This document shows, piece after piece, positions 1 through 33,467 of a DNA stretch of 33,467 bases. Positions within the stretch are counted from its first letter, which is position 1; each line of letters opens with the position of its first letter. The notes under the pieces were generated by a model. The model was not told where the DNA came from. It saw only the letters and a program-made list of their open reading frames with translations, and did not search any database. The DNA is taken from IMG/VR virus record IMGVR_UViG_3300042434_000205, positions 1 to 33,467 of that record; one strand, 5' to 3'. The DNA comes from a virus. Both the position numbers and the translations under genes were made by a program.

Positions 1-2
1 CG

Positions 3-1337
3 GAGGCCAAAAGAACATGGTCTGACAATCTCTCCGACATCACGGAGAGGGCCGACAAGGCAATCACTGATCTGGCTGGCGCAACTGATCTTTCGACGGT
101 TTCTAGTTCCGTTTTAAACAGCCTCGACAAAACGCGCACCCAACTGCGCGGAGAAGCCGATAAAATATATGATGACGTTGAAGCCATTATTCCGCGTGGA
201 ACAGTATTCCAGCCCAACAACATCGTCATCGCCTTGAACAAGATCATTGGCGACCTTGGTGGCATTGAAGGCATGACGGATGCCGAGCGCAAGCTGTTCA
301 AGCTGGTCACAAACCCAGATCAGCCGGTCACCTACATGCGGCTGATGCGCGAAAAGGATCAAATCCGCCGGGCAAAGGATGGAGATATTCGGGACAACCC
401 CTATGGCAGCATCGACCAAAGATCGCTTCGGACCATGTATGACGCGCTTGTCGCTGACCAACTGGCCAACGCTGAACGCATTGGTGGTGTCGATCTGAGA
501 AAAAACCTTGAGTTGGCCAATTCTCTTTGGGCGCAGCAAAGCGAACTCGGCGATAAAATTGTTCTTGGCTTTGGCAAGAACATGAATGGCAGCATTTCGC
601 AAAAGCTAAGAAGCGCGATCACAACTGGAAAGAAGGGCGACATTTCTGGCTTGAACAGTATTTTGGAGATCATTCCAAAAGACCTGCGCAAAGAGGCGGT
701 TTTGTCAGCCATCCGTGAGGTTTCCACCAGCACGCAAGGTGGAGAGCGCGGGTTTGGGTTTTCTCAATACACCGACTTCTATTCCAGCATGCGCAGAAAT
801 CCTGTCGTTTACAAAGAGATCGTCAAGAACATCGGTCCAGAGGCCGAGGCTGTTCTCCGCGATCTTTATGAGGTTTCGCGCCGCGTGACGGATGCCAGAG
901 CCAATGTCATATCCACTGGCAAGGCAAACCAGCCGCTTTATGGGGCTATGGTAGCCGAGGGCCTCGTCGGCAAGGTGTTCTCTTCAACCGCTGGCCGTCG
1001 TGCTGTGCGCGCGGCTGGAAGCGGCGGCGGCGCCCTTGTCGGCGGCATTCCCGGCGCAATGCTTGGCGACGCGATAACGGATGCAATAACATCAGGATCT
1101 CCTGATCGCCTCAAAGACGCTGGCAAACTGTTCGCGTCAGATGCGTTCAAGGATCTCGTCGAGAAAGCTGCAACCAACACCGTCACCGAAACTTCAAAGC
1201 GCCGCGTTCTGGCCGATCCGGCTTTCAGAAAGTGGGCCAAGGCCGCTGACATCGGCGACCCGCGTATCTGGATCGACGGCGCACTTCTAACGGTGACGGC
1301 AGACGAGGGCGAGAAGCCCCAGGCAGCCCCGCAATGA
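3..1337 (+). CDS. C-terminal part of a large virion protein (5' end outside window)
   Basis: The frame is open from the first complete codon of the window, so only the last 444 residues are visible. They are mostly helical and charged, and end with a Gly/Ala-rich stretch at about visible residues 336-360 that could be a membrane-active segment. The gene lies directly before the receptor-binding genes, where podoviruses of this type carry internal virion or DNA-ejection proteins, so an ejection role is the best guess from position. I recognise no enzymatic motif in the visible part. An internal ATG at 234 exists, but the upstream codons continue in the same style, so it is not taken as the start. 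The base composition is less GC-rich than the right half of the window. Confidence 0.75.
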   Translation, partial: EAKRTWSDNLSDITERADKAITDLAGATDLSTVSSSVLNSLDKTRTQLRGEADKIYDDVEAIIPRGTVFQPNNIVIALNKIIGDLGGIEGMTDAERKLFKLVTNPDQPVTYMRLMREKDQIRRAKDGDIRDNPYGSIDQRSLRTMYDALVADQLANAERIGGVDLRKNLELANSLWAQQSELGDKIVLGFGKNMNGSISQKLRSAITTGKKGDISGLNSILEIIPKDLRKEAVLSAIREVSTSTQGGERGFGFSQYTDFYSSMRRNPVVYKEIVKNIGPEAEAVLRDLYEVSRRVTDARANVISTGKANQPLYGAMVAEGLVGKVFSSTAGRRAVRAAGSGGGALVGGIPGAMLGDAITDAITSGSPDRLKDAGKLFASDAFKDLVEKAATNTVTETSKRRVLADPAFRKWAKAADIGDPRIWIDGALLTVTADEGEKPQAAPQ

Positions 1338-1389
1338 CCCTATCCAAACCCCTGCATTTCGTGTTAAAAGTCACGCGAAAGGATGCCAA

Positions 1390-2229
1390 ATGCCGCTGAC
1401 GCAACTTGCCCCGCCGTATCCGATTTTCACTGATCGAGATGGCAAGCCGCTCGATGCTGGCTATCTGTATTTCGGCACCGCAGGCTTGAACCCTGAAACC
1501 AATCCGATCCAAGTCTATTACGACATCAACCTGACGCAGCCTGCGGCGCAGCCCCTGCGCACGTCGAATGGTTACGTCATGCGTAACGGCTCGCCCGCGT
1601 TGATCTATGCAAACGCGCAATTCTCTGTGACGGTGCGCGACAAGGCAAGCCAGCTTGTGATCTACAGCCCGGTCGGGTTTGGCGTCATTCCCGCTTCAGC
1701 CAGCCCCGGCGGCTCTTCGCTTGGTTATGATGACTTTGTCGGCGATGGTGTAACGACGATTTACACAATCTCTTCGACGGTCCTTTCAAGTTCGGCTGTC
1801 GATGTGTTTATTGATGGTGTTTATCAGTCAAAGGACAACTACACCGCATCAGCCACAACTGTCACTTTCAGCACTGCGCCGCCTTTACTATCTGCCATTG
1901 AGATCGTCGCATATGGCGTCAACAATGTTGGCAGCATCAACGCGGTCAATACAATTTTTAATGCGGCTATCAGCGGCTCAGTCACCCGCACGGCGCAGGC
2001 CAAGATGGCCGAAATCCCATCTGTCAAAGACTTCGGCGCGTTCGGCGATGGCGTGACAAACGATGCCTCAGCATTCACGTCTGCATGGGCGGCCACCGCC
2101 CCGCAGGCGGTCTATGTACCGGCTGGATCTTATGCGATCACCGGGACGGTGACGGGTAAATTCTTTTCATTCGGCGTGGTAACAGTGGTCGGCGGAACCG
2201 TCACCACAATCACCAACCTCGTGCCATAA
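1390..2229 (+). CDS. Tailspike-like protein with P22-type head-binding domain and truncated beta-helix
   Basis: Residues 1-95 match the pattern of the P22 tailspike head-binding domain: a PIFTDRDGKPLDAGYLYFG opening and a QVYYD strand, followed by a YSP end. Residues 112-178 form a second small beta domain (DGVTTIYTISS and DVFIDGVYQSKDNYT segments). Residues 211-250 carry the opening of a pectate-lyase-type beta-helix (KDFGAFGDGVTNDASAF). The protein then stops at residue 279, where full spikes continue for several hundred residues. It is probably an adaptor that attaches other spikes to the tail, or a spike cut short by recombination. The ATG has GAAAGGA at 1377-1383. Confidence 0.85.
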   Translation: MPLTQLAPPYPIFTDRDGKPLDAGYLYFGTAGLNPETNPIQVYYDINLTQPAAQPLRTSNGYVMRNGSPALIYANAQFSVTVRDKASQLVIYSPVGFGVIPASASPGGSSLGYDDFVGDGVTTIYTISSTVLSSSAVDVFIDGVYQSKDNYTASATTVTFSTAPPLLSAIEIVAYGVNNVGSINAVNTIFNAAISGSVTRTAQAKMAEIPSVKDFGAFGDGVTNDASAFTSAWAATAPQAVYVPAGSYAITGTVTGKFFSFGVVTVVGGTVTTITNLVP

Positions 2230-2239
2230 GGAGGCGACG

Positions 2240-2338
2240 ATGACCATCAGACAACAAGGCGGCATCTGGCACTGCGGACATTTACTTTTCAGTCACCTAT
2301 CGTGCGGCATAAAGGAAAAGACAAATGGCACTGACTAA
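2240..2338 (+). CDS. Possible 32-aa ORF between spike genes
   Basis: An ATG at 2240 follows an excellent Shine-Dalgarno (AAGGAGG at 2228-2234) that overlaps the stop region of the adaptor gene. The frame runs 32 codons, contains a CGHLL core and basic residues, and ends 14 bases inside the next spike gene, which has its own AAAGGA. I recognise no family. The strong ribosome site is the only real support. It could be a coding remnant left when the upstream beta-helix was truncated, or a translational relay to the spike gene. Confidence 0.35.
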   Translation: MTIRQQGGIWHCGHLLFSHLSCGIKEKTNGTD

Positions 2339-3896
2339 AGCACACAACCGCATGATTGATGGGGCGGCAGTAACGCCAGAGGATTTTGGTGCTGTTGGCA
2401 ACGGGGTCACGAACGACACTGCCGCACTTCAGGCAGCGTTCAACTACGCCATCGCAAACGACAAAGCTATCGTCACAAACGGCGTCTACAACCATGCTGG
2501 CGCTGCGCTTTCCATCACTGGATCACTGAACTGGTCTGGGTATGGGCGGATTGAAATACCTGCTGGTGGCAATAACATTGTCATTGATGGTGACGGTGGT
2601 GATGTAAAAATATCTGGCGTCACGATCAAGGGTGCAGGTCAGTCTAGCACTGCGCTGGCTGGTTCTGTAGAGACCTTATATTTCAGCAACGCAAATCTTG
2701 TTCGCCTTGAAAACGTAGCGATTACTGACCTGAACTCAGATCGCACAGTGTGGGCAGAGCGTGATGTGCAGCGGTTTGAGATGCTCAATGGCAGCATTGA
2801 ACGGGTCGGGCCTTCTAACGCAATTCAATCTCGTGCAGTAGATACCCTTGTAGACGGCGTCACGTTTAACAACTTGGTGTCTCACGGTGTTCGTGGTGGC
2901 GTCAACTTTACTGACCAGCTTTCAATCACAGCCGTCACCAAAGCAAACCCCGCCGTCGTAACAGCCCCTGGCAATGACTATCAAGAAGGTGACTGGGTTT
3001 ACATCAACTATTGCTCAGGCATGACGGAACTGAACGCCATAAACTTCTTTAAGGTTGGCACGGTATCCGGTGACACATTCCAACTGGATGGAATTGATAG
3101 CACAGGCTTTGGCACTTACACTGGAGATGGCAAGGTTGTTTGGACAACCAGTTCTCTTACCGTTGCAAACTGCTTGGGTATTTTGATCGGCCAAAGCGCA
3201 GGCACTTTTGTCTTGGTTGAGGTTGGCTGTCGGAATGTTGTGATCGATGGCAACAATATCCGGCAAGCACGTCAACTGTGTAAGGTCGCTGAAGCCGAAA
3301 CTATTTCTATTTTTGGCAACAACGCAGACGATCTTGTTGGCGGCCAATCTGCGGCTCAGTGGCTCATCCAAGTTACGGACTCAAACGATACTGGAACCCA
3401 AGACCCAGCTCATGTCCGCATCATTGGCAACTATGGCCGAGGAATGCGTAACGGCATCCTTACAAATAGGAAAAGCATCGTTCAAGGAAATCACCTGACA
3501 GATGTTGGCCGTGACGCAGCCACCGGCGATGCGTTCTATGGTATTCGCTCCGAGGGTGGTTCTGTGATTTCTGGAAATATCATCGACGGGATTTCCCCTG
3601 ATGTGGTTTCTGGCTCCGCAACAAGAGCTGCCCTTTTCATTGAAGGCAGTGAGCGGTCGAATATTGCAAACAACATCGTTTACGCGTGGACTGGCAAAGG
3701 CGCAGCCTGCGAAGGGATCAGGGCTTCTGGTCCAGTGAGCATGATAACAAACACGTTTGTTGCTGAAATTGCTGCAAACATATTATCAGGTGCTGCTACC
3801 TCTTTAATTTTGTATAATGACTTTAGTGGGTCAGCCACTCCTGCCCCCATAGGGGCTGGTGTTGCCGGATCGACCCTTGTCGGAAACTTAACCTAA
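2325..3896 (+). CDS. Tailspike, pectate-lyase-type right-handed beta-helix
   Basis: This 523-residue protein starts with a short lead (MALTKAHNRMIDG) and then the pectate-lyase superfamily signature EDFGAVGNGVTNDTAALQAA at residues 19-38. The rest is rich in repeated short strands with Asn, Gly, Ile and Val (IxGNxxxD-type turns), as expected of a right-handed beta-helix that binds or cuts surface polysaccharide. It lacks a P22-type head-binding domain of its own, so it probably attaches through a partner, most simply the 1390-2229 protein. A central insertion (about residues 200-270) with WVYINYCSG and GTYTGDGKVVW strands breaks the helix pattern. The start is supported by AAAGGA upstream. 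Catalytic residues cannot be assigned by eye. Confidence 0.85.
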   Translation: MALTKAHNRMIDGAAVTPEDFGAVGNGVTNDTAALQAAFNYAIANDKAIVTNGVYNHAGAALSITGSLNWSGYGRIEIPAGGNNIVIDGDGGDVKISGVTIKGAGQSSTALAGSVETLYFSNANLVRLENVAITDLNSDRTVWAERDVQRFEMLNGSIERVGPSNAIQSRAVDTLVDGVTFNNLVSHGVRGGVNFTDQLSITAVTKANPAVVTAPGNDYQEGDWVYINYCSGMTELNAINFFKVGTVSGDTFQLDGIDSTGFGTYTGDGKVVWTTSSLTVANCLGILIGQSAGTFVLVEVGCRNVVIDGNNIRQARQLCKVAEAETISIFGNNADDLVGGQSAAQWLIQVTDSNDTGTQDPAHVRIIGNYGRGMRNGILTNRKSIVQGNHLTDVGRDAATGDAFYGIRSEGGSVISGNIIDGISPDVVSGSATRAALFIEGSERSNIANNIVYAWTGKGAACEGIRASGPVSMITNTFVAEIAANILSGAATSLILYNDFSGSATPAPIGAGVAGSTLVGNLT

Positions 3897-3935
3897 TGCG
3901 CTTCGAGCTTAAACAGTCCAGAAAAGGGGGTTGAC

Positions 3936-4949
3936 ATGGCAAACCGATTTTGGGTAGGCGGCTCCGGCACATGGGACGCATCCAGCACTGCTAACTGGTC
4001 GGCCACATCCGGCGGCGCTTCTGGTGCGTCCGCTCCGAATGCTGCAGACGTTGCTGTCTTTGACGCAAACTCTGGAACCGGAATTGTAACCCTTGGAGAA
4101 ACAGTCACTCTTCTGCGGTGCCTGTGGACGGGCTACACTGGCTCGTTCCAGCCATCTACATTTCAGATCAACATCGTTGGCGAAGGAGCCAGCCAGCTTT
4201 GGACAGGCGGCACGACTGCTATTTTCCTTGCCATCCCGACTGTGAATTTTACTTATTCCGGGGCAAACTCCCGCATAGTTGGAATTGGCTTTACGACAGA
4301 TTTTGCCCGCAACATCAACGTCAACATCACAGCAGGTTCTGGAACATTTACCCTTGCGGGAAATACTCACATAAACAACCTGAACTGCTCAGGCTTTTCT
4401 GGTCAGCTTGCGAACACGCTTGCTTTGCATTTTACTGGCAACGTAACGCTATCCTCAACCATGTCGCTTTCCGCTGGCACCGCCACTATCGATCTCACAG
4501 GATCGGCGAGCAGAACGATCACGACAAACGGTGTTGCCATTGATCGTCCAATTCGCCTTCCTGCTCTAGCAACTGGTGGCACCTTCAACTTTGCAGATGC
4601 GTTCACGCAAGGCTCAACTCGCGCCTTCACCATAATTGCAGGAACAGTCAGGTTTAAGAACGGCGTCACTAGCACAGTCGGTGCTTTTGCAACAGCTGGC
4701 ACAGAACAGAAATTCCTGAGTTCAACCGTCGCTGGATCGCAGGCAACCTTGTTGGAAGTAGGTGGCGTTGTGAATGCTTCCTACCTCACCATCCAAGACA
4801 TCAAGGCGACCGGCGGCGCGACTTGGAACGCCTTTACAAACCGCAGAAACATCGATGATGGGAACAACGACGGCTGGAACTTTCTTTCCATCCCATACCC
4901 GGTGTTTCGCAGCGCCTTCAACCTGATCTTCAAGCCGGTCATCCAATAA
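3936..4949 (+). CDS. Beta-rich phage adhesin/tail protein
   Basis: The 337-residue product begins NRFWVGGSGTWDASSTANW, an opening seen in a family of phage structural and adhesin proteins. It continues as alternating beta strands rich in Thr, Gly, Asn and Ser, with a LTIQDIKATGG segment near residue 284 and a W-rich end. The C-terminal tail (FRSAFNLIFKPVIQ) is short and hydrophobic. It sits between the spike and small structural genes and is probably a tail-associated or decoration protein. The ATG follows AAGGGGG at 3923-3929. Bases 4785-4817 are an exact 33-bp repeat of a segment in the accessory gene at 10006-10326. Confidence 0.7.
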   Translation: MANRFWVGGSGTWDASSTANWSATSGGASGASAPNAADVAVFDANSGTGIVTLGETVTLLRCLWTGYTGSFQPSTFQINIVGEGASQLWTGGTTAIFLAIPTVNFTYSGANSRIVGIGFTTDFARNINVNITAGSGTFTLAGNTHINNLNCSGFSGQLANTLALHFTGNVTLSSTMSLSAGTATIDLTGSASRTITTNGVAIDRPIRLPALATGGTFNFADAFTQGSTRAFTIIAGTVRFKNGVTSTVGAFATAGTEQKFLSSTVAGSQATLLEVGGVVNASYLTIQDIKATGGATWNAFTNRRNIDDGNNDGWNFLSIPYPVFRSAFNLIFKPVIQ

Positions 4950-4960
4950 AGGAGGCAGAC

Positions 4961-5269
4961 ATGCCAGCAACGACCAAGACGCTATCTGCTGAAAACACCT
5001 TCACGGATGCGGTTCTCATCATCGGAGACTTCAACATCTCCATCGCGGCCAGCACCTCGCCGGCGTTCAGCGGCACCGTGACGGCGCAACGCTCCACCGA
5101 CGGCACCGTCTGGCGCGACGTTGACACATGGGTAAGCGTATCTGCCGAAGAAGTCGGCTACGATCCGATGAAAAACTTTTACCGCGCAGGGATCAAAACC
5201 GGGAACTATTCGGCTGGATCTGTTACGATCACGCTGAACGGTTACGACAACTGGCCGCCGCGTTACTGA
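4961..5269 (+). CDS. Small beta-rich structural protein
   Basis: This 102-residue protein has alternating strands (SGTVTAQRSTDGTVWRDVDTW) and ends with NYSAGSVTITLNGYDNWPPRY. It has the size and style of small phage decoration or fibre-associated proteins, and of the other 111-residue structural protein at 32824, although I see no clear sequence identity with it. AAAGGAGG lies at 4948-4955 just before the ATG, overlapping the previous stop. No enzymatic motif is visible. Confidence 0.65.
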   Translation: MPATTKTLSAENTFTDAVLIIGDFNISIAASTSPAFSGTVTAQRSTDGTVWRDVDTWVSVSAEEVGYDPMKNFYRAGIKTGNYSAGSVTITLNGYDNWPPRY

Positions 5270-5270
5270 T

Positions 5271-5429
5271 ATGGCCAAGGGTTTGTACAGCAACATCGCT
5301 GCTAAACGCGCGCGCATCAAAGCCGGATCTGGCGAGAAGATGCGCAAGCCTGGCACCAAAGGCGCACCCACGGCGGCGGCTTTCAGAGCCTCTGCCGTGA
5401 CGGCCAAGCCGAAGAAAAAGGGCAAGTGA
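5271..5429 (+). CDS. Small basic conserved phage protein (52 aa)
   Basis: A 52-codon gene starting MAKGLYSNIAAKRARIKAG and continuing with GEKMRKPGTKGAPTAA and a Lys-rich end. This pattern recurs in small proteins next to tail and lysis genes of marine and freshwater phages; the function is unknown. The very high Lys/Arg content suggests nucleic acid or virion binding. It starts one base after the previous stop and overlaps the next gene by one base (TGATG), so the three genes are translationally coupled. Confidence 0.75.
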   Translation: MAKGLYSNIAAKRARIKAGSGEKMRKPGTKGAPTAAAFRASAVTAKPKKKGK

Positions 5430-5725
5430 TGGCCAAGACGCCAGCCTGGACGCGCAAAGAAGGCAAGAACCCCAAGGGCGGCTTGAACGCCAAGGGGCGC
5501 GCGTCTGCGAAGGCTGAGGGCATGAACCTCAAAGCCCCAGTGAAGTCCGGCGACAACCCGCGCCGGGCTTCGTTTCTGGCGCGTATGGGCAACATGCCGG
5601 GGCCTGAGTATAAGGACGGCGAACCCACGCGCCTGCTGCTGTCTTTGAAGGCATGGGGCGCATCCAGTAAAGCCGACGCCAAGAAAAAGGCCAAGGCGAT
5701 CTCGGCCCGCAATAAGGGGAAGTGA
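5429..5725 (+). CDS. DUF6321-like basic protein
   Basis: The 98-residue product opens [20 protein letters not shown] and contains NARRASF-like and MGNMPG elements ([19 protein letters not shown]) and a Lys-rich C-terminus. From memory this resembles the phage DUF6321 family, whose role is unknown; the family name is tentative. The ATG overlaps the previous stop by one base. An in-frame GTG three bases upstream is possible but unnecessary. The two basic genes 5271 and 5429 probably act in the same virion or DNA-binding context. Confidence 0.7.
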
Positions 5726-5727
5726 CC

Positions 5728-6282
5728 ATGAACTACATCGAGATGGCCAGGCAGATAGCCATCGAGGAGGGTGTTGACCCCGATCTGTTCTTGCGTCTGA
5801 TCCAGCAGGAAAGCAGCTTTAACCAAGACGCGGTGTCATCTGCCGGCGCGTTAGGTCTGGCGCAGTTGATGCCAGGCACGGCGGCGGATCTCGGTGTTGA
5901 TCCTATGGACCCTGAGCAAAACTTGCGCGGCGGTGCGCGGTATCTGAAAATGATGTTTGACGAGTTTGGAGACCCGCGTCTGGCCTTGGCAGGTTACAAT
6001 GCCGGCCCCGGCAATGTGCGCAAATACGGTGGCGTCCCACCGTTTGAAGAAACGCAGAATTACGTCAGCAAGATCCTCGGCACGGGCGCCGCTGATCGGG
6101 CCTTCAATGGTCGGTCGGCCAACCTGCCGCTGGCGATGGGCCAGCCTGCCGGCGAGGATTACGGCATCGCCTCGACGGCCCAGATGCCTATGTTCCGGCT
6201 TCCACAACTGCGCAGCACGCAGTCGGATGCACTGGCGGCATACGATCCTTATGCTATCTTGCAGCAGTTCAATTTGAAATAA
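5728..6282 (+). CDS. Lytic transglycosylase (SLT domain)
   Basis: This 184-residue enzyme carries the soluble lytic transglycosylase pattern: QQESSFN with the catalytic Glu at residue 28, [15 protein letters not shown] at 38-52, [10 protein letters not shown] at 88-97, and ETQNYV at 108-113. It would cleave the glycan strands of peptidoglycan to give anhydromuramyl ends. No signal peptide is visible. In this position it could be a virion-associated enzyme that opens the wall during DNA entry, or part of lysis. A second wall enzyme (GH19 type) is encoded 1.5 kb downstream. The C-terminal 60 residues are not part of the SLT fold. ATG at 5728 is chosen over the in-frame GTG at 5722. Confidence 0.93.
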
Positions 6283-6300
6283 ACGTGCGTGGAGACTGAG

Positions 6301-6525
6301 ATGGAAGTGCTGGAAGCAATCATGCAGTGGGTCGTCGCGCCGGTCGCGGCTTTTGTGTTGTGGATGTACCGCACACAGCAAGACCACGCCACAAAGCTGG
6401 CCGTTCTTTCTGCCGTCCACGAAGCGAACAAAGAAGCCCACGACCGGGAGTTCAAAGAACTGCGTGAGAGTTTCAAGCGCGTGTTCGAAAAGCTGGACGG
6501 TATTGAAGCCGCTTTGAGAAAGTGA
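6301..6525 (+). CDS. Membrane-anchored coiled-coil protein (lysis-region)
   Basis: The 74-residue product has one hydrophobic segment at about residues 8-22 (MQWVVAPVAAFVLWMYR). A charged helix follows (EANKEAHDREFKELRESFKRVF) with heptad-like spacing, ending IEAALRK. The topology suits an inner-membrane protein with a cytoplasmic or periplasmic coiled coil. An inner-membrane spanin or a holin accessory are both possible. GGAG at 6291-6294 is well placed for ATG 6301, favouring it over GTG 6289. Its stop overlaps the small gene 6522-6665 by four bases (GTGA). Confidence 0.65.
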   Translation: MEVLEAIMQWVVAPVAAFVLWMYRTQQDHATKLAVLSAVHEANKEAHDREFKELRESFKRVFEKLDGIEAALRK

Positions 6526-6665
6526 GCGTGCCGTTGATCTGGGTGGCCTACACCCACCTTTGGATCGACGGGCGCATGGCATTTGTCAAGATTTGCAGGT
6601 ATAGTGCCGACATAGCACTGGCGGTTCATCCGCTCTTCCCGTGTCCGCCGTTCTGGAGCCTGTGA
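6522..6665 (+). CDS. Possible 47-aa overlapping ORF
   Basis: A GTG at 6522 forms a GTGA overlap with the upstream stop, and the frame runs 47 codons to a TGA that overlaps the next ATG as TGATG at 6663-6667. This double overlap fills what would otherwise be a 139-base gap in a region where all genes touch. The product has aromatic and hydrophobic residues (PLIWVAYTHLWIDG) and a Cys/Pro-rich end (HPLFPCPPFW). No family is recognised. An in-frame GTG at 6528 is another possible start. Confidence 0.5.
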   Translation: MSVPLIWVAYTHLWIDGRMAFVKICRYSADIALAVHPLFPCPPFWSL

Positions 6666-7156
6666 TGTTCGACCCCGTTAGCATTGGCATGGCCATCTCC
6701 GTCGGCAGCAAGGCTTTCGGCCTGCTGAAGCAGGGCATCGCCGCTGGCCGCGAGATACAGGACATGGCGGCCCAGCTTTCGGAATGGGGCAAGGCTGTCT
6801 CTGACATCGCCTATGCAGCAGACAAGGCCAACGAGCCGCCGGGCATATTCAAAACACTGTTCGGCGGCGACACGCAGAAAAGCGCCATCGACATCTTTGC
6901 CGCGCAAAAGCAGTGCGAACAGCAACGCAAAGAACTCCGGCAGCTCATCAGCTACAGCTATGGGAACGACGCCTGGCTAGAGTTTCAGGCCATTGAGCGC
7001 AGGGTGCGCGAACAGCAGCGTGAGCAGGTTTACCGCCGACGCGAACTTATTGAGGGGCTGATTGAGGCTGCGCTCTGGACGGGTATTATCGCGGTGACAA
7101 TCGTCCTCGCGGGCGTCGGCCTGTACTTCTGGGGCGTCTATCTGGGGAGGTGGTGA
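6665..7156 (+). CDS. Conserved phage membrane protein, lysis region
   Basis: This 163-residue protein begins MFDPVSIGMAISVGSKAFG, has a charged helical middle (AAQKQCEQQRKELRQLISYS and REQQREQVYRRRE) and a C-terminal membrane segment at about residues 136-158 (GIIAVTIVLAGVGLYFWGVY). Proteins with this architecture and opening recur in marine and freshwater podoviruses, without a known role. GGAG at 6655-6658 sets the ATG at 6665 rather than the GTG at 6641. It may be a spanin-like or scaffold-like partner of the small membrane proteins that follow. Confidence 0.7.
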   Translation: MFDPVSIGMAISVGSKAFGLLKQGIAAGREIQDMAAQLSEWGKAVSDIAYAADKANEPPGIFKTLFGGDTQKSAIDIFAAQKQCEQQRKELRQLISYSYGNDAWLEFQAIERRVREQQREQVYRRRELIEGLIEAALWTGIIAVTIVLAGVGLYFWGVYLGRW

Positions 7157-7347
7157 TGGTGCTGGAGCATTGGGTGTGGCCTGCCTTTGCAATTGGTATT
7201 GCATTGGTATTCTATTTCAGCGGAGATGGGTTCTACCGCTATCCCTGCCAAGATCCTGCAAACTGGTCTGCGATAGAATGCACGCCACCTGTCTGCCTTC
7301 GTACCAAAAACTGCGCCACTGATCTGACGGGAGGGGCTGCGCCATGA
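7156..7347 (+). CDS. Small cysteine-rich membrane protein
   Basis: A 63-residue protein with an N-terminal hydrophobic segment at about residues 6-24 (HWVWPAFAIGIALVFYF). A Cys-rich periplasmic-type tail follows: YRYPCQDPANWSAIECTPPVC and a later C in NCATDL. The YPCQDPxNW motif recurs in small membrane proteins of lysis regions of aquatic phages. The four Cys residues could form disulphides outside the inner membrane. It overlaps its upstream neighbour as TGATG and the next gene as ATGA, and GGGGAGG at 7144-7150 precedes the start. Confidence 0.7.
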   Translation: MVLEHWVWPAFAIGIALVFYFSGDGFYRYPCQDPANWSAIECTPPVCLRTKNCATDLTGGAAP

Positions 7348-7610
7348 GTAAGAACGATCCTGATTTTCTGGAAGCCAAGCTGCGATACTTCGTGGGTGTC
7401 TCCCTGACCTTAATCCTCGGGGGAAGCATTTTCATCATCCTGTATTCGCTGGTATTCGTGACCCAACCTCTGGGTGAGAGTTCAGAAAACGACCGCGCAC
7501 TGTTCTCCATCCTCACCCCCATCGCCAGCTTTATTACTGGGGCCTTGGGCGGCGTGATGGCCGCAGGCAACAACCGCAAACGCGACGAACCGCAGGAGCC
7601 GCAAGAATGA
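7344..7610 (+). CDS. Two-TM membrane protein, holin candidate
   Basis: The 88-residue product has two hydrophobic segments, at about residues 15-39 (YFVGVSLTLILGGSIFIILY) and 53-73 (FSILTPIASFITGALGGVMA), followed by a short charged tail (NNRKRDEPQEPQE). Size, topology and charged C-terminus fit a class II-type holin that would release the downstream endolysin. The assignment rests on topology and position only. It overlaps the neighbouring genes at both ends (ATGA at 7344 and 7607). Confidence 0.6.
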   Translation: MSKNDPDFLEAKLRYFVGVSLTLILGGSIFIILYSLVFVTQPLGESSENDRALFSILTPIASFITGALGGVMAAGNNRKRDEPQEPQE

Positions 7611-7789
7611 TCGGGAAGATGGTCGGAATGATGATTGGCCGCAAGGCTAAGGAGAAGGCCGTGGATGCGGTGCTGTCGAAGGTGGATCTGCCTGATCCTG
7701 TGGAGAACGCCATCAAGGCCGCCGCCACTGGCAACGTGGGCGGCCTTTTGGGCCAAGTTGGAAAGATTAAGAAGGTCTTGAAGAAATGA
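7607..7789 (+). CDS. Small basic amphipathic protein
   Basis: This 60-residue product (MIGKMVGMMIGRKAKEKAVD opening, GNVGGLLGQVGKIKKVLKK end) is Gly/Lys-rich with amphipathic helices. It sits between the holin candidate and the endolysin and overlaps both by four bases. No family is recognised. An amphipathic membrane-binding lysis helper is possible, but only position suggests it. Confidence 0.6.
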   Translation: MIGKMVGMMIGRKAKEKAVDAVLSKVDLPDPVENAIKAAATGNVGGLLGQVGKIKKVLKK

Positions 7790-8640
7790 GCCTGCTGACC
7801 GTTGACCAACTGCGTGCCATGATCCCGACCAACAAAGAGGTTGAGGCTTGGTGCGAGGAACTGAACAAGGCGCTGCCTAAGTACGGCATTACGACACCAG
7901 AGCGTATTGCTGGATTTACCAGCCAATGCGCCCATGAGAGCCAAGATTTTTGCGCCCTGTCCGAGAACCTGAACTACCGCGAGGAAACGCTGAACAAGGT
8001 CTTCCCGCGCTACTTCGGACCCGGCAAACGCAATGCCGCCGAGTATGCCAAGAACCCTGAGAAGATCGCCAACTATGTCTACATGGATGAGTTCCGCACC
8101 TCAAAGCTGGGCAACACCCAGCCCGGCGATGGCTGGCGTTTCCGTGGCCGTGGGCTGAAGCAGCTCACCGGGCGGGACAACTACACCCGCTTTGCCAAAG
8201 ACTACAACATGACGGCTGAAGAAGCCGCCGTGTGGGTGGAGACCAAGGAAGGCGCGCTGGCGTCGGCTCTGTGGTTCTGGAACACCAACAAGCTGAATGC
8301 CATCGCGGACACCGGGAACGTGGCTGCGCTGACCAAGAAGATCAATGGCGGCGACATCGGCCTTGCAGACCGTCAGGCGCGCTATGCTAAGGCGATGGCA
8401 GCCTTGGGTGGCAAGATCACTGCATCTGCCCCTGCCGCCGCTCCTGCGGCCTCTGGCGGCGTCCTGCGTCGTGGATCTAAGGGTGACGACGTCAAGAAGA
8501 TGCAGGCCAAGCTGGGTCTGACGGCTGACGGCGATTTCGGCCCTGGCACAGAGGCTGCGCTGAAGAAGTGGCAGGCTGCCAACGGGCTGACGGCTGATGG
8601 TGTAGCGGGTCCGAAGACGCTGGCCAAGCTGCTCGGCTGA
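7786..8640 (+). CDS. Endolysin: GH19-type chitinase-like domain plus peptidoglycan-binding domain
   Basis: The 284-residue enzyme has a glycoside hydrolase 19 (chitinase-like) domain at residues 1-210. The probable catalytic Glu51 is in AHESQDF, with ENLNY at 60-64, FRGRGLKQLTG at 119-129 and KINGG at 185-189. An Ala/Pro-rich linker (about 212-226) leads to a PG_binding_1 domain at 228-284 (SKGDDVKKMQ, DGDFGPGTEAALKKWQ, DGVAGPKTL). It would hydrolyse peptidoglycan glycan at lysis. No signal peptide is visible, consistent with holin-dependent release. It is the last gene of the rightward lysis cluster and is followed by a terminator-like hairpin. Confidence 0.93.
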   Translation: MSLLTVDQLRAMIPTNKEVEAWCEELNKALPKYGITTPERIAGFTSQCAHESQDFCALSENLNYREETLNKVFPRYFGPGKRNAAEYAKNPEKIANYVYMDEFRTSKLGNTQPGDGWRFRGRGLKQLTGRDNYTRFAKDYNMTAEEAAVWVETKEGALASALWFWNTNKLNAIADTGNVAALTKKINGGDIGLADRQARYAKAMAALGGKITASAPAAAPAASGGVLRRGSKGDDVKKMQAKLGLTADGDFGPGTEAALKKWQAANGLTADGVAGPKTLAKLLG

Positions 8641-8657
8641 TCGACCCTAAACTGGGA

Positions 8658-8690
8658 ATGCTCGGCCATGCGCTGGGCATTTTCATTTTT
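8658..8690 (+). terminator. Weak rho-independent terminator after endolysin
   Basis: An imperfect stem (ATGCTCG paired with TGGGCAT, two wobble pairs, 9-base loop) at 8658-8680 runs straight into TTTTCATTTTT. It lies 18 bases after the endolysin stop and before the convergent leftward genes, the expected place to end the late transcript. Confidence 0.5.
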
Positions 8691-8696
8691 GAGATC

Positions 8697-8780
8697 GCGA
8701 GGGGGCGCTATGGGTTAAACCGAGCCGTAGCGCGAACATGGTTATCGACCAACACAAAGCTATGTGCTGCGCCCCCTCGC
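8697..8780. repeat. Perfect 12-bp inverted repeat with 60-base structured loop
   Basis: The arms GCGAGGGGGCGC (8697-8708) and GCGCCCCCTCGC (8769-8780) pair perfectly. The loop holds TGGT/ACCA (8739-8742/8748-8751) and CACA/TGTG small hairpins. A competing pair GCGCTA/TAGCGC (8705-8710/8728-8733) shares bases with the outer arm. No T-run follows on either strand, so it is not a simple terminator. It occupies the gap between the convergent lysis and accessory operons. It could be a small structured RNA, a transcript 3'-end protector or a protein-binding site. Confidence 0.6.
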
Positions 8781-8796
8781 AATTCAAGTTATCGGG

Positions 8797-9108
8797 TCAG
8801 CCTGCGGCCCGCAACCGCTTTTCGCGCTCGATGTCGTCAAGAGCGCGCTGGATGGCAGACGGGCTGGCCGACAGCTTGATCTTGGGTTTGGTCTCGCCGT
8901 CGATCACGTCAACCCACACCTTGCTCTTCGGGCTGACACGTTGCGGCGAGAACTGGTGCATGGGCAGCACGATGCCGAAACGCTCACAGGCCGCGGCAAC
9001 GCTGGATCGGTGCATTTCTAGGTGAGCAGCCGCAAGGGTCAGATGCCAGCCCTTTTCACGGCAAGCTATGAGCATGTCTTTAGTAATGTGACGACGTGGT
9101 GGTGCCAT
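8797..9108 (-). CDS. Small HTH-type putative DNA-binding protein
   Basis: The 103-residue product starts MAPPRRHITKDMLIACREKG and contains a helix-turn-helix-like stretch at about residues 9-45 (LTLAAAHLEMHRSSVAAACE), where the alternation of small and hydrophobic residues suits a recognition helix. The C-terminal half is basic (KPKIKLSASPSAIQ). It may regulate phage genes. It is the last gene of the leftward accessory operon and converges on the lysis block. AAAGGA precedes the ATG. The target is unknown. Confidence 0.65.
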   Translation of the reverse strand: MAPPRRHITKDMLIACREKGWHLTLAAAHLEMHRSSVAAACERFGIVLPMHQFSPQRVSPKSKVWVDVIDGETKPKIKLSASPSAIQRALDDIEREKRLRAAG

Positions 9109-9274
9109 CGTATCGGTCCTTTATTGCGTTTATTTCGTCTAGATTTTGCTGAAGCATATACAGGATCAACTCCAGTTGCTCGGGTTTACACCACATGCCT
9201 CCCGGCACGCGCACAAAGCCAGCGGCGCGGATGGCCTGTGCTTGGGGCGATGTGTCGTGCCGGGTGCGGGTCAT
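9080..9274 (-). CDS. Hypothetical 64-aa protein
   Basis: The product starts MTRTRHDTSPQAQAIRAAGF and contains VRVPGGMWCKPEQLELILYM, ending in a polar tail. I recognise no named family. The longer frame reaching to 9445 is rejected, because its first 57 codons read antisense-like Arg/His/Leu runs inside the neighbouring gene. ATG 9274 makes a clean ATGA overlap with the upstream stop. Its last 29 bases overlap the start of the HTH gene. Confidence 0.6.
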   Translation of the reverse strand: MTRTRHDTSPQAQAIRAAGFVRVPGGMWCKPEQLELILYMLQQNLDEINAIKDRYDGTTTSSHY

Positions 9275-9705
9275 AGCGAGATGATCTCCCCTATGTAGAT
9301 CGGCCTCGGCTCTTGCTCCCATGCTTCTATGGCATCGGCCATACCATCGGCACAGACGTAGTGGTCGCAGCAGTGGATGCGGCAGGAGCCAACAAACTCG
9401 TAAGCCTCTGGCGCGCGGATGGTCACAGTCGGCTGTTGGCCGCACTTAGGGCAGGGCTTCATCAGTCGCTTTCCGTTGATCTCTTCTAAAGTGGCGCGGG
9501 CAATTTCTGCGTTTACGTTTCCTTGAGAAAGACTGATGGGGTCTGCAATCTCTCGCAAAGCCTCCATCGCCTTGTCGAAAAGATCGGCGCGAACATACTC
9601 CTCATCGCCTTCTTGCTGCTCGTGGCCCCATGCACCCGTGTCCCACTCAGGGTTACCATCAACATCTTTACAACTATCTACCCAAATACGTTTTGGCGCG
9701 TTCAT
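9271..9705 (-). CDS. Lar-like zinc-ribbon protein with helical N-terminal module
   Basis: The 144-residue protein has an N-terminal part with EEYVRADLFDKAMEALREI (about residues 36-53) and ARATLEEING (69-78). A Lar-type zinc ribbon follows: KPCPKCG at 83-89, then CRIHCCDHYVCADG at 108-121 and AIEAWEQ at 125-131. Lar-family proteins of lambda and Rac relieve type I restriction; many phages carry such C4 ribbons with unknown roles, so anti-restriction is a possibility only. The EALREI/ARATLEEI module recurs in the next two upstream genes. A strong GGAGGGG precedes the ATG. Confidence 0.7.
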   Translation of the reverse strand: MNAPKRIWVDSCKDVDGNPEWDTGAWGHEQQEGDEEYVRADLFDKAMEALREIADPISLSQGNVNAEIARATLEEINGKRLMKPCPKCGQQPTVTIRAPEAYEFVGSCRIHCCDHYVCADGMADAIEAWEQEPRPIYIGEIISL

Positions 9706-10013
9706 CCTTCCCCCTCCAGTTCAGCCAGCACGGCGCGGATGGCGTGTTTGATGGCCCCGTGTGAAGGCGGATAATCTGCGTCACAGTCAGCTTCAATTTC
9801 CCGCAGCGCCTCCACCGCCTTCGCCAGCTTGGCTTCTGCTGCAATCACCCTCTGATGCTTTACCCAGTTGTAATCGACAACCTGCGCCAACCCCTCGCAC
9901 TGCTCCAGCAGCGCCTCAATGCGGTCGGCCAGATCTCCATACAAGGCACCTGTGGACATGCGTTCATCGCGCTGCGCCAGACGTGCCATTGCGATCAGTT
10001 CTTCGTCAGTCAT
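9702..10013 (-). CDS. Helical accessory protein with EALREI module
   Basis: This 103-residue protein starts MTDEELIAMARLAQRDERMS. A coiled-coil-like middle (ADRIEALLEQCEGLAQ) leads to EAKLAKAVEALREI at about residues 60-73. The N-terminal MTDEELIA and the EAKLAKAVEAL element are nearly identical in the upstream neighbour 10006-10326, including a 29-bp exact DNA repeat. It resembles the modular Ea22-like accessory proteins of temperate phages in style; the function is unknown. AAAGGAGAG precedes ATG 10013. Confidence 0.7.
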   Translation of the reverse strand: MTDEELIAMARLAQRDERMSTGALYGDLADRIEALLEQCEGLAQVVDYNWVKHQRVIAAEAKLAKAVEALREIEADCDADYPPSHGAIKHAIRAVLAELEGEG

Positions 10014-10326
10014 GGCTCTCTCCTTTGATCTCTGCGAGGGTGGCGCGGGCTACATCTCCGTCTCCATACATTGCACACCACTGCAAAGCCTCCACCGCCT
10101 TCGCCAGCTTGGCTTCAAGCCACTTAACGCGGTATGATGTCTCAGCCAGCCTGATGTTGTTCGACGCCCCGTCCGCAAATGCAGCCTTGGCAAGGTCATC
10201 AGCCTCATCCCGCTCACCATCCAAGACATCAAGGCGACCGGCGGCTTCTAACATCCAGACGGCGGCATCGGTATGAATGATGATCTTTGACCGCAGCCGT
10301 GCGATCAGTTCTTCGTCGTCAGTCAT
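10006..10326 (-). CDS. Helical accessory protein, paralogous to neighbour
   Basis: The 106-residue protein starts MTDDEELIARLRSKIII and contains EAKLAKAVEALQW and ARATLAEIKGES, sharing the N-terminal and central modules with 9702-10013 and the C-terminal one with 9271-9705. ATG 10326 makes an ATGA overlap with the upstream stop and has GAGGGGG upstream, so the ATG at 10344 is less likely. Bases 10213-10245 (11 codons, AAGRLDVLDGE on this strand) are an exact copy of bases 4785-4817 in the tail gene at 3936-4949. No function is known. Confidence 0.7.
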   Translation of the reverse strand: MTDDEELIARLRSKIIIHTDAAVWMLEAAGRLDVLDGERDEADDLAKAAFADGASNNIRLAETSYRVKWLEAKLAKAVEALQWCAMYGDGDVARATLAEIKGESHD

Positions 10327-10538
10327 CTGCGCCCCCTCTGCCACGCAAGGCGGCTGATCCTGTTTGCCAGATCGTCCAACTCCTCCACCGACACGCGGTT
10401 GTCCAGCAGCGCCGTGTAGATCGCGTTGGTCAGTCGCTTGCTGGGCAGGATCGCTGCGCCTTGAATGATCGCCGCCACCGCCTCGGACTGCACGTCCCGC
10501 ACGGGCATGGTTTCTGGTTTCTTACGGAAAAACATCAT
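10323..10538 (-). CDS. Hypothetical 71-aa protein
   Basis: A small protein (MMFFRKKPETMPVRDVQSEA opening, LLDNRVSVEELDDLANRISR near the end, WQRGRR tail). It is helical, with a basic N-terminus and C-terminus. No family is recognised. GGAGGAGG lies just upstream and the start overlaps the previous stop (ATGA at 10535-10538); the second ATG at 10535 is equally possible. Confidence 0.6.
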   Translation of the reverse strand: MMFFRKKPETMPVRDVQSEAVAAIIQGAAILPSKRLTNAIYTALLDNRVSVEELDDLANRISRLAWQRGRR

Positions 10539-10939
10539 GCGTCCTCCTCCGGCAGGTCGTAGCAGGTCAGCCGCACCACGCGGCCATCTGCAACCATCTC
10601 GGCCAGCGTGGCTGCCACGACGGCGTCCGACATGTTCATGTCCTCCGCGATCTCCTCGACTGTGGCGCGGCCATCAGCTTGCAGGTTGCCCAAGATGAAG
10701 GCGGCCAGCGTATCGTCCCGTGATACAGGCTCGGCTTCCAAGATGCTCACGGCCAGCCAAGGCGTGCGGTCTGGCCGGGTCATGTTCGGCACGACGATGG
10801 CCTGCACCTTCTGGCCGACACGCACGCTCTTTTCGAGCATGACCTTCGACGGGATGAACACGTTCTCGTTAGAGCCTTCGGTCAGCGCAAAGGCCGATCC
10901 TGTGGCGAGTTGGTTAGTTAGTAGGATTGTTTGCTGCAT
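10535..10939 (-). CDS. Beta-domain plus winged-helix putative regulator
   Basis: The 134-residue protein appears to have two domains. Residues 1-70 form a beta-rich part (ENVFIPSKVMLE, VGQKVQAIVVPNMTRP, WLAVSILEAEP) resembling an OB or cold-shock-type fold. Residues 74-130 look like a winged helix (LAAFILGNLQADGRATVEEI, MNMSDAVVAATLAEMVADGR). The combination suggests nucleic-acid binding and a regulatory role, inferred from pattern only. The start ATG 10939 fits the domain; the in-frame start at 10978 lies deeper in the neighbouring gene and adds a polar extension. Confidence 0.6.
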   Translation of the reverse strand: MQQTILLTNQLATGSAFALTEGSNENVFIPSKVMLEKSVRVGQKVQAIVVPNMTRPDRTPWLAVSILEAEPVSRDDTLAAFILGNLQADGRATVEEIAEDMNMSDAVVAATLAEMVADGRVVRLTCYDLPEEDA

Positions 10940-11114
10940 TGTTCTGTTCCAGTTGCTTGAGTTGGTCTTCGGCGTCACGTTGGTAGTGCATCAAAATACC
11001 TATTTCTTCTCCCACCCACGCAGGGCGCACTCCGTCACCCCACTTGTCGATGAGGTGATCGATCTGCCCCTGCTTGTGGGCGATGTAGTCGCGGAGTTTG
11101 TCTGCTTCGGTCAT
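10914..11114 (-). CDS. Hypothetical 66-aa coiled-coil protein
   Basis: The protein starts MTEADKLRDYIAHKQGQIDH and contains VRPAWVGEEIGILMHYQR, then an EDQLKQLEQNNAANN tail that would form a short coiled coil. No family is recognised. The ATG at 11114 overlaps the upstream stop by one base (TGATG); a GTG at 11117 is the alternative. Its 3' end overlaps the next gene by 26 bases. Confidence 0.6.
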   Translation of the reverse strand: MTEADKLRDYIAHKQGQIDHLIDKWGDGVRPAWVGEEIGILMHYQRDAEDQLKQLEQNNAANNPTN

Positions 11115-11305
11115 CACATGATCCCCAATCTATCCAGTGCGAAGTACGATTGCTTATAGTGCTTTATGAGGCGATCAACGCGCTGGATCTTCTCATCAAT
11201 CTGCGGGTTCGGCGGCGCTTCATCGAAATCGGTCAGCGTCTCCCGATAATCCCACAGGGCGGTCAGCACGATGTGCGTGTCCATTGCTCCAAGTTTGACG
11301 GCCAT
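11114..11305 (-). CDS. Hypothetical 63-aa helical protein
   Basis: The product contains MDTHIVLTALWDYRETLTDF and KIQRVDRLIKHYKQSYFALD. It is helical and mixed in charge, with no recognised family. ATG 11305 is chosen because it overlaps the stop of the upstream 33-codon gene as TGATG; a GTG at 11314 is the alternative start. Confidence 0.6.
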   Translation of the reverse strand: MAVKLGAMDTHIVLTALWDYRETLTDFDEAPPNPQIDEKIQRVDRLIKHYKQSYFALDRLGIM

Positions 11306-11406
11306 CAGATCCACCCCATCCCAAGGCCAATCAGCATCAGGCCATAGCCGATGGCGAAGATTGCGATGCAGGCGATCAGGTCGGCGAGGATGTCTCTGAT
11401 ACGCAT
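11305..11406 (-). CDS. 33-aa single-pass membrane microprotein
   Basis: A 33-codon gene, MRIRDILADLIACIAIFAIG at the start and ending MLIGLGMGWI. It is basic for a few residues, then continuously hydrophobic, so almost the whole protein is one membrane helix. It has a consensus AAGGAG seven bases upstream, inside the end of the previous gene, and a TGATG overlap with the next. The precise spacing and signal make a real gene likely. Similar tiny membrane proteins occur in alphaproteobacterial phages; the role is unknown. Confidence 0.65.
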   Translation of the reverse strand: MRIRDILADLIACIAIFAIGYGLMLIGLGMGWI

Positions 11407-11407
11407 G

Positions 11408-11602
11408 TCAAATCTCCTTCAGGGCGTTGGCGATGGCGGTGTTCAGGCGCTGGGCCAACTCGGCGCGGCGCAGGTAAAACGTCAGGGCTTCGATGTCGTC
11501 GTAGTCCGGCATCTCGCCGTGCTTGCTGTATTCGATGTCGTTGCAGACGCACTCAAGCGCGGTCGCGGCCTGCTCCAGCGTGAGGGTTACGGTCTTGGTC
11601 AT
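11408..11602 (-). CDS. Hypothetical 64-aa protein
   Basis: The product starts MTKTVTLTLEQAATALECVC and continues with YDDIEALTFYLRRAELAQRL. It is predicted helical, with a short beta lead. No family is recognised. AAGGAG, overlapping the previous gene's TAA stop, lies eight bases before the ATG. The next gene starts one base after its stop. Confidence 0.65.
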   Translation of the reverse strand: MTKTVTLTLEQAATALECVCNDIEYSKHGEMPDYDDIEALTFYLRRAELAQRLNTAIANALKEI

Positions 11603-11612
11603 GGTGTTCTCC

Positions 11613-11747
11613 TTAAAACGGCGGCTCTTCGCCTTGGTAAGTTGGTTTCCACTGTGGCGGCGCGTAGGCTGCGGGCTGTGGGGCTGGCTTCGGCGGGGCC
11701 TGCCGGGGGATGATCCCCAGCAGGTCGAGGTGGTCGGCGAGGGTCAT
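11613..11747 (-). CDS. 44-aa Pro-rich protein with acidic-aromatic C-terminal tip
   Basis: A short helix (MTLADHLDLLGIIP) is followed by a Pro/Ala/Gln-rich linker and an end of YQGEEPPF. The tip resembles the acidic tail plus Pro-Phe that bacterial SSB uses to dock its partner proteins, but this is only a resemblance. The start overlaps the upstream stop as ATGA and the stop overlaps the next Shine-Dalgarno. The longer frame up to 11874 in another phase reads as low-complexity Arg/Pro/Ala and is rejected. Confidence 0.55.
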   Translation of the reverse strand: MTLADHLDLLGIIPRQAPPKPAPQPAAYAPPQWKPTYQGEEPPF

Positions 11748-11890
11748 GCGTTGCGCCAGCCTTCTTTCCAAGCGAAGTAACGCTGCGGCTCTGCGTAAAC
11801 GTCAAAGGGGTTGTAGTGGCAGGCGATGCCTGATGCGCGGGCCAAGCGGCCAGCGGCGAGGTCTTCTGCTTCAAGCGGGTGGCGGGTCAT
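11744..11890 (-). CDS. Rmf/CrpP-like 48-aa protein
   Basis: This small protein contains DLAAGRLARASGI, then CHYNPFDVYAEPQRYFAWKEGW near its end. The A-x-x-G, NP(F/Y) and AWxxGW spacing is that of the Rmf/CrpP group, which includes ribosome modulation factor and the plasmid/phage CrpP proteins. A role in ribosome binding is therefore possible but unproven. Of two in-frame ATGs, 11890 has AAGGA at good spacing, whereas 11899 touches it directly, so 11890 is preferred. It is the first gene of the leftward accessory operon. Confidence 0.65.
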   Translation of the reverse strand: MTRHPLEAEDLAAGRLARASGIACHYNPFDVYAEPQRYFAWKEGWRNA

Positions 11891-11915
11891 CTGGGTCATC
11901 CTTGTTTGCTAGTTC

Positions 11916-11930
11916 GTATGACCACCATAC
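11916..11930. promoter_or_regulatory. Palindromic operator candidate GTATG-N5-CATAC
   Basis: A perfect 5-bp inverted repeat spaced by five bases overlaps the -10 region of the leftward promoter. Its size suits a dimer of the Cro-like protein encoded at 12018. A second palindrome, TGCAC-N6-GTGCA at 11935-11950, overlaps the -35 region. Confidence 0.5.
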
Positions 11931-11951
11931 AGCCTGCACCACCGCGTGCAA
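11924..11951 (-). promoter_or_regulatory. Leftward promoter of accessory operon
   Basis: On the minus strand TTGCAC (11951-11946) and TATGGT (11929-11924) are separated by 16 bases, 25-60 bases before the Rmf-like gene. The boxes are covered by two short palindromes, suggesting repression. Confidence 0.45.
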
Positions 11952-11966
11952 GCGAAAAATCGCCAC

Positions 11967-11996
11967 TTGACTAGAATAATTTTCGCCGTCATATTT
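11967..11996 (+). promoter_or_regulatory. Rightward promoter of Cro-like gene
   Basis: TTGACT at 11967-11972 and ATATTT at 11991-11996 are 18 bases apart, in an AT-richer stretch 20 bases before the repressor gene. It diverges from the accessory-operon promoter. Confidence 0.5.
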
Positions 11997-12017
11997 ATGG
12001 GCAGAAAGGAGACCGCA

Positions 12018-12224
12018 ATGAATTTACCAACGCACGCCCTGCTCGCGGCCTGGCTCACAGCCAGAGGCATGAAGGCAGGGGCTTTCGGGGCGCTGATCCC
12101 CGTCAGCAAGGACGTTATCAGCAAGATCATCAACGGCAAACGCGCGCCCAAGCCTCACGTCGCAGAACGAATTGAGAGGCTTACAGGCGGCGATATTGCG
12201 GCAGATCAGTGGAGCAAGACATGA
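12018..12224 (+). CDS. Cro-like HTH regulator
   Basis: The 68-residue product has a Cro/CI-type helix-turn-helix: LAAWLTARGMKAGAFGALIP, then VSKDVISKIINGKRAPKPHV, then RIERLTGGDI. The overall size and the closing GDI motif are typical of YdaS/Cro-type phage repressors. It is divergent from the accessory operon and is likely to bind the palindromes at 11916-11950. AGAAAGGAG precedes ATG 12018; the GTG at 11946 is rejected because it would place the promoter inside the gene. Confidence 0.8.
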   Translation: MNLPTHALLAAWLTARGMKAGAFGALIPVSKDVISKIINGKRAPKPHVAERIERLTGGDIAADQWSKT

Positions 12225-12490
12225 ATAGAAGTCAGATCCTCGACACCGCCAAAGAATACGTCACCAAGGACCGCGCCGACACGCACGGGGACGCCGAAAG
12301 CAACTTCGGTCTGATCGCGTGTTACTGGTCTGCGCACCTCGACGCCGGCATCGGTCCAGAAGATGTTGCCATCATGATGACCCTGATGAAGCTGGCACGC
12401 GCCAAGGCCAACCCAGGACACGCCGACAATTGGGTGGACGGCTGCGGCTATCTGGCCTGCGGCGGCGAGATCGCGACGGGTGAGGGTTGA
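12221..12490 (+). CDS. DUF6378-like phage protein
   Basis: The 89-residue protein (RADTHGDAESNFGLIACYW, then MMTLMKLARAKANPGHADNW, then DGCGYLACGGEIA) matches a widespread phage family that I recall as DUF6378. The His/Asp/Glu-rich helical pattern resembles MazG-like helical bundles, but no activity is established. ATG 12221 overlaps the Cro-like stop (ATGA) and has GGAG six bases upstream. Confidence 0.75.
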   Translation: MNRSQILDTAKEYVTKDRADTHGDAESNFGLIACYWSAHLDAGIGPEDVAIMMTLMKLARAKANPGHADNWVDGCGYLACGGEIATGEG

Positions 12491-12704
12491 ACGATCAAAA
12501 GCCGAATGGGAATGCCTGCGCGCTTCGGCGGGCGGGCAGGAACCTTCGCACGCGCAGAAGGTCGCCACGATCATCAGCGTAATAGAGCTTAAAGGCTATA
12601 TGCTGCAACTGCACAAAGAAGGGCGGCTTGATGAGGCCGCCCGCTCTGACATTCAAAAGCGCCTTTCCGAATTGGAAGTCTTTTACGGGCGCAAGCTGGC
12701 CTAG
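12480..12704 (+). CDS. Hypothetical 74-aa helical protein
   Basis: The product contains AEWECLRASAGGQEPSHAQK and LDEAARSDIQKRLSELEVFY, mostly helical. No family is recognised. It starts at GTG 12480, eleven bases inside the previous gene; no ATG is available early in the frame. Its TAG stop shares the palindrome CTAG (12701-12704) with the stop of the convergent nuclease gene. Confidence 0.55.
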   Translation: MRVERSKAEWECLRASAGGQEPSHAQKVATIISVIELKGYMLQLHKEGRLDEAARSDIQKRLSELEVFYGRKLA

Positions 12705-13138
12705 TCGCTGGCCGCGACCCAAGCGTGCAGCGCCTGCCACGCGGCGTCACAGCCTAACGCCACGCAGGAAAACGCCCCAGCTTTCGCAGCCGCCTCAAGA
12801 TACTCGCGCTGCCCGTCCTGCCAGCGCCCTTGCGTCGGATCGCGGCGCTTCAATTCGCAGACAAACGTCACCCGCCCAGGAATGATGATGTCGGCAGCCC
12901 CTGACACCATGCCCTCGGCCTTGTGCCTTGCAATCGCGCCAAGCTGCCCGCCAGCGCGCAAGCCTTCGTTTCGTGGGTGGATGGCCAGCGCGCCCCAGGT
13001 CGCCCCATACTCGCGCCGCAATCGCGCGAAAAACGTGATCTGCTCTTGCGCCTCTGTCGCGCACTTGCCGCGATACTCCAGATCGCCAAACGTCACCACG
13101 CCACGCTGGGCGATGTCTTGGAAGTCACTCAGCCGCAT
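12701..13138 (-). CDS. VRR-NUC-type PD-(D/E)XK nuclease
   Basis: The 145-residue protein shows the VRR-NUC pattern: an early ATEAQEQITFFARLR helix, the HPRNEG segment at about residues 54-59, GAADIIIPG with the active-site Asp (about 81-89), CELKRRD with the Glu-x-Lys pair (about 94-100) and a later Gln (DGQREYLEAA). Such nucleases act as structure-specific or Holliday-junction-type enzymes. It follows the helicase in the recombination operon, which fits processing of replication or recombination intermediates. GAGGT precedes the ATG, and the gene overlaps the helicase end by 14 bases. Confidence 0.8.
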   Translation of the reverse strand: MRLSDFQDIAQRGVVTFGDLEYRGKCATEAQEQITFFARLRREYGATWGALAIHPRNEGLRAGGQLGAIARHKAEGMVSGAADIIIPGRVTFVCELKRRDPTQGRWQDGQREYLEAAAKAGAFSCVALGCDAAWQALHAWVAASD

Positions 13139-14984
13139 GTTGATCTACCTCATCAAAAGGGTCCCATTCGGGTTCCGGTTCGGGCTTGGCGTTCGGCGCC
13201 TCATCGGCTGGCCGATTATATGCCTTGATGTCAAAAAAGCCCGTCTCTGCGTTCTTCGCATAAGTCACGGTTGACGGCGCAACCTTTCCGCCGTCCGTAA
13301 CTCGGTCAAATGAACTCCACGCCACCTGCCCGCGAACATGCGGCGCGTCTGGCAAGAACCAGGTGGCAAATTGCCGATATGGCGTGACCCATTCCACGCG
13401 CATCGTGCGGTTTCCTGATCGGCTGATGCCTGGCGCGCAGGACATGCTCACAACCTTGTCCGTCTGCGTGCGCGTTGGGTCTTTCTTCAGCGCCTTGAAA
13501 TCGGCCACCAGCTTTTCGTTGGGGTCAACAATCTCGCCCTTGCATGTCACGCAATACCGGGCCGCGATGTCGTTGTCTGCCGCACAATGCGGGCATTCCT
13601 TGTAGGTCCAGCGATAACCGCAACGCTCGTATTCTCCGCGCTTGCCAGCCTGCACAAGCCCCATGCAGCGCCGCCCGTGGTGGCCTGAGATCGGGCCGAA
13701 GTCGGACATGATCTGTCGCCCGTCCAGATCCAGAACATAGCCCGCCTCGTCTTTCTGGTATCCCAGATATTGCACGTTGGCGCTGAAGCTGTTTTCGTAT
13801 TGGCACGATGGGCAGACGCAGGTCAGCCCGCCACCGCCGGCAGCAGCTTTCCCAGCCTTCACCACCGGCGCGAACAGATCGCCGTCAGGACAATGGTCGT
13901 CAAGGTTCGTGGTGTAGTCCAGCACCAAGCAGTCGGTCTTGCCTTGATGCAAGCGAAGCCCGCGCCCAATGATCTGTTGCAGCAGGCCAACGCTTTCGGT
14001 CTTGCGAAGGATGGCGATCAGATCGACGTGGCTGGCATCGAACCCGGTCGTCAGCACCGACACATTGACCAGATATTTGATCTGCTGCGCCTTGAACCGC
14101 CGCAGGATGTCGTCGCGCTTGCCCTTCGGCGTTTCGCCCGTAACGATCTCGGACATTTCCGGCGGAAGGCTGGCCATGATTTCATGCGCGTGCTTCACTG
14201 TGGCCGCGAAGAACATCACGCCCCGGCGATCCTGCGCCTGCGCCACGACATCGCCCACGATGGCCGCCGTCTTGCGCCCGTGGCCGTGATAGGCGCGATC
14301 CACCGCGTCGGCATCAAACTGGCCCCGGCTGTTCAGCGCCAGCCCGCTGGTGTCGTATCCGCTGGCATTGATCTGGCCGATCACCGGCGGCGTCAGGAAC
14401 CCCATCTCAATCAGAGACCGCGCGTCTATTTTGTAGACGCACTTGGCAAAGTATGGATCGCGCGCGTTATCTTCTCCGTTAATTCTGCCGCTTTCATGCT
14501 CTCGGAAGATCCATCCTGACCCTAAACGGTAAGGCGTGGCCGTCAGCCCGCAGACGCGCAGGTTCGGGTTGCCATCCCGCATCGCTTCGATGATCTCGCG
14601 CACCGTTGGCGTGATGCCGTGCGCCTCGTCCAGGATCACCAGCGCATAGTGATCCTTGAACCGGCTAACGCGGTTTTTCACGGTCAGCGGTGATCCAAAC
14701 ACCACCGGGTGCCGTAGTTCCTTTGCGCCCGCCGATGCTGAGAACATGCTGGCGCGGTTTCCCGTCGCCAGAAACTTGTCGCGGTTCTGCGTGACCAACT
14801 CGGCGCTCGGCGCAAGGCACAGCACGCGCTTGCCCGTCATGCGGTGAATGACCGCCGCAATCTCCGCAATGATGTGCGACTTGCCCGCGCCCGTGGCGGC
14901 ATCGATGATGAACGGCGCTGTGCTGCGCTTCATCCAATCCAGTGCAGCCTGGGCCGCGTCAGCCTGATATGGGCGGAGGGTCAT
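13125..14984 (-). CDS. SF2 DEAD/DEAH-type helicase with C-terminal zinc ribbons
   Basis: This 619-residue protein carries superfamily 2 motifs: a Q-motif-like RPYQADA at the start, Walker A ATGAGKS at 30-36, DEAH at 119-122, GLTATPYR at 147-154 and motif VI QIIGRGLRLHQG in the second domain. After about residue 380, Cys pairs (CVCPSCQ, then CGYRW, CPHC and CVTC) form zinc-ribbon-like units. It would use ATP to unwind or remodel DNA during phage replication and recombination. ATG 14984 overlaps the exonuclease stop (ATGA). The gene lies between the exonuclease and the VRR nuclease. Confidence 0.92.
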   Translation of the reverse strand: MTLRPYQADAAQAALDWMKRSTAPFIIDAATGAGKSHIIAEIAAVIHRMTGKRVLCLAPSAELVTQNRDKFLATGNRASMFSASAGAKELRHPVVFGSPLTVKNRVSRFKDHYALVILDEAHGITPTVREIIEAMRDGNPNLRVCGLTATPYRLGSGWIFREHESGRINGEDNARDPYFAKCVYKIDARSLIEMGFLTPPVIGQINASGYDTSGLALNSRGQFDADAVDRAYHGHGRKTAAIVGDVVAQAQDRRGVMFFAATVKHAHEIMASLPPEMSEIVTGETPKGKRDDILRRFKAQQIKYLVNVSVLTTGFDASHVDLIAILRKTESVGLLQQIIGRGLRLHQGKTDCLVLDYTTNLDDHCPDGDLFAPVVKAGKAAAGGGGLTCVCPSCQYENSFSANVQYLGYQKDEAGYVLDLDGRQIMSDFGPISGHHGRRCMGLVQAGKRGEYERCGYRWTYKECPHCAADNDIAARYCVTCKGEIVDPNEKLVADFKALKKDPTRTQTDKVVSMSCAPGISRSGNRTMRVEWVTPYRQFATWFLPDAPHVRGQVAWSSFDRVTDGGKVAPSTVTYAKNAETGFFDIKAYNRPADEAPNAKPEPEPEWDPFDEVDQHAAE

Positions 14985-15844
14985 CTGACCCCCCAATAGC
15001 TTGACGGCTTGCCGCGATACGGTTCGAGATCGGCATCGGGCAGAAGCGCCTTGACCGCTTTGGCATAGGCAATCGCGCCCGCCTTTTCAGTTTTGGTCAG
15101 CTTGCGCCCGGCGAAAACCACGTTCTTCTCGCCTGCGATCTTCACCATGTCGGCAATCAATTCCTTCTTGCGCTCCTCGGCTCGATCCAGCGCCTCGCAG
15201 ATCTGGTCATATTCGGCCATGATGCGGTGCGCCTCTGGCGTGTCGATGATCGGGCGCTTTGGCTCAAGGTGAACGTCTGGCGTCTTGCGCTCGTCAACGT
15301 ACTCGGCATGAAACTGGCGCAGGTTTGGCAGCGAAAACGCCTGCCACATCTCATCAACCTCGACACGTTCCAGCATCGTGCCGTTGGGGGACCATTGATA
15401 GAAATCCCACCACTTGCGCCCCGTGACCCAGAGCGAAAACTGGATCTGGTCGTAATAGTGCCGCTGTTCCTTCAGCGGCTTGAACACTGGCTCCTCGTCT
15501 TTACGAAGGCCAAACGGGCATTTGATCTCAAGCCCGCCATCTTCGCCGATCAGCCCGTCCGGGCTGCACCCGGCCCAATGCTCGTAATTCACAAAGCCGA
15601 TCTGTTCGACCTCGTTGCCCGTTTCCATGATGTATTCGGTCAGAGCGCCTGCCTCGTTGCGCGTTCCGTATTCGGTGGCGATGTTGCCCTCAAATTCTTC
15701 GGGCGCCCCGTGATACGCGCGCACCAAGCGGCGCATGATGTCATCGCGTGTGGCATAGGGCGCATTGCCCAAGATCGCGCCAACGATTGATGCTGTGATC
15801 CGCCCTGCCCGTGCCTCAAACCATGCTAGACTGCGTTGTTCCAT
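14981..15844 (-). CDS. YqaJ/lambda-type exonuclease (viral recombinase)
   Basis: The 287-residue enzyme has the YqaJ pattern: EQRSLAWFEARAGRITAS at the start, a GTRNEAGALTEY helix near residue 60, GCSPDGLI with the catalytic Asp, GGLEIKCP with the Glu-x-Lys pair, and Gln/Tyr in YYDQIQFSLW. It would digest 5' strands of duplex DNA to expose ssDNA for annealing. In the same operon lie the SSB-like protein and the Sak4-like ATPase, so together they form a recombination system. ATG 15844 has GGAG six bases upstream; the longer TTG start at 15916 would read through an inverted repeat and is rejected. Confidence 0.92.
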   Translation of the reverse strand: MEQRSLAWFEARAGRITASIVGAILGNAPYATRDDIMRRLVRAYHGAPEEFEGNIATEYGTRNEAGALTEYIMETGNEVEQIGFVNYEHWAGCSPDGLIGEDGGLEIKCPFGLRKDEEPVFKPLKEQRHYYDQIQFSLWVTGRKWWDFYQWSPNGTMLERVEVDEMWQAFSLPNLRQFHAEYVDERKTPDVHLEPKRPIIDTPEAHRIMAEYDQICEALDRAEERKKELIADMVKIAGEKNVVFAGRKLTKTEKAGAIAYAKAVKALLPDADLEPYRGKPSSYWGVR

Positions 15845-15873
15845 TTCCGGCTCCAATCGGTTAAAGTTTGTTT

Positions 15874-15933
15874 GCCCAGCGCCGCGCCTCTGAATGCTCA
15901 GGGTAATCGGCTCCAACCTTCACGGCGCTGGGC
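15874..15933. repeat. Perfect 11-bp inverted repeat in exonuclease leader
   Basis: GCCCAGCGCCG (15874-15884) and CGGCGCTGGGC (15923-15933) flank 38 bases between the SSB-like stop and the exonuclease start. The loop contains a copy of TTGGAGCCG that also forms the exonuclease ribosome site. No T-run follows. It may be an RNA stem controlling exonuclease translation, an RNA-processing site or an operator. Confidence 0.6.
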
Positions 15934-15945
15934 GATCCGTTCACA

Positions 15946-16596
15946 TCACAGGAACTGCGGAGCGAACGGGATTTCGTCATCCATCACCGGCGCGCGATAG
16001 CTGCCACCGGCAGCGCCTGCGCCGAAGTCATCACGCGATCCTGACGCCATGCCAGACCCGCCTGCCGGCAGAGGCTTGGCTTCCGCAATGTGGATGTCCT
16101 TTGATGCCTTGGAAGCCACCGCAGAAACCCAATTGCCGTGCATCATGCCGCCGTTGCGCGTGTCAGGCATCGACCACGTCATGATCGTGCAGACCATCGG
16201 CTTGTTGGTCAGCGCCATCACCAGATCATCGGTCGTCGGAATGCCCGGCTTTGCGGTCAGCTTGCCGCCCGCGTTGGCATCAATGGCCGCCAGCATCTTG
16301 CGTGCCTTGTCGCGCTTGTTCTTGGCAGCCGCCTCGTCCTTCGCGCCAGGGTCTGCGTCAGTGACCCACAGCTTGTGAAACACCTTGCGGTTCTTGTATT
16401 CCTCGGGTGCAAGCACCGTCCAGCGCGCCGAGATAAACTCCTCGCCCGACAGTTTGCGGTCCCATTTGATCTCATCGATCATGGCCAGCACCGACGACCC
16501 CGCCGGGATCGGTTCGATGTTGCCCGAAGGCACCTCATATTCAGTGCCAGTGTTTGCGGCGGTGTCGCCGGTTGAGAGATCCCAGAAAGACATCAT
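15946..16596 (-). CDS. SSB-like / DUF669-like ssDNA-binding protein
   Basis: The 216-residue protein has a beta-rich N-terminal half (YEVPSGNIEPIPAGSSVLAM, then GEEFISARWTVLAPEEYKNR, then KVFHKLWV), resembling the DUF669-type replacement for SSB in phages. A Gly/Ala-rich linker follows, and the end is DDEIPFAPQFL, an acidic Phe-containing tip like that of bacterial SSB. It would coat ssDNA and recruit partners through the tip. The genes for its likely partners lie on both sides. The start overlaps the Sak4-like stop (ATGA). Confidence 0.75.
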   Translation of the reverse strand: MMSFWDLSTGDTAANTGTEYEVPSGNIEPIPAGSSVLAMIDEIKWDRKLSGEEFISARWTVLAPEEYKNRKVFHKLWVTDADPGAKDEAAAKNKRDKARKMLAAIDANAGGKLTAKPGIPTTDDLVMALTNKPMVCTIMTWSMPDTRNGGMMHGNWVSAVASKASKDIHIAEAKPLPAGGSGMASGSRDDFGAGAAGGSYRAPVMDDEIPFAPQFL

Positions 16597-17393
16597 GCTT
16601 CCCCTTCGTTGATGGTTTTGGTTTGTGCAGGTGCAGCGCCGCCCAAAGACGGGATGACGCGGGCCAGCGGGTTTTGGCCGAGGTGGTATTCCAGCGGATC
16701 GGTGATGCCGTAGCGGTTCTTGGACACGTTGGCCGCCGTGGCGTGGACAACCATTTCCAGATCGCCCGTGCTGATCGCCTTCTTGCGGTCGCCCTCGTCG
16801 CCCTTGGTGTATGTGACCAAACGCAGGAAACCCACGACATCAACGTCGTCCGTGTAAGGCGGCTGCGACTTCGGTGGCAGGCGCAGCGTCCAGCGCATGT
16901 AATCGTCAACGTCTGGCAGCTTCAGCGTTTCGACATCGGCGTGCGCGACAAACACAACGTGCATCCCGCGCTTTTCATTCGCCAGCCCAGCGCCCTTGCG
17001 AACCCGCTGGTGCATAGCCGAAACCGCAGCCGTGCCTGCGCCGTATCCACCAAGGGCTTGGTTGATGCTCTTGGCCTTCGGATCTTGCGCCAGAACATCC
17101 GCCACGAACAGCCGCTCAAGGGCGGTCACGCTGTCGATCACCAGCGTCTGGTATTCGTGCGGTTCGTGGATGATGGCCGTGATCTGTTCCCAAAGGTCAG
17201 CAGCCTTTTGCAGCAGCGGGAAAGCGTCCGGGCGATTGCCTGCCGGGATCGCCTGCATCCCATCCTCGGCGCGGATGAAGATCGGCTTCGGGAATGCCGC
17301 CGCAAGGCTCGTCTTGCCTCGCCCAGCATCGCCGCAAATAGTTACAATAACAGGCCGATCAACCGGCTTGCGCGCTAACTCCATGATTGACAT
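16593..17393 (-). CDS. Sak4-like RecA-fold ATPase / phage nucleotide-binding protein
   Basis: The 266-residue protein has Walker A GDAGRGKTS at residues 21-29 and Walker B TLVIDSV at 83-89, followed by the ALERLF and HVVFVAHAD segments typical of the phage nucleotide-binding (AAA_24) family that includes Sak4 single-strand annealing proteins. With the YqaJ-type exonuclease and SSB-like protein it completes an exonuclease/annealase set. A different role, such as DNA-packaging or replication ATPase, cannot be excluded by sequence alone. AAGGA precedes the first ATG, seven bases away. It is the first gene of the leftward operon. Confidence 0.85.
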   Translation of the reverse strand: MSIMELARKPVDRPVIVTICGDAGRGKTSLAAAFPKPIFIRAEDGMQAIPAGNRPDAFPLLQKAADLWEQITAIIHEPHEYQTLVIDSVTALERLFVADVLAQDPKAKSINQALGGYGAGTAAVSAMHQRVRKGAGLANEKRGMHVVFVAHADVETLKLPDVDDYMRWTLRLPPKSQPPYTDDVDVVGFLRLVTYTKGDEGDRKKAISTGDLEMVVHATAANVSKNRYGITDPLEYHLGQNPLARVIPSLGGAAPAQTKTINEGEA

Positions 17394-17413
17394 GGATCGT
17401 TCCTTTCTTGTTT

Positions 17414-17457
17414 GGCACCTTGTGCCTTGCGTGGCGGGTCACGCTCCAAATCCCGCC
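17414..17457. promoter_or_regulatory. Two hairpins in the Sak4-like gene leader
   Basis: GGCAC-CTT-GTGCC (17414-17426) and GGCGGG-N13-CCCGCC (17433-17438/17452-17457) lie between the promoter region and the ribosome site of the leftward operon. They could be operators or attenuating RNA stems. Both are short. Confidence 0.35.
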
Positions 17458-17459
17458 TG

Positions 17460-17491
17460 TTGACATTGCATATTGCGCCGTGGCATGTCAA
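17460..17491. promoter_or_regulatory. Face-to-face divergent promoter region
   Basis: TTGACA on the plus strand (17460-17465) and TTGACA on the minus strand (17491-17486) point at each other and form an imperfect palindrome. The leftward copy with a 17-base spacer gives CAATGT as -10; the rightward -10 is poor. The region separates the recombination operon from the HTH gene at 17525, so the boxes may be operator half-sites as much as promoters. Confidence 0.45.
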
Positions 17492-17524
17492 TAGGGCATG
17501 ATGCACAAAAAAGGAGAGCATGAC

Positions 17525-17701
17525 GTGCTGACACTTAACGAGATCAAGCGCCTGCTGGCGGACCGCCGACTAGATATTGTGTCGAGCGCCACCGGCGTTC
17601 ACCGCAACACCCTGGCCGCTATTCGAGATGGCAAGAATGACAACCCGACGCATCGGACGCTGCAAAGCCTGTCGGATTACTTCACCGCAATGGACTGCTG
17701 A
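17525..17701 (+). CDS. Second small HTH regulator
   Basis: A 58-residue helix-turn-helix protein: LTLNEIKRLLADRRLDIVSS, then ATGVHRNTLAAIRDGKNDNP, then THRTLQSLSDYF, the classic XRE/Cro layout. It is divergent from the Sak4-like operon and probably controls it and its own operon. GTG 17525 is preferred because AAAGGAGAG lies at 17510-17517; the ATGs at 17498 and 17501 have weaker signals and would add a Lys/His-rich lead. Confidence 0.75.
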   Translation: MLTLNEIKRLLADRRLDIVSSATGVHRNTLAAIRDGKNDNPTHRTLQSLSDYFTAMDC

Positions 17702-17702
17702 C

Positions 17703-18167
17703 ATGGACTGGGATTTCCCGGCACCAACGCGAGATGCACCCGTCGCTGAAAAGCCAAAGCCAGCGCCTGCCCGCCCGGCGCAGGTCGATCTGCCGCGCGT
17801 GCCTGATTACATCGTGGAGCAATGCCTGACCCACCTCGGCGCTTTCGCAAAGCAAGACCACGAAGCCGTGGCCTGGGCCTGCTATGACTGGCTGCAAATC
17901 AATCAGGCCGGCCTGCCCGTCCTGCCGCTCATTGATGGTGCCGCCCGCGAAGACGCACGCTTCTGGGCTGAGACGGCGCACCCGGCTGAGTTGGAATGTT
18001 ACGCCTTGGCCGCCATCGACCGGCTGGGTGGCATCAGCAGCGGTCATGCCATGTTCGCCTCTCGGCAAATCAAGCGCTTGGCTGGCGCGTTGTTTAAGCG
18101 CATGTCGCCCGGCGAACAGGCGGCGTTTGCAAAGTGGATAAAGGAACAAACAGATGAGCGCGGATGA
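17703..18167 (+). CDS. Hypothetical protein upstream of replication ATPase
   Basis: The 154-residue product has a Pro/Ala-rich N-terminal linker (PAPTRDAPVAEKPKPAPARP) followed by a helical domain from about residue 35 (YIVEQCLTHLGAFAK, CYDWLQINQAG, IDRLGGISSGHAMFASRQIK). No family is recognised. Its place directly before and overlapping the DUF3987-like gene suggests a replication accessory role. The start ATG 17703 is one base after the regulator stop; a longer frame from 17577 reads antisense-like residues. Confidence 0.65.
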   Translation: MDWDFPAPTRDAPVAEKPKPAPARPAQVDLPRVPDYIVEQCLTHLGAFAKQDHEAVAWACYDWLQINQAGLPVLPLIDGAAREDARFWAETAHPAELECYALAAIDRLGGISSGHAMFASRQIKRLAGALFKRMSPGEQAAFAKWIKEQTDERG

Positions 18168-19653
18168 TTTCGCAGACTTTGAAGCAGGCTATAACGGCGC
18201 GAAGTTTGGCGCCCAGCCCGCGCAGACCTATTCCGACGACTTCAGCGCCGAGGACTTCGCACCGCCAGCGCCAGAAGCCCCGGAGCGCAATGACCGTTTC
18301 CCACCGCCATTCCAGCTCGACGGCGTAGATCTGCTGACCCCGCCAGGCTTCGTCGGTGACGTGGCCGCATGGATCGACAGCCAGTGTCGCTTCCCGCGCC
18401 GGCGCTTGGCCGTGGCATCCGCCATCACCGCCATTGGCAACATCGGCGGCCTGCGCCATGAGGACGCTCGAGACGGCGTGACAGCCAACCTCCTGGCCTT
18501 TTGCGTGGCAGCATCCGCCACCGGCAAGGAAGCCGTTATGCAGGCCACCACAGATCTGCACATTGCGGCGGGCGTGCATTACGCGCTGCAAGGCGGCATC
18601 AAGTCCGAGCAGGAAATCATGCGGAACCTGATCGAGCATCAGGCAGCCTATTACATCATTGACGAGATCGGGATCTTTCTCATCAAGGTCCGCAACGCCC
18701 AGCGCCGTGGTGGCGCGGCTTACCTTGAAAGCGTGTTCGGCGCGATCATGTCGGGCTATTCCAAGGCCAACAGCCGGATGCTTCTGCAAGGCGACACCAA
18801 GCGCGAACTCCGCAAGCTATACGGCGCAATTGCCGCCAAGGCCGAGGACGATGGCCGCGAGGATCAGGCCGCACGCGCCCAGCGGATGCTGCGAATGATT
18901 GACGAGGGCCTGGACCGCCCGTTCCTATCGGTGGTCGGCTTTACCACGCCCGGCACCTTTGACCAGATCATGGACGGCGAAACAGCCACGCAGGGCTTCG
19001 TTGGCCGCGCCATCATCGTATCCGAGACAGACAACAACCCAGAAGAACGTGACGCCTTCCGAAAGCGCCCGATGCCAGAAGGTCTGGCCATGAAGCTGGC
19101 GCAGATTTTCCACGGCGGCAATTTCGACGTGATGAACAGCGGTGGCCGCATCGAATACTCCGGCGACCGCGAACTGGTCCGCACCGACGACGACGCCAGC
19201 GAGATGCTCCGCAAGGTCAGCAAGTGGCTGCATTCCTACGCCGAGGAAATGGGCGAGAACACCGGCGAAGCATCCGTTGCCATGATCCGCCGCGCCTATG
19301 AGTTGGTCGCAAAGATTAGCTTCATATTGGCCATCCCAACAGCTCAAAGAACCGCCGAGCATGTGCGCTGGGCCTTCGCCTATGTCCGCGCTGAACTGGA
19401 CGCCAAGATCAAGCTTGTCTTTGCCAACGACAACTCCAAGGACCGCCCAGAGGAAGCAATCGCCGCGCGGGTCATCAATTACATCGACCCGGACAAGGGC
19501 GCATCGACCAAGGTTCTGGCAAACCGCATGAGGATGAAGCCCGAGGCGCTTGAGCCGATCCTTAACAAAATGGTGAGCGCAGGCATGATCCGCCGCGAAG
19601 CTGGCAAGAAGGCTTGGAAGGGGAAAATACCAGATGTTTGGGTGGTGGCGTGA
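18154..19653 (+). CDS. DUF3987-like replication ATPase
   Basis: The 499-residue protein has an acidic disordered lead (residues 1-50) and then the pattern of the DUF3987 primase/helicase-associated family (PPGFVGDVAAWIDSQCRFPR). The P-loop position is ASATGKEA (120-127), with Ala in place of the first Gly and Glu in place of Ser/Thr, so nucleotide binding may be altered. YYIIDEIGIF (166-175) fits Walker B. The C-terminus (about 435-499) looks like a winged helix (ASTKVLANRMRMKPEALEPI). It probably acts at phage replication initiation. It overlaps the upstream gene by 14 bases. Confidence 0.65.
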   Translation: MSADDFADFEAGYNGAKFGAQPAQTYSDDFSAEDFAPPAPEAPERNDRFPPPFQLDGVDLLTPPGFVGDVAAWIDSQCRFPRRRLAVASAITAIGNIGGLRHEDARDGVTANLLAFCVAASATGKEAVMQATTDLHIAAGVHYALQGGIKSEQEIMRNLIEHQAAYYIIDEIGIFLIKVRNAQRRGGAAYLESVFGAIMSGYSKANSRMLLQGDTKRELRKLYGAIAAKAEDDGREDQAARAQRMLRMIDEGLDRPFLSVVGFTTPGTFDQIMDGETATQGFVGRAIIVSETDNNPEERDAFRKRPMPEGLAMKLAQIFHGGNFDVMNSGGRIEYSGDRELVRTDDDASEMLRKVSKWLHSYAEEMGENTGEASVAMIRRAYELVAKISFILAIPTAQRTAEHVRWAFAYVRAELDAKIKLVFANDNSKDRPEEAIAARVINYIDPDKGASTKVLANRMRMKPEALEPILNKMVSAGMIRREAGKKAWKGKIPDVWVVA

Positions 19654-19931
19654 TGTTACACACGATTTTACACATGCCTGATAACTTGCAAGCCATTGAT
19701 AAGGCTGTCAAAAACGGCAAGTTTAAACTTTGCGATGTTTACACCTATATCAGTCATAATATCTCAGCCAGAGAGACCACCTATAGCCCCTATGGGAGAG
19801 AAATAAGTAAGTATATATATATGTGTAAACATATAATATCTATAGAAAAGCCTTACAGGCCAATGGGTTACAAGTTATCGCGTCTGTGTATCTTGGTGCG
19901 TAATGTGCAAACATCATGGAGGGGCAAATGA
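19653..19931 (+). CDS. Doubtful ORF in AT-rich island
   Basis: An ATG overlapping the previous stop (TGATG) opens a 92-codon frame with Tyr/Ile/Lys-rich content (YTYISHNISARETTYSPYG, KYIYMCKHIISIEKPYR). The base and codon usage is quite unlike all neighbours. It may be a horizontally acquired small gene, or only an open frame across an origin-like AT-rich segment. The next gene has its own GGAGGGG. Confidence 0.3.
   Translation: MLHTILHMPDNLQAIDKAVKNGKFKLCDVYTYISHNISARETTYSPYGREISKYIYMCKHIISIEKPYRPMGYKLSRLCILVRNVQTSWRGK
19655..19860. other. AT-rich island with TTTACAC repeats, origin candidate
   Basis: This stretch is far richer in A and T than the flanks. It carries TTTACACA at 19667-19674, GTTTACAC at 19737-19744 and their reverse complement TGTGTAAAC at 19822-19830, plus TTACACA at 19656-19662. 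A TA run lies at 19811-19821. Repeats beside an AT-rich unwinding tract next to a replication ATPase gene are the layout of an iteron-type origin. Confidence 0.4.
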
Positions 19932-20146
19932 CCACCATCTACATCACGGGAGACACCAAGCCGGATGCCCTGTACACCGCGCTGGCCGAGGCACAGAAGG
20001 GCGACCGCATCGTCTACCATGTCGGCCAGACTTGCGGCGGCATCCATCGCCACGCGGCTGCCAGAGCCGAGACCGACAAGCTGGTCTTCCTGTTCTGCAA
20101 GCGCGAGGGCGTAGGACAGTTTGCATATTTGGCGGTGAAGCGCTAA
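19928..20146 (+). CDS. Hypothetical 72-aa protein
   Basis: The product starts MTTIYITGDTKPDALYTALA and contains VYHVGQTCGGIHRHAAARAE and FLFCKREGVGQFAYLAVKR. The alternating beta/alpha pattern suggests a compact folded domain. Similar short proteins occur in alphaproteobacterial phages, without known function. GGAGGGG precedes ATG 19928; the ATG at 19916 lies before it and is rejected. Confidence 0.65.
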   Translation: MTTIYITGDTKPDALYTALAEAQKGDRIVYHVGQTCGGIHRHAAARAETDKLVFLFCKREGVGQFAYLAVKR

Positions 20147-20193
20147 ACTGCGCCCAGCGACCGGGCCGCTCTGTCCGAGATGAGGTGGAAAAC

Positions 20194-21435
20194 ATGACGG
20201 CGAACAAAGAATTTCCGAACTATAAAACCGCCTCAGTGGCAGACCTGATCCCCTACGCCCGAAACAGCCGCACGCATTCGCCGCAGCAGGTTGACAAGAT
20301 CGCCGCCAGCATCCGCGAGTTTGGCTTCCTAAACCCCATCATCGTGGACGGCCAGAACGGCATCGTCGCAGGCCACGGGCGCGTCATGGCAGCCCAGAAG
20401 CTGGGCCTTGCCTCGCTGCCCGTCATTGAGGCCGCGCACCTAACCGAAGCGCAAAAGCGCGCCTATGTCATCGCAGACAACCGCCTTGCGCTGGATGCCG
20501 GCTGGGACAACGACATGCTGAAGATCGAATTGCAGGACTTGGATGCACAGGGGTTTGACCTGAGCTTGACCGGCTTCAACCCCGACGAGATCGGCAACTT
20601 CCTGGCTGAGGAGACCGAGGGCCTGACCGACGAGGACGCGGTGCCGGAAGTGCCTGCGGTTCCCGTGACCGTTGAGGGCGATGTGTGGGTGCTGGGGCGG
20701 CATCGGCTGATGTGCGGGGATAGCACCAGCATTGATCATCTTCAGCGCCTTTGCGACGGCCAGCTTGTGGACATGTGGCTGACCGATCCGCCGTATAACG
20801 TGGCGTATGAAGGCAAAACAAAAGACGCGCTGACCATCAAGAACGACAAGATGGGCGACGACAGTTTCAGGCAATTCTTGCGCGATGCTTATGTTGCGGC
20901 CGATGCCGTGATGAAGGCTGGCGCTGTGTTTTACATTTGGCACGCAGACTCGGAGGGATACAATTTCCGAGGTGCTGCTAAGGACGCAGGATGGACCGTT
21001 CGGCAGTGTTTGATTTGGAAAAAGCAGACGATGGTTATGGGGCGTCAGGACTATCACTGGAAACATGAACCTTGCCTCTACGGCTGGAAGGATGGCGCTG
21101 CACACCTTTGGGCCACTGATCGGAAGCAAACCACGATCTTGGAGTTTGATCGTCCGTCCCGCAACGGTGAACATCCGACCATGAAGCCTGTTGAGTTGTT
21201 TGAATATCAGATGCTGAACAACACCAAGGGCAGCGACCTTGTCCTCGACAGCTTCGCCGGATCTGGAACCACAGCCATTGCTTGCGAAAAGCATGGCCGC
21301 AACGCCCGCCTCATGGAACTCGACCCGAAATACTGCGACGTGATCGTCAAGCGCTGGCAGGAGTTCACGGGCCAGCAGGCAACGCTGGAAGCCACGGGAG
21401 AAACATTTGAAACCGTCTCAGGTGGCCGCGCATGA
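20194..21435 (+). CDS. ParB-like nuclease domain fused to DNA methyltransferase
   Basis: The 413-residue protein has a ParB/Srx-type N-terminal domain (residues 12-100, with IVAGHGRVMAAQKLG at 57-71). A DNA methyltransferase follows, with TDPPYNV at 197-203, HPTMKP at 327-332 and DSFAGSGTT at 352-360. DPPY before the SAM-binding FxGxG marks a beta-class N6-adenine or N4-cytosine enzyme. It could protect phage DNA from restriction or mark it for replication or packaging; no partner restriction gene is seen. ATG 20194 has GAGGTGG upstream. It directly precedes the terminase genes. Confidence 0.93.
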   Translation: MTANKEFPNYKTASVADLIPYARNSRTHSPQQVDKIAASIREFGFLNPIIVDGQNGIVAGHGRVMAAQKLGLASLPVIEAAHLTEAQKRAYVIADNRLALDAGWDNDMLKIELQDLDAQGFDLSLTGFNPDEIGNFLAEETEGLTDEDAVPEVPAVPVTVEGDVWVLGRHRLMCGDSTSIDHLQRLCDGQLVDMWLTDPPYNVAYEGKTKDALTIKNDKMGDDSFRQFLRDAYVAADAVMKAGAVFYIWHADSEGYNFRGAAKDAGWTVRQCLIWKKQTMVMGRQDYHWKHEPCLYGWKDGAAHLWATDRKQTTILEFDRPSRNGEHPTMKPVELFEYQMLNNTKGSDLVLDSFAGSGTTAIACEKHGRNARLMELDPKYCDVIVKRWQEFTGQQATLEATGETFETVSGGRA

Positions 21436-21593
21436 GAACGATCACACTGCAAGACGAGGAGGCCGACGAACTGGAGCGCATCCTTGACGCAATCCTGATC
21501 TCAGGCGCTTTGAGCGAAGGCGCAGTCCGGCGCACGATCAAGCGAGTCTCAATGAAGCTGCATTGGGCGAAGAATAAAAAGGAAGCAGCATGA
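21432..21593 (+). CDS. 53-aa helical protein between methyltransferase and TerS
   Basis: A small gene with ATGA overlaps at both ends (21432 and 21590). The product is charged and helical: MRTITLQDEEADELERILDA, then SEGAVRRTIKRVSMKLHW. It has the look of a small DNA-binding or partner protein, but no family is recognised. Its tight coupling to TerS suggests a role at packaging or in control of these genes. Confidence 0.65.
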   Translation: MRTITLQDEEADELERILDAILISGALSEGAVRRTIKRVSMKLHWAKNKKEAA

Positions 21594-21913
21594 GCCGCAA
21601 CCCGCACGAACCGTCAAAGGAAAGCCGCCAGCTTGTGCAGCTTCATGCGACCATCGGCACGCCTCAAGCCGTCATTGCCGACATCCTCGGCATAGACGGC
21701 AAGACGCTGACAAAATACTACCGCGAGGAACTGGACCAAGCCCTAGCCCGCGCCAACGCATCGGTCGGCGGTGCGCTGTTCAACAAGGCCACCAAGGGCG
21801 ACACCGCCGCCATGATCTTCTGGATGAAGACGCGGGCAGGCTGGCGTGAGAAGCTGGAAGTTGAGCAGACCAATTTCAACGTCAACATCAAAGACGATGA
21901 CGCCAACCTTTGA
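21590..21913 (+). CDS. Terminase small subunit candidate
   Basis: The 107-residue protein has an N-terminal helix-turn-helix (LHATIGTPQAVIADILGIDG and KTLTKYYREELDQ) followed by an oligomerisation-type helix (ALARANASVGGALFNKATKG) and a short C-terminal tail. This is the usual build of small terminase subunits that recognise phage DNA and load the large subunit. The position immediately before, and overlapping, the TerL gene supports the call. It is shorter than some TerS proteins. Confidence 0.8.
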   Translation: MSRNPHEPSKESRQLVQLHATIGTPQAVIADILGIDGKTLTKYYREELDQALARANASVGGALFNKATKGDTAAMIFWMKTRAGWREKLEVEQTNFNVNIKDDDANL

Positions 21914-23216
21914 CCTGACCGACAAGCAGAAAGAGGTCCGGGCGATTTTCGCCACGGGCGCGCGTTACATGCTGGTCTACGGCGGTTCGCGTTCTGGCAA
22001 GACGTTTGTCATCATCTACTCCATCATCATTCGCGCCCTCAAAGCGCCAGGATCGCGGCACGCCATCTTCCGCAACGACGGCGTGGACGCGAAGCAATCT
22101 ATCGGCAATGAAACCATCCCCAAGGTGGTGGAGCTGGCCTTCCCCGGCCTGACCATGAAGTGGCGCGACAAGGACGGCTACTTTGAATTGCCCAACGGTT
22201 CGCAAATCTGGCTGGCTGGTCTCAAAGACCGTGACCGCCTCGACAAGGTGCTGGGCAAGGAATACGCGACCATCTACCTGAACGAAGCCAGCCAAATCGC
22301 GCTTGATGCCTTCGAACTGGTCAAGTCGCGCTTGGCTCAGGTCGCCGTGCAGGTGAACGGCAAGCCACTGCGCCAGGTCATGTATGTTGACCTTAACCCC
22401 ACCACGGCGGCGCATTGGACTTACCAAATCTTTGTGCAGGGCATTCACCCGTCGGACAGCAAGCCGATCCCGGACCATGCGGAGGACTTCCGCCACACGA
22501 CCATCAACCCAGCCGACAACGTGGCAAACCTCGCGCCGGAATACCTGCGCAGCCTTGCCAACATGCCAGAGCGCCAGCGCCGGCGTTTCTATGATGGCAC
22601 ATTCTCCGCCGACGATGACAACGCGCTATGGCGGCGCAGCTACATCACGCACGAAGATCCGCCCGAGTTGGAGCGCATCATCGTGGCGCTTGACCCAGCA
22701 GTAACCAACGAAGCCGGGTCGGACGAGACTGGCATCATCGTTGTTGGACGTGACGCAGCCGGGCGCGGCTATGTGCTGGAAGATGACAGCGGACGCTATC
22801 GGCCAGAGGACTGGGCGCGGCGCGCGGTTTCGCTGTTCGACCAGTTTGAGGCCGATTGCATCGTGGCCGAAGTCAACCAAGGCGGCGATCTGGTGGAGAC
22901 CATCATCAGGGCCGCCGCACGAGGGCGCACTATTCCGGTGCGAAAGGTTCACGCATCGCGCGGCAAGCATATCCGGGCCGAGCCTATCGCGGCCCTATAT
23001 GAGCAGAACAAGATCCGGCACGCAAAATCCTTCCCGGCTCTAGAGGATCAGATGTGCAGTTTCACCACAGACTTCGACCGCAAAGGCCAAGGCTACTCGC
23101 CTGACCGCGTTGACGCTTTGGTCTGGGGCATGACCGATCTGTTCCCGGCAATGGTCGCAAAGCCAAAGCCCAAATCAGTCCGCACGATCCCCGTCAGCAT
23201 GCCGATGGCACGGTGA
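21897..23216 (+). CDS. Terminase large subunit
   Basis: The 439-residue packaging motor has Walker A GGSRSGKT at 29-36, Walker B TIYLNEAS at 125-132 with Glu130, and a C-terminal RNase H-like nuclease with ALDPAV (Asp265), IVAEVNQGGD (Glu324 region) and PDRVDALVWG at 401-410 (Asp405). It would translocate DNA into proheads and cut the concatemer. ATG 21897 is inside the TerS end (17-base overlap); the frame extending to 21846 reads as the TerS gene out of phase. Confidence 0.95.
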   Translation: MTPTFDLTDKQKEVRAIFATGARYMLVYGGSRSGKTFVIIYSIIIRALKAPGSRHAIFRNDGVDAKQSIGNETIPKVVELAFPGLTMKWRDKDGYFELPNGSQIWLAGLKDRDRLDKVLGKEYATIYLNEASQIALDAFELVKSRLAQVAVQVNGKPLRQVMYVDLNPTTAAHWTYQIFVQGIHPSDSKPIPDHAEDFRHTTINPADNVANLAPEYLRSLANMPERQRRRFYDGTFSADDDNALWRRSYITHEDPPELERIIVALDPAVTNEAGSDETGIIVVGRDAAGRGYVLEDDSGRYRPEDWARRAVSLFDQFEADCIVAEVNQGGDLVETIIRAAARGRTIPVRKVHASRGKHIRAEPIAALYEQNKIRHAKSFPALEDQMCSFTTDFDRKGQGYSPDRVDALVWGMTDLFPAMVAKPKPKSVRTIPVSMPMAR

Positions 23217-23245
23217 TTGATATTATGATCGACCTGCCGTATACT
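23217..23245 (+). promoter_or_regulatory. Sigma70-type promoter before the portal gene
   Basis: TTGATA (23217-23222) and TATACT (23240-23245) are exactly 17 bases apart, each matching five of six consensus positions, in the 61-base gap between TerL and portal. It would start a transcript about 25 bases before the portal start codon. It is the best promoter seen in the window. Confidence 0.7.
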
Positions 23246-23277
23246 TCGGCCCAAATATCCAGCGAAAGGCGCGCAAC

Positions 23278-25347
23278 TTGGCCCGCATGACCAGAGAACA
23301 GCGGCTTGCAAATGTTCATGCCGAAGCGATGTCAGAGTTTGACACCATCCAGGCCACCATGCGCGATGAGCGTTTGCAGTGCCTGGAGGATCGCCGCTTT
23401 TACTCCATCTCGGGCGCGCAGTGGGAGGGCAACCTCTATGAGCAATATCTGAACAAGCCAAAGTTTGAGGTGAACAAGGTTCACCTGTCCGTCATGCGGA
23501 TCATCAACGAATACCGCAACAACCGCATCACCGTTGATTTTGTGAGCAAGGACGGCACCGACGACGACAAGATGGCCGACGTGTGCGACGGCCTGTTCCG
23601 TTCTGACGAGCAGGACAGCGGCGCCAATGAGGCCTACGACAACGCCTTCGAAGAGGCTGTCGGCGGTGGCTTCGGTGCGTTCCGCCTGCGTGCTGTCTAC
23701 GAAGACGAGTACGACGAAGAGAACGAAAAGCAGCGCATCCGCATTGAGCCGATCTACGACGCGGATACGACCGTGTTCTTCGATCTGGACGCCAAGCGCC
23801 AAGACAAGTCTGACGCGCGCATGTGCTATGTGCTGACGGCGATGACGCCAGATGCTTACCGCGAAGTCTGGGAAGATGACCCGACCACTTGGCCGAAGGG
23901 CATTGAACAGGTGGCGTTTGACTGGGCGACACCCGATGTCGTCTATGTGGCCGAGGTCTACCGCGTCGAAGAGGCGTCGGAACTGATCCGCATTTTCCAG
24001 ACCCTCGACGGGCAGGAAGAAAAGTATTCAGAGCGCGATTTCGAACAGGATCCTGAACTGGAAACGATGCTTGAGGCTGTCGGCACCAAAGAGGTCCGCC
24101 AGCGCCGTGTGAAGCGCCGCAAGGTGCGCAAGTACATCATGAGCGGCAGCAAGGTGCTGGAAGACAGCGGCTACATTGCCGGCGACCAGATCCCGATCAT
24201 CCCGGTCTACGGCAAGCGTTGGTTCGTGGACAACGTCGAGCGGTGCATGGGCCACGTGCGCTTGGCCAAGGACGCCCAGCGGCTGAAGAACATGCAGCTT
24301 TCCAAGCTGGGCGAGATCAGCGCGCTTTCGACCGTTGAGAAGCCGATCTTTACGCCCGAGCAGGTGGCCGGCCACGAAATGATGTGGTCCGAAGACAACC
24401 TTAAAAACTATCCCTACCTGCTTCTGAACACCGTGACCGACGCCAACGGCGGTGAGACGCTTGCCGGCCCGGTCGGCTACACCAAGCCGCCGCAGATCCC
24501 TCCTGCGCTGGCTGGCCTGTTGCAGATCACTGAGCAGGACATGAACGATCTGCTTGGCAAGCCCGATGCTGCCGAGGAGGTCGTCTCCAACATCAGCGGC
24601 AAGGCCGTGGAACTGATCCAGCAGCGTCTGGACATGCAGACCTTTATCTACATGTCGAACATGTCCAAGGCCGTGAAGCGTTGCGGTGAGGTCTGGCTGT
24701 CGATGGCGCGTGACATCGTGGTCGAGCCTGGCCGCAAGATGAAGTCGGTCGGCCTCGGCGGTGAGTTGTCCAGCATTGAGATCGGCAAGCCGATGCTCAA
24801 CCCCAAGACAGGCGAAGTCGAATACGAAAACGACCTGTCCAATGCCAAGTTTGACGTGGCTGTCGATGTCGGACCGGCCTCGGCCACCAAGCGCAGCGCC
24901 ACGGTTCGCGCGCTGTTGGGCATGATCCAGATCGCGCCAGATCCTGAGACGCAGCAGGTGCTGACCTCGATGGCCATGATGAACATGGACGGCGAGGGCA
25001 TCGGCGAGGTGCGCGCGTACTTCCGCGACAAGCTGATCAAGATGGGCGTCATCCAGCCGACCGAGCAGGAAGGCGAGAAGCTGTTGGCCGAAATGCAGGC
25101 CGCGGCGCAACCCGATCCGCAGGCGCTCTACCTTGAGGCCGCCGCGATGGAAGCGCAGGCCAAAGCGGGCCAGGCTCAGGCCAATACAGAATACACCTTG
25201 GCGCGTGCGGAAGAGACCCGCGCCAAGACCGTTGAGGTGCTTGCTGGCATTCAGCAAAAAGAGCGCACCAACGTCGTGGAAACGGCGAAGGCTCTGCAAG
25301 AGACCGTCGCCACCGGAATGCGGCAACCGCCCAGCCGCACAATGTAA
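23278..25347 (+). CDS. P22-type portal protein
   Basis: The 689-residue protein follows the P22 portal layout: a charged N-terminus, the QCLEDRRFYSISGAQWEG segment, PKFEVNKVHLSVMRIINEYR, a PAKR-like beta domain and a long C-terminal Ala/Gln/Glu-rich helical barrel (about residues 600-675). P22 portal is 725 residues. Twelve copies would form the DNA entry ring of the head. The start is TTG at 23278 with AAAGG nine bases upstream; ATG 23287 has no visible ribosome site. The TTG start may limit output to portal stoichiometry. Confidence 0.92.
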   Translation: MARMTREQRLANVHAEAMSEFDTIQATMRDERLQCLEDRRFYSISGAQWEGNLYEQYLNKPKFEVNKVHLSVMRIINEYRNNRITVDFVSKDGTDDDKMADVCDGLFRSDEQDSGANEAYDNAFEEAVGGGFGAFRLRAVYEDEYDEENEKQRIRIEPIYDADTTVFFDLDAKRQDKSDARMCYVLTAMTPDAYREVWEDDPTTWPKGIEQVAFDWATPDVVYVAEVYRVEEASELIRIFQTLDGQEEKYSERDFEQDPELETMLEAVGTKEVRQRRVKRRKVRKYIMSGSKVLEDSGYIAGDQIPIIPVYGKRWFVDNVERCMGHVRLAKDAQRLKNMQLSKLGEISALSTVEKPIFTPEQVAGHEMMWSEDNLKNYPYLLLNTVTDANGGETLAGPVGYTKPPQIPPALAGLLQITEQDMNDLLGKPDAAEEVVSNISGKAVELIQQRLDMQTFIYMSNMSKAVKRCGEVWLSMARDIVVEPGRKMKSVGLGGELSSIEIGKPMLNPKTGEVEYENDLSNAKFDVAVDVGPASATKRSATVRALLGMIQIAPDPETQQVLTSMAMMNMDGEGIGEVRAYFRDKLIKMGVIQPTEQEGEKLLAEMQAAAQPDPQALYLEAAAMEAQAKAGQAQANTEYTLARAEETRAKTVEVLAGIQQKERTNVVETAKALQETVATGMRQPPSRTM

Positions 25348-25372
25348 TGGGTGAGAAAATCGCGAGGATCGC

Positions 25373-26221
25373 ATGACTGAATTGGCAGAACAGATCGAAG
25401 AGGACTTTGAAGTCGAAACTGAAGAAACCGAAGTTGACGAGGCCGAGATGGCCGAAGGCGATGAGGCAGAAGCAGAAGACGAAGAGGTTGTGATTTCGAT
25501 TGACGGGGAAGCGCCAGCCCCGGAGGAAGATGAGGAAGCCCGCGCCCCTGATTGGGTCCGGGATCTTCGCAAGCAGTATCGTGAGGAAAAACGTCGCGCA
25601 AAGGAACTCGAACAGCGTCTAGCGCAGGTCGAACAGCGGAACACACAGGCGGTCGCGCCCCTTGGACCAAAGCCAACGCTTGAGAAATCCGATTACGACA
25701 CTGACCGATATGAGAAGGATCTTACTGCGTGGTATGAGAAGAAGCGCCAGCATGACGAGCGCGAGGCTGCCGTAAAGTCTGAGCACCAAGCTGTTCAGAA
25801 AGAATGGGAGCGCAAGCTGGAAAGCTATCAGGGGGCGAAGGCCGGCCTGAAGGTGCGTGACTTCGAGTTTGCCGAGGATGTCGTCCAAGACAATCTCAGC
25901 GTCATGCAGCAGGGCATGATCGTGCAAGGCGCCGACAACCCGGCCCTGGTCGTTTATGCTCTGGGCAAGAACCCGAAAAAGGCGAAGGAAATCGCTTCCA
26001 TCACAGATCCCGTGAAGTTCGCCTTCGCGGTTGCGAAATTGGAGACGCAGTTGAAAATCTCGAACCGTAAGGCTCAATCGTCACCCGAGCGCAAGATCAG
26101 CGGCACCGCCCGCCCGTCTGGCGCGGTTGACAGCACCCTAGACCGCCTGCGGTCTGAAGCAGAAAAGACTGGCGACTATTCCAAGGTTTTCCAGTATAAG
26201 AAGCAGAAGGCCAAGGGCTAA
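25373..26221 (+). CDS. Scaffolding protein
   Basis: The 282-residue protein has a very acidic first 60 residues (DFEVETEETEVDEAEMAEGD), a coiled-coil middle (YREEKRRAKELEQRLAQVEQ), and a basic C-terminal end (GDYSKVFQYKKQKAKG) that would bind the coat protein. Acidic start, helical centre and basic end, placed between portal and coat, match P22-type scaffold (303 residues). It would guide prohead assembly and then leave. The ATG follows GAGG. Confidence 0.85.
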   Translation: MTELAEQIEEDFEVETEETEVDEAEMAEGDEAEAEDEEVVISIDGEAPAPEEDEEARAPDWVRDLRKQYREEKRRAKELEQRLAQVEQRNTQAVAPLGPKPTLEKSDYDTDRYEKDLTAWYEKKRQHDEREAAVKSEHQAVQKEWERKLESYQGAKAGLKVRDFEFAEDVVQDNLSVMQQGMIVQGADNPALVVYALGKNPKKAKEIASITDPVKFAFAVAKLETQLKISNRKAQSSPERKISGTARPSGAVDSTLDRLRSEAEKTGDYSKVFQYKKQKAKG

Positions 26222-26246
26222 CCCCCACACATGAAGGACCGCTAAA

Positions 26247-27542
26247 ATGGCGAACTCGTTTAGTAAAGAAGAGCGCGTAGCGTTCGAGAACATCCTCGAG
26301 GGCTTCAACGACGCTTTGGTAATGTCGCGCAACGTGTCGGTTTACAACACCGACGGCTCGATGATGGAACGCACCAACGACGTGATCTGGCGTCCGCAGC
26401 CCTACATTGCGACCTCGATCAACGGCGCCCCGCGCACCGACATCTCGGCTCAGTTTGTTGACTTCACCCAGCTTGCCGTCCCGGCAACGCTCGGCTTCAA
26501 CAAGACCGTGCCGTTTGCTCTGGACGCTCTGGAACTGCGCGACCAGCTTCAGGAAGGCCGCCTTGGTGACTCCGCAAAGCAGAAACTTGCTTCGGACATC
26601 AACGTCGCCATCATGAACGTGGCTGCTGCTCAGTCCACCCTCGTCGTGACCCGTTCCGGCTCTGCCGGCGGTTACTCGGACGTGGCCGAATGCGATGCCG
26701 TGTTCAACGAGCAGGGCGTGCAGATGTTCGACCGTTATCTGGCGCTGTCTTCGCGCTCGTATAACGGCATGGCGTCGGATCTCGCTGGCCGTCAGACCAT
26801 GACGGGCAAGCCGACCACCGCCTATGAGCGTTCGTTCGTCGGTGAAGTCGCTGGCTTCCAAACCTACAAGATGGACTATGCCAACCGCATCCTGGGGAAC
26901 ACCACCCCGGTCGGTGACATCACCATCAACGGTGCGAACCAGTACTACACCCCGCGTGCAACCTCGACCGCAGGCACGGGTGAAACCGCAAACGTGGACA
27001 ACCGCTACCAGTCGCTCAACATCACGTTGGCTGCTGGCGCTGTTGTGCGTGTTGGTGACTGCTTCAAGTTGGCAAGCGTCAACGCGTTGCACCACATCAC
27101 CAAGGGCGACACTGGCCAGGCCAAGACGTTCCGCATCATCTCGATCACCTCGGGTGGCGGCACTGCAGGCAACAACACCGTTGTCATCTCCCCGCCGATC
27201 ATCTCGGCTCAGGGCGGCACCGATGCTGAACTGCAGTACAAGAACGTCTCGGCCACCCCGGCCAACGGTTCGACCGTCACCATCCTGAACGTGGACGCTG
27301 CCGACATCAACGTGTTCTGGCAGAAAGACGCTCTGGAAATCCTGCCGGGCCGTTACGCAATCCCGACCAACGCTGGCGTTGACGTGATGCGTGGCACCAC
27401 CGATCAGGGCATCGAACTGGTGATGCAGAAGTTCTACGACATCAACACCGCCATCACGAAGTATCGTATGGATACCTTCTTCGGTGTTGTGAACAAGCAG
27501 CCTGAAATGTCGGGCATCATGCTGTTTAATCAGGTTCCCTGA
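26247..27542 (+). CDS. Major coat protein, P22 gp5-type
   Basis: The 431-residue protein is almost the length of P22 coat (430). Hallmarks of the family include a short N-terminal arm, VSVYNTDGSMMERTNDVIWR, an internal SAKQKLASDINVAIMNVAAA helix, an inserted beta domain, and the closing MQKFYDINTAITKYRMDTFF. It forms the icosahedral shell in an HK97-like fold. The gene uses a very biased set of GC-ending codons compared with neighbours, consistent with high expression. AAGGA precedes the ATG and a terminator-like hairpin follows. Confidence 0.93.
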   Translation: MANSFSKEERVAFENILEGFNDALVMSRNVSVYNTDGSMMERTNDVIWRPQPYIATSINGAPRTDISAQFVDFTQLAVPATLGFNKTVPFALDALELRDQLQEGRLGDSAKQKLASDINVAIMNVAAAQSTLVVTRSGSAGGYSDVAECDAVFNEQGVQMFDRYLALSSRSYNGMASDLAGRQTMTGKPTTAYERSFVGEVAGFQTYKMDYANRILGNTTPVGDITINGANQYYTPRATSTAGTGETANVDNRYQSLNITLAAGAVVRVGDCFKLASVNALHHITKGDTGQAKTFRIISITSGGGTAGNNTVVISPPIISAQGGTDAELQYKNVSATPANGSTVTILNVDAADINVFWQKDALEILPGRYAIPTNAGVDVMRGTTDQGIELVMQKFYDINTAITKYRMDTFFGVVNKQPEMSGIMLFNQVP

Positions 27543-27554
27543 TCTGATAGCATC

Positions 27555-27580
27555 GGGGGCGGGGAAACTCGCCCCCCTTC
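27555..27580 (+). terminator. Terminator-like hairpin after coat gene
   Basis: GGGGGCG (27555-27561) pairs with CGCCCCC (27570-27576) around an eight-base loop. Only CTTCACCTTT follows, not a clean T-run, so it may be a partial terminator or a processing/stability stem that sets coat mRNA levels. Confidence 0.5.
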
Positions 27581-27603
27581 ACCTTTGACAATGGGATAGC
27601 ACC

Positions 27604-27774
27604 ATGCCTCTGACAAAAGGTTACAGCCGCAAATCCATCGGCAAGAACATCGCGATGGAAGAGAAATCGGGCAAGCCGCGCAAGCAGGCCATCGCCATTG
27701 CGCTGAACACGGCGCGCATCGCCGCCATGAAGGCAGGCAAGCCGTCCAAGGCACCGAAAGGCAAGAGCAAATGA
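27604..27774 (+). CDS. Small basic conserved phage protein (56 aa)
   Basis: The product starts MPLTKGYSRKSIGKNIAMEE and contains GKPRKQAIAIALNTARIAAM with a Lys-rich tail. This short Lys-rich pattern with KQAxAIAL is widespread in tailed phages, generally near head genes, with unknown function. Nucleic-acid or capsid binding is plausible from charge. It overlaps the next gene as ATGA. Confidence 0.8.
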   Translation: MPLTKGYSRKSIGKNIAMEEKSGKPRKQAIAIALNTARIAAMKAGKPSKAPKGKSK

Positions 27775-27998
27775 CCACCATGCTCTACAAGTCGCCCGGC
27801 CAGTTCAAGCGCAGCGCAAGCGAGACGTTTGATCTGTGCATCGTGGATGACGACGAGATTGAAGCCACCATCAATGCTGGCTGGCATTACACCGTGCGCG
27901 AGGCTATCGCAGCCGCCAGCGGTGCTTCGCAAGATCCTGAACCCGAGGCCGAGGCCAAGCCGAAGCGTGGCCGCACGCGCAAATCTGAGGCTGAGTGA
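27771..27998 (+). CDS. Small head-region protein
   Basis: The 75-residue protein has a folded start (MLYKSPGQFKRSASETFDLC, then DDDEIEATINAGWHYTVREA) and a disordered Glu/Pro to Lys/Arg tail. The first half resembles small phage head-completion or decoration proteins. No exact family is recognised. Overlaps of 4 and 1 bases link it to the flanking genes. Confidence 0.65.
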   Translation: MTTMLYKSPGQFKRSASETFDLCIVDDDEIEATINAGWHYTVREAIAAASGASQDPEPEAEAKPKRGRTRKSEAE

Positions 27999-28483
27999 TG
28001 GCATACACCAAGCGCGACATCGTGAACCGGGCATTCGAGGAGATCGGCCTTGCGGCCTATGTCTACGATCTGGCCCCGCAGCAGCTTGAGGGCGCGTTGC
28101 AGCGCCTTGATGCGATGATGGCAACGTGGAACGGCAAGGGCATCCGCCTGCGCTATCCTCTGCCATCCTCGACGGCGGCCAGCGATCTGGATCAAGACAT
28201 CGGCGTTCCTGATGACGCGCTTGAAGCCATGCACCTCAATCTGGCGGTTCGCATCGCGCCGGGCTATGGTAAGACCGTATCGCCCGACACGAAGGCCAAC
28301 GCGCAGCTTGCTTATAAGGCACTGCTGTCTCGCTCAACCTTCCCAACCGAAATGCAGCTTGGCAATATGACGATCCCGAGCGGCCAGGGCAACAAGGGCT
28401 GGCGCTACTACAACGACGCGTTCCTGCGTCAACCGATTGACCCGCTGACGGTTGGCCCGGACAGCGCATTGACATGGGAATGA
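27998..28483 (+). CDS. P22 gp4-type tail accessory factor
   Basis: The 161-residue protein (KRDIVNRAFEEIGLAAYVYD, then LQRLDAMMATWNGKGIRLRY, then DAFLRQP) matches the gp4 family of P22, 166 residues long. It would bind beneath the portal and build the first part of the tail after packaging. ATG 27998 overlaps the previous stop by one base. The typical VNRAFEEIGL opening and the WNxKG turn support the call, and position between head and gp10-like genes agrees. Confidence 0.88.
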   Translation: MAYTKRDIVNRAFEEIGLAAYVYDLAPQQLEGALQRLDAMMATWNGKGIRLRYPLPSSTAASDLDQDIGVPDDALEAMHLNLAVRIAPGYGKTVSPDTKANAQLAYKALLSRSTFPTEMQLGNMTIPSGQGNKGWRYYNDAFLRQPIDPLTVGPDSALTWE

Positions 28484-28487
28484 CGCG

Positions 28488-28928
28488 ATGACCAACATCA
28501 ATCAGCTTTCTTCGCTCGACACGATCCAGCTTGGCGATCTCCTCGCCGTCTGGTCCACGAATAACGGCGACACGCGCAAGGCATCAATGAGCCTGCTGCT
28601 GTCGTTCATGCAGGCCAACCTGGCGCTGCCGGGATCGCTGGCGACGCAGTACGCGGCACCGAGCGCCACCGGGTTCTCGGTCACTGTATCTGCCGCCAAA
28701 ACTTGGCTGCTGCTGACCCCGACCGGCGCCTTCGCGGCTGGCACCATCGTGCTGCCTTCGGCCCCGACTGACAAGTCAGAGGTGAGCGTCAACTGCACGC
28801 AGATCGTCAGCGCGCTGACCGTGTCGGGTGCAGGTCGGACTGTCACCGGCGCACCGACTGCGCTCACCGCCAACGGCTTCTTCACCATGCGCTTCGATGC
28901 GGCAACCAACGCCTGGTATCGGGTATAA
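28488..28928 (+). CDS. Beta-rich tail-associated protein
   Basis: The 146-residue protein has a short N-terminal part (INQLSSLDTIQLGDLLAVWS), which resembles the conserved capsid- or tail-binding starts of phage fibres, and a C-terminal beta domain (AGTIVLPSAPTDKSEVSVNC, ending FDAATNAWYRV). The end resembles in style the closing domain of the fibre at 30333-32813. It lies between gp4- and gp10-like genes, where a small tail adhesin or knob could attach. No exact family is recognised. Confidence 0.65.
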   Translation: MTNINQLSSLDTIQLGDLLAVWSTNNGDTRKASMSLLLSFMQANLALPGSLATQYAAPSATGFSVTVSAAKTWLLLTPTGAFAAGTIVLPSAPTDKSEVSVNCTQIVSALTVSGAGRTVTGAPTALTANGFFTMRFDAATNAWYRV

Positions 28929-28932
28929 CCTC

Positions 28933-30333
28933 ATGATGATCCCCTTGCTGAGCGGAATTTTTACCGACAGCACGCCCGACTTTCGGACGGGCTATCCTGT
29001 CAACCTTGTGCCTGTGCCGAAATCCACGGGCATCTCGGAGGGCTATCTTCGCCCGGCAGAGGGCATCGTCAAAACGGGTGACGGGCCAGGATCAAACCGT
29101 GGCGGCCTGAACTGGAACGGCGTGCTGTACCGCGTGATGGGAACCAAGCTGGTGACTGTCGCGCAGAACGGCACGGTCACTGTGATCGGCGACGTGGGCA
29201 GCGGTGGCCGCGTGACGATGACCTACAGCTTCACATATCTGGCAGTCACGTCAGGCGGGCGCCTGTATCTTTACGACGGCACAACGCTGACGCAGGTGAC
29301 AGACCCGGACCTTGGCACGGCTCTGACGGTCATCTGGATCGACGGCTACTTCATGACAACCGACGGCGCGTTCTTGGTTGTCACTGAACTGAACAACCCC
29401 TTCGCCGTCGATCCTCTGAAGTATGGATCATCCGAAGCAGACCCTGACCCGGTGAAGGCACTGCTGAAGCTGCGCAATGAGGTCTACGCGCTGAACCGCC
29501 ACACCATCGAGGTGTTCGACAACACTGGCACAGCGGGCTTTCCGTTTCAGCGGATCGTTGGCGCGCAGATGCAGAAAGGCACGCTCGGAACTTATACCTG
29601 CTGCGTCTTCGGCGAGAACATCGCCTTCATGGGCAGCGGAACCAACGAGAACATCTCGATTTACCTCGGGAACAACGGCACGGTGCAGAAGATCGCCACG
29701 CGCGAGATCGAGGAAATACTTGCGGGATACACCGAGACCCAACTTGCCGGCTCGTTCATGCAGGAGCGTACCGAGGGCGCGCACCAGTTCTTGGACATCC
29801 ACCTGCCGGATCAGACCATCGTGTTTGATGCCGCCGGATCGCAAGCTGTCGGGCAGCCTGTCTGGTTTTTCCTGCGCACGTCGCTGGTCGGTCTCGGCCA
29901 GTGGGCCGTGAGCGATGCGATCTGGGCCTATGATCGTTGGAACGTCGGCAAGCCTGACGACACCGACGTGGGTTATCTGGACAAGAGCATTGCCACGCAC
30001 TGGGGCCAGATCGTTGGCTGGGAGTTTGGCACGGCTATCGTTTACAACGAAGGGCGCGGGGCGATCTTTCATGAGATGGAATTGGTCAGCCTGACGGGTC
30101 GCGTGCAGCCGGGCGCCGATCCGACCGTGTGGACATCGTACTCTCTTGATGGTCTGACCTACAGCGTCGAGAAGCCGGCGCGCGTTGGCAAGCTGGGCGA
30201 ATACAACAAGCGCGTGGTCTGGCTTCAGCAGGGCCACATGCGCAACTGGCGTTTGCAGAAGTTCCGTGGCACCAGTGAGGCGCAGCTTGCAATGGCACGG
30301 CTGGAGGCGCGGGTAGAACCGCTGGCGTTCTGA
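28933..30333 (+). CDS. P22 gp10-type packaged-DNA stabilisation protein
   Basis: The 466-residue protein fits gp10 of P22 (472 residues): a [20 protein letters not shown] opening with the conserved RxxYPVNLVP-type segment, propeller-like repeated strands ([20 protein letters not shown] style), and a C-terminal [20 protein letters not shown]. It would close the tail and hold DNA in the head. ATG 28933 is followed by a second ATG; the ribosome site is weak. It overlaps the fibre gene as TGATG. Confidence 0.9.
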
Positions 30334-32813
30334 TGGCAGATCCGACCCCGCTGAACCGCAACCAGATCGCCGCCTTTGTCGGCAATGACCCAGACGCCAT
30401 CCGCGCTATTGAGCGGCTGTTCAAGGTCGCTGGGCAGTTGACTCCTGAGCAAATCGCCATCCTGGTCCAGTTGATCCTGGACAACAGCTACGCCACAGGA
30501 TCGGCTGACAACAAAGCCGAGGTGGCCATTGCTGAGGCGCTTGCGGCGGCCAAGTTCGTTCTTGATGCAGCTTATGCTGCAAGCGCAGCAGACAACAAAG
30601 CCGAGGTGGCATTGGCCGGCGCAACGGCTGCGGAAATGCTGGCCGATCTTCTTGCCAAGGGGCCTCTGTCTGACGCACATAATTTCGTCCAGACTGATTA
30701 TGTTGACTTAAACATCAACAGCCCTGTTTCGCTTTCCAAGCCAGGTCGCGTTTATTGGAACCGCGATGACGGCACGATGGACATGGGCCTTTATGGTAGC
30801 AGCGTTCTTCAGGTCGGGCAGGAACTTCATTTTTATTCCAAGAATACTTCTGGCGCCCTTATCGCAAAGGGGACGCCGGTGATGTTTACCGGCACTGTTG
30901 GTTCGTCTGGCAAGCTGACCTTTGGCCTTGCCGTTGCAGATGGCTCGGTCTTGTCAGATTACATGATGGGCGTTACGGACCAAGACATCGCTGACAATAG
31001 CTTTGGTTATGTCATCAGCTTCGGTCTTCTGCGCGGCTTCAACACGACCGGCACGCCTTATGGTGAAACCTGGGCTGACGGTGATCTGCTTTATTTCGAC
31101 CCAGCCACCGCAGGTACGTGGACCAATGTGCGACCCGCTGCGCCAAACATTGACGTGCCGGTGGCTGTTGTTGTCAAGGCCGGAACTGGCGGCAGCGGGT
31201 CGATCTTCGTCCGCATGAAGATCAGCGAGAGCCTGAACAACCTTCAGGACGTTTACATCAACGGCACAGGCACGCCGCTGGCTGGTGAGGTTTTGATCTA
31301 CGACGCAACGCAGGCCCGGTGGGAAAATCACCACATCACGCCTGGCTCGAACATCACGATCACCAACGGCGACGGCTCTATTTCGATTGCCGTGTCTGGC
31401 CTCGGAAGCATGGCCTTCCAAAACTCGAACAGCGTTTCGATCACGGGCGGCACCATCGACGGCACTGCTATCGGTGGTTCTTCTGCTGCTGCCGGGACGT
31501 TTACCACGGTGACTGCTTCGGGCGACGTGACCATTGCCGACAAGATCGTGCATTCGGGTGACACGAACACCGCCATTCGCTTCCCTTCGGTTGATACGGT
31601 GACTGTGGAGACTAGCGGGACTGAAAGGCTGCGGGTGACTTCTGCGGGTGATGTTGGGATTGGGACTGGTTCCACAGTGTCGGCGGCACTTCACGTCAAC
31701 TCAGGTGCAGCAAACCTTGCTGGTCTTTTTGAAAGCACGGACGCTGGTGCTTTGATTACCCTCATTGACAACTCCACCACTGGAGGCAGTTCTGCCGCAC
31801 ACGGGTTGAACACCCTTGGGGATGAACTTGAAGTCCGCGCTGTAAGCACTTTGGCTTTTGAAACTGCTGCTACTGAACGCATGAGGATCACCTCAGCGGG
31901 CTTGATTGGTATCGGCACAGCATCTCCCGCAGCCCAGCTCCACGTCGCAGGCACCACCAACAACACGGCCCAGTTCACCGCCTCTATTACTGGCACCACT
32001 ATGGATGTCACGGCAGTGGCCTCTGGTACGCTGAATGTTGGCGATAGCGTCTATGCTGGGCCTGTATCTCCGATCACCAAGATTACCGCCTTGGGTACTG
32101 GTACGGGTGGGACCGGAACCTACACTGTCAGCGTTTCTCAGACTGTAGCCTCCGCGACCCTGTTCACTGGCTCTGGCACTGCTGCTAGAATCAGAATTTC
32201 CGATACGGACACTGGCGCTCAAGGTGGTCAGCCGCAAGGAACCATTGAGTTCTTTGGATCAGATAGCAGCACTCCGGGAGCTGGTGTTGGTGCTTATATC
32301 TCTGCCATAGCAGAAGACGGCACACCTGACACTGCTCTGACATTTGGCACCCGTGATGATGCTGGCGGCGGCGTTGACGCTAATGAACGCATGAGGATCA
32401 CCTCTTCGGGCAACGTGGGGATTGGAAACATCGCGCCTGTTGTCCCGCTGCACGTCTCTGGTGCAACCATGGCCACGGGTGTCATCTACCGGAACCAGCC
32501 AGCACAGACATCCAAGGCCGCGGCAGCAACGCTGACCATCGCGGAACTGCTGACAGGGATCATCCAGTATACGGGCGCAGCCAACACCCTGACACTGCCT
32601 ACTGGCACAAACATTGAAGGCGGTCTCCCCGCCACCTTCCCGACGAACATGTCCTTCGACGTGTCTGTCATCAATACGGGTTCTGGCACGGCGACAATTG
32701 CAGCGAACGGCAACACGACTGTCGGAGCTTTGACTGTCGCAGCGGCAGCATCTGGCCTATTCAGGTTCCGCAAGACCGCAGCTAATACTTACACCGTTTA
32801 CCGCATCTCATAA
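30333..32813 (+). CDS. Long tail fibre with repeated ITSAGxxGIG motifs
   Basis: The 826-residue protein has a helical N-terminus with a 28-residue repeat ([19 protein letters not shown], then [18 protein letters not shown], residues about 57-105). Next come beta domains and three copies of the fibre motif, near residues 434 ([13 protein letters not shown]), 518 ([14 protein letters not shown]) and 688 ([14 protein letters not shown]). The C-terminus is a small beta domain ending TYTVYRIS. It probably forms a trimeric fibre. In P22 this position holds the needle, so the helical start might plug the tail, with the fibre part binding the host. Confidence 0.8.
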
Positions 32814-32823
32814 GGAGGCCGAC

Positions 32824-33159
32824 ATGGCAGTGACACCAAAGGTTCTGATCCCGGCCAAGCAGGCTGAGAACTCGCAGACTACGCAATACACCGCCACGGC
32901 GGTCAAGGCGATCATCGACAAGTTCACCGTCACCAACACCAGCGCTGGCAACGTCACGCTGTCGGTGAATCTTGTGACCTCTGGCGGTCCTGCCGGGGCC
33001 AGCAACTTGATCTTGGACACCCGCACAATTGCGCCTGACGAGACCTACACCTGCCCTGAGTTGGTGGGTCATGTTCTCGAGGCTGGCGGCTTCATCTCGA
33101 CGCTGGCGTCTGCCGCCACGTCGCTCACAATTCGTTGCTCAGGTCGGGAGATCTCCTAA
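32824..33159 (+). CDS. Small beta-rich structural protein
   Basis: The 111-residue protein (TPKVLIPAKQAENSQTTQYT, then DKFTVTNTSAGNVTLSVNLV, then TRTIAPDETYTCPELVGHVL) has the sandwich-like strand pattern common in small phage virion proteins. It follows the fibre gene with AAGGAGG before its ATG, and overlaps the next gene by one base. A fibre-tip or decoration role is a guess. Confidence 0.7.
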   Translation: MAVTPKVLIPAKQAENSQTTQYTATAVKAIIDKFTVTNTSAGNVTLSVNLVTSGGPAGASNLILDTRTIAPDETYTCPELVGHVLEAGGFISTLASAATSLTIRCSGREIS

Positions 33160-33467
33160 TGGACTATGAAGAAATCGAGTTCGGCCTGCCGAAGATGAAG
33201 ATCGCCAGCGCAGCCGACAACAAGAAGAACAAGCAGGTGGCGATTGATAGCTGGCAGTTCGGCCCGGCAGACCCGTCGCTTGATCCGAAGGCGAACAAGC
33301 CGTTCTGGGCTGGGCTGGCGAAGGCCTGGGACATGAACGAGAAGGAAGCCCGCCGCCGCATGTGCCTCAACTGCGAATACTTCTGCGTTGACCCGATGAT
33401 GCAGGCCATGATGGAAAGCATCCCGGTGACGGACTATGACGCCTCTGGCGGTGGTCGCGGATACTGC
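33159..33467 (+). CDS. Conserved virion-region protein, 3' end outside window
   Basis: The frame is open for 103 codons to the window end. The visible part starts MDYEEIEFGLPKMKIASAAD, is charged and helical, and has a RRRMCLNCEYFCVD segment (about 67-80) with three Cys residues plus a GYC at the end, suggesting a metal-binding or cysteine-rich domain. It lies after the fibre genes in the same operon, with a one-base overlap. No family is recognised. Confidence 0.65.
   Translation, partial: MDYEEIEFGLPKMKIASAADNKKNKQVAIDSWQFGPADPSLDPKANKPFWAGLAKAWDMNEKEARRRMCLNCEYFCVDPMMQAMMESIPVTDYDASGGGRGYC

Follow-up and report, generated by a model that had tools for sequence, protein, structure and literature searches.

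A two-gene tailspike locus in an uncultured phage: a short P22-type adaptor with a jelly-roll domain and a conserved stub end, and a separate spike that probably docks on it

Two neighbouring genes of an uncultured phage appear to encode the parts of a split tailspike, with the first protein, P1, acting as a trimeric adaptor and the second, P2, as a spike that docks on P1 non-covalently. We regard this reading as likely, the contact between the two proteins being suggested by the fold of one P1 domain and by the co-occurrence of that domain with free spikes of the P2 kind. In the proposed arrangement, P1 would be a trimer whose head-binding domain plugs into a P22-like tail, and its jelly-roll domain would offer a three-fold docking face to the N-terminal peptide of P2, MALTKAHNRM. 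P2, likewise a trimer, would then be a spike that binds or cuts sugars and is held on P1 non-covalently. The C-terminal stub of P1 would be a "blank" primary spike, which may serve for capping or as another docking face. A small knob-fibre protein, encoded between the two in relatives, probably hangs from the structure as well, and in the window, i.e., the whole stretch of DNA that was analysed (33,467 bases), only the ends of its gene remain. Such a split would let the phage swap its host-specific spike as one gene while the anchor is kept.

The window is a linear virus record which encodes, among others, terminase, portal, scaffold, major head protein, and a phage stabilisation protein. The last of these (PF11134, E 2.3e-43; phrog_578, E 1.2e-101) belongs to what we take to be the family of P22 gp10, and its presence fits a P22-like tail. 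The two ORFs named in a first-pass annotation made from the sequence alone each have a start and a stop codon, and the gene order is the upstream phrog_6704 gene, P1, a gap of 95 bases, and P2 (Table 1). Judging by its position, the upstream gene is probably the end of an ejection-type protein. The GC content is 0.554 in P1, 0.503 in P2, and 0.528 in P3 (3936-4949), against 0.591 for positions 5000-33467, so the region is indeed lower in GC, as had been remarked; the upstream gene is also low (0.547). The accompanying suggestion of imported parts fits the spike, whose GC content is below that of the adaptor in five of five relatives also, and fits the adaptor less well. The viral scans described below used the best 80 of 137, the best 80 of at least 370, and the best 80 of at least 412 matches.

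Table 1. Positions in the window of the genes and domains discussed, with the basis of each assignment.
Feature	Position	Strand	Basis
Upstream gene (context), family of unknown function	3..1337	+	phrog_6704, E 1.6e-37 on its 234-1334 part
P1, adaptor protein, 279 aa	1390..2229	+	ORF with start and stop codon; same-length relatives L001-L005
P22-type head-binding (tail-anchor) domain, P1 residues 8-99	1411..1686	+	Profile against PDB; model against 1lkt
TSP4-XD2/gp10-like jelly-roll domain, proposed docking site, P1 residues 107-181	1708..1932	+	7rfv superposition; weak DUF4183 match
Neck and stub, first pectate-lyase-type helix turn, C-terminal end SFG..NLVP, P1 residues 205-279	2002..2226	+	PF12708; stub alignment; motif-selected contigs
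Putative knob-fibre gene remnant, first codons fused out of frame to last codons and stop via a short shared word	2240..2312	+	Intact gene at the same place in L001-L005, L039, L045, L057
P2, free spike, 523 aa, no anchor domain found	2325..3896	+	ORF with start and stop codon; PHROG tail spike/fibre profiles
N-terminal peptide MALTKAHNRM, proposed docking peptide	2325..2354	+	Alignment; 45 stretches carry it
Second DFGAxGxGVTND cap, start of P2 helix	2373..2504	+	Matches P1 residues 211-253, E 1.8e-4; cap profile on P2, E 8.6e-10
E1_FCCH-like domain, P2 residues 208-271	2946..3137	+	Pfam PF16190, E 3.2e-8

P1 itself did not match PF09008 in a single-sequence Pfam search, and hence a profile of 26 relatives was used, 16 of which match PF09008. 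This 26-sequence profile of P1 residues 1-105 retrieved the head-binding domain of the P22 tailspike (1lkt, E 3e-7; 8eb7, 3.6e-7) in a collinear alignment, and Sf6 gp14 (7sg7, 1.7e-6) was matched collinearly by the same profile. In the AlphaFold2 model of P1 (40 rows; mean pLDDT 78.8, pTM 0.38), the predicted head-binding domain superposes on 1lkt with Z 13.6 and 2.2 A over 91 residues. PF03906, the T7-type N-terminal anchor as in KP34 group A, had no match in P1 at E 1. Profile and model thus agree with the P22-type domain that had been recognised at first pass, and by homology and predicted fold this domain would be the part that enters the tail. In the named phages MW202475 and PfAn1, the head-binding domain lies within one large gene. 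VSN-002 and MW202867 were considered as carriers of the same system and rejected; their short head-binding proteins have no jelly-roll or stub by profile and were not counted.

The first-pass annotation made no mention of the jelly-roll (P1 107-181), nor of what is left of a third gene in the 95 bases between P1 and P2. The jelly-roll profile finds a single strong domain in P1 (108-179, E 6.5e-35) and a second, weak match in the stub (E 1.4), while DUF4183 matches the jelly-roll with E 3.9e-5 and 23.8 bits, below the cut-off of 25.1. The best structural match of the modelled domain is CBA120 TSP4 residues 187-250 (7rfv; Z 9.7, 1.5 A over 64 residues), and further matches are 8hqo (Z 9.3), 9ilp (Z 9.2), a T4 baseplate chain of 602 residues, 5iv5_AC, which we take to be gp10 (Z 7.3), and 7boz (Z 6.2). 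The N-terminus of T7 gp17 and T5-type neck proteins also match this fold. From the T4, T7 gp17, and T5-type neck matches, the fold is common to docking and anchoring proteins, and because it is frequent in phage necks and T7-type anchors (as in 8hqo, 9ilp, and 7boz), the fold alone does not prove docking. The 7rfv structure is a construct of residues 1-250, and TSP4-N250 is described as having packed XD2 domains and no XD3 (PMC8825819); we therefore read residues 187-250 as XD2. XD2 and XD3 are reported to recruit partner spikes in CBA120, where the former binds TSP2 and the latter TSP1, and to bind partner proteins in T4 (PMC8825819).

The stub that follows is matched by PF12708 at P1 residues 211-255 (E 2.6e-9), and in the model it resembles, at about residues 209-277, the first turn of pectate-lyase-type helices (e.g., 5lw3, Z 4.5, 1.8 A over 69 residues), a Z too low to suffice by itself for the predicted fold, with which PF12708 nevertheless agrees. 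As had been observed at first pass, P1 ends after this first helix turn, and the catalytic beta-helix is absent from its chain. Five relatives (L001-L005, among the best 80 of 137 matches) are 277-280 aa long, 65-83% identical to P1, and align to its last residue. A scan for the stub motif yielded 21 contigs (15 distinct at 95%), in 21 of 21 of which the protein stops exactly 17 aa past the motif; including the window and L088, there are 23 stub proteins, 17 of them distinct at 95% identity. What precedes the stub varies: a P22-type part in the window and L001-L005, a T7-type anchor in L039 (PF03906, E 7e-7), other long N-termini, short forms of 123-153 aa, and stand-alone proteins of 97-98 aa (L334, L339, L340, L342, and L343), which have no spike directly adjoining. 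The same stub end is likewise joined to other N-terminal parts in L045, L057 (start cut off), and L088. The distant, diverged stub relatives L087, L091, L092, and L093 run on past the stub into other sequence, and a C-terminal stub was found in none of 80 genome-contig loci (stub alignment scan, best 80 of 298).

Among the six P22-anchored stub adaptors, the uncorrected pN/pS is 0.173 in the head-binding domain, 0.382 in the jelly-roll, the least constrained of the three P1 domains, and 0.143 in the stub, with 0.060 in the last 40 residues. A set of 51 head-binding ORFs (50 loci plus the window, 57 sources, among the matches listed) contains six that end at the stub, namely the window and L001-L005, two in which the ORF is just the head-binding domain and a separate spike comes next (L027 and L028), five that run off the contig, and 38 that are longer (501-1018 aa), 33 of these with a pectate-lyase cap. 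To judge by these sequences, the truncated form of P1 is conserved and under purifying selection, i.e., a whole protein and not a decayed one. We would describe the stub as a "blank" primary spike, in which a fixed, conserved end replaces the catalytic helix. A more far-reaching version would make the stub an exchangeable miniature trimeric module with its fixed end as a docking face, grafted behind P22-type, T7-type, or other N-termini or standing alone. Stub module, knob-fibre, and free helix spike would then make up a three-piece tailspike (anchor, tip, and body) assembled in trans; we consider this version unlikely.

P2 repeats the DFGAxGxGVTND motif, as the first-pass annotation had pointed out, and Pfam and profile searches found no head-binding or anchor domain in it, again in line with that annotation. 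Tail-spike profiles match the N-terminus of P2, and phrog_15455 matches weakly across residues 9-484 (E 1.7e-5). A rung-like motif, chosen after reading P2, occurs 8 times against 1.8 in shuffles. Tail tubular B proteins of Pelagibacter phages also contain a match to the E1_FCCH-like stretch. Beyond residue 300, homology was found only in L080 besides the window among the loci compared, as would be expected for a fast-changing, host-specific part, and P2 probably grips the host surface.

In L001-L005, L039, L045, and L057, the stub adaptor is followed by a gene of 189-210 codons, whose product starts MTI[KR]..GG.FGRNP, and then by a free spike starting M[AT]LT[KR]. The same order is seen in L088, L327, L331, L332, and L345, in which the middle-gene profile matches with E 5.9e-19 or better (L327, 3.7e-38; L088, 2.7e-20). 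Twelve of the 17 distinct stub proteins precede a middle gene and a spike, and the one in the window precedes the remnant and a spike. A further stub lineage (L330, L335, and L344) lies directly before a spike, the middle-gene profile matching nothing in the stretches examined, and the remaining three (L336, the L334 pair, and the L339 trio) lie before neither; in the L336 contig, the next gene has no middle-gene profile match and no spike follows. The fold predicted for the L004 middle protein (35 rows, pLDDT 77.1) has a low-confidence start and a knob at residues 56-189, which superposes on residues 668-798 of 6f7k, presumably the C-terminal domain of the Det7 tailspike, with Z 14.2 and 2.3 A over 126 residues (Foldseek E only 0.0092). 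According to this model, the gene lost in the window probably encoded a knob fibre.

The start of the remnant (2240 on) matches the relatives at 19-27 of 30 bases, and for seven of eight relatives no other ATG in the window is as good. Its end (to 2312) agrees with L004, L005, L039, L045, and L057 in 25-31 of 49 bases, a level that none of 857 other stop-ended stretches reaches, and is unclear for L001, L002, and L003 (13-20 of 49 bases). A tblastn search of the window with the middle proteins of four relatives returned the two ends of the remnant, for each of the four a weak match within P2 (2973 on), and further weak matches, the best at E 0.13; no ORF in the window was matched by the middle-gene profile. 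The remnant would have arisen by a deletion between short shared words, or by the same event made by the assembler, in which case all three genes would be present in the true phage. The junction lies at a short shared word and is seen only in the window record, the contig L080, identical to window positions 2491-6690, starting 3' of it. An assembly error would account for these features. Exact patterns for the 3' and the 5' part of the junction each gave 0 matches in IMG/VR, which is uninformative, as near copies may be left out there. Against it stands the single lineage of L330, L335, and L344, which shows that a two-gene arrangement exists, and we put such an error at less than an even chance.

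The pairing of P1 with P2 is suggested above all by the company that the jelly-roll keeps. The MALTKAHNRM pattern was found in 45 stretches, 23 of them with at least 2.5 kb of upstream sequence, and a jelly-roll protein lies at most 5 kb upstream of the spike in 20 of the 23 (17 of 19 after removing repeats). As controls, pectate-lyase cap loci were searched whole and on both strands; among the matches listed, a jelly-roll is present in 10 of 72 viral loci (L094-L165), in 9 of the 55 viral loci of 8 kb or longer, and in 1 of 80 genome loci. In L353 and L384, which have the same spike, the jelly-roll is instead found downstream, near the C-terminal end of a 205-aa protein, and in L383 the peptide is present with no jelly-roll in the stretch searched. 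Together with the TSP4-XD2/gp10-like domain in P1, the upstream position of such a domain in most of the peptide loci favours the branched spike, one of two readings that the first-pass annotation had offered.

A second comparison was made on 34 head-binding loci with a complete gene and 2.5 kb of downstream sequence, 17 of the 51 (among the matches listed) being dropped. Free spikes occur in 9 of 13 loci with a jelly-roll versus 2 of 21 without (L027/L028, which are another kind of split), with p 5.5e-4, though the loci are related by descent and p-values therefore overstate their independence, the counts here and for the peptide loci being uncorrected for descent. A middle gene lies downstream in 12 of 13 versus 2 of 21, and after removal of near-identical proteins, the counts are 8 of 11 versus 1 of 19 for the free spike and 10 of 11 versus 2 of 19 for the middle gene. 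Of the 11 free spikes, 10 are also recognised by the cap profile when it is applied to the ORFs downstream, the L002 spike being counted on its start MTLTK alone. L023 and L025, in which a middle gene lies upstream of a head-binding ORF without a jelly-roll, are outside the 34-locus count. The link between jelly-roll and spike is not one to one, since L331, L332, and L345 have a stub, a middle gene, and a MALTK spike with no jelly-roll (their spikes begin MALTKV, not MALTKAHNRM), and L008, L009, L010, and L017 are fused loci with a jelly-roll and no free spike. In Vibrio phage D181 (GenBank), a tail protein with a jelly-roll (profile E 6.5e-11) is followed by a spike starting MALTKVTNRM.

The spike could also dock end to end on the stub and not on the jelly-roll, which would make one straight spike in two pieces. 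In favour of this, the stub end is the most conserved part of P1, and a MALTK spike also follows the three stub adaptors that have no jelly-roll. However, L007, L012, and L013 have free spikes with a like peptide beside fused jelly-roll spikes without the stub end, and the 20 upstream jelly-roll proteins comprise 16 long open frames (593-917 aa) without the stub end, only three stub adaptors, and one protein of 298 residues without a cap. Because 16 of these 20 do not have the stub end, the jelly-roll is the more probable docking site, and we think end-to-end docking distinctly unlikely. It is more improbable still that P2 is a soluble or independently mounted enzyme that never meets P1; soluble depolymerases have been proposed for some Klebsiella siphophages by Latka et al. 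(PMC6872550), but the gene order and the conserved N-terminal peptide linked to one domain argue against such an enzyme here.

The other reading offered at first pass was that P1 is a decayed spike whose head was reused. In a fuller form, in which a stop or deletion removed the catalytic helix of a fused tailspike and P2 is an unrelated newcomer, it is hardly credible: the longer head-binding ORFs with their caps would suit it, and Latka et al. (PMC6872550) suggest that truncated proteins can arise by loss, but decay would scatter the ends, whereas the very end of P1 is strongly constrained, is shared by L001-L005 and by proteins with other N-terminal parts (L039, L045, L057, and L088), and falls at one point throughout the motif scan, and this conserved end largely refutes decay by a stop mutation. 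Nor do all close relatives carry one fused gene that a simple stop has interrupted in the window, as the five closest full-length relatives (best 80 of 137) are split at the same residue and the fused forms are more distant.

An adaptor with a docked spike has parallels in known systems. A design of this kind has been described by Latka et al. for Klebsiella phages and coliphages, where the first protein is truncated and includes a T4gp10-like part, and a short peptide fastens the second spike (PMC6872550). In K1-5/K1E/SP6, gp37 with gp46 and gp47 is like P1/P2 in having a short non-catalytic adaptor, gp10-like docking, and separate spikes with a short conserved N-terminal peptide, and the K1-5/SP6 adaptor is reported to carry two T4gp10-like domains (PMC6872550), with nothing after them, whereas P1 has a P22-type anchor, one such domain, and then the stub helix. 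KP34 group A likewise combines a truncated first protein of 307 aa, with a gp10-like part, and a second spike, a depolymerase, held by a short MALxxLV peptide (PMC6872550); there the anchor is T7-type and the genes are apart, whereas the window has a P22-type anchor, neighbouring genes, and the stub end. In Klebsiella phages, pairs of a T4gp10-like domain and a short N-terminal motif recombine freely, according to a 2026 study (PMC13073335). G7C gp66/gp63.1 and CBA120 TSP1-4 recruit partner spikes through XD2/XD3 jelly-rolls (PMC8825819), much as P1 may recruit P2, but in these phages the first protein is itself a spike, whereas P1 would be a blank. P2 resembles the second spikes of the KP32/KP34/G7C type in having no anchor and a conserved N-terminal peptide.

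P1 shares the head-binding domain, the neck, and the first helix turn with the P22/Sf6 tailspikes, which are one chain including the catalytic helix, whereas the window has a split and an extra jelly-roll between the head-binding domain and the neck. The predicted knob of the L004 middle protein is like the C-terminal domain of the Det7 tailspike, where it is part of the tailspike chain, whereas in the relatives it has a small gene of its own, lost in the window. The present locus departs from the Klebsiella phage and coliphage systems in its P22-type plug, in having one docking domain only, and in its conserved blank stub. Our search of open-licence PubMed Central papers found none on the P1 stub or the MALTKAHNRM peptide, and none on DUF4183 in phage or on the tails of the cyanophages Pan3/Pam1.

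The proposed pairing would extend the plug-in spike architecture of cultured enteric phages to uncultured metagenome phages, with a P22-type plug. The jelly-roll and MALTKAHNRM together provide a sequence signature by which unanchored spikes may be assigned to an adaptor, and the related pair in Vibrio phage D181, being in a named GenBank record, may be testable. Should the stub be a docking face, it would represent an additional means of joining spike trimers.

A split of a different kind from that between P1, the adaptor, and P2, the free spike, was found in the contig stretches L027 and L028 (6001-7910), where the first protein consists of the head-binding domain alone (103 aa) and is followed by a 524-aa spike that starts with MANRIL. 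Three further stretches, listed in the table, encode short adaptor-like proteins whose chain extends only a little beyond the gp10-like jelly-roll domain. Stand-alone stub proteins of 97-98 aa, comprising the neck and helix turn without an anchor, are present in L334 (762-1058), L339, L340, L342, and L343, and in none of these five is a spike directly adjoining.

Short adaptor-like proteins in compared contig stretches
Stretch	Coordinates	Strand	Length	gp10-like domain and end of protein
L353	11260-11877	minus	205 aa	ends shortly past domain
L384	6527-7144		205 aa	ends shortly past domain
L379	5479-6375		298-residue open frame	domain at 171-236, end soon after

Within P2 itself, an E1_FCCH-like domain is located at window 2946-3137; Pelagibacter phages have matches to this stretch in their tail tubular B proteins.

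Downstream of P2, window 3936-4949 encodes a 337-aa protein starting with MANRFWVGGSGTWD, for which a Pfam search at E 1 retrieved no match. The same start is found in proteins of L036 (337 aa) and L024, and a similar one with small changes in L037, in each case after a longer head-binding protein. The 102-aa protein encoded at window 4961-5269 (MPATTKTLSAENTF...) retrieved no match in Pfam or PHROG; its close relatives are found downstream of spike genes at several loci. Farther along, window 13125-19653 forms a replication and recombination block containing a helicase, a RecE-like exonuclease, an SSB, a Sak4-like annealing protein, and a primase.
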